DNA of 64,000 nucleotides, taken from NCBI GenBank assembly GCA_913062815.1, contig CAJXWZ010000008.1, positions 1 to 64,000 of the forward strand. The letters are read 5' to 3'. Shown one piece after another: positions 1-64,000 of this stretch (its first letter is position 1; every line of letters starts with the position of its first letter). The notes beneath the pieces were generated by a model, which was not told where the DNA came from, ran no database searches, and saw only the letters and a list, made by a program, of their open reading frames with translations. The stretch is from an uncultured Colwellia sp. Lineage in GTDB: Bacteria; Pseudomonadota; Gammaproteobacteria; Enterobacterales; Alteromonadaceae. The position numbers and the translations under genes are program-made.

Positions 1-301
1 AGAGATAACTTATCAAAACATCCACTTGGTTAAGCTATTTGCCTGAACCCCTTGGAACTGGTTGCGCATTGTAGAGATCTTTAAAAATGGTGCAAGCATT
101 ATTTTTAAACTTTTAGTTGTTCGAAGATTTATTAACCTAAACGACTGTATATCGAACTAATCTAGGTTCTACTCTATTTAATTGCATGTTTTTTACACTT
201 ATAGTTGCACTCTGGTATAAGGTGGGTAACATGGAATTGTAAATTTTGTTTTTACATTCTTGTTCTTATATTAATAATAAAATAATAATTAGGTATTCCT
301 T
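1..301. other. Leading intergenic region, no gene
   Basis: No coding region is supported here. It holds the upstream region of the RRM gene that starts at 302. A possible promoter for that gene is TTGCAC at 205-210 and TAACAT at 227-232 (16-base spacer), leaving an AT-rich leader of roughly 60 bases. A longer structured leader, as in cold-shock genes, cannot be judged by eye. Confidence 0.4.
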
Positions 302-766
302 ATGAAGTCTCCGAACATCTCAACAGTACTTATAGCACTAGGTTTTGCTATTATCGCTTTTTTTGTTTTTAGTGCCATAGCAGCGGCGCCGGCTTTAATT
401 GCTGGCTTTGTATTTGTCAGTATTTTTGTTTCATCATTATTCGTTAATTCTTCTGCCCAACTCGGTGCTACTACATCTTCAGATCAAACTAATGCTGATG
501 TAAAAACGCTTTATGTTGGTAATTTACCTTATCGCGCAAACGAAACGGCGGTACGTGAATTATTTGCCAACTACGGTAATGTTGAATCAGTTAGGCTGAT
601 GAAAGATAAACATACCGGTAAGCGTAGAGGGTTTGGTTTCGTTGAAATGTCAGCGTCAGATCTGGACAATGCTATATCTGCTCTAAATGATTCAGAATTC
701 CAACAACGTACTTTGAAGGTGAGGGAAGCTAAAGAGCGACCTGAACAAGTAGACAACGCTAACTAG
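302..766 (+). CDS. Membrane-anchored RRM-type RNA-binding protein
   Basis: The 154-residue protein has two parts. Residues about 8-50 are strongly hydrophobic and look like two membrane segments. Residues about 68-145 form an RNA recognition motif with a clear RNP2 (LYVGNL) and RNP1 (KRRGFGFVEM). Small RRM proteins are common in marine gammaproteobacteria and cyanobacteria, often cold-inducible, and bind single-stranded RNA; a hydrophobic N-terminus is less usual and would tether the RRM to the inner membrane with the RNA-binding part in the cytoplasm. The gene stands alone with its own terminator just downstream. The RRM call is secure from the motifs; the anchoring and any cold-shock role are inference. 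Confidence 0.88.
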   Translation: MKSPNISTVLIALGFAIIAFFVFSAIAAAPALIAGFVFVSIFVSSLFVNSSAQLGATTSSDQTNADVKTLYVGNLPYRANETAVRELFANYGNVESVRLMKDKHTGKRRGFGFVEMSASDLDNAISALNDSEFQQRTLKVREAKERPEQVDNAN

Positions 767-790
767 TTTCCAATTTTGACTATTTACAAA

Positions 791-822
791 CCGAATTAAT
801 TTATCATTAATTCGGTTTTTTA
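791..822 (+). terminator. Rho-independent terminator after the RRM gene
   Basis: Perfect 10-bp stem CCGAATTAAT / ATTAATTCGG around a 5-base loop, followed by a run of six T and then TATTTT. It lies 25 bases after the RRM stop codon and could also serve the converging DUF5610 gene. Confidence 0.9.
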
Positions 823-848
823 TTTTCTGGGTTAAATGCAAATACTAT

Positions 849-2066
849 TCAGGTTAATTTTTCCACGAAGTTATTAAACTGAGATAGTAATTGCTTGTCA
901 TAATTAAACTCTGAGTTTAAAACTGATTCAAGTAACTGATTAAACTGCATGCCTTCACGGTCTAGCATTTGATTAGCGTTTTCTCTTAACTCTTTAAAGT
1001 CGCCAATAAAATCTAGTACCGGCCGTGCGATAGTATTTAGTTTATCATTTGATAAATCATCGTAGCTCGCGATTTCTTTATACGTCTGACTAACAACACT
1101 TGTTTGGGTTTGTCTTAATTCTAAATTGAATGATCGCAATTGCGCTTCGTCGTATCCTAAAGCTACCGCTTTATTGAAGGCGTCATCTAGATTACCCGCA
1201 AAGAAATCCTTTTCTATTCTACTTATGTCTTTAATTAATGATTGAATTGCTTGTAATTCCTCTTCATCTAAATCTCCTTGAACAGAAAATGAAAAATTCA
1301 TTGCTGAAGAGGAATATTTATTACTTTCATAACTCATTTCGGAAGAGTCATGATCAGAACCATAATTAAAACTTTCACTTGCGTAAGTCTCTTCGAGTGC
1401 ACTGAACGATATACTCACCAGATCGCCATCTGCTGTGGTAATTGATAAATCACTACTATTAGCCTGAGAACTATATTTCTCGCTGCTATAATTGACAGAC
1501 TGTGCGGTAAGTGGAGATACATGTGTAGATTCAATATTATTGCCGCCCAGCAAGTCTTCTTCTGCTTTATCAAGCGCTGTATTAATTAAAGATCGCGCTT
1601 TTTCTATTCCCCCACTTAGATCTTCATCTAAAACATTAAGCTGACTTAATTCTTCAATTGCTTCATCTATACCACTATTTGCTCCTTGACGAGCTTGCCC
1701 AAGCATTTCGGCTAACTCGTTACTCGTAGCTCCTCTGGATTTTGCTGCAGTTAAACTTGAGTTAACAAAAGTCATCACATTTTTAGCGACGGCTTCAAAA
1801 TCAAAAAAATTCTGCTGCTCTTGTTCAATTGAAGTTGATTCATTAAGTCGATTTGTCTGAAATTCATGCGTAGACGAAAACTTTGCCGAAATGGATTGCT
1901 GTACCATCTTTAATGCAACGACTGATTTTTCACTTATCGAGGTGGAGTCAGTAGTATTATCTGCTCGCGATATTACGGAATCACTTAGATGATTATTACG
2001 AAAATTTGGATTATGAAAATTGGCCAAGGAGCTAAAGCTTGGCAAGTTATTGATATGGCTCATCAC
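849..2066 (-). CDS. DUF5610-type protein of unknown function
   Basis: The 405-residue protein is Ser/Asn/Glu/Gln-rich with no signal peptide or membrane segment. Residues about 88-175 (from FDFEAVAKNVMTF on) resemble the DUF5610 helical domain found in Shewanella, Vibrio and Alteromonas proteins; the rest is low-complexity and predicted helical, including a Ser/Tyr-rich stretch near the middle. The start has a reasonable purine-rich upstream region, and a second Met follows immediately. Neighbours are convergent (RRM gene) and divergent (trmA), so it is probably monocistronic. The family assignment is from pattern memory and the function is unknown. Confidence 0.6.
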   Translation of the reverse strand: MMSHINNLPSFSSLANFHNPNFRNNHLSDSVISRADNTTDSTSISEKSVVALKMVQQSISAKFSSTHEFQTNRLNESTSIEQEQQNFFDFEAVAKNVMTFVNSSLTAAKSRGATSNELAEMLGQARQGANSGIDEAIEELSQLNVLDEDLSGGIEKARSLINTALDKAEEDLLGGNNIESTHVSPLTAQSVNYSSEKYSSQANSSDLSITTADGDLVSISFSALEETYASESFNYGSDHDSSEMSYESNKYSSSAMNFSFSVQGDLDEEELQAIQSLIKDISRIEKDFFAGNLDDAFNKAVALGYDEAQLRSFNLELRQTQTSVVSQTYKEIASYDDLSNDKLNTIARPVLDFIGDFKELRENANQMLDREGMQFNQLLESVLNSEFNYDKQLLSQFNNFVEKLT

Positions 2067-2250
2067 ATTCTCTCCTAAAGATACTTTATCTTAATATCGG
2101 CAAAATCAAGACAAACTTGAGAAATAAATTACGCTGTATTACTACTCTATACTGGACAAAAGGTAAACTGACGCTAAAATTGCGCTCATTAATAACAAGC
2201 CCTTTTGAGCATTAAAATTAACGCTCAACTCTAAAAATAAGGTAAACCTA

Positions 2251-3345
2251 ATGTTTAGTCATATTCATCCCGATAACTACAGTCAACAATTGTCGGCTAA
2301 AAACAAAGAGATGAGTGAACTGTTTTCTTGTTTTGACCTTCCTGATGCGGAAATTTTCCCGTCAGAGCCATTGAACTATCGTTTGCGAGCTGAATTTAGA
2401 GTATGGCACCAAGGTGATGATCTTTATTACATTATGTTTAATAGTGAAACTAAAGAAAAATTCAGAGTGAACGATTTTCCTGTCGCTAGTACATTGATCA
2501 ATCAAGCAATGAAAGCTCTACTGACATTAATCAAAGATAAGAAAGAACTACGTTATAAGCTTTTTCAAGTTGATTTCCTTTCCACTTTAAGTGGCGAGTT
2601 ATTAATTAGCATGCTCTATCATAAGCCTCTTGAATCCAATTGGGAGAATTCGGCTAAAGCTTTAAAAGAACAGTTAGCCGATATTGCACCTGTCGATGTT
2701 ATTGGTCGAGCAAAGAAACAGAAGATAATAATAGATAAAGATTATGTAATGGAAAAACTGCAGGTAGGCAGTAGCACTTTTGTATACCAGCAAGTAGAAA
2801 ATAGTTTTACTCAACCTAATGGTGGAGTAAACGAAAAAATGCTGTTATGGGCACAACAATCTACAATAAATACTGGTGGTGATTTAATTGAGCTATATTG
2901 CGGTAATGGTAATTTTAGTATTGCGTTAGCTCAAAATTTCAACCGTGTTTTGGGGACAGAGATTTCAAAGACATCAGTACGCTCTGCTCAAATAAACATC
3001 AAAGCAAATAATATTGATAATATTGATATAGTGCGCATGTCGAGTGAAGAATTTAGTCAAGCCATGAACGGTGAAAGGAAATTTAGGCGCTTGGAAGGGT
3101 TTGACTTAACCACTTACCATTACGACACCGTTTTAGTTGATCCCCCTCGGGCGGGGTTAGATAAAGATAGTATCGAATTAGTAAGCCGTTTTAATAAAAT
3201 AATTTATATTTCTTGTAATCCAAATACGTTAAAAGATAATTTAACAGAATTAACTAAAACTCATGTCATTGAAAAATTCGCTTTATTTGACCAGTTTCCT
3301 TATACAGATCATATCGAAACTGGCGTAGTGTTAACCCGCAAGTAA
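2251..3345 (+). CDS. trmA: tRNA (uracil-5-)-methyltransferase TrmA
   Basis: This SAM-dependent enzyme makes m5U54 (ribothymidine) in the T-loop of tRNAs. At 364 residues it has the usual family length. Visible motifs are the SAM-binding stretch IELYCGNGNFSIALA (about 213-227), DPPRAGL (about 297) and the catalytic ISCNPNTL (about 323), where the Cys attacks uracil C6. The order trmA-fabR-sthA matches the E. coli neighbourhood, with the desaturase inserted here. It is convergent with fabR, with only 15 bases between the stop codons. Confidence 0.96.
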   Translation: MFSHIHPDNYSQQLSAKNKEMSELFSCFDLPDAEIFPSEPLNYRLRAEFRVWHQGDDLYYIMFNSETKEKFRVNDFPVASTLINQAMKALLTLIKDKKELRYKLFQVDFLSTLSGELLISMLYHKPLESNWENSAKALKEQLADIAPVDVIGRAKKQKIIIDKDYVMEKLQVGSSTFVYQQVENSFTQPNGGVNEKMLLWAQQSTINTGGDLIELYCGNGNFSIALAQNFNRVLGTEISKTSVRSAQINIKANNIDNIDIVRMSSEEFSQAMNGERKFRRLEGFDLTTYHYDTVLVDPPRAGLDKDSIELVSRFNKIIYISCNPNTLKDNLTELTKTHVIEKFALFDQFPYTDHIETGVVLTRK

Positions 3346-3360
3346 CAATACTCAAGCAGA

Positions 3361-3996
3361 TCACTTACGTGATCTCCTTGATAATTTTCGTCTGTCGCTG
3401 AGTTCAGCCGCGCCACGGGCAATAAAACGCAATTGTTGAATAGTTTGTTTTGACAACTGTTGCCTTTCAGCACTATCTTCCATATCCAGTGCATCTGAGC
3501 CAGCACTAAAAACAATAGTAACGGCAGCATTGGCTTGCATATAGGCAACTTCAGAGTCTAAATCGTTTGCTTGTTGTAAGTAGTCACATAATTCCATAGT
3601 AAAATAACGGATTTCTCTAATAACTGCTGCTCTAAAAGCCGATGAAGTGCCTGAACGTTCTCGGAGCAGCAAACGAAAAACATTACCGTTGCTTTCTATC
3701 AGCTCCATAAAAGTTTCAACCGAAATTTGTATAACTGAACCACCTTTAGCTATACGCTGACGTGCTTGACGCATTAGTTGCCTTAAGGTCAAGCCAGCCT
3801 CATCTACTAAAGTAAGACCAAGTTCATTCATATCAGTGAAATGACGATAAAAGGAAGTAGGTGCCAGACCTGCTTCTTTAGCAACTTCCCGCAAACTTAA
3901 GCTGGAGAAACTTCTTTCAGCACTTAACTGATTTAGCGCCGCCTCAACAAGTAGCCGACGGGTTTTTTCTTTTTGCTGAGCACGAACTCCACTCAT
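3361..3996 (-). CDS. fabR: TetR-family regulator of unsaturated fatty acid synthesis FabR
   Basis: FabR represses unsaturated fatty acid genes in response to the saturated/unsaturated acyl balance. The 211-residue protein follows E. coli FabR closely through the N-terminal helix-turn-helix ([20 protein letters not shown], about 39-58) and the sensor half ([22 protein letters not shown]). The start [14 protein letters not shown] matches the conserved N-terminus. It diverges from a desaturase gene whose promoter holds a perfect FabR-type palindrome, so desaturase control by FabR is very likely. Confidence 0.95.
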
Positions 3997-4133
3997 GGGG
4001 AAAACTCTTTTGAAAACAAACTGCCATTATCATACTGCAATCAAGAATTAATGTCTCTTGGTGATAATGTTAACTCGCAATGTAAAAATATCTTCAAATG
4101 TTCTTGACTGGTCTGACGATCTGGCTACACTAT

Positions 4134-4157
4134 TATAATAGCGTACACGTGTACGCT
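4134..4157 (+). promoter_or_regulatory. Desaturase promoter -10 with FabR operator
   Basis: TATAAT at 4134-4139 is followed directly by the 18-bp perfect palindrome AGCGTACACGTGTACGCT (4140-4157). This matches the FabR operator pattern known upstream of fabA and fabB. A site just after the -10 would cover the transcription start and block initiation when FabR is bound. The -35 is less clear (TCTGAC near 4112). Confidence 0.85.
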
Positions 4158-4182
4158 TAAATTTTCCGTTCAGAGATATAAA

Positions 4183-5301
4183 ATGAAAAAACCCAATATT
4201 ATTTGGCTAAATGTAGCTGTTTTTGCCATAACTTTTTTAGTTGCCGCTATTGCGGTACCTTATCGCGCCTTTACTGTCGGCTTTGATAGCACAGAGGTAA
4301 TATTTGCTTTGATATGCTTTATTTATTGTGGCATGTCGATTACGGCTGGTTATCATCGTTTGTGGTCGCACAAAACCTATCAAGCTCATTGGAGTTTACG
4401 TTTTATTTTCGCATTAGGTGGTGCTTTTGCACTACAAAATAGTGCTTTACATTGGTCTTCCGATCATAGAATCCATCATAAGCATGTCGATAAAAATGAC
4501 ATTGATCCCTACTCTGCCAAAATGGGCTTTTGGTATTCCCACATTGGTTGGATGTGTCGTGAGTATCAGGCAAACCGTTATCACGATTATAAAAATGTCC
4601 GGGATTTACAAAAAGACGCTATCGTGATGTGGCAACATAAACATTACTTATTATTAACGCTAGGCATGAATTTTGGTATACCTATCGCGTTCGGTTTATG
4701 GCATGGAAATCTGATTAACAGCCTGTTACTTGTAGGCTTTCTACGTTTAGTATTAAGCCACCATACAACTTTTTTTATTAACTCTTTAGCTCATATCTGG
4801 GGAAAACAAACTTATACCGATAAAAATACCGCCAGAGATAATGGCTTTTTAGCTTTTCTGACTTTTGGTGAGGGATACCATAATTACCACCATATTTTCG
4901 AAAATGATTATCGAAATGGTATTCGCTGGTGGCAGTTTGATCCTACTAAATGGTTAATTAAAAGCTGCCAATGGATTGGGCTCACAGATAAATTGCGTAC
5001 TAGCCCAGAAGATAAAATTGAAAAAATGCGCCTTGCCATGACGCTAAAACGCAGTAAAGATAAATTGATTCAATTACCTAATGCTGAGCAAACCATTTTA
5101 CAACTCCAACAAGAATATGATCTGTTGATTACTAAGCTAAATGCTTACTATCAAGTGCGCAAAACACTGCTCAATGCGAAGCGTGTACAAGTACTCGCTG
5201 ATGTTGAGAAATCTGAATTGATGAAACAATATCAAGAATTGAAAGAGAAGTTGATTGAACAGCAAAAAAGTTGGCAAATCCTGACAGCAAAACTCGCTTA
5301 A
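4183..5301 (+). CDS. Membrane acyl-lipid/acyl-CoA fatty acid desaturase
   Basis: This integral membrane di-iron desaturase probably introduces a delta-9 double bond aerobically to keep membranes fluid. The three histidine boxes are visible: HRLWSH (about 58), HRIHHKH (about 95) and HNYHH (about 238). Four hydrophobic membrane segments are spread over residues 8-210. The C-terminal about 75 residues are hydrophilic and coiled-coil-like, longer than in minimal family members. Control by FabR is supported by the operator in its promoter. Substrate (lipid or CoA thioester) and exact position cannot be told from sequence. Confidence 0.9.
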   Translation: MKKPNIIWLNVAVFAITFLVAAIAVPYRAFTVGFDSTEVIFALICFIYCGMSITAGYHRLWSHKTYQAHWSLRFIFALGGAFALQNSALHWSSDHRIHHKHVDKNDIDPYSAKMGFWYSHIGWMCREYQANRYHDYKNVRDLQKDAIVMWQHKHYLLLTLGMNFGIPIAFGLWHGNLINSLLLVGFLRLVLSHHTTFFINSLAHIWGKQTYTDKNTARDNGFLAFLTFGEGYHNYHHIFENDYRNGIRWWQFDPTKWLIKSCQWIGLTDKLRTSPEDKIEKMRLAMTLKRSKDKLIQLPNAEQTILQLQQEYDLLITKLNAYYQVRKTLLNAKRVQVLADVEKSELMKQYQELKEKLIEQQKSWQILTAKLA

Positions 5302-5404
5302 TAATCAATATAATAAGCTAGCATATTGTTATTACCATTTTCCTTAAATCCTGCTAAAATTTTCATCATGAAAATTAATACTAGCAGGGTATGGGGAAAG
5401 TCTT

Positions 5405-6844
5405 TTGGCTAAGAGTAAAACAAATAAAGTAGCAAAATCAGATACAAGTAATAATTTCGACTATGACGTGATCATCATAGGTACCGGACCTGGTGGTGAA
5501 GGCGCTTCAATGGAGCTAGCCAAAAAAGATAAAAAGGTCGCTATTGTTGAACGTCATACCGATGTCGGTGGCGGTTGTACTCATTGGGGAACTATACCTT
5601 CTAAGGCCTTACGTCAAAGTGTCAGTCGGTTAATTGAGTATAATTCTAATCCCTTATTTCGTGGTACTGATAAACCAAAGCATTTAACTTGCTCTGATAT
5701 TCTCAGTCATGCTTCAACGGTAATTCGTAAACAAGTTCAGCTTCGCAGTGGTTTTTATGATCGTAATCGAGTTGAGTTAATCACTGGCGAAGCCTCTTTT
5801 ATTGATGAACATACTGTCCAAATATTGAAAGAAGATGGCTCAATTGACACACATACAGCTGAAAAGATAGTTATCGCCACCGGTTCACACCCATACAGGC
5901 CGGCTGATATTGACTTTAATCATCCCCGCGTTTATGACTCTGACACAATTCTTTCATTAAAGCATGAACCTCGCTCCATTATTATCTATGGTGCCGGTGT
6001 CATTGGTAGTGAATATGCCTGCATATTTCGAGGCCTTGGCGTTAAAGTTGATTTAGTTAATACCCGTGATCGCCTTTTGTCATTTTTAGACGATGAAATG
6101 TCTGACTCTTTAAGCTATCACTTATGGAATAACGGTGTTCTTATCCGTCACGGAGAACAAATAGAACGTGTTGAAGCAAGTGATGATGCTGTTGTTGTTC
6201 ATTTAGAGTCGGGCAAAAAAATGCGGGCAGATTGCTTACTGTTTGCTAATGGTAGGACAGGTAATACTGCTAATTTGAATTTGACTAATACGGGCTTAAT
6301 CGCTGATGGTCGTGGTCAACTTAAAGTTAATAATCAATATCAAACTGAAGTGGACAATATTTATGCCGTTGGTGATGTTATCGGTTATCCAAGCCTAGCA
6401 AGTGCGGCTTATGATCAAGGCAGACTTGCCGCTTCAGCCATGATTGACCACAAGAGTAGTGCTAAATTAATTGCTGATATTCCAACAGGCATTTATACCA
6501 TACCTGAAATTAGCTCTGTCGGAAAAACAGAGCAAGAATTAACAGAAGCTAAAATTCCATACGAAGTCGGTAGAGCACAGTTTAAGCATTTAGCAAGGGC
6601 ACAAATAACAAATAGTTTAGTCGGCTCATTAAAACTTCTCTTTCACCGTGAAACTAAAGAGATTTTAGGTATTCATTGTTTTGGGGAAAATGCTGCAGAA
6701 ATTATTCATATCGGTCAAGCAATCATGCAGCAAACTAATGGTGGCAACACCATAGAGTATTTTGTAAATACTACTTTCAACTATCCAACGATGGCAGAAG
6801 CATTTCGTGTTGCGGCTTTAAATGGCTTAAATAGATTATTCTAA
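5405..6844 (+). CDS. sthA: Soluble pyridine nucleotide transhydrogenase SthA
   Basis: This FAD enzyme transfers hydride between NADPH and NAD+ in the cytoplasm. Its 479 residues show the FAD-binding GTGPGGEGA (about 27), the redox-site region [15 protein letters not shown] with only one Cys as in SthA (not the two of lipoamide dehydrogenase), the second nucleotide site [10 protein letters not shown] (about 198) and GDVIG near 320. The start is TTG at 5405 behind GGGGAAAG; no ATG lies in the right place. It has about 12 more N-terminal residues (Lys/Ser/Asn-rich) than E. coli SthA. A strong hairpin follows. Confidence 0.95.
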
Positions 6845-6860
6845 TTATTTTGTTATTTTA

Positions 6861-6888
6861 ATATTGGCGCATTGATATGCGCCAATAT
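6861..6888 (+). terminator. Terminator after sthA
   Basis: Perfect 12-bp inverted repeat ATATTGGCGCAT / ATGCGCCAATAT with a TGAT loop, followed by TTCTCGTTTT. It covers the most upstream possible start of the next gene (6872), which argues for the downstream start at 6908. Confidence 0.85.
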
Positions 6889-6907
6889 TTCTCGTTTTGG
6901 TAAAAAT

Positions 6908-7420
6908 ATGAAATCAACTACCTACATTACATTTTTATTACTTTTCAGTGTAAGTTGTCAAGCTGTTGACAATTATAGTGTCTACCTTGTTCGGCATGCT
7001 GAAAAATTAACAGAGACGAAAAACCCTTCGCTAACTGATTGTGGTAAGACAAGGGCCAAGCAATTGGCAAATATACTCTCTAAAGCTGAAATTACTTCAC
7101 TGTATAGCACTAGCTATCAACGCACGATGCAAACAGCTGCGCCGATAGCCAAGCAACAGCAGTTGACGATTAAAAATTATAATCCTAGGCATTTGGAACA
7201 ATTTGCACTGCAACTAAAAACAAAACAAGAAAATGCCCTCGTTGTCGGACACAGTAACACCACTCCTCTGCTCACCGCATTATTGGCTGAACAAGCCGTT
7301 GCTCCATTAACAGAGTATGATTTTGACTTTTTATATCAGGTTCAATTTAACCAGGGTAAGGCAATACTAACCGTATTACAGCAACCTTTAAAATGTCAAA
7401 CGCTTGAAAGTAAGCATTAG
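6908..7420 (+). CDS. Periplasmic histidine phosphatase family protein (SixA/phosphoglycerate-mutase-like)
   Basis: About 170 residues from the ATG at 6908; this start gives a signal peptide (hydrophobic core TFLLLFSVSCQA), whereas the longer reading begins inside the sthA terminator. The catalytic RHAEK comes soon after the mature N-terminus, with conserved Arg in SYQRTMQTA and the second His in VVGHSNTTP. The family hydrolyses phosphate esters through a phosphohistidine; the substrate is unknown. A Cys at the cleavage region (VSCQA) might instead make it a lipoprotein. Its TAG stop uses the first G of the inserted MITE. Confidence 0.8.
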   Translation: MKSTTYITFLLLFSVSCQAVDNYSVYLVRHAEKLTETKNPSLTDCGKTRAKQLANILSKAEITSLYSTSYQRTMQTAAPIAKQQQLTIKNYNPRHLEQFALQLKTKQENALVVGHSNTTPLLTALLAEQAVAPLTEYDFDFLYQVQFNQGKAILTVLQQPLKCQTLESKH

Positions 7421-7683
7421 GGGCTGTTGATCTTTCCAGATTGCTTTTGCAGCGAATTATTGGGTATTTATACAAGGCGGAGCCTTTGCCATGTGGTTGT
7501 TCCACATAAAAAGGCGATAACGCAGTAAAAATGACCAACAAACGCTGTCCGAAGGATTCGGCTAAAAGCGTTTTATGCTTTGTCGAGTAGTATTTGCTTA
7601 GAATGACTAGGCTACACACTACTCGCCGCGACTAAAACGCTTTTATCTCGAACAAAATTTAACCCTGAAAGATCAATAGCCCC
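7420..7683. mobile_element. 264-bp MITE with 17-bp terminal inverted repeats (IS5/IS427-like)
   Basis: Left end GGGGCTGTTGATCTTTC (7420-7436) and the reverse complement of 7667-7683 (GGGGCTATTGATCTTTC) match at 16 of 17 positions. A TA dinucleotide flanks both sides (7418-7419 and 7684-7685) as the likely target duplication. The interior carries nested inverted repeats (TAAAAGCGTTTTA near 7563 against CTAAAACGCTTTTA near 7632; GAGTAGT against ACTACTC) and no credible gene. Ends beginning GGGGCT with a TA duplication suggest mobilisation by an IS5-family (IS427-group) transposase, which is not in the window. Confidence 0.8.
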
Positions 7684-8099
7684 TAGTATTGGTCACGGTT
7701 TTCACCCAGTTGAATGAGTTCAAGATCAGTTATTTGATAAGGCTGACCCCATTGTTGAATGGTCATTATATCGGTTATTTCGTGACCTTTAATACGTAAT
7801 AAGGTACCGTCAATTTTATATTTTACCGGTAAGTTCATTGGTAAAAGTTTAGCCCCATCTTTTGAAATCAAGCCATAAAAACCGCCTTCTAAGCCAAAAT
7901 ATTTTACCGATACTTTTTGCCATGTTTGTTTGATTATTGCCACCTCTGGGTTACTTATTATTGCTGCGTCATTCTTTTCCTCAGCTAAGACTGTTTGCTT
8001 TTGCTCTGATGGACTATTTTGATCTACACTTATTGAGCCACACGCTGAAACAATTAAAACGAGTAGAACAATAAACTTCCTTGAAATAACTATCATCAT
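7683..8099 (-). CDS. Small lipoprotein of unknown function
   Basis: The 138-residue protein starts with a lipoprotein signal peptide: a hydrophobic run ending in VSAC, with Cys about residue 20 as the lipidation site and no Asp at +2, so outer-membrane sorting is plausible. The mature part has a Gln/Glu/Lys-rich linker and then a beta-rich domain with YFGLEGGFYGLISKDG. No family is recognised. The last base of its TAG stop codon belongs to the right end of the MITE. It lies downstream of malic enzyme on the same strand but behind a terminator. Confidence 0.7.
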   Translation of the reverse strand: MMIVISRKFIVLLVLIVSACGSISVDQNSPSEQKQTVLAEEKNDAAIISNPEVAIIKQTWQKVSVKYFGLEGGFYGLISKDGAKLLPMNLPVKYKIDGTLLRIKGHEITDIMTIQQWGQPYQITDLELIQLGENRDQY

Positions 8100-8122
8100 A
8101 TCTCCACTTAATATTATAGGCT

Positions 8123-8156
8123 AAAAAGGCCATGATCTTCACAAATCATAGCCTTT
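8123..8156 (-). terminator. Terminator after malic enzyme
   Basis: On the minus strand AAAGGC-T-ATGAT pairs with ATCAT-G-GCCTTT around a short loop and runs into a T-tract (plus-strand A run 8123-8127). It separates malic enzyme from the lipoprotein gene. Confidence 0.8.
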
Positions 8157-8189
8157 ATTACAACTAAATACACAAGTTAAAGCATTTTA

Positions 8190-9431
8190 TTACTGCATGT
8201 AATTATCAGGTAATGGCAAGGCCGCTACACCTGAATCAACAGCCGCTTGTGCAACAGCTTTTGCAACAACGCCGCAAAGACGAGAATCCATCGGTTTAGG
8301 GATGATATAATCTTTACCAAAGCTAAGTTCAGTTACACCACTTGCTGTCAAGACTTCACTTGGCACTTCCTCTTTGGCTAAAGCACGTATAGCGTGAACT
8401 GCAGCAATCTTCATTTCATCATTAATAGTGCGCGCTCTTACATCTAAAGCACCACGGAAAATAAATGGAAAACATAATACATTATTTACCTGATTAGGGT
8501 AATCAGAACGTCCCGTCGCCATAATTAAATCATCACGTGCAGTAATTGCCAGTTCAGGTTTGATCTCTGGATCAGGATTTGAACAAGCGAACACAACGGG
8601 TTTGTCTGCCATCAATTTAACTTGATCTTGATTTAACAAATTTGGACCTGAAACACCAACAAAAACATCTGCACCAACAATGGCATCATCTAAGGTACGC
8701 TTGTCGGTATTATTGGCAAATAATTTTTTGTATTCATTTAAATCGTCTCGACGAGTGTGAACTATGCCCTTAGAATCTAACATGTAAATTTTTTCACGCT
8801 GAGCTCCACATTTAATCAATAGCTCCATACAAGCAATTGCTGCTGCACCTGCGCCTAGACAAACAATGTTCGCCTGCTTAATATCCTTACCTTGAATATC
8901 TAGGGCATTCATCATACCTGCGGCTGTTACTATAGCAGTACCATGTTGGTCATCATGAAATACCGGAATTTTACAACGCTCAATCAATGCTTTTTCAATG
9001 GCAAAACACTCAGGCGCTTTAATGTCTTCAAGGTTAATACCACCAAAGCTATCAGCAATATTAGCAACGGTATTAACAAACTCTTCAATAGTTTTATGTT
9101 TTACTTCAATATCAAACGAATCGATATTTGCAAATCGTTTGAATAATAGTGACTTTCCTTCCATCACAGGCTTTGAAGCCATAGGACCTATGTTACCTAA
9201 ACCTAAAACCGCAGTACCATTACTAATGACGGCAACCGTATTACCTTTGGCCGTATACTTATAAACATCATCGGGGTTATCTGCTATTGCTCGACATGGC
9301 TCTGCAACACCAGGGCTATAAGCTAGCGATAAATCTTCACTTGTTTCTGCTGCGGTAGTTAAGGCAACACTGATTTTGCCCGGTGTAGGAGAAGAATGGT
9401 AATCAAGTGCTTGTTGACGAAAGTCTGTCAT
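8190..9431 (-). CDS. NAD(P)-dependent malic enzyme, short form
   Basis: It decarboxylates malate to pyruvate with reduction of NAD(P). At 413 residues it corresponds to the catalytic half of MaeB without the C-terminal phosphotransacetylase domain, as in many marine bacteria and in Gram-positives. Visible signatures are SLAYSPGVAEPC (about 36), the catalytic-Lys region GNIGPMASKPVMEGK, the metal-binding VFHDDQHGTA (about 157) and the nucleotide-binding GAGAAAIA (about 193). Cofactor preference cannot be read with confidence. It is followed by its own terminator and preceded by a 540-base gap. Confidence 0.93.
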   Translation of the reverse strand: MTDFRQQALDYHSSPTPGKISVALTTAAETSEDLSLAYSPGVAEPCRAIADNPDDVYKYTAKGNTVAVISNGTAVLGLGNIGPMASKPVMEGKSLLFKRFANIDSFDIEVKHKTIEEFVNTVANIADSFGGINLEDIKAPECFAIEKALIERCKIPVFHDDQHGTAIVTAAGMMNALDIQGKDIKQANIVCLGAGAAAIACMELLIKCGAQREKIYMLDSKGIVHTRRDDLNEYKKLFANNTDKRTLDDAIVGADVFVGVSGPNLLNQDQVKLMADKPVVFACSNPDPEIKPELAITARDDLIMATGRSDYPNQVNNVLCFPFIFRGALDVRARTINDEMKIAAVHAIRALAKEEVPSEVLTASGVTELSFGKDYIIPKPMDSRLCGVVAKAVAQAAVDSGVAALPLPDNYMQ

Positions 9432-9974
9432 AAGTGTTTCCTAGTGCGTTAATAATGTTCAAAATGAATTAAGTGGTGATATATTTCACCTGTTTATAGT
9501 TATTATTATTATGGTTTATAGTGTATTGCATTGATGATTAACATTTCAAGCCGATTTAACTATATAAAATCACTGTAAGCTATATTAAACATATACCTTA
9601 CTAGCAATAAAATCATATTATTTAGCTCAATAATCAGTATTTAGACAGAGTATTCTTACTAAAACATCGTAAAATAAAAGAATACATCACATAAGACAGC
9701 TATAAGTAACTTAGTTGTAAATCCTGCATATTCAAAGATGTTGTACAACAAGTTGGATTATTTTAACTCATGTTTCACAAATCAAATTTATTTAGCTGAT
9801 TGAATCGATCTTGTTTTTTTATCTTCAAAATAAAGTACATTCAGATAACATTTATTTACTTTGGATAGAAAGGTAGGAGGAATAATTTAATTGTACTTAT
9901 TACTTTTTTTGTGTGCTTTTCTAATGTGAATGACTCAAAGATAAAAATAGATCTATGTTTTGATATCATAGAAA
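9432..9974. other. 543-base intergenic region upstream of malic enzyme
   Basis: No gene is supported; the region is very AT-rich with stops in all frames. It must hold the malic enzyme promoter. The only striking site is the perfect 12-bp palindrome TGTTGTACAACA at 9739-9750, which fits the general GntR/FadR-type half-site pattern but is about 310 bases from the malic enzyme start. Confidence 0.5.
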
Positions 9975-10006
9975 CAAAAAAACCAACTCAGAGGTTGGTT
10001 TTTTAA
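9975..10006. terminator. Terminator after purA (bidirectional look)
   Basis: AACCAAC (9981-9987) pairs with GTTGGTT (9994-10000) around a short loop, with A-run on the left and T-run on the right, so it can work on either strand. It lies 22 bases past the purA stop. Confidence 0.85.
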
Positions 10007-10021
10007 ATTTATCAATACAAA

Positions 10022-11341
<1,320 letters not shown>

Positions 11342-11467
11342 TTAGGCGGGGATTCTAACAAAGATTAATTTATAGTCCAAGGAAAAATATCAGCTTTTTT
11401 TCTCGTTCTAAAAATAACCTTTTATCTTAAGCGTTTATCTTTATTCTTTTTTAGCATTTATTTTGAG

Positions 11468-11653
11468 CTATTGTGATAACCAAAGCACTATAGTACCAAT
11501 TGCTAAAATCAATATGCCGATGTTTCTTATTTCGGCCACCGGTTGCGCGGCTATTTTTAGCACATAGGCACGCCATTTATTCGGAAACAGTGCCGGAGCC
11601 ACTCCTTCAATAATTAACACTAACCCTAAAGCTGTCATCAATGTATCTATCAC
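11468..11653 (-). CDS. DUF2065 (YjeT-like) small inner-membrane protein
   Basis: About 61 residues from a GTG at 11653 that sits 8 bases after AGGAG; the longer reading to 11695 adds a polar stretch not seen in the family. Two membrane segments (TALGLVLIIEGVAPALF and IGILILAIGTIVLWL) and the EG.AP.LFP pattern match YjeT/DUF2065. The gene lies between hflC and purA as in E. coli. Function unknown. Confidence 0.82.
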   Translation of the reverse strand: MIDTLMTALGLVLIIEGVAPALFPNKWRAYVLKIAAQPVAEIRNIGILILAIGTIVLWLSQ

Positions 11654-11716
11654 TCTAAAACTCCTGTTAATTGCGCAAGTAAATCTTAATCTCACTTTTC
11701 AGTAACGCCTATTGAT

Positions 11717-11740
11717 AAAAAAGCCAGCAATAATGCTGGC
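11717..11740 (-). terminator. Terminator after hflC
   Basis: On the minus strand GCCAGCA pairs with TGCTGGC around a TTAT loop and runs into six T. It closes the hflK-hflC unit and separates it from the DUF2065 gene. Confidence 0.88.
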
Positions 11741-11800
11741 CTTTAAGTTATTTTCAGTTCCTAAATATAGGGACGTATCATCATTCAATATGAGTAATAA

Positions 11801-12688
11801 CTATTTCTTATTTTTGCTGCCATCTTTTAAATAGTTAAAAAAGTCGCTATCTGGTTTAACAACCATAATGTCGCTTTTACTATTAAAGCTTTTTTCATAA
11901 GCTTGTAAACTACGGTAGAAACTATAAAATTCAGCATCCTGTTGATATACATCAGCATAAACTTTAGCGGCTATAGCATCACCCTCACCACGTATCTCAT
12001 TAGCATTTTTCTCTGCCTCTGCCAACATTACGGTGACTTTAGCATCAATAGTAGAGCGGATTATCTCCGCTTGCTCTTGACCTTGTGATCTGTGCTCTTT
12101 CGCTACTGCGGTACGTTCTGCGCGCATACGTTCATAGATCGAGTTACTTACCTCTGTTGGTAAATTAATTGCCTTAATTCGCACATCAACCACTTCAATA
12201 CCAAGCTCTTCACGACTACTTGAGGCACTCTCTAATGCTTTTTGCATGACTGCGTCACGGTTACCTGAAACAATTTCCTTGATAGTGCGGTTACCAAACT
12301 CAGTTCTCAAACCGTTGTTCACTTTTTGTTTTAATAAAGCACGTGCATTATCAACTGAGCCTGAAGTACGGAGATAGTAAGTTGAGAAGTCAACAATACG
12401 CCATTTAACAAACGAATCGACCATCAAATCTTTCTTCTCTGAGGTAACAAAGCGATCTGGCGCTTCATCAAGTGTTTGAATACGAGCATCTAATTTACGC
12501 ACGGTTTCAATAAAAGGCACTTTAAAATGTAAGCCTGGCTCATACACCATCATTTGATCTGTGGCTGAATCACGTTTAATTTTTGAAAATTGAAAAACAA
12601 TACCACGTTGGCCTTCATATATTACAAATACTGAAGAAACAACGAGGGTGAATAAAAGTACTAAGATAGCAATGGAAAAATTTTTCAT
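11801..12688 (-). CDS. hflC: FtsH protease modulator HflC
   Basis: With HflK it forms the large periplasm-facing SPFH/stomatin-family cage around the FtsH protease in the inner membrane. Residues about 5-25 are the single N-terminal membrane anchor, followed by the SPFH domain (EGQRGIVFQF on) and a long charged helix (AERTAVAKEHRSQGQEQAE) typical of HflC. At 295 residues it is slightly shorter than the 334 of E. coli. It starts 3 bases after the hflK stop, so the two are co-translated. Confidence 0.95.
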   Translation of the reverse strand: MKNFSIAILVLLFTLVVSSVFVIYEGQRGIVFQFSKIKRDSATDQMMVYEPGLHFKVPFIETVRKLDARIQTLDEAPDRFVTSEKKDLMVDSFVKWRIVDFSTYYLRTSGSVDNARALLKQKVNNGLRTEFGNRTIKEIVSGNRDAVMQKALESASSSREELGIEVVDVRIKAINLPTEVSNSIYERMRAERTAVAKEHRSQGQEQAEIIRSTIDAKVTVMLAEAEKNANEIRGEGDAIAAKVYADVYQQDAEFYSFYRSLQAYEKSFNSKSDIMVVKPDSDFFNYLKDGSKNKK

Positions 12689-12691
12689 GAT

Positions 12692-13840
12692 TTAGTTTCT
12701 CCCACTATTAAATCTATCACTTCGTCCTGAAACAGACGGTGAAGAGTTAATATTTTGCTGTTGTTGAGGCTGAGTATATGATTGCGATGTAGCACGTGGT
12801 GTTGTTGATTGCTGCTGCATTATTTTATCTAGCGGCAGATACATCATGTTATTGCCACCATCAACGTCTACCATCACTTTACTGGTATTACTGTACACTT
12901 TTTCCATCGTATCAAGATATAAGCGTTGACGAGTAACTTCTGGCGCTGCTTGGTATTCAGGTAGTAGTTTAGCAAAGCGTGCTACTTCACCTTGCGCGCC
13001 TAATACGGTCTGCTCTTTATAAGCCATCGCTTCTTGTTCCATACGTTTAACTCGACCACGAGCTCTTGGTTCAATACCACGGGCATAGGCTTCGGCCTCA
13101 CGTAAGAAACGTATTTCATCTTCTTGTGCTGAAATTGCATCATCAAAGGCATCTTTAACTTCATTCGGTGGGCGAGCATCTTTAAAGTTAACATCAACAA
13201 TTATCAAGCCCAAATTATAAGGTTCGATGATTTTATCCAGCTCTTTCCAAACGGCTTGACGAACTTGTTCTCGGCCACTCGTTAAAATATCATCCATTTT
13301 AGCATGACCAACAACATGGCGAAGCGCACTATCAAGGGATTGGCTTAAACTATCCTCGGCATTTGTTACGCTAAATATAAAGTTTCTAGCTTCAACGACT
13401 CGATATTGAATTTGCATATCAACCCGCACAACATTTTCGTCTTGAGTTAACATAAACCCAGAAGCAGGTAAGTCGCGTGTACTTTGCATATCAACCGGAA
13501 TAATACGGTCGACAAAAGTCCACTTCCAACGCAAGCCTGGATCAACCGTGCCTGAGTATTGACCAAAACGTAATACAATACCTTGTTCAGCTTCCTTAAT
13601 GGTATAAAAACCACTAAAAGCATAAACAACAAGTGCAATAATTATTAACAAGCTGATACCAATACTAGAGAAGCTTTTACCGGATGGTGTAGAACCTCCA
13701 GATGACTTACCGCCAAAAATACCACTTACTTTTTTGCCTAAATCATTAAGTAATTCATCTAAGTCAGGTGGACCTTGGTTCTTACCACCTTTGTTTTTCC
13801 AGGGGTCTTTATCATTATTCCCCGGTTCATTCCAAGCCAT
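12692..13840 (-). CDS. hflK: FtsH protease modulator HflK
   Basis: Partner of HflC in the FtsH-associated membrane complex. The 382-residue protein has the Gly/Lys/Pro-rich N-terminus (MAWNEPGNNDKDPW), one membrane segment at about 61-80, the SPFH domain (FYTIKEAEQGIVLRFGQ on), a helical region with REAEAYARGIEPRARG, and a Gln/Ser-rich low-complexity tail as in other HflK proteins. It lies 142 bases downstream of hflX in the conserved hfq-hflX-hflK-hflC order. Confidence 0.96.
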   Translation of the reverse strand: MAWNEPGNNDKDPWKNKGGKNQGPPDLDELLNDLGKKVSGIFGGKSSGGSTPSGKSFSSIGISLLIIIALVVYAFSGFYTIKEAEQGIVLRFGQYSGTVDPGLRWKWTFVDRIIPVDMQSTRDLPASGFMLTQDENVVRVDMQIQYRVVEARNFIFSVTNAEDSLSQSLDSALRHVVGHAKMDDILTSGREQVRQAVWKELDKIIEPYNLGLIIVDVNFKDARPPNEVKDAFDDAISAQEDEIRFLREAEAYARGIEPRARGRVKRMEQEAMAYKEQTVLGAQGEVARFAKLLPEYQAAPEVTRQRLYLDTMEKVYSNTSKVMVDVDGGNNMMYLPLDKIMQQQSTTPRATSQSYTQPQQQQNINSSPSVSGRSDRFNSGRN

Positions 13841-13982
13841 GTTGTTCTCCGCTAGGTTAGTAATTGTTTAAATTCGAATTTCTGGTTTATCAATATATCA
13901 AGTTTATGACAAAACCTGCTACTTTATAAGACTCTATATGGGTATTAACACATTAATTTACAAATAAAGATACTGTACTGGG

Positions 13983-15281
13983 TTAAGAGTTAGCCATGTG
14001 CTGTATAAACAGCTCAATTTCATTACTCTCTTGCTTTAACAATCTGTTCCATTCCCTTTTAGGCATTTTTACTTGCAGGTGGCAGTAACCTGCTTCGTCG
14101 TATTGCTCACTTTTAATACACTTCAGTTGATACAGCACACCACGTAACTTACCTGCATTTGGCGGTATAGCGAGATGATGCTCAACAACTTGGTTACCTA
14201 AACGTTCTGTTAACGCACTAAAAAATAAATCCAAACCTATATTAGCCTGCGCTGACAACCATACCCGTATTGGCCTACCTTGATCGTCTCTATCAATTCT
14301 TGGCTCGACATCGTCTAAATTATCAATTTTATTACAAATAACAAGTTGAGGTACTTCATCTGCTTCAATTTCAGATAATACATACTCAACTTGTTCTATG
14401 TTCTCGCTGCGTCTGTCATCAGAAATATCCACAACGTGTAGTAATAATTCTGCCTCACGTGTTTCTGTTAACGTAGCCTTAAAAGCCGCCACCAAATCAT
14501 GTGGTAAATGGCGAATAAAGCCAACAGTGTCAGCGAGAATAACCCCACCTACACCTTCTAGCTCTATTCTTCTTAGCGTAGGGTCCAGTGTCGCAAATAA
14601 CTGATCGGCAGCATATACTTTCGACTGAGTTAACGCATTAAACAATGTAGACTTACCCGCATTGGTATAGCCTACCAAAGATATTGTCGGTAATTCTGCT
14701 TTGGTTCTAGATCGCCTACCTTGTTGTCTTTGTCTCTCTACTTTTTCTAAGCGTTTGCGAATATTAATCATGCGCTCACGCAACAATCGTCTGTCAGTTT
14801 CTAGCTGAGTTTCACCTGGCCCCCGCAAGCCTATACCACCTTTTTGCCTTTCTAGATGAGTCCAACCACGTATTAATCGGCTACTCATATGACGTAATTG
14901 TGCTAACTCTACCTGAAGCTTACCTTCATGGGTTCGCGCACGTTGGGCAAAAATATCAAGGATTAATGTTGTTCTATCTACCACTCGACATTGACATAGT
15001 GCTTCAATATTTTTTTCTTGGGAAGGAGAAAGGCTATGATTAAACAAAACGATGTTGGCTTCGAATAAACGCACCGCCTCTGCTATTTCTTCAGCCTTAC
15101 CTGAGCCAACGAAAAATTTTGGGTGCGGTGTAGCTCGCTTACCAGAAACAACGGTTAGTTCATTAACGCCAGCAGAAGACACCAACATTTTAAATTCGGT
15201 TAAATCTTCGCGGGTAGTTTCGTCGGGGAAATCTAAGTGAACAAGCACTGCTTGTTCACCTGCTTGATAGCGATCAAACAA
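13983..15281 (-). CDS. hflX: Ribosome-associated GTPase HflX
   Basis: HflX binds 50S or stalled 70S ribosomes and helps split and rescue them after stress. The 432-residue protein has the N-terminal HflX domain (PHPKFFVGSGKAEEI), the linker helix with RGWTHLERQKGGIGLRGPGETQ, then the GTPase motifs G1 GYTNAGKST (about 204), G3 DTVGF, G4 NKID and G5 SAQ. It is directly downstream of hfq in the conserved cluster. Confidence 0.97.
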   Translation of the reverse strand: MFDRYQAGEQAVLVHLDFPDETTREDLTEFKMLVSSAGVNELTVVSGKRATPHPKFFVGSGKAEEIAEAVRLFEANIVLFNHSLSPSQEKNIEALCQCRVVDRTTLILDIFAQRARTHEGKLQVELAQLRHMSSRLIRGWTHLERQKGGIGLRGPGETQLETDRRLLRERMINIRKRLEKVERQRQQGRRSRTKAELPTISLVGYTNAGKSTLFNALTQSKVYAADQLFATLDPTLRRIELEGVGGVILADTVGFIRHLPHDLVAAFKATLTETREAELLLHVVDISDDRRSENIEQVEYVLSEIEADEVPQLVICNKIDNLDDVEPRIDRDDQGRPIRVWLSAQANIGLDLFFSALTERLGNQVVEHHLAIPPNAGKLRGVLYQLKCIKSEQYDEAGYCHLQVKMPKREWNRLLKQESNEIELFIQHMANS

Positions 15282-15384
15282 CTGTGTTAAACCTTAAAAA
15301 AATGACTGTCGAAACGTTCATCGACCAACAGCTATAAAATTGATTATCACAAAGAAAGCGGGATACAACAATTATAGTTGACCT

Positions 15385-15630
15385 TTACTCGTCTGAGTCT
15401 GTTTGATTAGGTACAGGTGCTGTATTAACGGCACGTGCTGGAACTACTGTAGAAATGGCATGTTTATATACCATTTGACTAACAGTATTCTTTAATAAGA
15501 TCACAAATTGATCAAACGATTCAACTTGTCCTTGTAATTTAATACCGTTGACTAAATAAATTGCAACTGGAATGCGATCACGACGTAAAGCATTCAAAAA
15601 TGGGTCTTGTAAAGATTGACCTTTTGCCAT
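15385..15630 (-). CDS. hfq: RNA chaperone Hfq
   Basis: Hexameric Sm-like RNA chaperone that pairs small RNAs with mRNAs. Its 81 residues include the conserved N-terminus [21 protein letters not shown], Sm1 ([20 protein letters not shown]) and Sm2 with the YKHAIST signature. The disordered tail is short and acidic (PNQTDSDE), shorter than the 102-residue E. coli protein, as usual in marine gammaproteobacteria. It sits between miaA and hflX in the standard order. Confidence 0.98.
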
Positions 15631-15793
15631 TATATGGCTCCTTTTTTTTATTATTGAAAAAGTGATTAATCAAAAACTATTTCTGATTAATGATAAATTT
15701 GCTAATCCTCAGCATATAACCAATTAATTATACACCAATATTTTAATATTGCTTAATGATAGCCAATATTTATTCAATTTATAGCTGATATTA

Positions 15794-16735
15794 TTAACAT
15801 TTGCCAACTGCTGCTAAAACTTGGGCTAAATTGCTCTCATCATCGGTCGTTAACCAACACAGATCTGACCAACTTCGAAGCCAAGTTAGCTGTCTTTTTG
15901 CCAGCTGCCTTGTAGCACAAACGCCTCTGAACACCATGTCTTGGTGCTTGCCCTCGCCTGCTAAGTATTGCCACATTTGACGATAGCCTACACAACGTAT
16001 AGAGGGTAGGTTTTCATGTAGATCACCACGCTCTCTTAGTTTTATTACTTCTTGCTCAAAACCTTGCGCGATCATTTGCTGATATCGTTGCTCAATTCTC
16101 TCATGTAAAGTGCTGCGCTCTTTTGGTGTTATAGCAAATTGTAAAACATCGCCTTCGAGCTTATCACCTTTAATTTGAGTTAATTGTGTCAAAGTGTTTC
16201 CAGTTAAACGGAAAACTTCTAAAGCCCGAGTTAATCTCTGCGGGTCATTAGGATGTATACGCTTAGCTGCAACGGGATCAATATCAGCTAATTGTTTATG
16301 TATTGTTTCCCAGCTATGTTGACTGGCTTCCAGTTCAATTTGTTTACGAATATCACTATTTGCTGCTGGCAAAGGAGATATTCCTTCAATCAGGCTTTTA
16401 AAATACATCATAGTACCGCCTACCAATAAAGGAATACGGTTATTAGCTCTAATTTTAGCTATTTCGGCCAAGGCATCATGACAAAAGTCTGCCGCTGAAT
16501 AACGTTGGCTGGCATCACGAAGATCAATCAAACGATGTGGGTAATTTATTAACTCTTCAGCTGTTGGCTTGGCAGTACCAATGTTCATATCTCGATATAT
16601 TAACGCTGAATCCACACTGATAATGTCACACGGTAAAGCATCATGCAGTGCCATAGCTAAAGCGGTTTTACCCGACGCTGTTGGACCCATTAAACAAATA
16701 ACAGGTGGTTGCTTTACTGAACTATTCGATGACAC
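15794..16735 (-). CDS. miaA: tRNA dimethylallyltransferase MiaA
   Basis: It adds the dimethylallyl group to A37 of tRNAs reading UNN codons. The 313-residue protein shows the P-loop [11 protein letters not shown] (about 17), the substrate motifs [16 protein letters not shown] and [13 protein letters not shown], and the tRNA-binding [12 protein letters not shown] and [13 protein letters not shown] near the C-terminus. It lies 28 bases after mutL, so it is probably co-transcribed. Confidence 0.97.
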
Positions 16736-16763
16736 TTAATTGAACTCTTCTTGATAAATTAAC

Positions 16764-18656
16764 CTAATTGTTAATCATAGACTTTATCTGCTTAATTTGA
16801 GATGTGAGGTCTACTACGACTGAATTCAAGAGTATGGATTCTATTTTTTCTGAGGAAAGGCTGTTTTTTGCCCGTTGCCACAATGTTTGTGCCTGCTCTT
16901 CGCTATAGCTTTGTGTAACCAGAACTTTAGCGATGGCCAAAATAATTTGCTCACTACCACTGACATTATCAAAGCTTAATAACTCATTTATTATGTCAGT
17001 AAAGCTTGCACTCACATCTTGCTCACGTAGTAAGGCTGGAAATTGTCGTATTTGCACTTGGGCTTTATTATTTACATTTATTGTTAGCACAATACCTGCT
17101 AAAATCAATTGACTTTGATAAATTTGTGCTGCGTTTATTTGTTGCTCAGAAAGTCTTAGAACTACGGGTAGCAACAGAGGCTGACTAATTAAGCCTTCAC
17201 TTTCTTTAGCTTCACTTGGCTGCCAACTTTTTTCTACTTTGCACTGCTGTACATGTAAAGCCAAGATTGGTAACGATAATAATCGTAACTTTCCTTGATA
17301 GGTAAATATGCCAAATTCATGTTGTTCGACGGCAAGAAAGAAATCTGCTTCAACTCGAGGTCTATCCGGAAAAAGTGCTGGTTCAGTATTAACCGATTGG
17401 TTTAGATTCTCATCCACCTCTGGTGTCATTAGCTGCAGATAATTGTCCATTGCTGATTTTGTCACAACAGAATTTGCACCAAAACTAGCTGACGAAGGGT
17501 TTGCTCTATAGCTACTATGACTAGATTGCCTCTCGTTTACTTGTTGTATTGACTGAACATAATCAGGGCGAGTATATTGTACATTCTCAACTGATGAATC
17601 TATTGGTCTTGCTGCATTTAATGCTGTATTTTCTTGTGAGAAAACATCTAAATCTTGGTTGTTTTCTATTAATGCCTTGTGACACACAGAGTAAATAAAA
17701 TCATGAACATAACGGCTTTGATGGAAACGCACTTCATGTTTTGCGGGGTGCACATTAACATCAACTTCACCATGATCAAGAGCCAAAAATAACACAAAGG
17801 CCGGAAAAGTATCAGCAGGCAGTAGATCCGCATAAGCTTGACGTATGGCATGGTTAATTAATTTATCACGCATCATTCTGCCATTAACATAGCTATAGCA
17901 AAGGTCATTTTGATTGCGGGAAAAACTTGGCTTAGCTAACCAACCGGAGAACATCATATCGTCATGCTGACAATTAATTTCTATCGTATTATCAACAAAC
18001 TTTTGACCGCAAACCATAGCAACGCGCTTGGCATTTTGAGCATTAGTAGCTGCAGCGCGATATTGTCTAATCATTTTACCATTATGGGTTAATGAAAAAC
18101 TGACATCAAAACGGGCTAAAGCGATGCGACGAATAACTTCATCAATGTGATTAAATTCTGTTTTTTCAGTACGTAAGAATTTACGTCTTGCAGGCGTATT
18201 AAAAAACAAATCCAACACTTCAATTGTTGTGCCATCGGGGTGAGCCGCAGGTTTAATTGTCACCGCCATGTCTCTACCTTCAGCACTTGCTTGCCAAGCC
18301 GTTTCTTGTGCATTGGGTTTAGAGGTAAGTGTTAGCCTTGCCACTGAGCTGATACTTGCAAGCGCTTCACCGCGAAACCCTAGACTATTAATGGCTTCTA
18401 GGTCTCTTAAATCTTTTATTTTACTAGTGGCGTGACGGCTTAACGCTAAGGTCAATTCATCTTTAGCAATACCAATACCATTATCGCTAATGCGGATACG
18501 TTTGACGCCTCCCTTATCAATATCGATATGAATACTTGTAGCACCGGCATCTAAACTGTTTTCGACGAGTTCTTTAATTACAGAAGCAGGCCTTTCAACC
18601 ACCTCTCCTGCTGCTATTTGATTAGCTAAACGTGCGGGAAGAATTGCTATTGTCAT
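16764..18656 (-). CDS. mutL: DNA mismatch repair protein MutL
   Basis: GHKL ATPase that couples MutS mismatch recognition to MutH/UvrD or nicking. About 630 residues from the ATG at 18656, which gives the conserved start TIAILPARLANQIAAGEVVERP; an upstream in-frame ATG (18683) would add nine lysine-rich residues. ATP-site motifs ENSLDAGA, DNGIGI and GFRGEAL are present. The central linker (about 350-450) is Ser/Gln-rich, and the C-terminal dimerisation domain follows. It is flanked by the amidase gene and miaA. Confidence 0.96.
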   Translation of the reverse strand: MTIAILPARLANQIAAGEVVERPASVIKELVENSLDAGATSIHIDIDKGGVKRIRISDNGIGIAKDELTLALSRHATSKIKDLRDLEAINSLGFRGEALASISSVARLTLTSKPNAQETAWQASAEGRDMAVTIKPAAHPDGTTIEVLDLFFNTPARRKFLRTEKTEFNHIDEVIRRIALARFDVSFSLTHNGKMIRQYRAAATNAQNAKRVAMVCGQKFVDNTIEINCQHDDMMFSGWLAKPSFSRNQNDLCYSYVNGRMMRDKLINHAIRQAYADLLPADTFPAFVLFLALDHGEVDVNVHPAKHEVRFHQSRYVHDFIYSVCHKALIENNQDLDVFSQENTALNAARPIDSSVENVQYTRPDYVQSIQQVNERQSSHSSYRANPSSASFGANSVVTKSAMDNYLQLMTPEVDENLNQSVNTEPALFPDRPRVEADFFLAVEQHEFGIFTYQGKLRLLSLPILALHVQQCKVEKSWQPSEAKESEGLISQPLLLPVVLRLSEQQINAAQIYQSQLILAGIVLTINVNNKAQVQIRQFPALLREQDVSASFTDIINELLSFDNVSGSEQIILAIAKVLVTQSYSEEQAQTLWQRAKNSLSSEKIESILLNSVVVDLTSQIKQIKSMINN

Positions 18657-18700
18657 ATTTTTTTCTTTTTTAATTAGAGGCATGTTTACGTCAGTAAAAG

Positions 18701-20032
18701 TTAACCCGCCCGAGGAATTTTCAAAGTTTGACCTATACGCAGCACATTAGACTTTAAATTATTGGCTGATTTTATTTTAGTAACGGAAATCTTATAGCGT
18801 TGTGCCAGTACTGATAAAGACTCCCCACTACGTACTTTATGCTTTTGCATCGTTGTGGCAGCCAACAAGGTGCCTTTCGGGGTATTCTCAATAAAATAAT
18901 TATCGACGGCTTTAAAAATTGCGTTGGCAAGTTTTTGTTGGTGATTTTTGCTATTAAGATTCTTTTCCTCTGTTGGATTAGAGATAAAGCCAGTTTCTAT
19001 GAGTACCGATGGAATGTCTGATGATTTCAATACTGCTAAGCTTAAACCTTCTGGTTTTTTCTTATGTAACTTAGTTACCTGTTTAAGTTGTTTAATCGCA
19101 TGAACTGCAAATGCATAGCTACTAGACATAGTATGCTCTTTTTTCATATCTGCTAGGGTAAAAGCTAAATTTTTATCTTTGGTTTTTTTAATAGTTTCAC
19201 CTGCGCCACCTAAAAGCTCCGATTCCTTTTGACGATTTGCGATCCAACGAGTAAATTCAGAATTTGCTCGCCTAGATGATTGCACTAAAACTGAAGCACC
19301 GTGGGGTTTAGGAGAGGTAAAAGCATCGGCATGTATAGAAATCAATAAGTCAGCCTTGTGTTTTCGGGCTAGTTCCGGTTTACGACTATGCTTAACATAA
19401 TAATCGCCTTTTCGAATCATCACTGCTTTAAAGCCACTTCGTTGATTAAGAAGTTTTGCTAATTTCTTAGCAATAGCGAGCGTTACTCGTTTTTCATAAG
19501 TGCCTTTGGCACCAATAGAGCCCGGGTCATCTCCACCATGTCCTGCAACAATTGCGATAACGATATCTCGTTTACCATCAGGTGTTGCTGTTTCAATTAT
19601 TTTAGTCTTTGAGCTTTTGTCGTATAAATCCACCACTAAACGATCGCCATATTGCCCTGCAGGCTTAAGAGGAAACACCGTTAATTGAAATGACTTTTCC
19701 AGTTCTAATACTAAACGTGTGCTTGATTTTGATTTTGCGGTGCTGGTGCGGAAAAGTTTAATACGTGGGTCATTATCCGCTAACGCTTTTAATGGAGCGG
19801 TATTTTTGGTGTTGTTAAAATCTATCACCAAACGATTGGGACTATTTAAGGTAAAATATTTATAGTCTGGTTTGTTTTTTAGATCAAAAACAATACGAGT
19901 ATTTTCAGGCGCCGGCCAAACACGAATGCCATCAATACTATTAGCGCTAGCGACAACATTATTTATCACCATAAATGCCGACACGGTCAAGAGCCAAAGT
20001 ATTGAAGTAATAATATGTGAAAACAACCGCAT
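18701..20032 (-). CDS. N-acetylmuramoyl-L-alanine amidase (AmiB/AmiC type) with AMIN and LysM domains
   Basis: Periplasmic zinc amidase that cuts septal peptidoglycan for daughter-cell separation. The 443 residues comprise a signal peptide (about 1-30), an AMIN domain (GIRVWPAPENTRIVFDL on, about 34-130), the Amidase_3 domain (about 155-375) with the zinc ligand regions VAGHGGDDPGSIG and ISIHADAF and the catalytic IETGFISN, and a C-terminal LysM (VRSGESLSVLAQRYKIS). The LysM tail matches the AmiB proteins encoded next to mutL in many gammaproteobacteria. Confidence 0.94.
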   Translation of the reverse strand: MRLFSHIITSILWLLTVSAFMVINNVVASANSIDGIRVWPAPENTRIVFDLKNKPDYKYFTLNSPNRLVIDFNNTKNTAPLKALADNDPRIKLFRTSTAKSKSSTRLVLELEKSFQLTVFPLKPAGQYGDRLVVDLYDKSSKTKIIETATPDGKRDIVIAIVAGHGGDDPGSIGAKGTYEKRVTLAIAKKLAKLLNQRSGFKAVMIRKGDYYVKHSRKPELARKHKADLLISIHADAFTSPKPHGASVLVQSSRRANSEFTRWIANRQKESELLGGAGETIKKTKDKNLAFTLADMKKEHTMSSSYAFAVHAIKQLKQVTKLHKKKPEGLSLAVLKSSDIPSVLIETGFISNPTEEKNLNSKNHQQKLANAIFKAVDNYFIENTPKGTLLAATTMQKHKVRSGESLSVLAQRYKISVTKIKSANNLKSNVLRIGQTLKIPRAG

Positions 20033-20110
20033 AACTAACCTTATTGTATTTTTATCGCTGAGATTTTCGACGCTCTAATCGGTCTTCAATAAAGAAAGCT
20101 TACCACTTAA

Positions 20111-20608
20111 TCAGCAATTAGTTTGCTCAAGTTGCTGTAAAACCCCGTCGCCACGTACCGAATGTGCTTGTAAGTCAATAATTCTTTGCTCGTCTTGATA
20201 AGCCATATTAATGATTATGTCGGCATTAGCCAATAGCCCAGTGCCTTTTTCTGGCCATTCAATAAAACAGCAGCAATGATCTGCAAAATAATCGCGTATG
20301 CCCATATATTCTAATTCTTCAGGATCACTCAATCGATAAAGATCAAAATGATAAACCTGCCATGGGGGAAGCTCGTAGGGTTCAACCAAAGTATAGGTTG
20401 GGCTTTTAACATTACCAATATGCCCCATACCACGTACAAAACCTCGTGTAAGTGTAGTTTTTCCCGCCCCTAAATCACCATTTAAATAGACAATTAACGA
20501 TTGCTGAGCTTGTTGTTGATTGCTTTGTTGAAGTAATACTTTCGCTAAGGCGTCACCAAGCGCAATTGTCGCTGCTTCATCTGATAAAAGGTATTCTAAC
20601 TGTTTCAT
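20111..20608 (-). CDS. tsaE: tRNA threonylcarbamoyladenosine biosynthesis ATPase TsaE
   Basis: Essential ATPase partner of TsaB/TsaD in making t6A37 of ANN-decoding tRNAs. Its 165 residues are the family length, with the P-loop GDLGAGKTTLTRG (about 44), the SPTYTLVEPYE motif and HFDLYRLSDPEELEYMGIRDY. In many relatives nnrD and queG lie directly upstream on the same strand; here nnrD is absent and queG is divergent. Confidence 0.97.
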   Translation of the reverse strand: MKQLEYLLSDEAATIALGDALAKVLLQQSNQQQAQQSLIVYLNGDLGAGKTTLTRGFVRGMGHIGNVKSPTYTLVEPYELPPWQVYHFDLYRLSDPEELEYMGIRDYFADHCCCFIEWPEKGTGLLANADIIINMAYQDEQRIIDLQAHSVRGDGVLQQLEQTNC

Positions 20609-20972
20609 TTATTCTCAAAATTTTACGTAAATTGATAAAAGTTATTCTAGTCATTATTGCCATGGCATAAACAAGTCATTCATTGCATGCTATGCGAGCT
20701 ATTATTCCTAATAATATCACCTGCTGAGCAATGAATATAGACAGGTGAAGCGCTTGCCCAAAATAATTATCTGCTGAGCAAATTAGAGCCGCAATAATTC
20801 ATATTAGCTTATCCGCTTTATTGGTACGCTCAATTAAGTTATGCATAGCTAACGGTTTGCTGAATAAGTCTCATATGCTATCACTCTATGCAACTTGCCA
20901 ATTATGTTTTGAGGTCCATTGTTATGATAAACTCATCAATAACTTGTACCTTTTGCCTTGTTTAGTATATCC
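20609..20972. other. Divergent promoter region between tsaE and queG
   Basis: No gene is supported in these about 360 bases. The region carries a direct repeat CTGCTGAGCAA at 20721-20731 and 20771-20781 (50-base period). It should contain the promoters for the tsaE-amidase-mutL operon (leftward) and queG (rightward). Confidence 0.5.
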
Positions 20973-22166
20973 ATGACAACCTCAGGGGCTAATGCCCACG
21001 CTATTAACTACCCTCAATTGGTTGAGAAAATCAAACGTTGGGGCAAAGAATTAGGCTTTTCTCAACTGGGCATTGCCGATATTGATTTATCACAGCATGA
21101 GCAAGCATTACAGCAATGGTTAGACAATAACTATCACGGCAGTATGGATTATATGGCACGCCACGGTTTGATGCGTGCACGCCCAGCAGAACTTGAGCCA
21201 GGAACGGTAAGGGCCATAAGTGTTCGCTTAGATTATTTACCAGCCGAGGCAAAATTTTCTCGTATTTTAAAAGCTAAAGATCACGCGTATATAAGTCGTT
21301 ATGCTTTAGGCCGCGACTATCACAAATTAATGCGAAAGCGATTGCAACAACTTGGCAAAAAAATTACTCAATATTGTGAGAGCTTTAACTTTCGTCCTTT
21401 TGTTGACTCGGCACCAATATTGGAGCGACCTTTGGCTGAGAAGGCAGGTTTAGGCTGGGTAGGAAAGCACAGCTTACTGCTTAATAAAGAAGCTGGCTCT
21501 TGGTTTTTTCTGGGGGAATTACTCATAAACATTCCCTTACCAGTATCAACAATTGACATCAAACATGAGGTAACAAGCAGCACCAATGACTGCGGCAGTT
21601 GTGTCGCTTGTATAAAGATCTGCCCTACCAAGGCTATTGTTGAACCTTATGTGGTTGATGCACGACGCTGTATTTCATATTTTACTATCGAGTCTCCAGA
21701 TCCTATCCCTTTAGAGCTTAGACCTTTAATGGGTAACCGAATTTATGGCTGTGATGATTGCCAACTCATTTGTCCCTGGAACAAATACGCAAAATTAAGT
21801 GCAGAACATGACTTTCAAGCGAGGCACCAACTTGATGAAATAACCCTTTTAGAACTTTTTGCTTGGGATGAGGAGTGCTTTTTAGCTAATTTGCAGGGCT
21901 CCCCAATCCGAAGAATTGGTTTTCAGAGCTGGCAGCGCAATATTGCAGTTGCCTTGGGCAATGCCAATTTTGATCAAAAAATTATTGATGCGCTAGAAGT
22001 ACAATTAACAAGTGCTTCAGACATGGTTGCCGAGCACATTCGTTGGGCTTTAGAGCAACAAAACATTAAACACCATCATGATATTGATGAAGGCAAACGT
22101 GCCCACAATCGTCTCAACGCAAGGCTGATACGTTCAGTGGAAAAAGGTCTGCCTAGAGATGCTTAA
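20973..22166 (+). CDS. queG: Epoxyqueuosine reductase QueG
   Basis: Cobalamin- and iron-sulfur-dependent enzyme that performs the last step of queuosine synthesis in tRNA. About 397 residues from the ATG at 20973; an upstream TTG at 20958 is less likely. The two 4Fe-4S cysteine clusters are clear: CGSCVACIKICPTKAI (about 191) and CDDCQLICPWN (about 245), and so are the cobalamin-side signatures YHGSMDYMARH and KAGLGWVGKHSLL. The C-terminal HEAT-like segment contains the usual RRIGFQSWQRNIAVALGN. Confidence 0.96.
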   Translation: MTTSGANAHAINYPQLVEKIKRWGKELGFSQLGIADIDLSQHEQALQQWLDNNYHGSMDYMARHGLMRARPAELEPGTVRAISVRLDYLPAEAKFSRILKAKDHAYISRYALGRDYHKLMRKRLQQLGKKITQYCESFNFRPFVDSAPILERPLAEKAGLGWVGKHSLLLNKEAGSWFFLGELLINIPLPVSTIDIKHEVTSSTNDCGSCVACIKICPTKAIVEPYVVDARRCISYFTIESPDPIPLELRPLMGNRIYGCDDCQLICPWNKYAKLSAEHDFQARHQLDEITLLELFAWDEECFLANLQGSPIRRIGFQSWQRNIAVALGNANFDQKIIDALEVQLTSASDMVAEHIRWALEQQNIKHHHDIDEGKRAHNRLNARLIRSVEKGLPRDA

Positions 22167-22202
22167 AACTACACACCACTATAACCTATGACAGCAATGC
22201 AA

Positions 22203-25200
22203 TTAAATTGCTTCAGCAAATTCGTCAATTTCATTTAATGCTATGCGAGTTTCTTTAAGCAAAGCATTCACTTTTTTTAAGCTACTCGCGGTATCTTTAC
22301 CATTTAACAATTTTGACCATCGAACACATAAAGATTGTAATGGTTTAGCACTAAGAATTTTAGCATTAAGCATAAGAGCAGAGGTTGATAATTTTGCTTG
22401 AGCAATATCCTTAGCCTTAATCGATTCAACCAAGTCATCAAGCAACATATGATTTTCTTGACTATAATCGTCAAGCATAAACAAGGCTAATTCAACCGTT
22501 CCTTGATGCTTCAAATACTGAGAAAAGTCAAATACCGCCTCTTTTTCATTTTCCATTAAGACCTGAGCCACTTCGGTGATATAAACATCATCTTCTTCAA
22601 CAGGCGAAGTAAAACCATGTTCTTGCTCAATCAAATCAATATTTTCAACGTCAACTTTAGGGACAGGTTTCAGCCAAGGTGCTAATGCGTTAACCAATTC
22701 AGTTAGGCTGCTTGTTTGACTTAACTTACCAAGATGCCATTTGTTAAAATACTCAACATTATTTGCTTGAGGCAAGTCGTCAGTTAAACTAAAGACGGCA
22801 ATATCAACTAACGGCTTACTTTCCATTTCAATAAAGGCGGTATCAGAAAACTCAGTGATGAGTAGACTGTATTGCCCTGTTTGCCAAAGCATTTGTTGTC
22901 CCGCTTGATGAGCAACACATTGGACTTGTAAACCTAAGCAATTTAATAATCGATATAAAGTTTGATAGCGTTGCGGTGAGTTTACTGCAAGTAATACAGT
23001 CAAATCGTTTTCTCTAAATTGATTGACTTCAAATTCCTCACGCGCCATTAAATGGTTATTCATACTCTCTTGTTCAAGTAATACTGACATGCTATGTAAG
23101 AAACTATCTTTACACAACACTTGCTCTACTTGGCTATATAAGCCAAAAACCTTATAGCTAAGCTCAGGGGATTGTAAAACCAATAATTTAGGCTGTAGCG
23201 AGTGAGGTAAGCCTTCAATTTGCTGGTTTATCAATGCAAAATGCTGTGCTGCCATCTTGCTATCTACCACTAAGATGTCAAGCTTCTGACGTTTAAGATG
23301 TTTAGGAGTAAGTTGTTGTTGAAAACTATCAATGCGAGTTAGGTGTTCGAAATCCCCCTTCACTGATCGCACACTATTCTCGATCACTTCAGCTAATGTT
23401 AAATTGTTTGATAACAGCATAATTTTACGATGTTCAAAAATAACTTTCTCATCACTATCTGCTAGAGTGACAATGGCTAAAGGCAATTCGAAACTAAGCT
23501 GATACCCTTCATCAGTAAGTTGAGCATCAATATTTTCACCATGTTGTTTAGCAAATAACAGGGCAAAAATATTAATCAGTGCTGATTCTTCTGTGCCGTT
23601 TGTTTGTGATGCGACTAATTGTGTGATTAATTCAGGAAGTTTATCCAACGGTTCATTTTTTACCGATACTATAAAACGTACTAATTGCTGACCAACATTT
23701 TTGTCCTGCAATTGTAACTGTAAATACCAATGTGTATCGCAACAATCAGCTAAAGTAATATCAATGAGTAAATTAATAAAATGCATAAACAAACGAGAAT
23801 CTATTTTTGCTTGAGTCAACAATTGCTCATCACACTTAATGAACAACTGATTTTCGCTAAGCAGTAACTGTTTTTGCTTACTAAATAGCGCAGCATGAAT
23901 CTCATTCAATAAGTTAATATCATTAAGCTGCAATACCGACTTGTCAGATTGTACTTCCACTGCCAGTTGGAATTGAGTTAATCTTTGTTGCAATGTTGCT
24001 AATGACATTTCCCGTGGTTTACTATGAATTTCAGCTGTTTTTTCTTGCAGTAGTGTACTTTGTTGTTGAACTAATATTAAAGCAGCTTTATTCAAGTAAC
24101 TATAACGAAGAGCTTCATTGCCAATACAGGCATCTATTTGCTCCTTTGTATCTAACTGCAGTTTTTCATTTGATTTTTCGACTTGAACGACCAAATTATG
24201 TAACTGCGCTGTTTCTTGATTTTTCTGCTCAATCTTTTTTTGACTTTTTTGATATTGATTAGTGAGGTGTTGAAATTCTTTCTCATTGTGTGCTGGCTTG
24301 CTCAAACCTTGCATTAGACTGATAACTTGCTCGGTTTCTGTGCAATTTGATAATAAAACATTATCCTCAAGGTTATTTGTATTTTCCTTTATTATTTCAA
24401 TACTTTGCTGAGAGCATAGCTGAATTTTCTTCCGCAATCGCCACAAAACATAGCAACTAATTAATAGGGTTAATAAAAAAGATGCATACAAAATCAGGGT
24501 GATTTGTTGATGACTCAACTGCACATTTATTTTGGCCAACACTGGCGTAATGATACTGGTATTTTCTTGCTCAAACTTTTGAATAGGTGCTTGTAGCAAT
24601 TCAGTTATTTTCGCCTGTTGTGGTTTTAAGTTTTGAAAGTATTCATGCGTTAAACGTAAATAACCCTGCCATTTTGCTAACGCTCTTTGCTCAGAGATAA
24701 CTATTTTCTCAAAAGTAGCTATCTGCTGGCTTACCTCAAGCACGGCTTGAGTTTCATCACTAAGATTAAGTTGAGATGTCAACCTTAAAGCTTGCTCAAC
24801 TTCATTGCGTAAACTTTCAAAGTTTACAATAGATGAATGCATAGCCAACTTTTCAAAGCGTGTTAATATTTGTACAAATGAAAAATTCATTTGCTGTAAT
24901 TGAGTTAATTGCTGTGCCAACTTTGCATAGGCATTTGCTCTACTAAAAGTTACCCTGTCACGAGCCTGGTCAGCTTGCAATTGTTTATCTAATAAGTTTT
25001 GATCGGCGAGTTTTTTCTCAATAATAGGTCTCATTGAAAAAAGTATTAGTTGCAGTTGAATAATGCTACTTTGCTTTAATTGCTGATTACGGGTGTAACT
25101 ATCTTGAATTCTTGAAACGATATTTTCAGCGTTTTCATTTGCATGCAACCATTGCCTAAATTGCTGCGCATTGTGGTAATTTAATGTTAGTAACTGTCTA

Positions 25201-25532
25201 TCTAATGCGATCAATTGTTTATGCTGTTCAACAAAGCGTTCTGCATTCTTGCTATTAAGCAAGTCACTTATCAATAGATTAGCCACCTGAAGCGTTTTAA
25301 CTTGTTGCAATTGCTTTGTTAGTGGAGTGAGTTGATTTTTTGCCAGTGAATTAATTTGGCTATTATGCTGGTAAAGCAAAATTGCACTTAAACTAATCAT
25401 CAACATGAAGAGTAGCAATAGAGTAACAAATTTATTAGTAAACAATTGATATAATGGCTTTAGTTGCCGTTGCTCTTGAGGTGTAAGTACTGCATTTTCT
25501 TCACCAACAACTAAATCGCCACTATCACTCAT
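22203..25532 (-). CDS. Large two-TM hybrid-kinase-like signalling protein, apparently degenerate
   Basis: The 1109-residue protein has a cytoplasmic N-terminus, membrane segments at about 34-54 and 343-363, and between them a Gln/Leu-rich helical periplasmic sensor. A cytoplasmic coiled coil (about 410-470) leads to a region laid out like a histidine kinase followed by receiver-like and HPt-like regions. However, no H-box with HE[LF]R, no clear N/G ATP-site motifs and no HPt histidine are visible; the C-terminal helix bundle (residues about 1000-1109) has LSTSALMLNAK where an HPt would carry its His. I read it as a TorS/ArcB-like scaffold that has lost catalysis, or a sensor fold too diverged to recognise. 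Confidence 0.6.
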   Translation of the reverse strand: MSDSGDLVVGEENAVLTPQEQRQLKPLYQLFTNKFVTLLLLFMLMISLSAILLYQHNSQINSLAKNQLTPLTKQLQQVKTLQVANLLISDLLNSKNAERFVEQHKQLIALDRQLLTLNYHNAQQFRQWLHANENAENIVSRIQDSYTRNQQLKQSSIIQLQLILFSMRPIIEKKLADQNLLDKQLQADQARDRVTFSRANAYAKLAQQLTQLQQMNFSFVQILTRFEKLAMHSSIVNFESLRNEVEQALRLTSQLNLSDETQAVLEVSQQIATFEKIVISEQRALAKWQGYLRLTHEYFQNLKPQQAKITELLQAPIQKFEQENTSIITPVLAKINVQLSHQQITLILYASFLLTLLISCYVLWRLRKKIQLCSQQSIEIIKENTNNLEDNVLLSNCTETEQVISLMQGLSKPAHNEKEFQHLTNQYQKSQKKIEQKNQETAQLHNLVVQVEKSNEKLQLDTKEQIDACIGNEALRYSYLNKAALILVQQQSTLLQEKTAEIHSKPREMSLATLQQRLTQFQLAVEVQSDKSVLQLNDINLLNEIHAALFSKQKQLLLSENQLFIKCDEQLLTQAKIDSRLFMHFINLLIDITLADCCDTHWYLQLQLQDKNVGQQLVRFIVSVKNEPLDKLPELITQLVASQTNGTEESALINIFALLFAKQHGENIDAQLTDEGYQLSFELPLAIVTLADSDEKVIFEHRKIMLLSNNLTLAEVIENSVRSVKGDFEHLTRIDSFQQQLTPKHLKRQKLDILVVDSKMAAQHFALINQQIEGLPHSLQPKLLVLQSPELSYKVFGLYSQVEQVLCKDSFLHSMSVLLEQESMNNHLMAREEFEVNQFRENDLTVLLAVNSPQRYQTLYRLLNCLGLQVQCVAHQAGQQMLWQTGQYSLLITEFSDTAFIEMESKPLVDIAVFSLTDDLPQANNVEYFNKWHLGKLSQTSSLTELVNALAPWLKPVPKVDVENIDLIEQEHGFTSPVEEDDVYITEVAQVLMENEKEAVFDFSQYLKHQGTVELALFMLDDYSQENHMLLDDLVESIKAKDIAQAKLSTSALMLNAKILSAKPLQSLCVRWSKLLNGKDTASSLKKVNALLKETRIALNEIDEFAEAI

Positions 25533-25614
25533 AACTATTCTTTTTATTCTGAATTATTTAATTGCCTTAGTTTATACTAATCCAAAAATAAAATAATAGT
25601 TACATCAAGGTTTA

Positions 25615-26100
25615 TTAACGCTTTTTACTCACCCAAGCCCATTCCATTTCACACTCAATGGGTTGTTGTCCTGATTCATCGGTAATCAATACTGATACAA
25701 CAACATCACCTTTGTCCTGTTGCTCAATCAAAGAAATTTGTTCCGCACTTAAAGTCGCAATGGCTTTCAAGTCGCCTTGCATCCGTCGCTGATAATGAAC
25801 CTTCATCGATTTTAACAAAGGTAAACAATTGTCTGGTACGTTCATACCGAAGACTATTCCGGTGGCAGATTCAGCCAACACGACCGCAGCGATAGCATGG
25901 ATACCACCGATATGGTTTTGCACCGATTTCTTATTCTTCAATGACAAAATGGTTTGTTGATTACTGATTTTCTGAATTTTTACGCCCGTTGTACCTGCAA
26001 ATTTAACTTTTGACGTGAATAATGTCGTTAGTAGAAAAGACTGCATAAACAATGGAGTGCTATTAACCTTTTTGACAAAAGCACTAAATTTATTTGCCAT
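25615..26100 (-). CDS. DUF4442 hot-dog-fold protein
   Basis: The 161-residue protein fits the DUF4442 branch of the hot-dog thioesterase superfamily. It has the long helix segment HIGGIHAIAAVVLAESATGIVFG (about 62-84) expected around the substrate pocket, then a beta-rich second half ending in EMEWAWVSKKR. Related domains hydrolyse acyl-CoA, but no substrate is established. It is co-oriented with the kinase-like gene 83 bases downstream. Confidence 0.75.
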   Translation of the reverse strand: MANKFSAFVKKVNSTPLFMQSFLLTTLFTSKVKFAGTTGVKIQKISNQQTILSLKNKKSVQNHIGGIHAIAAVVLAESATGIVFGMNVPDNCLPLLKSMKVHYQRRMQGDLKAIATLSAEQISLIEQQDKGDVVVSVLITDESGQQPIECEMEWAWVSKKR

Positions 26101-26301
26101 AAGAATACCTATTTGTGAGCTATGTTAAATTAAACGGTATAGCATTGTTAAATAAACTGGTCTGACCTGCAAGTGTTTATTTGATAATACTTATTAGATT
26201 TCCTAAAACTATTAAACAGCTTTCTTATATTAATTCCAGCTTAATTTTTGTTCAATTCGCGCCGATAACCTGATTATAACTTAGCTATTTGAGGTGAAAT
26301 C

Positions 26302-27375
26302 ATGACAATCAGCACAGTAGCATTGACTCAACAACACAGTTATCAACAAACATCTTTTCAAAGTAGAAAAGTTGCTTTAATAACGCCAGCTCAAAAATCA
26401 CCTCTGGGCAGAGATGAATTTCTTCCATCATCACTATCAGCTTTAACTCCAGATACAAAGCTAGCAATGAATATTGCATCAAAGCCAGAAGATAATAGTA
26501 CTTATGAAAAACCCAAAGATATTAAGTTGCAGCTGATGATGTTGGTGTTAGAGCGCTTTTTAGGGCGAAAACTATCACTAGGTGATTTTAGTTTGTTTGT
26601 ACAAAATAGCGTGTCAAAAAATAACAATGCTACTAGTAATTTTACTTCAGAAAATATAGCTAGTTCTCGCCTAAACGCTGAATATGTAAGGATAGATGGC
26701 CAAGTTTTTCAGCAAGGCGATCTGTTATCAGTAGAGGAGTGGCATAGTCACAAACAACAGCTGAGTTATCAGGTACAAGGGCAATTGATTATTAATGAGC
26801 AAGAGTTGTTGTTAAACTACCAAATGTCATTAGAAAGTACGCAAAGTAGTTATCACAAAATGGAAGTAACCGCCGCAGCTTTAAAAGATCCGCTTATCGT
26901 ACAGTTTGGCGAGCAAGGATTAGGTGAAATCAGCTCGGCTATAGAATTCCATATTAATCGAGATAATACTTTAGATAGCTTACCTATTTTTTCTGGCGAT
27001 GTTGGCTACCTTGTTTATGACAAGAATAGTAATCAACAGGCTGATGATGGAAGTGAACTATTTGGACCGCGAACCGGACAAGGTTTTAATGAGTTGGCAG
27101 AGCTCGATACAAATAAAAACGGCTTTATTGATCATGAAGATGAACGATTTGAACAATTATTTATTTGGCAACCAAGTAAAGAAATTATTCAAGCTGAGCA
27201 GTGGTTGTCATTACAACAAGCCAAAATACAAGCCATTAGTTTAAGCTCCACCACGACTCCATATAATTTTTATGATCAACAAGGGCAAATTCAAGCTCAA
27301 CTACGTCAATCAAGTTTTGCGATTAATAATGATGGTTTGGGGAGAGGCGTACATCAGGTAGATGTACGCATTTGA
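26302..27375 (+). CDS. Conserved hypothetical protein with EF-hand-like calcium motif
   Basis: The 357-residue protein has no signal peptide or membrane segment. Residues about 1-130 are Ser/Gln-rich and poorly structured. From about 225 there is a compact region with DKNSNQQADDGSELFGP and then DTNKNGFIDHEDERF, which has the D.N.NG.ID..D spacing of an EF-hand or dockerin-like calcium loop. Proteins of this layout occur in Vibrio, Shewanella and Colwellia without known function. The start is supported by GAGGTGAAATC upstream. Confidence 0.7.
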   Translation: MTISTVALTQQHSYQQTSFQSRKVALITPAQKSPLGRDEFLPSSLSALTPDTKLAMNIASKPEDNSTYEKPKDIKLQLMMLVLERFLGRKLSLGDFSLFVQNSVSKNNNATSNFTSENIASSRLNAEYVRIDGQVFQQGDLLSVEEWHSHKQQLSYQVQGQLIINEQELLLNYQMSLESTQSSYHKMEVTAAALKDPLIVQFGEQGLGEISSAIEFHINRDNTLDSLPIFSGDVGYLVYDKNSNQQADDGSELFGPRTGQGFNELAELDTNKNGFIDHEDERFEQLFIWQPSKEIIQAEQWLSLQQAKIQAISLSSTTTPYNFYDQQGQIQAQLRQSSFAINNDGLGRGVHQVDVRI

Positions 27376-27400
27376 TAACTTCTGAAAGTAAACAGTCTAT

Positions 27401-27946
27401 TTATATCTTAAAGAAGTGCTCTTGATAAACTTGTAATTCAGCAATAGATTCACGAATATCATCTAAAGCCAAATGCGCACCGGTTTTTTGCACTTTAGCC
27501 AACACGTCAGGCTTCCAACGGCGAGCTAGCTCTTTTATGGTGCTCACATCTAAATTACGATAATGGAAATAATCTTCAAATTCAGGCATATACTTATTAA
27601 TAAAGCGTCTATCTTGCCCGATACTATTACCACACATTGGTGAAATACCTTTGGGTACGAATTGCTCGACAAATTTTAATGTTTGCGCTGTGGCCTCAGC
27701 TAAGCTGATTTCACTTTCTAAGCAACGTTGTGTAAGACCTGATTTACCATGATGCTCAACACACCATTCACTCATATTATTTAAAACGTCATCCGGCTGG
27801 TTAATGGCGAAAACGGGTCCTTCTGCTAGAATATTTAACTGACTATCAGTAATGATAGTGGCAATTTCCAGCACAACATCAATTTCAGGCTCAAGCCCTG
27901 TCATCTCCAAATCAAGCCAAATTAAATTGGTATCGCTGCAGGTCAT
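27401..27946 (-). CDS. orn: Oligoribonuclease Orn
   Basis: DEDD-family 3'-5' exonuclease that degrades 2- to 5-mer RNAs, including linearised c-di-GMP, and is essential in many gammaproteobacteria. About 181 residues from the ATG at 27946, which has GGGA at proper spacing; another ATG lies two codons upstream. All motifs are present: [42 protein letters not shown] and the catalytic [13 protein letters not shown]. It diverges from rsgA as in E. coli. Confidence 0.97.
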
Positions 27947-28038
27947 AAACATCCCTTAAAAATTGCACAAGCAATAGATAGTAATTGTAAGTATAATAGC
28001 TGACAATTAACTAGGATTAAACAAAATGATCAATTCTT

Positions 28039-29079
28039 GTGGCTAAGAAAAAACTTACAAAAGGTCAACAACGTCGAATTAAAGCTAACCACGACAAAAA
28101 GTTACGCTCAAAAGTAGAAAAAGTACAGTGGCAAGATAATGATCTTGGTACTCCTCAAACAGGCACTGTTATTAGTCGCTTTGGCCAACATGCTGATGTT
28201 GAAAATGAAGATGGTCTTATCTATCGCTGTAATTTACGTCGTTCAATTAGTTCTTTAGTTTGTGGTGATAAAGTGCTGTGGCGATTAGGCAAAGAAAGTC
28301 AACACAGTATTCGAGGAATAATCGAAGCGGTTCATGAGCGAGATTCAGTGCTAAGTCGCCCTGACGTATACGATGGCATAAAGCCTATTGCTGCCAATAT
28401 TAGTCAAATTCTCATTGTGTCGTCGCTATTACCGGTTTTTAATAGTGATATTATCGATCGTTATCTTGTTGCTGCCGAACAAACAGGCATAACCCCTGTC
28501 ATAGTGTTGAATAAAACTGACTTGATGAATAAATCAAGTCAGTTTGAACAAGATAAAATTGAGCTACAATTACAAATTTATCGCGATATTGGTTACCAAG
28601 TACTTTACTGTAGTAGTCAAACCAACGAAGGCATTAACGACATTAAAATGCAGTTAAGCCAACATACCAGTATTTTTGTTGGTCAGTCTGGTGTTGGTAA
28701 ATCAACACTGGTTAATGCCTTGATGCCAGAATTAGGGTTAATAACCAAAGAAGTTTCTCATAATTCCGGATTAGGCCAGCATACAACGACAGTCGCACGT
28801 TTATATCATTTCGATGATGGCGGTGAATTAATTGATTCACCTGGAATTCGTGAATTTGGTTTATGGCATTTAACCCCTGAACAAGTATTCAATGGCTTTA
28901 TAGAATTTGAACAATTTCAGGGATTATGCAAATTCAGAGACTGTAAACACCAAAGCGATCCTGGCTGTGCGTTAACATCAGCCGATGATCAAAAAATTCA
29001 CCCTAAGCGACTTGCCAGTTTTCAACGAATATTAGCAAGTTTAGGTGAAAACAAATTAACTTCTCGTTTTAACGATTAA
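28039..29079 (+). CDS. rsgA: Small-ribosomal-subunit biogenesis GTPase RsgA
   Basis: Circularly permuted GTPase that checks late 30S maturation. The 346-residue protein starts at GTG 28039 with AKKKLTKGQQRRIKANH, the typical basic N-terminus. It has an OB-fold domain, then permuted motifs G4 NKTD (about 158), G1 GQSGVGKSTL (about 215) and G3 DSPGIREF, and a C-terminal zinc site (CKFRDCKHQSDPGC). psd follows 32 bases downstream. Confidence 0.97.
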   Translation: MAKKKLTKGQQRRIKANHDKKLRSKVEKVQWQDNDLGTPQTGTVISRFGQHADVENEDGLIYRCNLRRSISSLVCGDKVLWRLGKESQHSIRGIIEAVHERDSVLSRPDVYDGIKPIAANISQILIVSSLLPVFNSDIIDRYLVAAEQTGITPVIVLNKTDLMNKSSQFEQDKIELQLQIYRDIGYQVLYCSSQTNEGINDIKMQLSQHTSIFVGQSGVGKSTLVNALMPELGLITKEVSHNSGLGQHTTTVARLYHFDDGGELIDSPGIREFGLWHLTPEQVFNGFIEFEQFQGLCKFRDCKHQSDPGCALTSADDQKIHPKRLASFQRILASLGENKLTSRFND

Positions 29080-29111
29080 CTATAAATTAAAAATATATAA
29101 AGGAAGCAAAC

Positions 29112-30035
29112 GTGTCATCAGAGCACTCTACATCAAGCACTTCTCTCCAGACTAATAAATTTAGCGATAAAATTAAAATTGTCCTTCAATATGCTATGCC
29201 AAAGCATGCTATTTCACGCTTAGTAGGTAAGCTTGCTGCAGCTAAAATGGGCTGGTTAACGACGAAGCTAATTGACATTTTCATAAAGGCTTATGATATT
29301 AACATGAGTGAAGCTAAGTTTAAAAAAGCGAGTGATTTCACGACCTTTAATGACTTTTTCACTCGAGAATTAGCAGAAGGTGCTCGTAGCATTGACGCTG
29401 ACGCCAGCGTTTTATGTTATCCCGTAGATGGTGCTATTTCTCAACAGGGGGATATCGTTGAAGGAAAACTTATTCAAGCGAAAGGATTTAATTACAGTTT
29501 AACCTCATTATTAGGTGGTGACGCCAGAACAGCTGCTCCTTTTCAACAGGGAAAATTTTCATGTATCTATTTAGCGCCAAAAGATTATCACAGAATACAT
29601 ATGCCAATAGCGGCTACTTTAAGAGAAATGATTTACGTACCGGGCGAATTGTTTTCAGTAAATCCACTTACCGCTAATAATGTCCCTGACCTATTTGCAC
29701 GCAATGAACGTGTTGTGACAATTTTTGATACTGAGCATGGCGCACTTGCCATGGTTTTAGTAGGCGCAACCATAGTCGCGAGTATTGAAACAACTTGGGC
29801 CGGTACTATTACTCCGCCAGCCGGAAAAGATATTTTCAGATGGCAATATCCAGCAAAAGGCGTTGATGCCATTGCCTTTGAAAAAGGCGATGAAATGGGG
29901 CGTTTCAAATTAGGCTCAACTGTTGTCAGTGCTTTTGCGCCGAATATGGTTAAATTCGCACCGGACGCAGGACCAGAAACAGTGACAAAATTAGGTGAAC
30001 TATACGCTAACCTTGTTACAGAAAAAGACCAATAA
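29112..30035 (+). CDS. psd: Phosphatidylserine decarboxylase proenzyme Psd
   Basis: It makes phosphatidylethanolamine from phosphatidylserine at the inner membrane and is pyruvoyl-dependent. The 307-residue proenzyme carries the self-cleavage motif LGST (in RFKLGSTVV, about 277), which yields the alpha and beta chains, and the family signatures [21 protein letters not shown] and [13 protein letters not shown]. The rsgA-psd order is widespread in gammaproteobacteria. Start GTG at 29112 behind AGGAAG. Confidence 0.97.
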
Positions 30036-30147
30036 ATTAATAGTTGCTCATTTATTCAACAAGCGTTAGGATGAGTGTATAACTGTTACGATTTCATTCG
30101 TAATATACGATCAAATTTCAAAAAATTATCTATTCAGGACAAAATAC

Positions 30148-30528
30148 ATGGCACGTGATAAATCAGCAGTAAAGCCAACAGAAGCAGAGCTAACCTTGCT
30201 CAACATTCTCTGGCAGATGGGTCCAGCTACCGTAAGACAGATACACGAATCAGTTAGTGCAACGCAAAAAACAGGTTACACAACTGTATTGAAAATTCTC
30301 CAAATAATGCACGAAAAATCTTTAGTTATTCGCGACGAAACTAATCGTGCTCATGTATATGCTGCAGCTAATAGTGAAATGCATACACAATCATCTTTAA
30401 TAAAAGATTTAATCAGTAAAGCCTTTGGTGGTTCAACATCTAAATTAGTGATGCGCGCCATTGATGAGTCAACTTCTGCCGAAGAAATTAATGATATTCG
30501 CCAGTTACTTAACTCGTTAGAAAAATAA
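30148..30528 (+). CDS. BlaI/MecI/CopY-family transcriptional repressor
   Basis: The 126-residue winged-helix protein has the family N-terminus (PTEAELTLLNILWQMGPATVRQIHE) and GYTTVLKILQIMHEKSLV recognition region. Members are dimeric repressors inactivated by cleavage by a partner membrane protease. The adjacent downstream gene encodes such an M56 protease, so they form a two-gene signalling unit. No beta-lactamase gene is near, so the regulon is unknown. Confidence 0.92.
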   Translation: MARDKSAVKPTEAELTLLNILWQMGPATVRQIHESVSATQKTGYTTVLKILQIMHEKSLVIRDETNRAHVYAAANSEMHTQSSLIKDLISKAFGGSTSKLVMRAIDESTSAEEINDIRQLLNSLEK

Positions 30529-30584
30529 GCAATAGCAGTACACCTTTATTATAAATTTCAAGGTAAATAACTAAAAAATAAATA

Positions 30585-32597
30585 ATGCTTGAGAACTTAT
30601 TCAATAGTCCATTTTTGACCAGCTTAGCAATCACCTTATTGCACTTTTTGTGGCAAGGTGTGTTAGTGGCTATGGTATTGAAGTCTGCATTATTTATTTT
30701 TAACAATAATAAGCCACAACTTCGCTATGTTTTATCAGCAATAGCGATGTTGGCTAACTTTTTATTACCCATCATTACCTTCATTATTGTCTATCGCGGT
30801 GAAGTTTCTTCCGTTCATGCAATTACACACTCTTTAGCACTTACTGAGTTTATACAAGAACTAAAGCAACCAGATGCACTGTTTAGTTATAAAGAGTTAA
30901 GCGAATTATTACTGCCTCTTTTGCCCTATGTTTCACTTGCATGGTTAACTACTATTACCTTGTTGGCTGGAAAATTATTGCTTGAAATATCAACAGTAAA
31001 TAAACTCCCGCAACAAGGTGCCCTTGCTCCGAGTGATAAATTACAATCACGTTTTGAACAACTCGCTAAGCAGATTCAATTAAAAATAACACCGAGATTA
31101 TTAATCTCTTTGAAAGTTGAAGTACCCATGGCTATCGGCTGGCTTAAACCCGTGGTTTTATTGCCAGCAAGTATGGTTACAGGTTTAAATAACGCCCAAT
31201 TAGAAATGCTTATTTTGCACGAACTTGCGCATATTCGCCGCCATGATTACTTGGTTAACTTTTTACAAACCCTCGTTGAAATTTTATTGTTCTTCCACCC
31301 AGCCGTATTATGGGTTTCAAGACAAATGCGTAATGAGCGGGAGTATTGTAGTGATGACATCGCCGTTCAACATTGTGGCGATGCTGTGGCGTATGCTCAC
31401 ACGTTGGCAGATACCGCTTCTTTATGTAGAAAAAATCATACTCACACCATACCAGATATGGCAATGGCTGCATCAGGCGGAGATTTAAAACAAAGAGTGA
31501 TACGTTTAGTTGATCATCACTGCGCACCTAAAAATAATATTAGTAAATGGTTTGCTAGCGCTACCATTATCTTCTCTGTATTGCTACTTTCGAGTAAACA
31601 ATTACTGACTATGCCACTATTGGACATTTGGTATAATGATAATCCATGGAAGCAGCAAAGCTTTACTGCACAGAATAGTGAAAAATCCCAGGTAATGGGA
31701 ATAAATGCTAGCCTTAACTTCCCTAATAGCTCTATAGCACAACAATTATTAACACCTGAATCAGTAGTCCTGCAACAGCAAGAGCGACAATCAGTTCAAC
31801 AAACGCAAAACTTATACTCAACCAAAAGCCAAGCAGTTGAGGTGAAGAGTCTCGTTCGAAAAACAGCCGAGCCGACACATATTGAAGTAACTCGCAGTGC
31901 TCAATCTACAGGGCAACAACTGGTTACCAATAGTGAAGCCAATTTAATCAATGAAAAGTTAGACCAATTATCAGCTAAAGTATCACCTCTACCTAGAGAA
32001 ATTAGCACAACTATTGATAGTAACTCATTGATGGTAAAAGCAGCGTTTGCACGTACTAATTCAAGTAATCCTTATCAAAAGGAGCTTAGTCAATTAGCAA
32101 TAGAGCAAAACACCGCAAGTACAACAAAACAATCATTGGGAAATGAAACTTTATTGACAACAGTCAATTCTCAACAAAATAACCGTCTCAGTAATGACAA
32201 CACCCGTAAGGTTATTTTAGATGGCGCAAACATAAATAAAACAATCGCTGTTACAACAGTTCAAAATAAAGTCGCTAATAATATAAATACTCGCTTTGCT
32301 ACAGAAAAGGCTACTTCGCCTACTACACATATTGCAGAGCAGTTAAAATCAGTAGATCCTGTTTACCCAAGTGTGGCTAAACGTAAAGGCATTGAGTTAG
32401 AAGTGAAAGTGAACTTTACTATAGGTGTTGATGGTCAAATTAAAGATCTTAAGTTTGCCCGCCAAAATAAAATTAACTATTTTAAAAGCTCTATTCGCTC
32501 AGCAATTAAAAAATGGCGCTTCCTACCAGCTAAAGTTGATGGTCAACCGGTAGAAAGCCAAATGGCGAAAGTGTTTGCCTTTAGCCTTAAAAGCTAA
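30585..32597 (+). CDS. M56 family (BlaR1-like) membrane metalloprotease with C-terminal TonB domain
   Basis: The 670-residue protein has an N-terminal polytopic half (membrane segments near 10-30, 35-55, 100-125 and about 310-330). Inside it is the zinc site HELAHIRRHD (about 211) with the downstream Glu region NEREYCSDDIAV, as in BlaR1/MecR1 peptidases. A Gln/Ser/Thr-rich linker of about 240 residues leads to a C-terminal TonB domain (from VDPVYPSVAKRKG, about 585). The partner BlaI-like repressor lies 56 bases upstream. BlaR1 normally ends in a penicillin-binding sensor; here TonB replaces it, so the signal is unlikely to be a beta-lactam. The stop overlaps that of cpxP by three bases. Confidence 0.88.
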   Translation: MLENLFNSPFLTSLAITLLHFLWQGVLVAMVLKSALFIFNNNKPQLRYVLSAIAMLANFLLPIITFIIVYRGEVSSVHAITHSLALTEFIQELKQPDALFSYKELSELLLPLLPYVSLAWLTTITLLAGKLLLEISTVNKLPQQGALAPSDKLQSRFEQLAKQIQLKITPRLLISLKVEVPMAIGWLKPVVLLPASMVTGLNNAQLEMLILHELAHIRRHDYLVNFLQTLVEILLFFHPAVLWVSRQMRNEREYCSDDIAVQHCGDAVAYAHTLADTASLCRKNHTHTIPDMAMAASGGDLKQRVIRLVDHHCAPKNNISKWFASATIIFSVLLLSSKQLLTMPLLDIWYNDNPWKQQSFTAQNSEKSQVMGINASLNFPNSSIAQQLLTPESVVLQQQERQSVQQTQNLYSTKSQAVEVKSLVRKTAEPTHIEVTRSAQSTGQQLVTNSEANLINEKLDQLSAKVSPLPREISTTIDSNSLMVKAAFARTNSSNPYQKELSQLAIEQNTASTTKQSLGNETLLTTVNSQQNNRLSNDNTRKVILDGANINKTIAVTTVQNKVANNINTRFATEKATSPTTHIAEQLKSVDPVYPSVAKRKGIELEVKVNFTIGVDGQIKDLKFARQNKINYFKSSIRSAIKKWRFLPAKVDGQPVESQMAKVFAFSLKS

Positions 32598-33085
32598 CTG
32601 CGATTTTTTCTAGCCTTCTCCTTACGTTTTTTCATTATTTTCAACCACTTTTCCTGTTGCTCTGTTGTGAGCACCTTGAACATAGCGTGCTTAGTTTTTG
32701 CACGAGCTATTGCCATTTGTTCAAACGTTGGTTGATATGAGGCATGTAAAGCACTATAAGCTTGTTCATCAAATGACTCCGCTTGCAATAGCAGCTTTTC
32801 TTGTGTTTTGAATTCTTTCATTGCTGTACGTAATGTTTCATGCTGTGCTTTAGCTTGCGCTTTAACAGCCTTAATTTGCTCTTGTTGCGGTTCTGACAAA
32901 GAAAGCGCTTTGACCATTTTTTTCATCATCTTACCACGGTGTCCCTCAGCCCCTTGATGATGTCGAGATTCAGCTTTGTCTCCATAAAACCCCGATGCTG
33001 AAACAGGTGATACTGCAGCAATAGCTAGCACAGCACATAAGGTAGAAATTGATGCCATGGTTTTCATGGGTCTAAATATATTCAT
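32594..33085 (-). CDS. cpxP: Spy/CpxP-family periplasmic protein
   Basis: Periplasmic helical-hairpin protein related to CpxP, the feedback inhibitor of CpxA. Its 163 residues include a signal peptide (cleavage near VSASG) and two LTxxQ-type motifs (LSLSEPQQEQIK and LTTEQQEKWLK), and the charged C-terminus KKRKEKARKNRS. It diverges from cpxR and its promoter region has CpxR-box-like repeats, supporting the CpxP rather than Spy assignment. Confidence 0.85.
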   Translation of the reverse strand: MNIFRPMKTMASISTLCAVLAIAAVSPVSASGFYGDKAESRHHQGAEGHRGKMMKKMVKALSLSEPQQEQIKAVKAQAKAQHETLRTAMKEFKTQEKLLLQAESFDEQAYSALHASYQPTFEQMAIARAKTKHAMFKVLTTEQQEKWLKIMKKRKEKARKNRS

Positions 33086-33150
33086 AATTAACTCCGTCTA
33101 TGGTTACTTAATAACATTGCTTACCTGTTAATCAGTATAAGTAATTCAAT

Positions 33151-33187
33151 GCAAAGAAACGCAAAGCCAATGTAAAGATTGGGTAAA
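33151..33187. promoter_or_regulatory. Two tandem CpxR-box-like sites between cpxP and cpxR
   Basis: GTAAA at 33172-33176 and 33183-33187 are spaced by six bases, fitting the CpxR consensus GTAAA-N(5-8)-GTAAA. A related pair GCAAA/GCAAA (33151-33155 and 33161-33165) lies immediately upstream. The position in the divergent gap suggests autoregulation of cpxRA and control of cpxP. Confidence 0.7.
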
Positions 33188-33263
33188 GCTGATAACAAGT
33201 TTCTATAAAAAAATAACAGATAGGATAATATAGAGATTATTAGTAACTTCCAGTGGCATACCG

Positions 33264-33980
33264 TTGAACAAAAAACAGATATTACTTATAGATGATGATC
33301 ATGAATTGGCTGAATTACTGGTTGATTATTTAGCTCAACAAAACTTTATCGTACATTGCTGCTTTGACGGTCAATCAGGGCTAGAGCAAGCATACAGTAA
33401 TAAATTCGATCTAATTTTACTTGATGTTATGATGCCAAAGCTAAACGGTTTTGAAGTACTTAAGGCTTTAGGTAAAGAACATAATACTCCTGTCTTAATG
33501 CTAACAGCGAAAGGGGATAACAATGATAAAGTGCGCGGACTGGAATTAGGTGCAGATGATTACCTGTCAAAACCATTTCACCATCAAGAATTGCTAGCGC
33601 GTATCAATGCCATTTTGAGACGTATTCAATTAGTAAATCAACAAAACCAACAAGCATTCCTGCAAGAAAACTCAAGTTTGTCTGTGAATAATATCGAATT
33701 GCATCATGGTACCAGAGCAGTCTTATGCCATAAAAATGCGATTGATTTAACAGGAACCGAGTATCAAATACTAACCTTGTTATTGGAGCATCACGGACAG
33801 ATTATTGCCAAAGACACACTTTCAGAACAAATTCTTGGACGTAAACTGAGCCCCTTTGATCGTAGTATCGATGTACATATTGGTAATATTCGTAGAAAGT
33901 TTTTACCGCATAGTTCTGTTGAGAAAATTAAAACAGTGCGAGGTGCTGGTTATCTATTTTTAACAGGTGACAATAGCTAA
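33264..33980 (+). CDS. cpxR: Envelope-stress response regulator CpxR
   Basis: OmpR-family DNA-binding response regulator. The 238 residues show the receiver acidic pocket (DDDHE), phospho-acceptor Asp in LLDVMMPKLNG (about 51), Lys in DDYLSKPF, and a winged-helix output domain with ELTGTEYQILTLL-like and RSIDVHIGNIRRK segments. It aligns closely with E. coli CpxR, including the LGRKLSPFDRSIDVHI stretch. The start is a TTG at 33264. cpxA begins 9 bases after its stop. Confidence 0.93.
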   Translation: MNKKQILLIDDDHELAELLVDYLAQQNFIVHCCFDGQSGLEQAYSNKFDLILLDVMMPKLNGFEVLKALGKEHNTPVLMLTAKGDNNDKVRGLELGADDYLSKPFHHQELLARINAILRRIQLVNQQNQQAFLQENSSLSVNNIELHHGTRAVLCHKNAIDLTGTEYQILTLLLEHHGQIIAKDTLSEQILGRKLSPFDRSIDVHIGNIRRKFLPHSSVEKIKTVRGAGYLFLTGDNS

Positions 33981-33989
33981 GCGAACATT

Positions 33990-35411
33990 ATGAAAATGCC
34001 TATAGAAATAAAAACATTATTGTCATCCTTTACCATTAGGCTTTTCGTCTGCTTCTGGTTAATAACAATTATTTCTATTGTTTGTACCCGATTTATTTCA
34101 CAACAACTTTCCAATGAAGTGTTTAATGAGGTTATAAATCAAGAATCTAAACCTGAAGAATTACATCAACTACACAACACTGCCAGACGAATAAAACGCA
34201 GTAAAATTACTAATATTAGTGAGTTAAACAATATTGGCCATAAACGATTTGACAAATTTTCTTTTAATATTTGGCTCAAAGCGAGCAAGGGTAACCAAAA
34301 GATTACAAATCTATTTCCTTTGCCTAACAAACATAAGCGAGTCATTACTAATTTCATTGCGGAACAAAAAATGTCTATACCGCAAACAAGTATTTTTGCC
34401 CATAATCGATTAGTAGGCCCACTTAACATAGAAATTGGTCAACAAAGTTATCAGCTATTTATTTCTAAAAAGCAACACAGGCGTAACCTTGGGCATTTTG
34501 TACAAGCGATACCTTATTGGGCTCGCATTGCCATACCCGCCCTTATTAGTTTTATGCTTTGCTTATTGTTAGCGCATACTTTTAGTAAGCCCGTTAGGAT
34601 AATTAAAAAGGCGACCTCCAAAATAGGTCAAGGCGATTTTTCTACACGTGTTGAAGGTGTTAGCCAACGACGTGATGAGCTTGGGCAACTGGCTAATAGT
34701 TTTAATGAAATGGCGACACAATTGCAACAGCATCAAAGCGCACAGCAGCGATTAATGGGTGATGTTTCGCATGAGTTACGTTCACCATTGACAAGATTAC
34801 AAATGGCCATTGGCTTATTACAACAAGACACAACAACCGAACATGCCCGTCAACAATATTTACAACGGTGCCAGCGTGAGATTGAACGCTTAGACCAAAT
34901 GATTGAAAATGTATTAGCGCTGTCTCGTTTAGAGAACACATTACAATCAATGGAGCCTCAACAAGTCAACTTAACTACATTAGTACAAGCGATTATCAAT
35001 GATGAGCAGTTTGTTGCCAACGAGAAAACGATTGCAATCAATATGCACACCACAGGCAACATTAGCCTGTTAGCAGATCAAACTTTATTAATCAGTGCAA
35101 TTTCCAATGTATTGAATAATGCCGTTAAATACAGTCCATTAGAAAGCGTTATTGAAGTAAGCTTAACCAAAAATGCACATGGTATTGAGCTAATAATCAG
35201 TGACAATGGTGAAGGTGTACCAGAACAAGCACTAATACAACTATTTAGCCCTTTTTATCGCGTTAATCTCGCCAGAGATAGAAATACTGGCGGCACAGGC
35301 TTAGGGCTCGCCATTGCTAAGCAAGCGGTAATAGCACATCAAGGTAAAATTTTTGCCACAAACAAGGCAACGACCGGATTATCTGTTACCATTCAGCTCC
35401 CATTTTTGTAA
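33990..35411 (+). CDS. cpxA: Envelope-stress sensor histidine kinase CpxA
   Basis: Inner-membrane sensor kinase for CpxR. The 473-residue protein has membrane segments at about 14-34 and 175-195, a periplasmic domain between them, a HAMP domain, the phospho-acceptor GDVSHELRSPLTRLQ (about 253), N-box NVLNNAVKYSP, G1 DNGEGVP and G2 TGGTGLGLAI. It forms an operon with cpxR. Confidence 0.93.
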   Translation: MKMPIEIKTLLSSFTIRLFVCFWLITIISIVCTRFISQQLSNEVFNEVINQESKPEELHQLHNTARRIKRSKITNISELNNIGHKRFDKFSFNIWLKASKGNQKITNLFPLPNKHKRVITNFIAEQKMSIPQTSIFAHNRLVGPLNIEIGQQSYQLFISKKQHRRNLGHFVQAIPYWARIAIPALISFMLCLLLAHTFSKPVRIIKKATSKIGQGDFSTRVEGVSQRRDELGQLANSFNEMATQLQQHQSAQQRLMGDVSHELRSPLTRLQMAIGLLQQDTTTEHARQQYLQRCQREIERLDQMIENVLALSRLENTLQSMEPQQVNLTTLVQAIINDEQFVANEKTIAINMHTTGNISLLADQTLLISAISNVLNNAVKYSPLESVIEVSLTKNAHGIELIISDNGEGVPEQALIQLFSPFYRVNLARDRNTGGTGLGLAIAKQAVIAHQGKIFATNKATTGLSVTIQLPFL

Positions 35412-35454
35412 AATTACTATTGAATAAATAGTTTACAGAGGCTATTTCACGGAT

Positions 35455-37842
35455 ATGAACACCGCTGCTTTTGATAAAAAAAAATCCCCTACTCTTGTTA
35501 AATGGTTAAAGCTATTAGCCGCTTGTATTGTTTGTTTATATTTGCTGGTTTGGGCCATATCTTCTCCGGTTATAAAGCACTTCATTAAACCCATACTGCA
35601 GCAACATCAACTAACACTTTCACAAAGTACTAGCATTAGCTACAACCCATTTTTAAGCCAAGTGAACATTACCGATTTAGCCTTGTTTCGAAACCAAAAA
35701 AACACGGTATTATCTATTGATGAACTCACTATTCGCTTGACATTATTTCGATTATTGTTTGATGAAATAGTTATCAGTAAGTTCGAGCTAAACAGCGCAC
35801 AACTCATAATTACAAAAAATGAAAAGCAGTTATTAATTGCCGGTATAGATGTAAACAAGAACAATCGAGCAGAAAAAACAACGCAACCAAGTGCCGTTGT
35901 CTACCAAGTGATATTACCTGAGTTGATACTACAACAGGTGAATATTGATATTGATAATGACGCCAAGCTGCACAACATAAATATTAACAAATTGCTGGTT
36001 AACCAAGTTAAAGCTAGCCAAATTGCACAACAAGCTATGCTTAGCTTGGATAGCACCATTGATAGTGCTGCTGTCGTGTTAACTGCTGATGTCGCTTTAA
36101 AGCAAGGACACGGAGAAATTAATAGCCAGATATCCATTAACAACTATCCGCTTAATAAATTTAAAGATTATGTAAATGCGTTATCTGAGCTTAGTGGCGC
36201 ATTTTCTTTGACAAGCCAACAGCAACTAATGATTGAGCCTAATCAGCTAAATTTTCATATCAACAATGTTCAAGTAAACAATGAAAGCTTGATTGTAGCT
36301 AAGCAACAACAGTTTTTTGCATTAGATAAATTCGAGAGTAACTTTAACAATGTGTCGCTGGTGTTGGCTCAAGGGTTACTTACTGATTTAGCTGGTACGG
36401 GGCAAATAACCTTAAACAATGCCAATGTTTATAATGGGAAAGTAGCACAAAAACTGGCTTTTTTGGAACAACTCGCGCTTAAAGATATTAGCTTTGATTT
36501 CGATGAAGTTGCCCAAGTAACAATACCTAGTTTAGTGATTGATAATATCTACGGTTCGAAAAATGAATCATTATCATTGCCAGCACTCGCCACGTTAAAA
36601 CAATTGAGTATCAGTGATTTGATGATTAGCGAACTAGAATTAGCCATAAATGAAATCACCTTAGATAGCTTAACAAGCAATCTCATCATAAATAAAGATA
36701 AGGCTATCGCCAACCTAGTAACTTTATCCGCTCCTCAACATGAACAAAATGAATTGACCCGGAGCGCAAAAGAAACTGAAAATGAAAACAGTACTCCAAA
36801 AGCAGAATATCTGATTTCATTAAACAAGTTTTCGTTAATTAATGAGAATCATATATCATTCCAAGACCACAGTGTTGAGCCTGTTTACACACGACAGTTA
36901 TATATTGATACTCTACAGCTAGGGGCATTAAGTAATAGCAAAGATAAACAAGAGCAACAAACGCCCTTTACCTTAACTGGTCGAAGTAACAAGTATGCGC
37001 ACTTCAACTTTAACGGTTACGCGGCTCCCTTCGCTAAACTACCAAAACACCATTTAAAAGGTTTTTTAAAAGAGCTTTCTTTACCTGCTGTGTCTACTTA
37101 TATGAAACAAGCCATGCAAATGGAGCTCAAAAGCGGGCAGCTGAATACAGCGCTTGATGTTACCCTTACAGGCGAGCAGCTTGACGGAAACTTACAAATA
37201 TTACTACAAGGGCTAGAGACCACAATAGCCGATAGTAACGAAGCAGGCGCCTTAATTGACCAAGGTGCGCTGCCTTTTAATATCGCTTTAGGCATGCTCA
37301 AGGATAGCAATGGCGATGTCGAGCTAGATGTGCCTTTATCTGGCTCCACTTCAGATCCACAGTTCGGACTCAGCAGTATCGTGACCTTAATTACCCAAAA
37401 AGCAATATGGATGGCGACCCAAGACTATTTAATGACAACTTTTGTACCTTATGCCAATATCGTTTCAGCAGCAATGACTGTCGGTGAGTTTGCTTTAAAG
37501 CTGCGTTTTGACGATTTAATTTATCAAGACAAACAAATAGAGCCAAACGTACAACAAAAAGCTTATTTGGACTCTTTTATCGCTTTAATGCGAGAAAAAG
37601 AAGATACTCGCGTTAATATTTGCGCGATTAGTACACCAAGGGATATCAATTTGCCATTGGGCACTCAAATATCCAATAAACTACAAATACAAGAACTAAA
37701 ACAAATAGCACAGCAGCGTGAAGTTGCTTTTAAAGATTACATTATTGAACATGGCAATATTGCGTCTGCACGATTATTGTTATGCGCAGCCAAAATAGAC
37801 AGTAGCGCAACAGCAAAACCAAGAATAGAATTGTCAGTTTAA
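35455..37842 (+). CDS. DUF748 (AsmA-like) envelope protein
   Basis: The 795-residue protein has one N-terminal membrane anchor (about 20-42) and a very long beta-rich periplasmic part typical of DUF748 proteins, which belong to the AsmA-like superfamily of proposed lipid-transport or membrane-homeostasis factors. The start YNPFLSQVNITDLALF and the later SGSTSDPQFGLSSIVTLITQKA are characteristic. It lies 43 bases after cpxA, so it may belong to the Cpx operon. Confidence 0.82.
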   Translation: MNTAAFDKKKSPTLVKWLKLLAACIVCLYLLVWAISSPVIKHFIKPILQQHQLTLSQSTSISYNPFLSQVNITDLALFRNQKNTVLSIDELTIRLTLFRLLFDEIVISKFELNSAQLIITKNEKQLLIAGIDVNKNNRAEKTTQPSAVVYQVILPELILQQVNIDIDNDAKLHNININKLLVNQVKASQIAQQAMLSLDSTIDSAAVVLTADVALKQGHGEINSQISINNYPLNKFKDYVNALSELSGAFSLTSQQQLMIEPNQLNFHINNVQVNNESLIVAKQQQFFALDKFESNFNNVSLVLAQGLLTDLAGTGQITLNNANVYNGKVAQKLAFLEQLALKDISFDFDEVAQVTIPSLVIDNIYGSKNESLSLPALATLKQLSISDLMISELELAINEITLDSLTSNLIINKDKAIANLVTLSAPQHEQNELTRSAKETENENSTPKAEYLISLNKFSLINENHISFQDHSVEPVYTRQLYIDTLQLGALSNSKDKQEQQTPFTLTGRSNKYAHFNFNGYAAPFAKLPKHHLKGFLKELSLPAVSTYMKQAMQMELKSGQLNTALDVTLTGEQLDGNLQILLQGLETTIADSNEAGALIDQGALPFNIALGMLKDSNGDVELDVPLSGSTSDPQFGLSSIVTLITQKAIWMATQDYLMTTFVPYANIVSAAMTVGEFALKLRFDDLIYQDKQIEPNVQQKAYLDSFIALMREKEDTRVNICAISTPRDINLPLGTQISNKLQIQELKQIAQQREVAFKDYIIEHGNIASARLLLCAAKIDSSATAKPRIELSV

Positions 37843-37890
37843 GCTCTTATGCAGCCCCATTAATACAATTTTAAGCACTGAGGTAGTACT

Positions 37891-38559
37891 GTGAAACCAA
37901 TGGATCAACAAGATAATTTTGTTTACCTTACCTTTGCATTGATCTTATTACTATTAGGTACTGCATTAGCACAACAGTTCTTCGATGATTCTGCTCAACG
38001 CTTGATGCAATCAACCACAGTTATTACCTTAATTGTTGCAGTATGGGGAGTAGAGTCTAAAAACTTTATCTTACGTAAAACCTTTATATTTCCATTAGCA
38101 ATATTATTAGTGTCGATGACGTCAAATTGGCTAGGAAATGCTGGCTTTGATCAATTCTATTTACTTCTACTACTTAGCTTTTTTATATCTACCGCTTATA
38201 AAACGGCAAAACAAGTGCTGTTTACCGGTAAAATTGATGGCAATAAAATACTTGGCGCTATTTGCCTCTACCTTCTATTGGGACTGATTTGGGCAATATT
38301 ATTTACGTTGTTGCAATTAGAGTTTTCTGATTCATTTCACATACCTCACTCTGAAAATCAATGGTTTATGTTGTTTCCTGATTTTGTTTATTTCTCTTTT
38401 GTTTGTATGACTACATTAGGCTTAGGTGATATAACGCCTAACTTACCAGTGGCTCGATTTTTAGTTTACTTAGAAGCCATTGTTGGTCAGTTTTACCTTG
38501 CTATTTTAGTTGCCAGTCTAATTGGCTCTAGAATGTCGGCATTAACAGAACAAAAGTAA
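37891..38559 (+). CDS. Two-pore-helix ion channel family protein (potassium-channel-like)
   Basis: About 222 residues from a GTG at 37891 behind GAGG. Six hydrophobic segments precede or form a pore domain near the end: FSFVCMTTLGLGDITP is the pore helix and selectivity filter, followed by the inner helix FLVYLEAIVGQFYLAILVASLIG. The filter reads TLGLGD in place of the usual TxGYGD, so K+ selectivity should not be assumed. It lies 48 bases after the DUF748 gene. Confidence 0.82.
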   Translation: MKPMDQQDNFVYLTFALILLLLGTALAQQFFDDSAQRLMQSTTVITLIVAVWGVESKNFILRKTFIFPLAILLVSMTSNWLGNAGFDQFYLLLLLSFFISTAYKTAKQVLFTGKIDGNKILGAICLYLLLGLIWAILFTLLQLEFSDSFHIPHSENQWFMLFPDFVYFSFVCMTTLGLGDITPNLPVARFLVYLEAIVGQFYLAILVASLIGSRMSALTEQK

Positions 38560-38660
38560 CGCTATTATCAACCTCGCTAGTTGATGATTTTTCTATACTT
38601 AATACTATAGATTCTCTAAAATCCCTTTTTTATGCAAACTTTTCAAATGGTTTTGGCTAT

Positions 38661-38682
38661 GGAGCCCCTTTCAATAAAGGGG
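38661..38682. repeat. Isolated inverted repeat
   Basis: CCCCTTT (38665-38671) and AAAGGGG (38676-38682) form a perfect 7-bp hairpin with a CAAT loop, about 100 bases after the channel gene. There is no T-run, so it is a weak terminator candidate or a regulatory structure before the XRE gene. Confidence 0.45.
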
Positions 38683-38778
38683 TGGCACATTACTGTCATA
38701 TCAATGACACCGTTTCGACGTATACAAGCAGGCAATTTTCTCTCATATTGTTTAGGTTCAAAGTGAGGAAGATTGAAA

Positions 38779-39516
38779 ATGAAAATGCGATTAAATAATT
38801 CAAAACTAATAACAGAGCGCCAAGTGCGAGCTTGGAGTCAAACGCAATTATCTGTAGTTTCAGGGCTCAGTTTACGAACAGTTCAGCGTATTGAAAAAAG
38901 TGGTCAAGCGTCTTTAGAATCAGCCAAAGCACTCGCTTCGGTTTATGATTTGAAAATATCTGATCTGCACACCTTAAGTGATGATAAATCAAATGCGTCA
39001 GAAAACTTACTAGCCACCCTAGAGGAATTCTGCTTTCTCAGCTCTGTTGCCAAAACCATAGCAATAACCGTGTTTATATTAAGTACTTTGGTGCTTTTAT
39101 TTCTGCTATGGACTAATATTCCACCAAAGTGGATAAACGAATTAAGAAACGCAGTATTTAGTGCACAATTGTCAAACGCCACATTGAATGCCATTAGCAC
39201 TAGTTTCGTAATAGCAGCAACATCCATTGTAGCAATATTGGTAGGTTTGCTATTTGATGCCATTCGAAATCAAGGCTTTTATCATTTTTTAAAACGCTAT
39301 ATAAAGTCAGATAAACTATCAATACACCAGAGCATCACCAGAATACAACAAGTACTCATTAACTTTGGCAGGCTATTATTTAAACCACTGCTAGCCTCAG
39401 CAACAGTAATAATTTTTTCAGGGGTACTTTTATACCTAACGATGGAAGATTATCAAAAAAATAACATGAGCAGATTTTTACAAAATAGAGTTTCCAACTC
39501 GTCAAGCTCAGAATAG
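38779..39516 (+). CDS. Membrane-anchored XRE-family regulator
   Basis: About 245 residues from the ATG at 38779, 7 bases after GAGGAAG; an in-frame TTG lies two codons upstream. Residues about 10-65 are a Cro/CI-type helix-turn-helix (WSQTQLSVVSGLSLRTVQRIEKSG). Three hydrophobic segments follow (about 95-120, 140-165 and 210-230), so the DNA-binding domain would be held at the membrane. The signal and targets are unknown; it sits between the channel gene and yceH. Confidence 0.8.
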   Translation: MKMRLNNSKLITERQVRAWSQTQLSVVSGLSLRTVQRIEKSGQASLESAKALASVYDLKISDLHTLSDDKSNASENLLATLEEFCFLSSVAKTIAITVFILSTLVLLFLLWTNIPPKWINELRNAVFSAQLSNATLNAISTSFVIAATSIVAILVGLLFDAIRNQGFYHFLKRYIKSDKLSIHQSITRIQQVLINFGRLLFKPLLASATVIIFSGVLLYLTMEDYQKNNMSRFLQNRVSNSSSSE

Positions 39517-39574
39517 CCTGAAAACAGAATACTCTACCAAAGTGATTATGAATAACTCAAATAAGCTGTTTTAG

Positions 39575-40240
39575 TTATTCGCCAGCTAACAACTTAGTTA
39601 AATTACTTACTTGTTCTGTCAAAGAAGCTACTTGTTGTTCTAACTCTGTTACTCGTAAAGCTATTTGCGTTTGGCCTTCATCTGGCTGAATATTTAGTTG
39701 AGTAGAGTGTTGTTCTGTCTCAAAATTTTCATCTTGTTCAACAAATAATTGAATATAACGTGATTCTCGTTTGCCTGGCTCGCGGGCTAACTTATTTACA
39801 AAGGTTTGACCATTCAAATCCTGTAGTTGAATTAACGCGATTTCAACTTCACTCACATCGTTAAAATCTGCTAAGCGAGTTGTGCGAGTACGTAACTCTC
39901 CAGGTGTTTGTGCCCCCCTTAGTAATAAGACACAAATTATTGCTCTTTGTTGAGCCGTAAACTGCAAACTGCCAAACTCAGTATTACAAAAACGATGGAA
40001 ATACTTGTTCACTCGACCTGAAGCTTTATGATCAACCATGAGTTGGTTCATTTGTACCAACTCATCGACCACATTCTGAATATAGGCTTCTGATAAAGAC
40101 AACACAGGCTCACGATTACTTTTTTGGTTGCAGCCATTGGTCAAACTATTAATTGAAAGTGGATACTGCTCTGGTGTAGTGCTTTCTTTTTCTAGCATGA
40201 CACCAATAACGCGACTTTGTTCTGGAGAGAGTGTGATCAT
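39575..40240 (-). CDS. YceH (DUF480) family protein
   Basis: About 221 residues from the ATG at 40240 (start TLSPEQSRVIGVMLEKE, conserved in the family); a longer reading adds 16 unlikely residues. DUF480 proteins have two winged-helix modules; the segments TPEQYPLSINSLTNGCNQKSNREPV and QRAIICVLLLRGAQTPGELRTRT are diagnostic. A C-terminal coiled coil (LEQQVASLTEQVSNLTKLL) is present. The molecular role is not established. Confidence 0.93.
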   Translation of the reverse strand: MITLSPEQSRVIGVMLEKESTTPEQYPLSINSLTNGCNQKSNREPVLSLSEAYIQNVVDELVQMNQLMVDHKASGRVNKYFHRFCNTEFGSLQFTAQQRAIICVLLLRGAQTPGELRTRTTRLADFNDVSEVEIALIQLQDLNGQTFVNKLAREPGKRESRYIQLFVEQDENFETEQHSTQLNIQPDEGQTQIALRVTELEQQVASLTEQVSNLTKLLAGE

Positions 40241-40462
40241 AGGAAGGCATCCTTGGGATAATAAAGTCTTGATGTTATACCAAGCCATGTTAAATCGCCA
40301 ATAGCGAATACCTAGTTAAGATGTTTTTCTTAAGCGCTAGCCTCTATTGACCCTTGAGCAACACTTGCAAAATACTGCTTCACCTAAGCAACACACAAAG
40401 CATGAAAAAACAGGAAAATTAAGGTCATTGAATGAAGCAGGGCTATTTTAGCGTTTCCTTTA

Positions 40463-41245
40463 TTATTTGGCATTGAGATTTTTCTTTGCATAATACAACA
40501 TTGCTCCTCTAGCATGCTCTGCATATCCCTGACCATAAAACTCACACAACTCTTCCATCTCCTTATTATCAACACTATTTGCCATTGCCACATATTGTTC
40601 AGAAGAAACCTGGCTGTTTTCGCCATGTACAACACAAGAAATTTTGTTCATCAATTGATAATGTTTTGCCGTTATCTCTTGCACAATAGGGTTATCAAAA
40701 GTTTGACCAATTGTTTTGGCAAAATCATCTGAAATTTCGGTGCTTTCCTCTTTTAATTTGTGCATTATTTCATGGTCAAACTGCGCTAGCACGGCCATTT
40801 TTTTCTCTATATTTTCACTACCTAACCTTTCTTTTTCTAGTGTTCCCCAGCGCTCAACCTTCTCTTTTGGAATATCACCAAATAGTATTTCATGATTCTT
40901 TTTAGCTTTTAAATTCGTCATTGTGACCTCTACACTGTTAATCATATTTGCTATCGATTGTTGACGTTCATTTAGTACTTGTTTTTGCTTTTCCAATTGG
41001 CTAAATAAATCACTACTTTCAGCATTGAGTAATGAACGTATTTCCTCAAGGGTAAAGTCTAGTGCTCTATATATAAGTATTTGCTGCAAGAGAATAAGAT
41101 GTGATTGATTATAATATCGATAACCGTTATCCATTTTTCTTGCAGGTCTAAGTAATTTGATATGGTCATAATGATGCAAGGTTCTAACGCTAACCCCAAC
41201 TAATTTACTGACCTGACTTACACTATATACTTTGCTCTTTTGCAT
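40463..41245 (-). CDS. MerR-family regulator with TipAS-like effector domain
   Basis: About 260 residues from the ATG at 41245, with AGGGA six bases upstream; the ORF extends nine residues further without a better start. The N-terminal MerR winged helix (YSVSQVSKLVGVSVRTLHHYDHIKLL) and dimer coiled coil (to about 110) precede a helical C-terminal domain resembling TipAS, which binds thiopeptide antibiotics and other ligands. Such proteins twist a long-spacer promoter, and one carrying a palindrome lies directly upstream, so autoregulation is likely. Confidence 0.88.
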   Translation of the reverse strand: MQKSKVYSVSQVSKLVGVSVRTLHHYDHIKLLRPARKMDNGYRYYNQSHLILLQQILIYRALDFTLEEIRSLLNAESSDLFSQLEKQKQVLNERQQSIANMINSVEVTMTNLKAKKNHEILFGDIPKEKVERWGTLEKERLGSENIEKKMAVLAQFDHEIMHKLKEESTEISDDFAKTIGQTFDNPIVQEITAKHYQLMNKISCVVHGENSQVSSEQYVAMANSVDNKEMEELCEFYGQGYAEHARGAMLYYAKKNLNAK

Positions 41246-41287
41246 AATTTCCCTAAAACTTATGGAACACATGGCGTCAACGTGGTT

Positions 41288-41318
41288 ATTCTCAAGTATA
41301 ACGTAACGTTAGGGTCAA
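41288..41318 (-). promoter_or_regulatory. MerR-type promoter and operator of the TipAS-like regulator
   Basis: On the minus strand TTGACC (41318-41313) is followed by the perfect palindrome TAACG-TTA-CGTTA (41311-41299) and a candidate -10 GAGAAT (41293-41288), giving a 19-base spacer. Over-long spacers with a central palindrome are the hallmark of MerR-controlled promoters. It ends about 42 bases before the start codon. Confidence 0.78.
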
Positions 41319-41440
41319 GCCTTCTCTCTAAAATTTAGACAAAAAAAGGATTTTGGCATAACAGGGATCATTGAGAGGGTTTGGTCAGTAACATAGCAGT
41401 AAGAGTGCTCGATACTATTTAGGGTATCAACATGCCAACT

Positions 41441-42016
41441 TTATTTTTTCAAGTTGGTAATAATTTCTTTGAGCACACGTCGATTAAATATAATAGTAAA
41501 GTGCATTATTGAAAAAAACTTTTTATTTTTTGCAATTTTCCAATAAGAGCTACTACTAGGCACAATTGAAGTATCGAATGGCGTCCAATAGGAAAATAAC
41601 GCTACTGATTTCAACCTATGTTCGCTGTTTGCTAAATGCTGTAAAAACTCACTCTTTGGCCGTAATTGTCTCACCCCTTTTGTTGGATATGGTAAATACG
41701 CCCAATAACTGCCTCGATGCGGTGCTGCAATGGAGAAAAATTTATCAACCCTTTTGGCCCCGTCGAGCTCTTGTAAATAGTAGCGGGCAACAATCGCGCC
41801 CATGCTAAAACCTATAATTGATATTTTTTCTGCTGAATCGTATTTTTCATCAATTTTTGCTTTTAAGTCTTTACTTGCTTGTTCGATGCCTTTTCGACCA
41901 TCGCATGGCCATAAACTAGGAGAAAAACATTCAAAACCACATTTTTCTAATCGTTTCTTCATCCAGAAAAAAACATGACCCGTATTGAATATGCCATGCA
42001 CCAAAACAATTTTCAT
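41441..42016 (-). CDS. Lipase-like alpha/beta hydrolase
   Basis: About 191 residues from the ATG at 42016 (GGAG five bases upstream; an in-frame GTG lies immediately before). The oxyanion-hole region LVHGIFNTG and the nucleophile elbow GFSMGA with its Ser (about 71) mark an alpha/beta hydrolase of the triacylglycerol-lipase/palmitoyl-thioesterase-like branch. SIAAPHRGS follows as in lipases; a C-terminal His (MHFT) may complete the triad. No signal peptide, so intracellular. Substrate unknown. Confidence 0.8.
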   Translation of the reverse strand: MKIVLVHGIFNTGHVFFWMKKRLEKCGFECFSPSLWPCDGRKGIEQASKDLKAKIDEKYDSAEKISIIGFSMGAIVARYYLQELDGAKRVDKFFSIAAPHRGSYWAYLPYPTKGVRQLRPKSEFLQHLANSEHRLKSVALFSYWTPFDTSIVPSSSSYWKIAKNKKFFSIMHFTIIFNRRVLKEIITNLKK

Positions 42017-42122
42017 CACCGCTCCGTTATCAGCATCAACAGAAGCAAAGTTACTCCAATGACAAACAGTACCTTATTTATGTAAATCCTCATTTTTAAC
42101 TTTTCCTTATGGTTCACAAGCA

Positions 42123-42398
42123 TTAACTGTTTGTCTTATGTTCATTTTTTTTGATTAATTGAAAAAGACAACCAATGAGAAAATACCCGATAAACTGCCC
42201 AAAAAGAAACAAGATCATTTTGGGAATAAAGTAAGTTTCTTCACTGAAAAAGCTTAGCGTGAAAATGGCAGGAGCAACGAATATGGCATAACCCGGTAAA
42301 GACAATGGCACCAGATAATAATTAAATACAAAAGCACATAAGCCAATACAAACACCAATAAATCCCCACTGCGTAGAGCGCCTAAAATTTAAGGTCAA
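42123..42398 (-). CDS. Small four-segment membrane protein of unknown function
   Basis: The 91-residue reading begins at TTG (AGGG nine bases upstream) because no ATG or GTG is available. It has hydrophobic segments at about 11-30, 35-52 and 62-85 and a polar tail. No family is recognised. It lies between the acyltransferase and the hydrolase genes on the same strand. Confidence 0.5.
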   Translation of the reverse strand: MTLNFRRSTQWGFIGVCIGLCAFVFNYYLVPLSLPGYAIFVAPAIFTLSFFSEETYFIPKMILFLFGQFIGYFLIGCLFQLIKKNEHKTNS

Positions 42399-42436
42399 GA
42401 TAACAGCCCTTTAGCAAACACAAAATATCTGACACG

Positions 42437-43603
42437 TTACTTTTTCATCGCTTCTATACGCTTACCATTTAATAACACGCCAATGACTGTGTTCCTAACA
42501 AGTAATTGATAACTTGCAATCCCAATAGTAAATACCACGAGGTTGCCAATGGCAAATTTAAGCCACATATTGAGCTCTAAATCGATTAGGTAATACTGAA
42601 TCATAAGCAAAAGCGGTAAATGAATAAGATACAACCAATAGGATGAGTCCATGAAATACTTGAATATTTTATTTTCAATAGATAAATACTGTTGCCCTAG
42701 AATAATACAAACTAAGGTTAAATAAAGCGCTGCAAATGCTTCGACAATGGCGAGACGAGTGTGATGCCAACTAAACGGCACACCGTTAGCCTCTCTCACC
42801 ATATCGAGCAAAGATAGGCTTGCCGGCAATTGATAATAAAACACTATATAGAGCACTATTCCTGTTATTAACAAATAATGTTTGTATTGACTTAAGTGTT
42901 GCAGCAGCAGCCTGTTTTTATACAAAGCCCCGCCCAACAGAAAATAAATGCCATAAAACCCAAATGACCAAACTTCAGGATAAACTTTACTTGGTGCTGG
43001 ATGTGGTGCTGAAACATACATTAACGCAGGCGTCATCAGCAATGGTAACAACAGTAATATAGTCAAAGGCGAAGAAAAAGCTTTGAACCACCTAGCATCA
43101 AATAGTTTTAACTTGTGTAATCCTGCTGCCATTAAACACATAAAAAACAAATTTAGTAAAAACCATAAGTGCATGGTATTAATCGGCATTTCTTGCATGC
43201 TGCCACTTACCTCTTCTACGAGGTAATTCAACATAGGTATCGTTGTACTAATACTGTTAATAGCCCAAGAAATGATAAGCATCATTGCAATAGATAGCAG
43301 GGGAAGAAAAATAATAAAGGGCAACAAAATACGCTTAGCTCTGTTTTTAATGAAACCAGACACTGTACGTTTATCAATTAACATCAAGGCAAAGTAACCT
43401 GATACTACAAAAAACAACGGCATTCTAAAAAGGTGTAAGCAGTATGCAAAAACGTCAATTATGACAGAGTTTTGGGAGTCTGAAGTTAACCATACATTTT
43501 GCATCAAAGGGCTATAGGCAAGTGCACAATGAAAAACAATACCCAATAGCATTGCCAATGCTCTTAAGTTATCCAAATAGTGTAATCGTATATTTTGACT
43601 CAT
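42437..43603 (-). CDS. Acyltransferase-3 family membrane protein (OpgC/OafA-like)
   Basis: About 388 residues from the ATG at 43603. The protein has about ten membrane segments and the family N-terminus YLDNLRALAMLLGIVFHCALAY, in which the His follows the first helix, then FRMPLFFVVSGYFALML and KRILLPF. These match acyltransferase family 3 enzymes, most like the OpgC/MdoC branch that succinylates periplasmic glucans. The acceptor cannot be inferred; no opgG/opgH genes are near. Confidence 0.85.
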   Translation of the reverse strand: MSQNIRLHYLDNLRALAMLLGIVFHCALAYSPLMQNVWLTSDSQNSVIIDVFAYCLHLFRMPLFFVVSGYFALMLIDKRTVSGFIKNRAKRILLPFIIFLPLLSIAMMLIISWAINSISTTIPMLNYLVEEVSGSMQEMPINTMHLWFLLNLFFMCLMAAGLHKLKLFDARWFKAFSSPLTILLLLPLLMTPALMYVSAPHPAPSKVYPEVWSFGFYGIYFLLGGALYKNRLLLQHLSQYKHYLLITGIVLYIVFYYQLPASLSLLDMVREANGVPFSWHHTRLAIVEAFAALYLTLVCIILGQQYLSIENKIFKYFMDSSYWLYLIHLPLLLMIQYYLIDLELNMWLKFAIGNLVVFTIGIASYQLLVRNTVIGVLLNGKRIEAMKK

Positions 43604-43889
43604 GCTCACCTAGCTATCTTATAATTATTTTACACCCTGAATTGAGTTTATAACTCATGGTGGTGATTATTAATCATCACATTCATACAAGATAATATAT
43701 TCGCTATTTTTCGTTATTCAAGGCTAAGCTGGATAATATAGTAGTGAAGCTTTGGAAAGAACGAAAAGACTGCTCTTATTATTAACTAAGGGCAGCTAGG
43801 ATGATGCCCTATTCTATATTTTGAGTCTTCTTGTTGATTTTCAAAATTTAACTACTAATAATCAAGTAGTACAGCTACATTGGTGATAC
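43604..43889. other. Intergenic gap before the accessory segment
   Basis: No gene or clear terminator is seen in these about 285 AT-rich bases. The gap holds the acyltransferase promoter region and the 3' end of the TPR-sulfotransferase transcript. Confidence 0.4.
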
Positions 43890-45761
43890 TTAATTTGAAT
43901 ATCTAAGTCCATTGATTAAAGGTTGGATATGTTTCTCATATTTTCTCCAAGCCTCTGAACTCCCTTGGTACATTTTTTTTCTAACTTGCCCTGCGCTTGC
44001 TGTTTTAACTTCTCGTTTTGTATTATGGAAATTCAGACATTCGTCCTGCCATTCTAGATCACAGAACTCTAATAGTTTTCGAGTTTCTTCATATTGATTT
44101 ACTGTTAACTCTTCGTAATTTTGGTCGTAAATCCTGCCTGGAAAGTGTTTATGCCAATAACGCATCAAATCAATATATAACACATAAAATTCAGTAAGAT
44201 CGTTCATATCATATGCGAAGCCATTTCCATTAACTGAAAAATAATGCTTATAAATAGACCAACATGTTGCTCTAGCATCTCTTGATGTGTGAATTATTTT
44301 TACTTCAGGGAACGCAGATAGAATGAACCCTATCCAAATAAAATTAAGTGGCATCTTATCTGTAATGAGCATTTCGGGAACTTTCAATTGATTCAAACTC
44401 TCAATATATGAATCGCGTAATTCACTTATTTTACCCTGAATTTCTTTACAGCTTGCTTGCTTGAGAGTTTGTTCAGAAAAAATCGACAAAATTGGACTTG
44501 CTAATTTACTCATTGTTGAAAGTTCACCTGCACCGTAGACCTTAGAATGAGTCGCAATAATTTGTTCTACGAGTGAAGTTCCTGAACGGGGCATACCTAA
44601 TATAAAAATAGGTTGCTTCACTTTTTTATTTTCTAACACTAAATTGGGCGCTAAACTCCCATTGCTAAATATTGATTTTATCCGTTCGATTAATCTTCTA
44701 TCATTATCTATATTGTATTTCAGTTCTCCTTTACGAAGTTGATTACCTAATTGAAGAAAGTCAAAACTCTGATCTACATGACCTAATCCGTCGTAAGCTT
44801 TTGCCAAACTATAAGCAATTAACTTACGTTCAGAGTCATTTAGCTTTCCTTCAATTAATAGTTTTTCCATTGTTCGTATTTGAGGATCATTTGCTTTATA
44901 TTTTTTCAAAGTACTTAGATTACGATGCGCTTCTGCATAGTCTGGTTTCAGTTTAATTGCTTTCTCATAACATTCCTGTGCTTTGTCTGACTTTCCTAAT
45001 CCCTTTAATGCACCACCAAGGTTACAATAAGCTTCAGCATAATCAGGTTTACATTTAACTGCTTTTTCAAAGGTAGCTACAGCATTTTCAAACAAGCCAA
45101 GTTCAATAAATACCACTCCTAAATTACTATATGCTTGAGCAAAGTTAGGATTTAATAATGTAGATTTTTCAAAACTATCAACGGCCTTTTCTAACAGCCC
45201 AAGCGTAATAAATGTATTACCAAGTAAGTAATAAGCCTCTGCATAATCAGGCTTAAGCTGGATTACAATCTCAAAATCTTTCAAAGCTCTTTTTGACAAT
45301 CCAAGTTTACTTAATATAATACCCCGGTTGTAGTAAGCGTTTATATAATCAGGCTTTATCTGAATTACTATGTCATAACATTTCATAGCTTCTTGTTGCT
45401 TTCCTTGTTTTTGAAGCACACTACCTAATATATTTAAAACCACTAATGATTTAGGGTGAGATTGCAATAAAGCTGCACAAATTTGTTCTGCTTTTATCAA
45501 GTGACCAGAGCTATATAAATTAACTAATCCATTGATTTGATCTTGAGTAGGATCAACGGCTACTTTCAACTCAGACCGTTCTGTTGAAAGTTTTTGCATT
45601 TTTCGCAACCCTTTAGTCGCGATAGGGTGATTAGGGTTATTTTTCAACACTGCCCTATAAAGTTCTATAGCAACTTCTGTCTTTTTTTCTTTACCTGCCT
45701 TTTTTGCTCGAGATAAAGCTTGTTTCATCGTTAATGTTTGAGATTGAAACTTATCTTTCAT
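43890..45761 (-). CDS. TPR-repeat sulfotransferase
   Basis: The 623-residue protein has about eight tetratricopeptide repeats (residues 10-300; for example INAYYNRGIILSKLGLSKRALKDFE and AEAYYLLGNTFITLGLLEKAVDSFE) followed by a sulfotransferase domain with the 5'-phosphosulfate loop FILGMPRSGTSLVEQI (about 391-406) and the 3'-phosphate region IHTSRDARATCWSIYKHYF. Bacterial TPR-sulfotransferases use PAPS; acceptors are mostly unknown, with peptides or glycans proposed. No signal peptide. It forms the boundary to the accessory island. Confidence 0.88.
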   Translation of the reverse strand: MKDKFQSQTLTMKQALSRAKKAGKEKKTEVAIELYRAVLKNNPNHPIATKGLRKMQKLSTERSELKVAVDPTQDQINGLVNLYSSGHLIKAEQICAALLQSHPKSLVVLNILGSVLQKQGKQQEAMKCYDIVIQIKPDYINAYYNRGIILSKLGLSKRALKDFEIVIQLKPDYAEAYYLLGNTFITLGLLEKAVDSFEKSTLLNPNFAQAYSNLGVVFIELGLFENAVATFEKAVKCKPDYAEAYCNLGGALKGLGKSDKAQECYEKAIKLKPDYAEAHRNLSTLKKYKANDPQIRTMEKLLIEGKLNDSERKLIAYSLAKAYDGLGHVDQSFDFLQLGNQLRKGELKYNIDNDRRLIERIKSIFSNGSLAPNLVLENKKVKQPIFILGMPRSGTSLVEQIIATHSKVYGAGELSTMSKLASPILSIFSEQTLKQASCKEIQGKISELRDSYIESLNQLKVPEMLITDKMPLNFIWIGFILSAFPEVKIIHTSRDARATCWSIYKHYFSVNGNGFAYDMNDLTEFYVLYIDLMRYWHKHFPGRIYDQNYEELTVNQYEETRKLLEFCDLEWQDECLNFHNTKREVKTASAGQVRKKMYQGSSEAWRKYEKHIQPLINGLRYSN

Positions 45762-45860
45762 TTTTTCCCCTGTAATTCTTCTCTAAGTGTAATTAATGAA
45801 GTTTAATAACATCAAACAGATAACTTCAGCCTATACTATTCCCTAGGTTAATGAACTTAG

Positions 45861-46148
45861 TTAGTAAATCAATGATTGAAAGAATTTATAAAGCAAAAAC
45901 AATCCTAGAAGGTTTGCGATTGCTGCATTCATCATACCGTTCACCATACTGATGGAGGCGTTAGTATTCATATCATCTTTACTTAAAATGCTTTTTACCA
46001 CTTGAATGGATAGGCCAACTCCGCCACCAGCACCAGCAACAAGAAAAATAAAACCATAACTAAAAAGTGGGATATTGTAATTCAAGATTTCCACACCCAA
46101 AATAAACAATGGTTGTGACTCAGTAGCATCCATAGTAAGCATTAACAT
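45861..46148 (-). CDS. Small three-segment membrane protein of unknown function
   Basis: The 95-residue protein has hydrophobic segments at about 25-48, 62-80 and 78-93, with a Gly-rich stretch VAGAGGGVGLSIQ. The start ATG (46148) has a second ATG two codons later and lies just beyond the end of the decayed AbiTii gene. No family is recognised. It continues the series of small membrane genes in this island. Confidence 0.5.
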   Translation of the reverse strand: MLMLTMDATESQPLFILGVEILNYNIPLFSYGFIFLVAGAGGGVGLSIQVVKSILSKDDMNTNASISMVNGMMNAAIANLLGLFLLYKFFQSLIY

Positions 46149-46159
46149 AAGTGCTGTAC

Positions 46160-46780
46160 CGATTAACCGTACTGTCGGTTACATTACCTATCACGCCTTG
46201 AAAGTTTTCAATAGTGATATTTTTAAGACCATCAGCCTATTTCTTTTCATCGCTTGAAAAACTCATACCCTCTCCGATTATTCCGACCTCTTCAAAACCA
46301 AGTGCAACCTGTAATATCTTATTGCGAATACTATCCAATATACCGTGTAAATGTGATACAGATGATCGTCTTACTGGTGGCATGTTATACCCGCCAATAT
46401 TATTGTTGAGGTAAGCTGCGTCCTCACCTGATAATGGCAAGGTGAGGTAGCCATCAACGTGCTTATCCAATAGTGCTTTAAGGCTACCAACAGATTGCAC
46501 AATAGGTATACTGGTAAAGTATTTTGTCTATCTTAGCATCTTCGATATGCAAAGGTATCAAGCCGTTGTATGGGTTATGAAGGTGCAAGGTACAATTAAT
46601 AATTCGATATTTTGGAACATCTGCGGGAGTATCGTAACCATTCAACTCACTATTAACCCATGTTTCAAAATCAGGCAGCTTCAGTTTTTTTGGATACAAC
46701 AAGACACTTACGCAGCAAATCAACAACATTAGATGATTCACTCGTTGCGAGATTGTTACTGTTAGTTATTAGGGCAACTA
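46160..46780 (-). pseudogene. Decayed AbiTii-domain abortive-infection gene
   Basis: Reading across three frames gives one continuous AbiTii-like protein: NVVDLLRKCLVVSKKLKLPDFETW and SELNGYDTPADVPKYRI, then (after a shift near 46500-46515) IPIVQSVGSLKALLDKH and IRNKILQVALGFEEVGIIGEG, and after an in-frame TAG at 46237-46239 the tail INFQGVIGNV-like segment that AbiTii proteins carry. One extra base in an A7 run (plus-strand T run ending at 46691) and one extra T near 46510 break the frame. No clear start codon remains. The AbiTii domain (named for a phage-resistance gene) is known, but its mechanism is poorly defined. Confidence 0.75.
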
Positions 46781-46837
46781 GTTGAAAATTCAACCGTAAG
46801 TAAATACCAGTTCAATTTTTAACTAGTTGTCATCAGA

Positions 46838-47044
46838 TCAGCTACTTTTATCTATTGCACCTTTGATGACAGCAGTAATAATTCCAATAAAAAATGCACA
46901 TAACGCTATAATACCAACAATGCCAATAGTGCTTCTGTACGCCTCATCAAAGTAGATATTATCAATTACGGCAAGCCCAAATGAAATCCCTAATAACCAC
47001 AACGCCCAATTAGTTACTTTGCTTAAGAAGTCATATTTATCCAT
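46838..47044 (-). CDS. Small two-segment membrane protein, copy 1 of a duplicated gene
   Basis: The 68-residue protein has two hydrophobic segments (about 12-28 and 40-60) joined by the motif YFDEAYRS. It is about 65% identical (44 of 68) to the 71-residue protein at 54862-55077, and the match continues through the upstream non-coding bases into the hairpin repeat at 47094-47130. No family is recognised. Possible immunity-type or orphan membrane component of the Rhs island. Confidence 0.68.
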   Translation of the reverse strand: MDKYDFLSKVTNWALWLLGISFGLAVIDNIYFDEAYRSTIGIVGIIALCAFFIGIITAVIKGAIDKSS

Positions 47045-47093
47045 TTAATTTCTGCCAAACATATTAACTATAAGTTTTTACAACTTACGTTAA

Positions 47094-47130
47094 TTGAATC
47101 CCAGCCCCGCACGCGAGGCTTTGGATTCAA
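47094..47130 (-). terminator. Hairpin repeat R1 after a small membrane gene
   Basis: TTGAATCC (47094-47101) and GGATTCAA (47123-47130) enclose AGCCCCG...CGAGGCTTT, giving a two-part stem. It is 22 bases past the stop of the 63-residue gene. It is one of five related hairpins in this island and resembles a terminator but has no long T-run in this copy. Confidence 0.65.
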
Positions 47131-47152
47131 AGAATAGATATTTATTCTTGCT

Positions 47153-47344
47153 CTATCGCTTAACAAAAAACTTACTTCTTCCTGTTACGCCATAATAAAC
47201 AAATACCAAGCCTAAAAGAATAAAAGTGACCACATTTAAGATCTCCAATAGAGTATCGTTAACTGGCTTAATGATCAGCCAGCCACCCATTAATAGCATT
47301 GATAAACCTACTACACTTCCTAAAATTCGAATAAATATTTTCAT
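47153..47344 (-). CDS. Small two-segment membrane protein
   Basis: About 63 residues from the ATG at 47344; a TTG-initiated reading reaches 47371. Two hydrophobic segments (RILGSVVGLSMLLMGGWLII and ILNVVTFILLGLVFVYYGV) with a basic tail GRSKFFVKR. Not recognised. It is the last gene before hairpin R1 and directly follows the IS-disrupted gene. Confidence 0.55.
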   Translation of the reverse strand: MKIFIRILGSVVGLSMLLMGGWLIIKPVNDTLLEILNVVTFILLGLVFVYYGVTGRSKFFVKR

Positions 47345-47706
47345 TAGTTCATTGCACAAGGTACATTTCAATATTCAAGTGTTTCTAATTAGAATTAAGT
47401 GGCTCATGATTACGATGCTCTTTTAGTCCCATCCACTTAAAAATCAATAGTCCACTTGATATCAAAAACCACAGTACACCATATAATATATGTTCCCACT
47501 GTAAATTAATCGCGTTTCGAATAACAAAATAATTCAAAATTAAATATGCAATTAAGATAAATGACATTTTAGATTTTGAAGTAACAACTACGGAATATAA
47601 ATTTAACTTAATAGGGCGTAAACCACCCAACACCCAATAACTCAAAAGGCTATAAAGGGCTATAGCCATTAAAATACCATCCAAATAATTTCGGTTTATG
47701 TAGTGG

Positions 47707-48923
<1,217 letters not shown>

Positions 48924-49057
48924 CTAATTAGGTGGCCAAATTAACTATGCCACTACATTATGTATATAACGCCAATTAACACTAAACTGGAAACAAATAA
49001 AAATATCTCTTTCATGTATCAACTACTTAATTTGATGCTCAACAAATAAGAATAAGC

Positions 49058-49088
49058 AAAGCCCCGTACGCAAGGCTTTGGATTCAAA
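49058..49088 (-). terminator. Hairpin repeat R2 after a small membrane gene
   Basis: CAAAGCCCCG and CAAGGCTTTG form the stem around TACG, followed on the plus-strand side by GATTCAAAG as in the other copies. It ends four bases before the stop codon of the 92-residue gene. Confidence 0.65.
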
Positions 49089-49091
49089 GTG

Positions 49092-49370
49092 TTACCCTTT
49101 TTTCTTCCTGGCCGTACCAAATAAGTGCATAATTTTATCTTTTAAGAAAAAACCTATAAGCCCCGCTACTATCAACAGACCTAAAAAGATATTTTTTCCA
49201 GCTTCTGGCCAAATCAACTGTGTGCCACCATACAAAACTAACATCAGTAAAATAAATGATATTTGTATAGCACCTTTCTTCAAACCTGAACCCCAGATAA
49301 TCAGAGCAGCACACAATATAAATCCAATTATGACGTAAATACTGTTACTCCAACTTATAAATTCATACAA
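49092..49370 (-). CDS. Small membrane protein with four hydrophobic segments
   Basis: The 92-residue protein has hydrophobic segments near 11-27, 34-52 and 60-78 and a basic tail HLFGTARKKKG. No family is recognised. It is the third small membrane gene after the orphan Rhs tip and ends at hairpin R2. Confidence 0.55.
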   Translation of the reverse strand: MYEFISWSNSIYVIIGFILCAALIIWGSGLKKGAIQISFILLMLVLYGGTQLIWPEAGKNIFLGLLIVAGLIGFFLKDKIMHLFGTARKKKG

Positions 49371-49379
49371 CTAAAACCA

Positions 49380-49715
49380 TCACCTAAGGATTACCCCTGA
49401 CAAAACATAATGTAATAGAAAAGCTGGAATTAAGATTATTGCTTCATTGACAACCTTTACGCCAAGAAAATCATGCTTGCCTTTTTCCATGCATAATAAG
49501 TGAGGAATAAAAGTAAATAAAACAGCGGACAGCATGAATCCTTCAAAGCTATCAAAACCACTAAAGTCTTTCGTATCGCTATCAAAAGACAAGCCATGAC
49601 TTACATGTATATATACGTTAAAAAGATACCACAAAAATGATATCAAAATTATAGGGTCACCATTTAAACCAGTGACCCTAACAATTTTAGCCTTTACATT
49701 ACCCACACTAAACAT
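49380..49715 (-). CDS. Small membrane protein of unknown function
   Basis: The 111-residue protein has three hydrophobic segments (about 21-40, 58-72 and 90-109) and a charged loop DSDTKDFSGFDSFEG. No family is recognised. It lies between two other small membrane genes on the same strand, 9 bases from the next. Confidence 0.55.
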   Translation of the reverse strand: MFSVGNVKAKIVRVTGLNGDPIILISFLWYLFNVYIHVSHGLSFDSDTKDFSGFDSFEGFMLSAVLFTFIPHLLCMEKGKHDFLGVKVVNEAIILIPAFLLHYVLSGVILR

Positions 49716-49792
49716 AACTTAAAGCAATTCTTGTAATAGAGTCAGAGCCTAAATATCAGGGAGCGACTTATGATTATATAAAGATAAATCAC

Positions 49793-50206
49793 TTAATTAT
49801 CTTTCTTATTTTTTAATATCGAAGAAGTAATTAAGACTAATGGTATGTTCAAACTTAGCACCCTCCATGAGTTCAGTATCAGGTACTCATACCCAAAATC
49901 TTCCTTATTTATAAAAATACAAACTAAATAAAAAAGAATTGAAATCAGTACAGGTAAGCTCGCGTACATTAAAAGTTCAATGAACTTATTACCAAAATCA
50001 GGCATTAATCTTCTACTAAAAGTCGCGACTATCAACAAAGAAACACCTGAAACAATCGCGACCATAACCCAATTGTAAAAATAAGGTCCAACACTCTTAC
50101 TTGAACTAATCATAGATAAAAATAACATTGCAGCAACGATAAACATTACACCTAAATAGCCTACTTTTCTTCTTAATGTAATATTTTGAGAAAATGTAAA
50201 AATCAT
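49793..50206 (-). CDS. Four-segment membrane protein coupled to the orphan Rhs tip (candidate immunity protein)
   Basis: About 137 residues from the ATG at 50206, which comes one base after the TAG stop of the orphan Rhs tip (an upstream in-frame ATG at 50221 overlaps it). Four hydrophobic segments (about 20-38, 48-66, 82-103 and 118-133). Position and coupling are those of an immunity gene in Rhs and other polymorphic-toxin loci; the sequence itself is not recognised. Confidence 0.6.
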   Translation of the reverse strand: MIFTFSQNITLRRKVGYLGVMFIVAAMLFLSMISSSKSVGPYFYNWVMVAIVSGVSLLIVATFSRRLMPDFGNKFIELLMYASLPVLISILFYLVCIFINKEDFGYEYLILNSWRVLSLNIPLVLITSSILKNKKDN

Positions 50207-50207
50207 A

Positions 50208-50795
50208 CTATTCACACCCACAGCTAGTTATACTTGATTTTGTTACTGTTGATACACCTGCTCCAGCAGCAACGGATAAATCCCAACCCCTTTGATAACC
50301 ACCACCAATGGCTTCAGCATCTCCTATTTGTAGCCACTGATATCCAACACCTGTAAATGACATTGCCCATGATGCATAACCATATCTAGCTTCTCCAGCG
50401 AAAACAGAAGGATCAACCTGAGATTTTCCATCATTAAAAGTTACATCTCGACTGTATGTGAATGACATAGGAATTCCTAAGGTCAACATTGTTCCACCCG
50501 CGACTACTTCTATATTAGCTTTATTTCCATTTTCATCACAATCAGACTCTAATGTGAACTTAAATCTTACAGCTCCACCACCTTCGCCTGCTGCGGTAGT
50601 TGTTTGAGTTCCTCTCCATGCTAGTAAACCTATTGGGTCAACAAAATTGATAGGATTACCTAATACATACCCATACGTATTAATCCCACCCGCTAAACCA
50701 ATCGGATCTGACTGAATGTACCTCCCCAATTCAGGATCGTAATCTCGAAAGTAGTTGTAAACTAATTTAGCTTCTAGGTGAGATTGTCCATGCAT
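50208..50795 (-). CDS. Orphan Rhs C-terminal tip: core cap fragment plus CGC-ending variable domain
   Basis: The 195-residue reading starts inside the Rhs cap: residues about 14-58 ([19 protein letters not shown] through [10 protein letters not shown] and VDPIGL) are nearly identical to the cap of the main Rhs protein at 55470-59456. Residues about 59-195 are a Gly-rich, beta-looking variable domain with SDC near its start and ending SCGCE. It has no secretion signal or shell of its own. Orphan tips of this kind are known stores of alternative toxin domains next to rhs genes. Toxicity is inference. Confidence 0.8.
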
Positions 50796-50906
50796 TTTCG
50801 TGAGGTTTAAATTTTTGATTTACAGATATTTAGGGGGGATTTTGGCAGTTGAGTTAACATATACATATCCTTGTATCATTTTAGTCTATATTTGCACATC
50901 TGCTAC

Positions 50907-51248
50907 CTAAATTAAAGGATCATGAGGGTTTGAGAATCTACTTTTCAAAGATGCATTAATGAACCCAGCCTGGCACTTATCAAAAATAACTTCCAGCTCT
51001 TCATTAAAGTTTGATTGTTTTGTGCCAGCAGCAGTTACAAGAATGAATTTTGGTATAGCAAATTCATCATCATATTCAACATTGATTATTTCAATCGATA
51101 CTTCATGCTTTTTTGCAAGATAATTAAGATCATTGAGAAGACGGTTAGACGTAAAAATATAGCGATCCTGTATATCAAGCATTGGGTGGATAATTAGCTC
51201 TGAATACTTACTCTCAGCGATGCATTGAAAGTGGGGAGATAGTTGCAC
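50907..51248 (-). CDS. Hypothetical protein
   Basis: The 113-residue reading begins with GTG at 51248 directly after a stop, so the gene may be a truncated remnant. The protein is soluble with mixed helix and strand (SIEIINVEYDDEFAIPKFILVTAAG) and no recognisable family. It lies between hipA and the orphan Rhs tip. Confidence 0.4.
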   Translation of the reverse strand: MQLSPHFQCIAESKYSELIIHPMLDIQDRYIFTSNRLLNDLNYLAKKHEVSIEIINVEYDDEFAIPKFILVTAAGTKQSNFNEELEVIFDKCQAGFINASLKSRFSNPHDPLI

Positions 51249-51533
51249 ATGGCTTCTCTAGCTTAGACTGTGTTTTAACAGTATAGAACATGAAAGAAAG
51301 GAATTTTTGACTGCAAACTTTTACAGTCTCGTAATGGTGCTTGATAAATAGAAAAGACAAGGGTTTCTCGCTTAACCTGTCGTAGCGTAACACTAACTGC
51401 CGATACGAAGGTTTTAATTTAAAACAAAATGACTACCTTGCAAGTCATTTGTATAATTTAAAGCCCCCACAATAGGCTGCTTCATACCTCTCTTGTTCTT
51501 AATATTTTCAGTTAGTAATTATGTTGAGCTTTA
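51249..51533. other. Gap between hipA and the hypothetical gene
   Basis: No gene seen. ATGACT-ACCTTGCA-AGTCAT (about 51428-51447) is a short perfect-arm hairpin that may end hipA transcripts only weakly, as no T-run follows on the minus strand. Confidence 0.35.
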
Positions 51534-52853
51534 CTACAAGAATGTCCTTAAATTTCGGTTTATTTCTTTTATAAGTGAATTGGGTACTTCTTGCTCTGAT
51601 GCAAATTTTTCCCACTGGGATACAGCTTCAATAGTTTGATTTAAAACTTCATCAATATTTCGCTTGCTGAAGATAGGGCTTAGCTTTTCAAAACTATAGA
51701 AGTCATCTCTTGTGAAGTTATCTTGTTTTCCATTTAGTGTCATCCAATGTTTGCTAACCCAATGACTATCAGGTTTGTAGCTATAAGCTAGATCGTAAGC
51801 AGGAGCTAATTGCCATTTATTTTCTTTATCTAATAAAAATCCAAAATTCTTGGCGTGATCGTCATGATTTCGAGAGATTACATTAAAGACCATCCGTCTA
51901 AATAGCTGCATGGCATCAATTTGGCTAAGGTTTAGCTTTCTTGCTGTGCTAAATAGCTCAGCATAAGAGTACGAACCTATTTGCTTGTAGCTTATATGCT
52001 CTAGCCCGTTCAGGGTTTGTACGTGTATTTTTTCATTACCATTACGATCAAATCTCTCGGTAATGAAATGTCTTCTATTCCCTTCATTAAGTAAATGACA
52101 TGGCATCATATCAATACCGCACTCTTTAGCTAATAAGTGGTATGTATATTCCATCGCGCCATACCCCATAGGGTCGCCAAAAGTCTCCTGATTTTGGTTA
52201 TGTTCACTAACACCATCAAATTTCATAAGATAGTGAGTAAAGCCAGTTGGCGCATCGGTTTGGCCTGAGCGTACTTGGGTGAAATCTTTATTGAAGGCAA
52301 GAACAGCTTTTGGTCTTGCTCCACCTGCACTCATACCAACTGACATTAGAGACATCATTGCTTCTTTGTCTTCTTCCCCATTATTAGTCAGGTTCACGCT
52401 AAACTGTGCACGTTTATCTAATACCTCTTGGGCGATAGAAATAAGGGATTCAATGTGTATTGGCTGAGAAGCATTAAGGTTTTTTCTTTTTGTAGCTGGA
52501 GAATATGTTAAGGCTCCCATACCGCGCATGCCAGTATACTGCAATCGTTGTAATGGCGTGATATCGCTTGTTGATTTACCTTGGCTGGCTATCCATGCAT
52601 TCATTACAGCATTACCAAAATCATCGGGTAATGAATCAGCTATTAGCCCAGGTAGCCCCTTGAAAGTCGCGTGATCTATGTGGGGGAATGAGTAAATCTT
52701 TTTTGCTAGGGGCATTTTGATTGGCGATAATTCAATACCAGTTTTAATAAAACTAGGAAAATATTCAAATGCCCCCATTTGAGTCTCCGTGTTGTAACTA
52801 ACAGCACCTACGTCGTATTCTTTGTACTTAACCCTTATTACTTCGGTTACCAT
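51534..52853 (-). CDS. hipA: HipA-family serine/threonine kinase toxin
   Basis: Toxin of a type II toxin-antitoxin system; in E. coli HipA phosphorylates glutamyl-tRNA synthetase and induces persistence. The 439-residue protein has the HipA N-terminal domain (VGAVSYNTETQMGAFEY, LPDDFGNAVMNAW), the Gly-rich loop SAGGARPKAVLAF, the catalytic SRNHDDHAKNFGFL (about 317) and the metal-binding LAPAYDLAYSY. It starts inside the last codons of hipB (7-base overlap), so the two are coupled. Confidence 0.95.
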   Translation of the reverse strand: MVTEVIRVKYKEYDVGAVSYNTETQMGAFEYFPSFIKTGIELSPIKMPLAKKIYSFPHIDHATFKGLPGLIADSLPDDFGNAVMNAWIASQGKSTSDITPLQRLQYTGMRGMGALTYSPATKRKNLNASQPIHIESLISIAQEVLDKRAQFSVNLTNNGEEDKEAMMSLMSVGMSAGGARPKAVLAFNKDFTQVRSGQTDAPTGFTHYLMKFDGVSEHNQNQETFGDPMGYGAMEYTYHLLAKECGIDMMPCHLLNEGNRRHFITERFDRNGNEKIHVQTLNGLEHISYKQIGSYSYAELFSTARKLNLSQIDAMQLFRRMVFNVISRNHDDHAKNFGFLLDKENKWQLAPAYDLAYSYKPDSHWVSKHWMTLNGKQDNFTRDDFYSFEKLSPIFSKRNIDEVLNQTIEAVSQWEKFASEQEVPNSLIKEINRNLRTFL

Positions 52854-53182
52854 TTAGGCGTGTCCTTACTTTGAGTGGTATTTTTAATAGAGCTAGATGC
52901 TCTTTTTCGTTCATTTCCTTTCAACTCAATTAATTGCAAGGGAGATATTTCTTGTTTTGGTATAAAGAAATTCAACTGCTCTGTTATTTCAAGCGCTATT
53001 AGAATGGCTATCATGGATTCAAGCGTTGATTTCCCTTTTTCGCCATTTGTCACAGCTTTGAGAGATACTCCCGCTTTTTTAGCTAATGCTTTTTGGGTGA
53101 GGTTAGCATTGAGCCGTGCGGTTTTAATTCGATCGCCAAGTTCGTTTGCAATAGCATGAGGTGTTAATTGTTCAAAACCCAT
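52847..53182 (-). CDS. hipB: HipB-like antitoxin and autorepressor
   Basis: About 111 residues from the ATG at 53182 behind GGGGGGA; the ORF extends 15 residues upstream without a better start. A Cro/CI helix-turn-helix lies at about 15-60 (RLNANLTQKALAKKAGVSLKAV). The C-terminal tail is basic and Ser-rich (KRASSSIKNTTQSKDTPKW). It probably binds and inhibits the adjacent HipA and represses the operon. Confidence 0.9.
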   Translation of the reverse strand: MGFEQLTPHAIANELGDRIKTARLNANLTQKALAKKAGVSLKAVTNGEKGKSTLESMIAILIALEITEQLNFFIPKQEISPLQLIELKGNERKRASSSIKNTTQSKDTPKW

Positions 53183-53200
53183 AATCCCCCCTAAAGGATA
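53183..53200. promoter_or_regulatory. Candidate HipB operator overlapping the hipB ribosome-binding site
   Basis: AATCC-N8-GGATA at 53183-53200 is one base from the E. coli HipB operator consensus TATCC-N8-GGATA and has exactly the same spacing. It begins one base before the hipB start codon and includes its Shine-Dalgarno, so binding would also hide the initiation region in DNA terms. Confidence 0.65.
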
Positions 53201-53280
53201 GCTTGTATTGGTTATACGCCAGTACAACCCTTTTAAGGAGTATTACATGAAGCAAACAATCAGTCAACAAAGGGTAAGTT

Positions 53281-53302
53281 AAAACACCTTTAAAGGTGTT
53301 TT
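53281..53302. terminator. Perfect palindrome, probable terminator of the recombinase remnant
   Basis: AAAACACCTTT/AAAGGTGTTTT is a 22-bp perfect palindrome with T-runs on both sides. It lies between the recombinase remnant and hipB and could end transcripts on either strand. Just to its left on the plus strand an AAGGAG precedes an 11-codon ORF (53247-53282). Confidence 0.6.
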
Positions 53303-53420
53303 AATGTAAATAAACATTAATTAACCTCCCTAAAAGGCGTATTACCCCACTACAAATGATGGATCATTTAATACCTGCAAATTTATAGAACTTTCTGCCT
53401 ACTTATTCCCCAAACCTGAG

Positions 53421-53680
53421 TTAATCTTTTCTAGCAAAAGGATGTGTTCGCCCATGCACTTGTTGTAAATCTTTAATAACAATATGAGTATATCTCTGTG
53501 TTGTATTTAGATCTTCATGACCTAGCATCTCTTGCACATAACGAATATCAGCGCCATTGCGTAACATATGTGTCCCAGTGGCATGTCTAAGTAAGTGGCA
53601 TGCCCCCACAGTTGCAACACCAGATCTACGCACATAATCGTATATGTTTTTGGGGTCTAAGCATTTACACTCACCTTTGG
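53421..53680 (-). pseudogene. C-terminal remnant of a tyrosine recombinase
   Basis: The open frame from about 53680 reads DPKNIYDYVRRSG and then HLLRHATGTHMLRNGADIRYV, QEMLGHEDLNTTQRYTHI and VHGRTHPFARKD. The catalytic box R (HLLRH), the second His/Trp-position (LGHEDLNTTQ) and the nucleophile Tyr (YTH) are present, but the N-terminal DNA-binding half and box I Arg are missing. The upstream bases belong to the end of the neighbouring 330-residue gene. It is not an integron IntI (no extra domain signature). Confidence 0.85.
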
Positions 53681-54649
53681 GTCATAACCTTCAGGTGGTT
53701 CTTCAAAAATATCACATGCCTCAAAAAAGAAAGACATAACAGCAATCACATTTCTTTCATAATCGCGCCTCTGCATATTAGATAAATTAACAGGCAACAT
53801 TTCATCAACCATACTTTTAAAAACTATATCGGACTCGGATAAACCCGTTATTACCGAAGCTTCCACATTGTCAGCTTTTAAATGGTGTAAATACATCCTA
53901 TTCAATGAATCTCTAGATTGCTGGCGAGAAAACTTACTGTTGGTTCGAAAGTAGTCATCAACATAACCTACTTGATATGCCCCTAAATTAAGGTGCCTCG
54001 CAGTGTTTTCACCCAACTCATTAAAGTGTATCTTGTTGTAAAAATCAGGCGGTTCATTGGTTTGAGTGTCGGAAAAACCACTGTAGTTCGTAGATACGTA
54101 ACCTACAATCTCAGCAATGATTGAATTATCAATAAACCCAATATCTTCTGGCTTTGGATAATACCCACATATTGCTGCGATATTATCTTCTGGTAATTCC
54201 ATGAAAATGTCTTCTAATTCAGAAGAAAGAAATACATCGCAAACTTCCAGATTGTACTTACTCTTAACACTACTTAGTGTTGTGTATATTTCTGGATAAG
54301 CACCATGATATTTATCATTAAATACAAAATAAAAATGTTTAATTTCATAGTTATGTTTATTACCCCAATATGCAATTAGACCGTCTAAGTCGCCTTCAAG
54401 TTTTGAAGTGGCAGAAGTCGGATTGCCAGTCGGAGATTGAGGGGCATAAACTTGATAATATTTTCCTTCAGATTGGATGAATCCATCATTTTTTCTATCA
54501 CCAATACGCCCTTGTGGTTTAACTTTTTTAAAGTCCTTGTTTGATGCACGCATCACATCGCAAAATAAATCTTCGAATGCATTTCCATTTGACTCATGGA
54601 TACGCAGTTTAAAGGCTTTACGTACATCTAATTTTTGTTGTACATCCAT
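53657..54649 (-). CDS. PD-(D/E)XK-like defence-associated protein (ABC-three-component-type candidate)
   Basis: About 330 residues from the ATG at 54649 (GGGAA upstream; an in-frame TTG is two codons earlier). The N-terminal third has E..LFCDVMRA, then GRIGDRKNDGF and KYYQVYAP, a nuclease-fold pattern (Glu, then Asp, then a strand with Gln replacing the usual Glu/Lys pair) that I associate with effector proteins of ABC-three-component systems. The C-terminal half is unassigned (helical, ending in MSFFFEACDIFEE). No ABC ATPase or middle component is next to it, so it is either solitary or a survivor of a larger system. The 3' end runs into the recombinase remnant. Confidence 0.55.
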   Translation of the reverse strand: MDVQQKLDVRKAFKLRIHESNGNAFEDLFCDVMRASNKDFKKVKPQGRIGDRKNDGFIQSEGKYYQVYAPQSPTGNPTSATSKLEGDLDGLIAYWGNKHNYEIKHFYFVFNDKYHGAYPEIYTTLSSVKSKYNLEVCDVFLSSELEDIFMELPEDNIAAICGYYPKPEDIGFIDNSIIAEIVGYVSTNYSGFSDTQTNEPPDFYNKIHFNELGENTARHLNLGAYQVGYVDDYFRTNSKFSRQQSRDSLNRMYLHHLKADNVEASVITGLSESDIVFKSMVDEMLPVNLSNMQRRDYERNVIAVMSFFFEACDIFEEPPEGYDPKVSVNA

Positions 54650-54692
54650 TAGCAATTCCCTATGAATTCTTCCTCATTTTGACTCTATATTT

Positions 54693-54719
54693 CAAAGCAT
54701 CGGCAAGCGAGGCTTTGGA
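54693..54719. repeat. Degenerate hairpin repeat R5
   Basis: TTCAAAGC-ATCGGCAAGCGAGGCTTTGG keeps the right half of the hairpin family well (GCGAGGCTTTGG) but the left half only partly. It lies just upstream of the PD-(D/E)XK-like gene, not at the end of a small membrane gene, so it may mark a lost module. Confidence 0.5.
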
Positions 54720-54818
54720 AAATACTTGTACCAACAATTGAATAATGACAGTAACACATTAATAAATCTAGCTAAAATATATCAGTAAAAACCACAAAGA
54801 AACTTGATACTAAACAGC

Positions 54819-54852
54819 AAAAAGCCCCGGCTAGCGAGGCTTTGAATTCAAA
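54819..54852 (-). terminator. Hairpin repeat R3 after the duplicated small gene
   Basis: On the minus strand AAAGCC-T-CG ... CG-G-GGCTTT forms a stem around CTAGC and runs into TTTTT, the best terminator of the family. It ends about 9 bases before the stop codon of the 71-residue gene. Confidence 0.8.
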
Positions 54853-54861
54853 GTTAGCTAC

Positions 54862-55077
54862 TCATCCATCATTTTTACTTTTATCCAATGCGCTTTTAAT
54901 CACAGCAGCAACAATGCCAGTAAAAAATATAAGTAATGCAAAAATACCAATTACGCTTATAGCGCTTCTATAAGCTTCATCAAAATATAAATGGTCAATC
55001 GCAGCTAGAGCCAAAGCTATCCCTAGTAACAATAGAGCACTGTTAGTTACCTTTTTTAATATGTCATATAAATCCAT
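54862..55077 (-). CDS. Small two-segment membrane protein, copy 2 of a duplicated gene
   Basis: The 71-residue protein has the same two-segment layout and YFDEAYRS loop as the 68-residue protein at 46838-47044. Translation start is supported by GGAAG upstream. The match with copy 1 includes the region between the gene and the hairpin repeat upstream of it. Not a recognised family. Confidence 0.68.
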   Translation of the reverse strand: MDLYDILKKVTNSALLLLGIALALAAIDHLYFDEAYRSAISVIGIFALLIFFTGIVAAVIKSALDKSKNDG

Positions 55078-55126
55078 TTAATTTCTTCCAAAACATATCA
55101 ACTACGAGCTTTACCACTAACGTTAG

Positions 55127-55164
55127 TTGAATCCCAGCCCCGGCTAGCTAGGCTTTGGATTCAA
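55127..55164 (-). terminator. Hairpin repeat R4 after the Rhs operon
   Basis: TTGAATCC (55127-55134) and GGATTCAA (55157-55164) enclose CAGCCCCGGCTAGCTAGGCTTT. GTTAGT outside pairs with ACTAAC, so the stem reaches about 14 base pairs in its outer part. It ends the rhs-cap-small membrane operon. Confidence 0.7.
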
Positions 55165-55182
55165 AACTAACCTATATTGCCA

Positions 55183-55467
55183 TTATCCCAGTCGATCATA
55201 AAAGCCATGAAATAAAAAGCCGACACTTGCCCAGAATGAAATAGCTTGTATTGTTAATACGATTCTAATCTTATTATTTGAAAGAGACAGGAACCTAAAT
55301 AAGCCAACATACCCAACTATATAAGATACTTTGTTTACATCAGTCCAATAATGAACTGGCGACCCTAACGAGTCGTGTTCCTTAGGGTATTTTTTTCTAA
55401 GCATACGTATTCCAATGCCATCACTAATTAACATAATAACTATTAATACAAAAAACCAATTACTCAT
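55183..55467 (-). CDS. Small membrane protein directly after the Rhs tip (candidate immunity protein)
   Basis: The 94-residue protein begins two bases after the stop of the 1328-residue Rhs protein. It has hydrophobic segments at about 3-16 and 68-90 with a polar centre (KKYPKEHDSLGSPVHYWTD). Not recognised. Its position and coupling match immunity genes of Rhs/CDI systems. It has no obvious similarity to the candidate partner of the orphan tip, as expected for matched toxin-immunity pairs that diverge. Confidence 0.6.
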   Translation of the reverse strand: MSNWFFVLIVIMLISDGIGIRMLRKKYPKEHDSLGSPVHYWTDVNKVSYIVGYVGLFRFLSLSNNKIRIVLTIQAISFWASVGFLFHGFYDRLG

Positions 55468-55469
55468 GT

Positions 55470-58400
55470 TTATTTCTCACATCCACAATTTGATTCGTAA
55501 GCATCTGCAACCGAAGCTTCGCCTAAGGTAAAGTCTGACCAACTAGCATCTACGCCAACTACTACACCTCTAGAAACACTGTAAGCTTGCCCTATTTGCA
55601 CTGTTGAAATGCTATAGCCTAATAAAGCAGCGACAGTTACACCAGAAGAACTAAAGTCACCTATCAAGTTTATAGGTTTCGCTGTCGGGTAAGGGTCATG
55701 AAGTTCAATTTTTGATGCGGTAATAGACCATGGTAATCCTCCTGTAGCCCCTCCAGCCTTAAAGTTAACTTGAACATTCCAACGCTTTCCGCCATTACAA
55801 TCCGATGTTAAAACTGCACGCCCGGCTGTTCCACCAACAAGTGCCCCACCAGAAAACATTTCAATTCTGCCAGTCCATCTTGCTAGACCAAGAGGATCTG
55901 TATACGTTAATGGATTGCCACCAACATACCCATACGTATTAATCCCACCTGCCAGTCCAATAGGATCGGATTGAATATAGCGTCCCAATTCAGGATCGTA
56001 ATCCCTAAAGTAGTTGTAATGTAAGCCAGATTCTTGGTCGTAATATTGTCCAGGAAAACGGATATTATTAGTAACAGCTTCAACCACTATATCAGCTTCA
56101 CCAAAGGGGGTGTAATTCGCTTGCCAAACAACAGCAGCACTAATATCAGTCATTACCTGTGGAGTGCCTAAATGGTCATTATGATAATAGTATGTGCCAG
56201 CCGCTGTCTCTGGTGATTTAACAGCAACCACTACCGCGCGCTCAACGGTATAGTTACCATCTCTAACCGCTAGCTTGAAGCTATACACTTTATTCTTTGT
56301 ATTACTTGGTGCGGTAAAGGCTAAAATATCAGTATTTGTTGCTGCTAAGGTGATTGTTTCGCCACTTACTTGCTGCCAAGTATAAGTGAGTGGGTCGTTA
56401 TCACTATCTGTAGCTGTTAACATTACTGATACTGCATCACCCCCTGTAACCAATACTTCTTTTGATTCATCAACTACTGGTGCTTGATTGTATTCAGAAA
56501 ATGGCATAATCACGACATTAAGTTTATCAGACGCGGATATATCGTTTACATCTGTCACAGTAAAAACAAATGACATCAATTCATCATTTTGAACGTCCGA
56601 AACAGTAAAGCTAGCAGTTGAGGATGTTGCATTATTTAATGTCACTTGGCTACCTAGATACTGCTCCCAAGCATAGTTTGTAATAGTAACATTACTACTA
56701 CCTGTTCCTGACAGCTCAGTTTCAACAGTTCCATAACCTATGGTATCAAAGCCTGCGTCAGCAGTTACCGTTGATACTTCACTTGCTCTAGCAAAGCCAT
56801 AATCAACTATTGGAGAGTTGCCAGAATCGCTATTATCATAGATACTTTGGGCAATAGCTGTAGTGTCAACTACTCCCCAGAAATTCCCCTTCGCATTAAG
56901 TATTCGACTATTCGCATTACCAAAAAACTCAGCATAGTAGTTATAGTTAACGTTGTTTTGAATCACATTATTAGTAACAATAGGCGTAGGATGATTAGCT
57001 AGTGATTGCCAAGCAGCACTGACATGAATACCCGTGTTATTATTTTCAATATTACTATTTGTCACCCTACCTGAGGCTTTAATACCGTTAAAGAAAACCC
57101 CTTTATCAGCATATTCAATCACAGCATTTGAGATGTGAACATTGGTATTACTTTGCACTTCAATGCCACTCCAATCTCCCGCTGATTTAGTCGACTTTCC
57201 TGAAGTAAAGATAATAGGGTTGCTTTCTTCACCAATCACAGAAAAGTTGGCACCACCTTCAACGACTAGCTTGGATCCAGCCAAAAATTCAAGCTGGCTG
57301 CCTGACTCAACAATAACACTGGCACCTGATTTTATTAAAATATCACCTAACACGACACCGTCATTAAATTGCCAACGATGTTCACCAACTAAACTACCTA
57401 AGATATGAGTACCGGGTAATGGATTTCCATTTTCGCTAGTTAATAGACCGCTAAAATCTATAAGAGGTTTATAAGAGCCATCTTGTAAATCAAAAATCGA
57501 AACCCGAACTTGCGCAATATCCGAGCTTCCCCACCAATTACCTGTAGCATCAATATTCGTTATAGTGCTGCCATAAAACATTTTGGTGTAATAGTTATAT
57601 TGCACGTTGTCATGCAAGGCACCATCGGTGAACGTGATGATGGGATGGTTAGGTGCTGCGTTGTATACGGCATCCACATAAACACCATAGTTATTATGCC
57701 TAACAATAGAGTTGGTCACAGTGACCTTTACACCTGCTTTATTGGTATAAAGTGCTTTGTCTGCATACTCGATAATCGCGTTATCAATGACAATATCGTT
57801 ACCATCAACACGAGAGCCTTCAAAGCGTAAGCCTTTCCAGCTATTCACAACACCATTACTGCTTGTGAACAAAACAGGTGCCGCTTCTGTACCTTGTATG
57901 AGTAATTTACCACCGCTATCAATAATTAATTCTGAGCCAGTAACAGCATCTAGTTGTGTGCCTGCGGCGATTGTTAACGTATTGCCATTGGTCACATGGA
58001 TTGGTTGCGTTAATATGCCATCCGTTGCACTCCACGTAGTATCTTCAGTGATATAACTGGTAAAACTTGTGCCTATCGCAACACTATTTAACGCATCTAA
58101 ATAACCCGAGAAATTAATGGATGCGGTATTACTTGCATCAACTCTGTCATAAATGGTTGTTGCAATATCTTGTGGTTGATTTGTGCCCCACCAGTTACCT
58201 GTCGCATCTATCGTTGTGATAGTGCTGCCATAAAACATCTTGGTGTAATAGTTATATTGCACGTTGTCATGCAGAGCACCATCGGTGAACGTGATGATGG
58301 GCTGGTTAGGTGCTGCGTTGTATACGGCATCCACATAAACACCATAGTTATTATGCCTAACAATAGAGTTGGTCACAGTGACCTTTACACCTGCTTTATT

Positions 58401-59456
58401 GGTATAAAGTGCTTTGTCTGCATACTCGATAATCGCGTTATCAATGACAATATCGTTACCATCAACACGAGAGCCTTCAAAGCGTAAGCCTTTCCAGCTA
58501 TTCACAACACCATTACTGCTTGTGAACAAAACAGGTGCCGCTTCTGTACCTTGTATGAGTAATTTACCACCGCTATCAATAATTAATTCTGAGCCAGTAA
58601 CAGCATCTAGTTGTGTGCCTGCGGCGATTGTTAACGTATTGCCATTGGTCACATGGATTGGTTGCGTTAATATGCCATCCATTGCACTCCACGTAGTATC
58701 TTCAGTGATATAACTGGTAAAGCTTGTGCCTATCGCAATACCATTTAACGCATCTAAATAACCCGAGAAATTAATGGATGCGGTAGTACTTGCATCAACC
58801 CTGTCATAAATGGTTGTTGCAATATCTTGTGGTTGGTTAGTGCCCCACCAGTTACCTGTCGCATCAATCGTCGTTATAGTGCTGCCATAAAACATTTTGG
58901 TGTAATAGTTATATTGCACGTTGTCATGCAAGGCACCATCGGTGAACGTGATGATGGGATGGTTAGGTGCTGCGTTGTATACGGCATCAACATAAACACC
59001 GTAATTATTATGTCTCACAGTCGAGTTAGTTACGGTTACTTTTACACCAGGTTTGTTGGTATAAAGTGCTTTATCTGCATACTCGATAATCGCGTTATCA
59101 ATGACGATATCGTTACCATCAACACGAGTACCTTCAAAAGTTAAACCTGCCCAAGAAGCTGTCATTTGGCCATCAGAAGTAAAAGTTACTGGGTTTGCAT
59201 TGCTCCCTTGAACAAATAACTTACTTCCACTTTGAACTTGAATCTTATTCCCCGAACTAAAACGAAGAATAGCCCCTGCCTCTATCGTCAACGTAACACC
59301 AGAGGGAACAATTAAGTCTTCTGAATATGAATAATCCCCTACAATAATTGTAGTATCACCGGTTAAGGTCTCCGCTGTGACCATTTGACAAACAAAAAAG
59401 GATAATATGAAAAATGCCTTAAATGAACTAGTTATAATGCTACTTAATCGTTCCAT
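55470..59456 (-). CDS. Secreted beta-helix/Ig-like protein carrying the Rhs cap and CGC-ending C-terminal tip
   Basis: The 1328-residue protein has a Sec signal peptide (cleavage near MVTA-ET). Residues about 30-890 form four right-handed beta-helix modules of about 219 residues, the first three nearly identical ([41 protein letters not shown]). Two PKD/Ig-like modules follow (about 905-1085, [14 protein letters not shown] and [14 protein letters not shown]). Then comes the Rhs cap [16 protein letters not shown] ... [25 protein letters not shown] (about 1088-1192) and a variable tip of about 136 residues ending SNCGCEK. Start is supported by AGGAGA overlapping the upstream stop. The cap is the part missing from the gene before. 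Confidence 0.9.
57540..59190 (-). repeat. Three tandem 657-bp repeats inside the Rhs-cap gene
   Basis: Blocks at about 57540-58196, 58197-58853 and 58854-59190 (the last partial or more diverged) are nearly identical with a 657-base period (219 codons). For example TTCACAACACCATTACTGC occurs at about 57844 and 58501. The period is a multiple of three, so copy-number changes keep the frame. A fourth, diverged module lies at about 56800-57540. Confidence 0.92.
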
Positions 59457-59458
59457 GA

Positions 59459-62400
59459 TTATTCTCCTACCAGCATAACAAGCGGCTGACCTTCAAAATA
59501 CACATATTCTTTAATGGTACTTCCTGTGTCATCAGCTTCTGCGATAAGCAAACCTTGCTCATCATAAATAAAGTAGACTTCACCAAAGACATTCGATTTT
59601 TTAACACGCTGTCCTAAACCGTTATAGTGATATGTAGTTTTCACGCCACTTTCATCATTTATGACTTCAATTAAACGATTATGATCACCGTAACTATAAG
59701 TGCGTTTACTGTCTTTAGTTCGGTTACCGTTAGCGTCATGAAGGTAAGGGCTAGCAAGTTGATTACTCTCAGCGTTATAAGTAAGCGAGTTAGCAGTTGC
59801 ATTGTCTGTTTTGGTTATGCGATTACTAGTACTGTCATAACTATACCCAAGAGTACCATAAGCGCCTGTTGCTTCTGTTAAACGGTCAAGTTCGTCATAG
59901 GAAAAACCTTGGTTGGACGTTGGCGTAACCGTATTAGCAAGTCCGGTGATATTACTATCACTGTTATAAGTAAGTGATGATTGATAAACACCGCTAACAT
60001 CAATACTTGCTAACTGACCATTTAAGTTATGGGTTTTAGCGGTTGCTTTACCATTACCTAATGTTAAAGACTTGGCTAAGCCAAACGGCACATAGCTTGC
60101 GTTGATAAGTAGATTTTGAGTAACTCCACTTTTTAGCTCATTGATAGCAGTGATTTGTCCGTGGGTATCGCGAGCAAGGTTAACAACTCGGCCGCTAGGC
60201 TGTGTAATTTGGGTCAGTTGCCCCACACCATTGTAGCCATAGCTTACGGTAAAGTTTTTACCTGATACCATTGAGCTTTTACTGCTTACTTGGCCAAGTG
60301 CATTATAGCTGTAGGTTGTAGCGCCACTGCCATCGGTTATTTGTGACAAACGTCCTTTGCCATGAGTACCGGTATCATAAATCAATGTGACATCTAAGGC
60401 ATCAGTTGGATAATCAATGCCTGTTAAGCGGTTGAGTGCATCATAACTGTAGTGAATAGTAGCGTTTTTAGCATCCGTTTTACTTAACTGGTTACCTGCA
60501 ACATCATAGGTAAAAGACGTTGTGCCCGTATCAGGACTCGTTTGGGAGAGCAAGTTACCAAAGCCATCATAACTGTAACTTGTTTGAGCATTATTAGGTG
60601 CATTTACCGAGGTTAAGTTATTCGCTGCATCATAGCCGTATGTAATCTTACCCTCCTTTGCATCAGTAGTTTCACTTAAGCGATTGAGTGCATCATAAAC
60701 TTGCTTCGCCTCTTTGAGTAATGGTGTTTTAACGCTGACTTGATTGCCTACAGCGTCATAACCAAAAATAGTGGTTTGGTTTAACCCATTAATTTGTGAG
60801 GTTAAGCGGTTCAACCCATCAAAAACCTGCTGCTGCGTTGCATACAAAGTATCTGCAGGGTCTTTAACGTCAATGTTAGTGACATTACCCATGACATCAT
60901 AGGTGTAATTGACGCTATTTCCTTGCCCATCTGACATTGTTGTTAATAAACGTGCACCACTGTATTCATAATTAGTGACTGCGCCTGATGGTAATGTGAT
61001 TTTAGTGAGTTGGCCAATATTGTCATATTCAAAACTAGTAATATTACCTGCTACTGTTTGGCTGACTAAACGATTTCGCACATCATAAACTAAGGTAGTA
61101 GTAACATTATTCGCATCAACTATTGTTGTTGGGTGACCATGTGCATCAAAACTGGTTATTTGAGTAACATTACCAACACCATCGGTGATACTGATTAAAT
61201 CATGTGACGTGTTATAAGAGAATGAGGTCGTATCTGTTACATCGGTGCGAGCACCATTAATACTCTGCAATAGCCCTGTTGCATTATAAGAATGGGTTGT
61301 AACACGTGCTGAATTTTCGGCAATCACCAAATCAGTTTCGGTAATACTTTCAAGCCTGCCCCGAACGCCATAAACATAATCTATTTTCAGCGTTGGTGTA
61401 GTCACTTTAGTTGGCAAAGATAAATCAGCATGCCATTCGGTTGTGGTCACTCGTGCTAGTGTTGTACCGTAAGCTTCAGTGCGTTTAGTTTGCAATCCGC
61501 GTGTATTGTATTCATAACGCGTTTCAATGCCATTAAAGTCAGTTTTTGAGGTCAGTTGATTAGTTGAATCATAAGCGTAACTTGCAATATCGCTATTACT
61601 ACACTGCCCACAATTGCCACCCGATACAGAGGTTAATCGCCCTTTATCATCAAACGTTAAGGTACGTGCTTGACCATTGGCTTCGGTAACAGAAACATCA
61701 TTGTCGTTATAAGAGATAGTAGTTTGTTTATAGCCACCGAAGTTAACACTACTGGTAGCGCGACCATCGGTACTATAACTCCAATTTGCATAAGGAAAGC
61801 TATTTGCATCTATAAGGCTTGTTAATGCATAGGGGTTATTAGTGTCAGTATAATGATATTGTGTAAAAGTATTATCCGTTGTATCTTCTGGAGTATTATC
61901 AGGATAGACAGCTTTAACTAGATTGCCGTTATTACCATACTCGTAGGTGGTAATATGAGCGTCTGGATCGGTTAACGAAGATAGGCGGCTCTCACTGTCA
62001 TAGTCTAAAGTTAATTGACGACCTGCGGGATCAGCTATGATAACTAATAAATCATTGGCATCATAAGATAAGGTTTGTTCTATGCCCTGATTATTAGCAA
62101 TTGAAGTAAGCTGTCCTTCACTATTATAAGTTTCAACATTACCTTGTGGATCGGTATAGAGCCAGTTATTACCTGATTTAACAACTTTATCACCTGTTAA
62201 ATAATCAGGCGTATAAGTGACAGTATCAGCACTAACACTGTAGTAAAACTTATCACCATTAGCCCTAATCAACACAACTTTAGATGCATCAGGGTAAACA
62301 ACTAAAGATAATTGATAACTGTGCATCCATTGCTTAAAACCTGTAGGAGCAATTACCCCTAAGTCACTAGTATTCACCCAATTGGAAACAGCAACTCCGG

Positions 62401-63409
62401 CATAGTCATCAGGTTGCACGTAGCGTGTCCATATTGTCGTGCCATCACTTTTCTGTGCGGGGGGACGAGTTACTTCGGGCGCACGAAAACTTTTATAGTT
62501 ACGAGAAAATTTTATTGGAAAGGAGCCACTGCCATTATAGTCTGGTAATTGTGGCTGTATTTTTTCGCCTGTTTCAGTATTAATTGGATTACCTGCATTT
62601 GCAGCACACATATCAACAGGGCGCCCCTTACAAACACCTAATATCTTATCTAACGTAGATGCGCCTGGCGGGCAGTATTTAACACACCCTAACGATGACT
62701 CTTCCCATTCATAAGGGGCTTTGCATTCAGTAATAAAAACTCGATCCCAATATGATACATTTTTACAGGATACATCGGCATTTTCACCCAAACCTGAATT
62801 GGAAAGAGGGGAGTGTTGAGTATCCTTACACTCAAATGATTCGTTTTTTGTGATTCTGAGACTATCGTTGTAATTCTTTACTAAACACCCCCATGCAACG
62901 GGTTCATGTTTATATGGTTGAGATATAGAAGCGGATATATCTTTATTAAATGATCTAACTAAAGCACTTCCATTAGAGGTTCCAAAGGCACTTCCTTGAT
63001 AAATCACCCAATCATCAAATTCCCAGTCACCATAAGTAACTTCACCAGTAATAACACCACAATCAGTTGTGTTTGAATAATCACCTATATTAAATTGATC
63101 TGACCAGTTACTTATTGCATCACTTTCAGAATATACATAGCCACTCGTATTATATCCTGTATATCGCGTAAAAATGGCCGTTTGTAAAGCTTCATGGTAA
63201 TGTATATACCAAAGCAAAGAAGAAGTAGTTGTTTGCTCCTCATCACGGACAATCCAGCCGTTTTGCCCATATTCAGAAATAATAGCTTGTTCCGCATCCG
63301 CTAAATCAAGATAGGTTGTATCTTTATAACGGTAAATGGTTTGGGTTTCTGCTGCAATAGAGACAGTAATATAGTAGAAAAAGTAGAAAAGCAATAATGA
63401 TATGCGCAT
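59459..63409 (-). CDS. Secreted Rhs/YD-repeat protein lacking the terminal cap
   Basis: The 1316-residue protein has a signal peptide ([21 protein letters not shown]) and a Cys-rich N-terminal region (about 100-270, unassigned). A DUF6531-type segment [13 protein letters not shown] follows at about 270-285, then a long series of YD repeats ([41 protein letters not shown]) to the end. It stops after [18 protein letters not shown], exactly where full Rhs proteins continue into [11 protein letters not shown]. That continuation is encoded by the next gene, two bases downstream. YD repeats form a closed shell around a toxin in Tc/Rhs proteins. Secretion is through Sec at least to the periplasm; no VgrG or PAAR domain is seen. 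Confidence 0.92.
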
Positions 63410-64000
63410 AACAACGATCCTTGTTGTATAAAAATTAATAACTTAGAAATAGTAGCTTACAAAATATGTAAACTCCAGACGCTTTAACCTTCAATACTAA
63501 ACAATGTTGCATAAACTAGAACTGAATCGATATAAATTTAGCAAGTGTCAAATAAGTTCTAGAATAATGATGAATCCAATAATTTCACAATTTGAAGTGC
63601 AACAAGGTAAGCTGTCACTATGTTTTGCCAATGATAAACTCCGCTAGTCAAGTTCATGCTTCGTTAGCAACTGTCTTTCATGTAAGAAAAGACTTCTCTC
63701 GTCAAAAAAGGGATGATTGGTTATATTACCATTACCTACTTAAAGAACAGTCAAAACAACCGTATTTTCAATATCTTAACTTAAGTAATGGGGTTAGTGA
63801 AATAGCCAATTAATATGGAGTTCTAGTTACTAAATAGACGATTTAAACTTATGCAGGGACAAGTATGCTACATACAATCTATCTCGGTTTGTGCCCGAAG
63901 CGTGATAAGGGCATTCATTTATAAATTTATTCAATCAAAGTTCAGACTTTTCACTCCTAGCTAAACTTTTTTTCATTAAACCCTATAGTCCCCAAAACCT
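63410..64000. other. Upstream region of the Rhs operon with an uncertain small ORF
   Basis: No secure gene. A plus-strand frame at 63631-63813 (from ATG; 60 residues, with VFHVRKDFSRQKRDDWLYYHYL) or 63592-63813 (from TTG) is open but has no clear ribosome-binding site or family, and may be a remnant. A second short frame starts at ATG 63570 (NPIISQFEVQQGKLSL). The Rhs promoter must lie between 63410 and about 63550. Confidence 0.35.

What the first reader, a model, noticed from the sequence alone, without database searches (positions are those of the whole stretch)
55470..63409. Rhs protein divided between two secreted polypeptides, with a beta-helix module spliced in before the cap
The 1316-residue YD-repeat protein stops after EGQPLVML, and the sequence that normally follows without a break ([12 protein letters not shown] and the cap) is at the C-terminus of the next gene, behind its own signal peptide, four beta-helix modules and two Ig-like modules. 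The second gene has its own Shine-Dalgarno and signal sequence, so this is not a single frameshift. It implies that the Rhs shell could be closed in trans by a second protein that also presents the variable tip, an assembly I do not know from described Rhs systems.
Basis: partly seen in the sequence, partly recalled or inferred. Interest (0 to 1): 0.85.

Follow-up and report, generated by a model that had tools for sequence, protein, structure and literature searches.

The report
Rhs toxin shell with separate cap
In this marine bacterium the container and the lid-plus-toxin of an Rhs toxin appear to be made as two separately exported proteins, and the same division recurs in related bacteria, which suggests that one container could be armed with interchangeable toxin lids.

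Summary
Observation confirmed. ORF1 (63409..59459, -; signal peptide, DUF6531, YD shell) stops after [19 protein letters not shown]2 starts 2 nt later with AGGAG inside ORF1's last codons and its own signal peptide; it carries beta-helix modules, Ig/PKD, the RHS cap with both DPxGL motifs and a variable tip; a small membrane protein follows. Placed on solved Rhs chains, ORF1's end and ORF2's cap abut.

It is not a one-off. G384, of another family, has the same gene pair overlapping by ATGA, with a different tip (its ORF2 is interrupted); G013 keeps a decayed copy. In a distant cap clade I found 21 signal-peptide-plus-cap ORFs in 14 genomes (10 genera, 5 families); 12 directly follow a long YD shell gene that ends its shell at the same strand and shows no cap. 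The cap tree needs five fused/separate changes, at least three forced.

Best reading: an Rhs cocoon assembled in trans from an exported shell and an exported cap-toxin; here the cap also carries a stalk. TcB/TcC is the precedent for a two-chain shell, split elsewhere. Ten literature searches gave no description.

The parts
59459..63409 (-). ORF1, 1316 aa: capless Rhs shell (signal peptide, cysteine-rich N-region, DUF6531, YD repeats)
   Evidence: homologue in G384 57% identical
62489..62593 (-). DUF6531 (PF20148) of ORF1, residues 273-307
   Evidence: E 3.9e-7
59462..59509 (-). last shell strand [16 protein letters not shown], the break point (residues 1301-1316)
   Evidence: falls just before the cap on 8h8a and 7q97 (last 23-27 residues by extrapolation)
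59464..59468 (-). Shine-Dalgarno AGGAG of ORF2, inside the end of ORF1, 7 nt before the ATG
   Evidence: read
55470..59456 (-). ORF2, 1328 aa: stalk, cap and tip
59373..59456 (-). signal peptide of ORF2, residues 1-28 (...CQMVTA|E)
   Evidence: own reading, no SignalP
56787..59372 (-). beta-helix modules: three near-identical (300-nt cores 58843-59142, 58186-58485, 57529-57828) and one divergent
   Evidence: homology to a PF13229 protein
56202..56774 (-). two Ig/PKD-like modules, residues 895-1085
   Evidence: PF22352, PF17963
55884..56198 (-). RHS cap (PF03527/TIGR03696), residues 1087-1191, with DPIGL (1164) and [10 protein letters not shown] (DPLGL at 1187) autoprotease motifs
55473..55883 (-). 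variable tip, 137 aa, ending SNCGCEK
   Evidence: 106/137 identical to the tip of the single-chain Rhs of G052, 103/137 to an orphan tail in G249
55183..55467 (-). 94-aa hydrophobic (membrane) protein, probable immunity protein
   Evidence: 57/94 identical to the protein after the same tip in G052, 61/94 in G249; membrane nature by own reading
50208..50795 (-). displaced cap fragment plus related tip (36/135 identical), no signal peptide seen
   Evidence: 165-nt stretch 74% identical to the cap region of ORF2
49793..50221 (-). 142-aa hydrophobic ORF overlapping the displaced tail, probable immunity protein
   Evidence: inference from position and hydrophobicity

Best explanation
ORF1 and ORF2 are the two subunits of one secreted polymorphic toxin. 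Both are probably made from one transcript, with ORF2 translated from a start signal inside the end of ORF1, and each is exported by Sec on its own signal peptide. ORF1 folds as the Rhs/YD cocoon closed at its N-terminal side but lacking the last spiral. The RHS cap of ORF2 docks by continuing the spiral after the strand [16 protein letters not shown], seals the shell and places the tip inside; the beta-helix and PKD stalk stays outside as a spacer or binding arm. The DPIGL/DPLGL aspartyl autoprotease of the cap frees the tip, and the 94-aa membrane protein protects the producer. Having cap and toxin on their own gene lets whole cap-toxin genes be exchanged against a constant shell. Shown here: the two intact genes, signal peptides by sequence, complementarity of shell and cap on solved Rhs chains, recurrence in G384, the class of signal-peptide caps behind shells without a detectable cap, and the tip and its neighbour shared with a single-chain Rhs. 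Inferred: cotranscription, export, docking in trans, autocleavage, a membrane-active tip, delivery to neighbours.
For: Two intact adjacent genes with two signal peptides. ORF1 end and ORF2 cap abut on 8h8a and 7q97. Same pair in G384, another family, ATGA overlap, other tip, hydrophobic ORF after it; ORF1 57% and ORF2 53% amino-acid identity with synonymous sites saturated (pS 0.82 and 0.81, pN 0.29 and 0.33); the last 100-codon window of ORF1 (77 of 100 identical) and the ORF2 window with most of the cap (76 of 100) are the best conserved of 13 and 8 windows. 21 signal-peptide-plus-cap ORFs in 14 genomes, 12 of them -4 to +52 nt behind a long YD shell ORF; 13 of 13 upstream YD ORFs examined (12 long, one fragment) show no cap hit at E below 0.1 with hmmsearch --max, and 13 of 13 end their shell at the same strand (9 by motif, 4 by reading). 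Tree of 103 caps: fused versus separate needs 5 changes, at least 3 forced by well supported branches. G494: caps at three loci without a shell are 75-81% identical to the cap next to a shell, with other tips. Same tip and neighbour on the single-chain Rhs of G052.
Against: No structure of the pair could be predicted and no experiment shows binding. In 3 of the 4 genomes of this cap group something is damaged or missing: in G013 the shell part of ORF1 is gone and the ORF2-like gene has lost its signal peptide; G040 has an apparently membrane-anchored cap with no shell gene in the 14 kb read; in G384 ORF2 is interrupted by a frame change inside identical repeats. So the window holds the only undamaged pair of this exact type that I found. 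The cap is the best conserved part of Rhs proteins in general (recalled), so its conservation here is weak evidence for docking. Shell and cap would have to meet after export, which I know from no described Rhs protein (recalled). Scans 8, 9 and 22 scored two candidates a genome, so rarer copies may be missed.
Confidence: 0.72

Rival explanations
1. ORF2 works alone: a beta-helix surface adhesin that acquired a toxin by recombination with an Rhs tail; the cap serves only as a self-cleaving linker, and ORF1 is an unrelated or leftover shell.
For: Beta-helix genes exist near ordinary Rhs genes (5 of 41 loci), so a fusion by recombination is conceivable; a displaced tail is present in the window; G013 keeps an ORF2-like gene without a shell.
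Against: ORF1 is open and constrained in two families, lacks the part ORF2 supplies, and stays next to ORF2 in G384; signal-peptide caps without any stalk also follow shells without a detectable cap. In the solved Rhs protein RhsA the cap region spirals into the shell (PMC8765631, passages).
Confidence: 0.17
2. Decay: an ancestral single-chain Rhs gene was broken by insertion of a beta-helix gene and both halves are drifting.
For: Rhs loci accumulate displaced tips (PMC2935791, passages); G384 and G013 copies carry damage.
Against: Both window ORFs are open over 1300 codons with pN/pS of 0.36 and 0.41 against G384, on saturated synonymous sites; the second gene has its own SD and signal peptide; caps of this type occur in two families.
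Confidence: 0.07
3. The ribosome shifts frame so that a fused ORF1-ORF2 protein is also made and is the active form.
For: Stop and start lie 2 nt apart, and overlap in G384.
Against: A fusion would place a signal peptide in the middle of the shell; I saw no slippery heptamer by eye in the junction; in the other class gaps reach 52 nt.
Confidence: 0.04

Closest known systems
TcB/TcC of Tc (ABC) insecticidal toxins
   Same: Two polypeptides together form one Rhs cocoon; the second carries the RHS core autoprotease and the variable toxin (PMC8765631, PMC11435725, passages).
   Different: Here the second chain brings only about 105 residues of Rhs; Pfam finds no SpvB in ORF1; both chains have a signal peptide (PMC3482391, passage, lists one for TcdB/TcaC-like leaders; nothing I read gives the C chain its own); the cap chain carries a beta-helix/PKD stalk. 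That one TcB can work with several TcC paralogues is recalled and comes from no call.
Single-chain T6SS Rhs effectors (RhsA, Rhs1, RhsP)
   Same: YD shell, RHS cap, PxxxxDPxGL cleavage motif, tip, immunity gene; 8h8a and 7q97 are among the best solved matches of both ORFs (that they are RhsP and RhsA is recalled).
   Different: Those are one chain with PAAR-type N-termini; here signal peptides and the cap on another protein.
Sec-exported RHS polymorphic toxins with adhesion modules (PMC3482391, passages)
   Same: Signal peptide plus RHS repeats; RicinB and other lectin domains embedded among the repeats or near the toxin.
   Different: The passages describe no separately exported cap.
Bacterial teneurin-like proteins (PMC13018210, passages)
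   Same: YD-shell polymorphic toxins, many with signal peptides, with adhesion domains and downstream immunity genes.
   Different: Single chain with NHL and FN-plug; no NHL family found by Pfam in ORF1.
Rhs C-terminal displacement arrays (PMC2935791, passages)
   Same: Dissociated tips downstream, as at 50208-50795.
   Different: Displaced tips are described as shunted to a silent position; here the cap gene has its own start, SD and signal peptide.

Membership tests
Rhs/YD polymorphic toxins | YD/RHS repeats forming a shell | tested here: met
   PF05593 18 stretches, 2.4e-91; (sequence level; shell fold not modelled)
Rhs/YD polymorphic toxins | RHS-associated core (cap) with PxxxxDPxGL | tested here: met
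   on ORF2:
Rhs/YD polymorphic toxins | variable C-terminal tip exchanged between proteins | tested here: met
   same tip on the single-chain Rhs of G052, other tips in G384 and G013
Rhs/YD polymorphic toxins | adjacent immunity gene | tested here: inconclusive
   homologous small hydrophobic protein follows the same tip in 3 of 3 genomes with this tip that I read (window, G052, G249); protection not tested
T6SS Rhs effectors | PAAR/prePAAR or VgrG-linked N-terminus | tested here: not met
   Pfam on ORF1 shows none; T6SS VipB genes exist in the genome on another contig
Tc toxin BC component | two chains forming one Rhs cocoon | tested here: inconclusive
   sequence complementarity only
Tc toxin BC component | SpvB and beta-propeller N-terminal part in the first chain | tested here: not met
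   absent from ORF1
Tc toxin BC component | TcA partner | not tested
   no search for TcA was run in the genome
Bacterial teneurin-like proteins | FN-plug and NHL propeller before the YD shell | tested here: not met
   no NHL family in ORF1; FN-plug not searched for separately

The most novel reading that the evidence does not exclude
In this order of marine bacteria there is a general class of trans-capped Rhs toxins: a constant exported shell is closed after export by any of several separately exported cap-toxins, some encoded far from the shell gene, so that one shell is armed combinatorially; the window's system is the version in which the cap also brings a beta-helix stalk, so the same part both loads the toxin and positions the particle.
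Probability: 0.4. Interest if true: 0.88.

Novelty: new variant of a known kind. Interest (0 to 1): 0.76.

Why it matters
Outside the Tc toxins, the Rhs shells in the papers I looked into are single chains that hold their toxin. A shell closed by a second exported protein would mean that loading can happen outside the cytoplasm, that toxin and container can be tuned separately, and that tip exchange can work by swapping a whole small gene rather than by recombination inside a conserved core. It offers a two-protein system in which loading and closure could be reconstituted, and a parallel to the TcB/TcC division. Database names such as RHS repeat-associated core domain-containing protein hide the class.

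Tried and rejected
Beta-helix relatives outside the order: one search returned 41 loci; 5 (L095, L098, L099, L100, L101) have a YD/Rhs gene in the stretch fetched, but as a separate gene beside the beta-helix (with its own cap in L095, L098, L099 and L100; cut by the contig end in L101), so the shell/cap split was not seen there. A scan of 369 genomes of the class gave, besides the window's genome, 4 genomes with partial beta-helix matches; the short stretches fetched around them hold no cap and no YD match. In viral contigs the beta-helix query found no relative, and in phage records and plasmids no place covered 80% of ORF2.

Counts are not frequencies: the 46 loci and the 20 were picked because the open frame around the cap was short, the sequence before it odd, or the match began in the signal-peptide columns; the match lists were cut by the tool, and searches scored two candidates a genome. 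The 28 loci gave 21 signal-peptide caps without stalk plus the G040 anchor-type cap. Signal peptides were called by a hydropathy rule and by eye; the rule gave 2 false positives (L206, L174), removed before the tree. Rows labelled edge (9) and other (51) of 165 were also left out of the tree. The tree has 113 columns for 103 rows, and the group of the ORF2 type with G040 has only moderate support (86/82).

I first took the second class for SpvB-type shells; Pfam finds no SpvB in 5 of 5 shells scanned (L180, L281, L148, L184, L293), so I dropped that name.

G249 could not be read fully (contig edge), and L283 has only a YD fragment upstream. Insertions at the break point inside single chains are rare: L021 and L046 among the 79 fused ORFs, by distance and my reading, besides the RICIN-like insert of L022 and the golvesin-like insert of L026 (both domain names from memory).

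A Colwellia literature query gave one paper, irrelevant by its listing. Ten paper searches gave no description of separately exported caps in what I saw; the library holds only openly licensed PMC papers. I saw passages of PMC8765631, PMC13018210, PMC2935791, PMC7861908, PMC3482391, PMC8636562 and PMC11435725; all other papers only in search listings.
Full report
What is there. ORF1 (63409..59459, minus strand, 1316 aa) starts with a signal peptide ([21 protein letters not shown], my reading), has a cysteine-rich N-terminal region, DUF6531 and 18 RHS-repeat stretches, and stops after [16 protein letters not shown]. Two bases later ORF2 (59456..55470, 1328 aa) starts in another frame; its AGGAG lies in the last codons of ORF1. 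ORF2 has its own signal peptide, three near-identical beta-helix units of 219 residues (657 nt; 96% and 91% identical over 300 nt), a fourth divergent unit, Ig/PKD modules, the RHS cap and a 137-residue tip, and is followed after 2 nt by a 94-aa hydrophobic protein. The cap has both aspartyl-protease motifs, DPIGL at 1164 and DPLGL at 1187, the latter in the form PxxxxDPxGL.

The two pieces are complementary. On the solved Rhs chain 8h8a, ORF1 is aligned up to residue 1022-1023 with 27 residues to spare and the ORF2 cap takes over at 1049; on 7q97 the numbers are 1156, 23 and 1185. Single-chain relatives read straight across this point, for example EYIYLNGQRLAMRIDDQLYYVHTNHLDAPLALTD in G145. 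In RhsA the C-terminal aspartyl protease region seals one end of the cocoon, and the conserved C-terminal region spirals into its inside (PMC8765631, passages).

It recurs. Among 295 genomes of the family (two candidates a genome scored, E up to 1e-20), ORF2 as query finds caps in many genomes, but beta-helix and cap together only in the window's genome and in G013. Among 394 genomes of the order, the beta-helix/Ig part finds G384, a one-contig genome of another family, with extended homology; the only other match besides the window is G621, to the Ig/PKD part. G384 has ORF1 ending ...[17 protein letters not shown], overlapping the ORF2 start as ATGA, and ORF2 with the same parts, a different tip and another small hydrophobic ORF; its ORF2 is interrupted by a frame change within identical repeats. 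ORF1 is 57% and ORF2 53% identical between the two genomes, with saturated synonymous sites and pN 0.29 and 0.33; the last 100-codon window of ORF1 and the ORF2 window with most of the cap are the most conserved, 77 and 76 of 100. In G013 the shell part of ORF1 and the start of ORF2 are gone. G040 carries a cap of the same group on a 341-aa protein with an apparent N-terminal membrane anchor and no shell gene in the 14 kb read.

A second class. Examining small cap-bearing frames, I met proteins in which a signal peptide is directly followed by the cap: G080, G174 (same genus as the window), G158 and G091. A profile of these over 340 genomes of the order, followed by reading 20 loci, raised this to 21 ORFs in 14 genomes: G080, G174, G158, G091, G385, G352, G323, G297, G494, G538, G546, G456, G530, G555 (10 genera, 5 families by the tool's codes). 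Twelve lie -4 to +52 nt behind a long YD shell ORF, one behind a YD fragment, three behind fragments with PKD-type or shell-end sequence, one behind another cap gene, and four have no YD ORF beside them (starts chosen by rule). The 13 upstream YD ORFs show no cap hit at E below 0.1 with hmmsearch --max. All 13 end their shell at the same strand, such as HIYLGKQLIAKINNG or DYVYLAGKQIAKV (9 by motif, 4 by reading). More sequence then follows; of five shells scanned by Pfam four show Ig-like, FN3-like or cadherin-like modules there (fn3 itself only below Pfam's cut-off, in L180) and one (L293) none. So the same cut occurs in two topologies: extra modules at the end of the shell protein (this class) or at the start of the cap protein (the window). 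A named example is plasmid pAMDE1 of Alteromonas mediterranea DE1 (NC_019394.1): WP_015068659.1 is a signal peptide plus cap plus tip, overlapping by ATGA the gene of WP_041703910.1, which has NYIYIGNKLIAKN followed by a further module; the shell seems to be spread over two ORFs there.

Tree. In a tree of 103 caps (78 fused, 22 secreted including G040, 3 of the ORF2 type) the ORF2 type plus G040 group together (86/82) in the half that also holds the single-chain Rhs of G052 and G145, while the other 21 secreted caps lie in the other half (branches 100/99). The fused label needs 5 changes, at least 3 forced by well supported branches; shuffled labels need about 23. The separation therefore happened, or was reversed, more than once.

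One shell, several caps. In G494 the cap next to a shell (L284) is 84/104, 83/104 and 80/106 identical to caps at three other loci and 52/101 to the cap beside another shell (L285), while the tips align at only 36/128, 34/113, 25/72 and 25/89 (no chance control was run). No ORF with three or more YD motifs lies within about 9.5 kb upstream and 13-14 kb downstream of those three. In L284, L286 and L293 further cap genes follow in tandem. This suggests that whole cap-toxin genes are the exchangeable unit.

Tip and immunity. The window's tip is 106/137 identical to the tip of a single-chain Rhs in G052 and 103/137 to an orphan tail at a contig edge in G249, each followed by a homologue of the 94-aa protein (57/94, 61/94). 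The cassette thus occurs on both architectures. That the tip attacks membranes is an inference from the hydrophobic partner. A related displaced tail lies at 50208-50795.

Beta-helix partners. Of 41 beta-helix loci from named genomes, five have an Rhs gene in the stretch fetched. In L098, L100 and L101 the order is beta-helix, a short gene, another gene, then Rhs; Pfam names for L098 are Beta_helix plus FlgD_ig, PD40 propeller, FlgD_ig, Rhs. A beta-helix protein thus accompanies Rhs genes elsewhere, which fits the stalk of ORF2 as a former separate partner. This is an inference.

Limits. No complex was modelled, since structure prediction was busy and then switched off. Signal peptides and membrane segments were judged by sequence only. 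Counts come from selected loci. The TcA partner was not searched for. The genome has T6SS VipB genes on another contig, but ORF1 shows no T6SS-type N-terminal family in Pfam.

Verdict. I file it as a new variant of the Rhs polymorphic toxins that would work like the TcB/TcC pair in having a two-chain shell, but is not shown to be one. Ten literature searches gave no description in what I saw.

Noticed in passing
window 55473-55493 and 50211-50231; also L016, L017, L020, L022, L030, L031, L070, L086, L173: Tips end in a C-x-C motif, mostly CGC, near the very C-terminus: 10 of 126 distinct cap-bearing frames against 0 of 272 other long frames (three of the ten, the window, L016 and L017, share one tip family; the motif was noticed before it was counted; the tail at 50208 is not in the count). 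It may form a disulfide with the shell side, as reported for a teneurin-like protein (PMC13018210, passage).
   Followed up: partly
L098, L100, L101: Recurrent gene order: beta-helix protein, a short gene, another gene, then an Rhs gene; in L098 Pfam names the two middle genes PD40 propeller and FlgD_ig.
   Followed up: partly
window 51534-53227: HipA and HTH gene pair between the Rhs pair and its displaced tail; HipA/HTH genes are also annotated near Rhs genes on the Paraglaciecola mesophila plasmid NZ_CP047657.1.
   Followed up: no
window 53657-54655: Protein with CTD10 of ABC-three-component systems, a possible defence gene, next to the Rhs locus.
   Followed up: no
window 47707-48444: Integrase-core (rve) protein just beyond the displaced tail.
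   Followed up: no
L144 (G029:C18): Open frame of 21,788 residues according to the tool, with a golvesin-like insert (name from memory) before an Rhs cap; the part I read contains long runs of X, so the length is not to be trusted.
   Followed up: no
window 43890-45761: TPR plus sulfotransferase protein.
   Followed up: no
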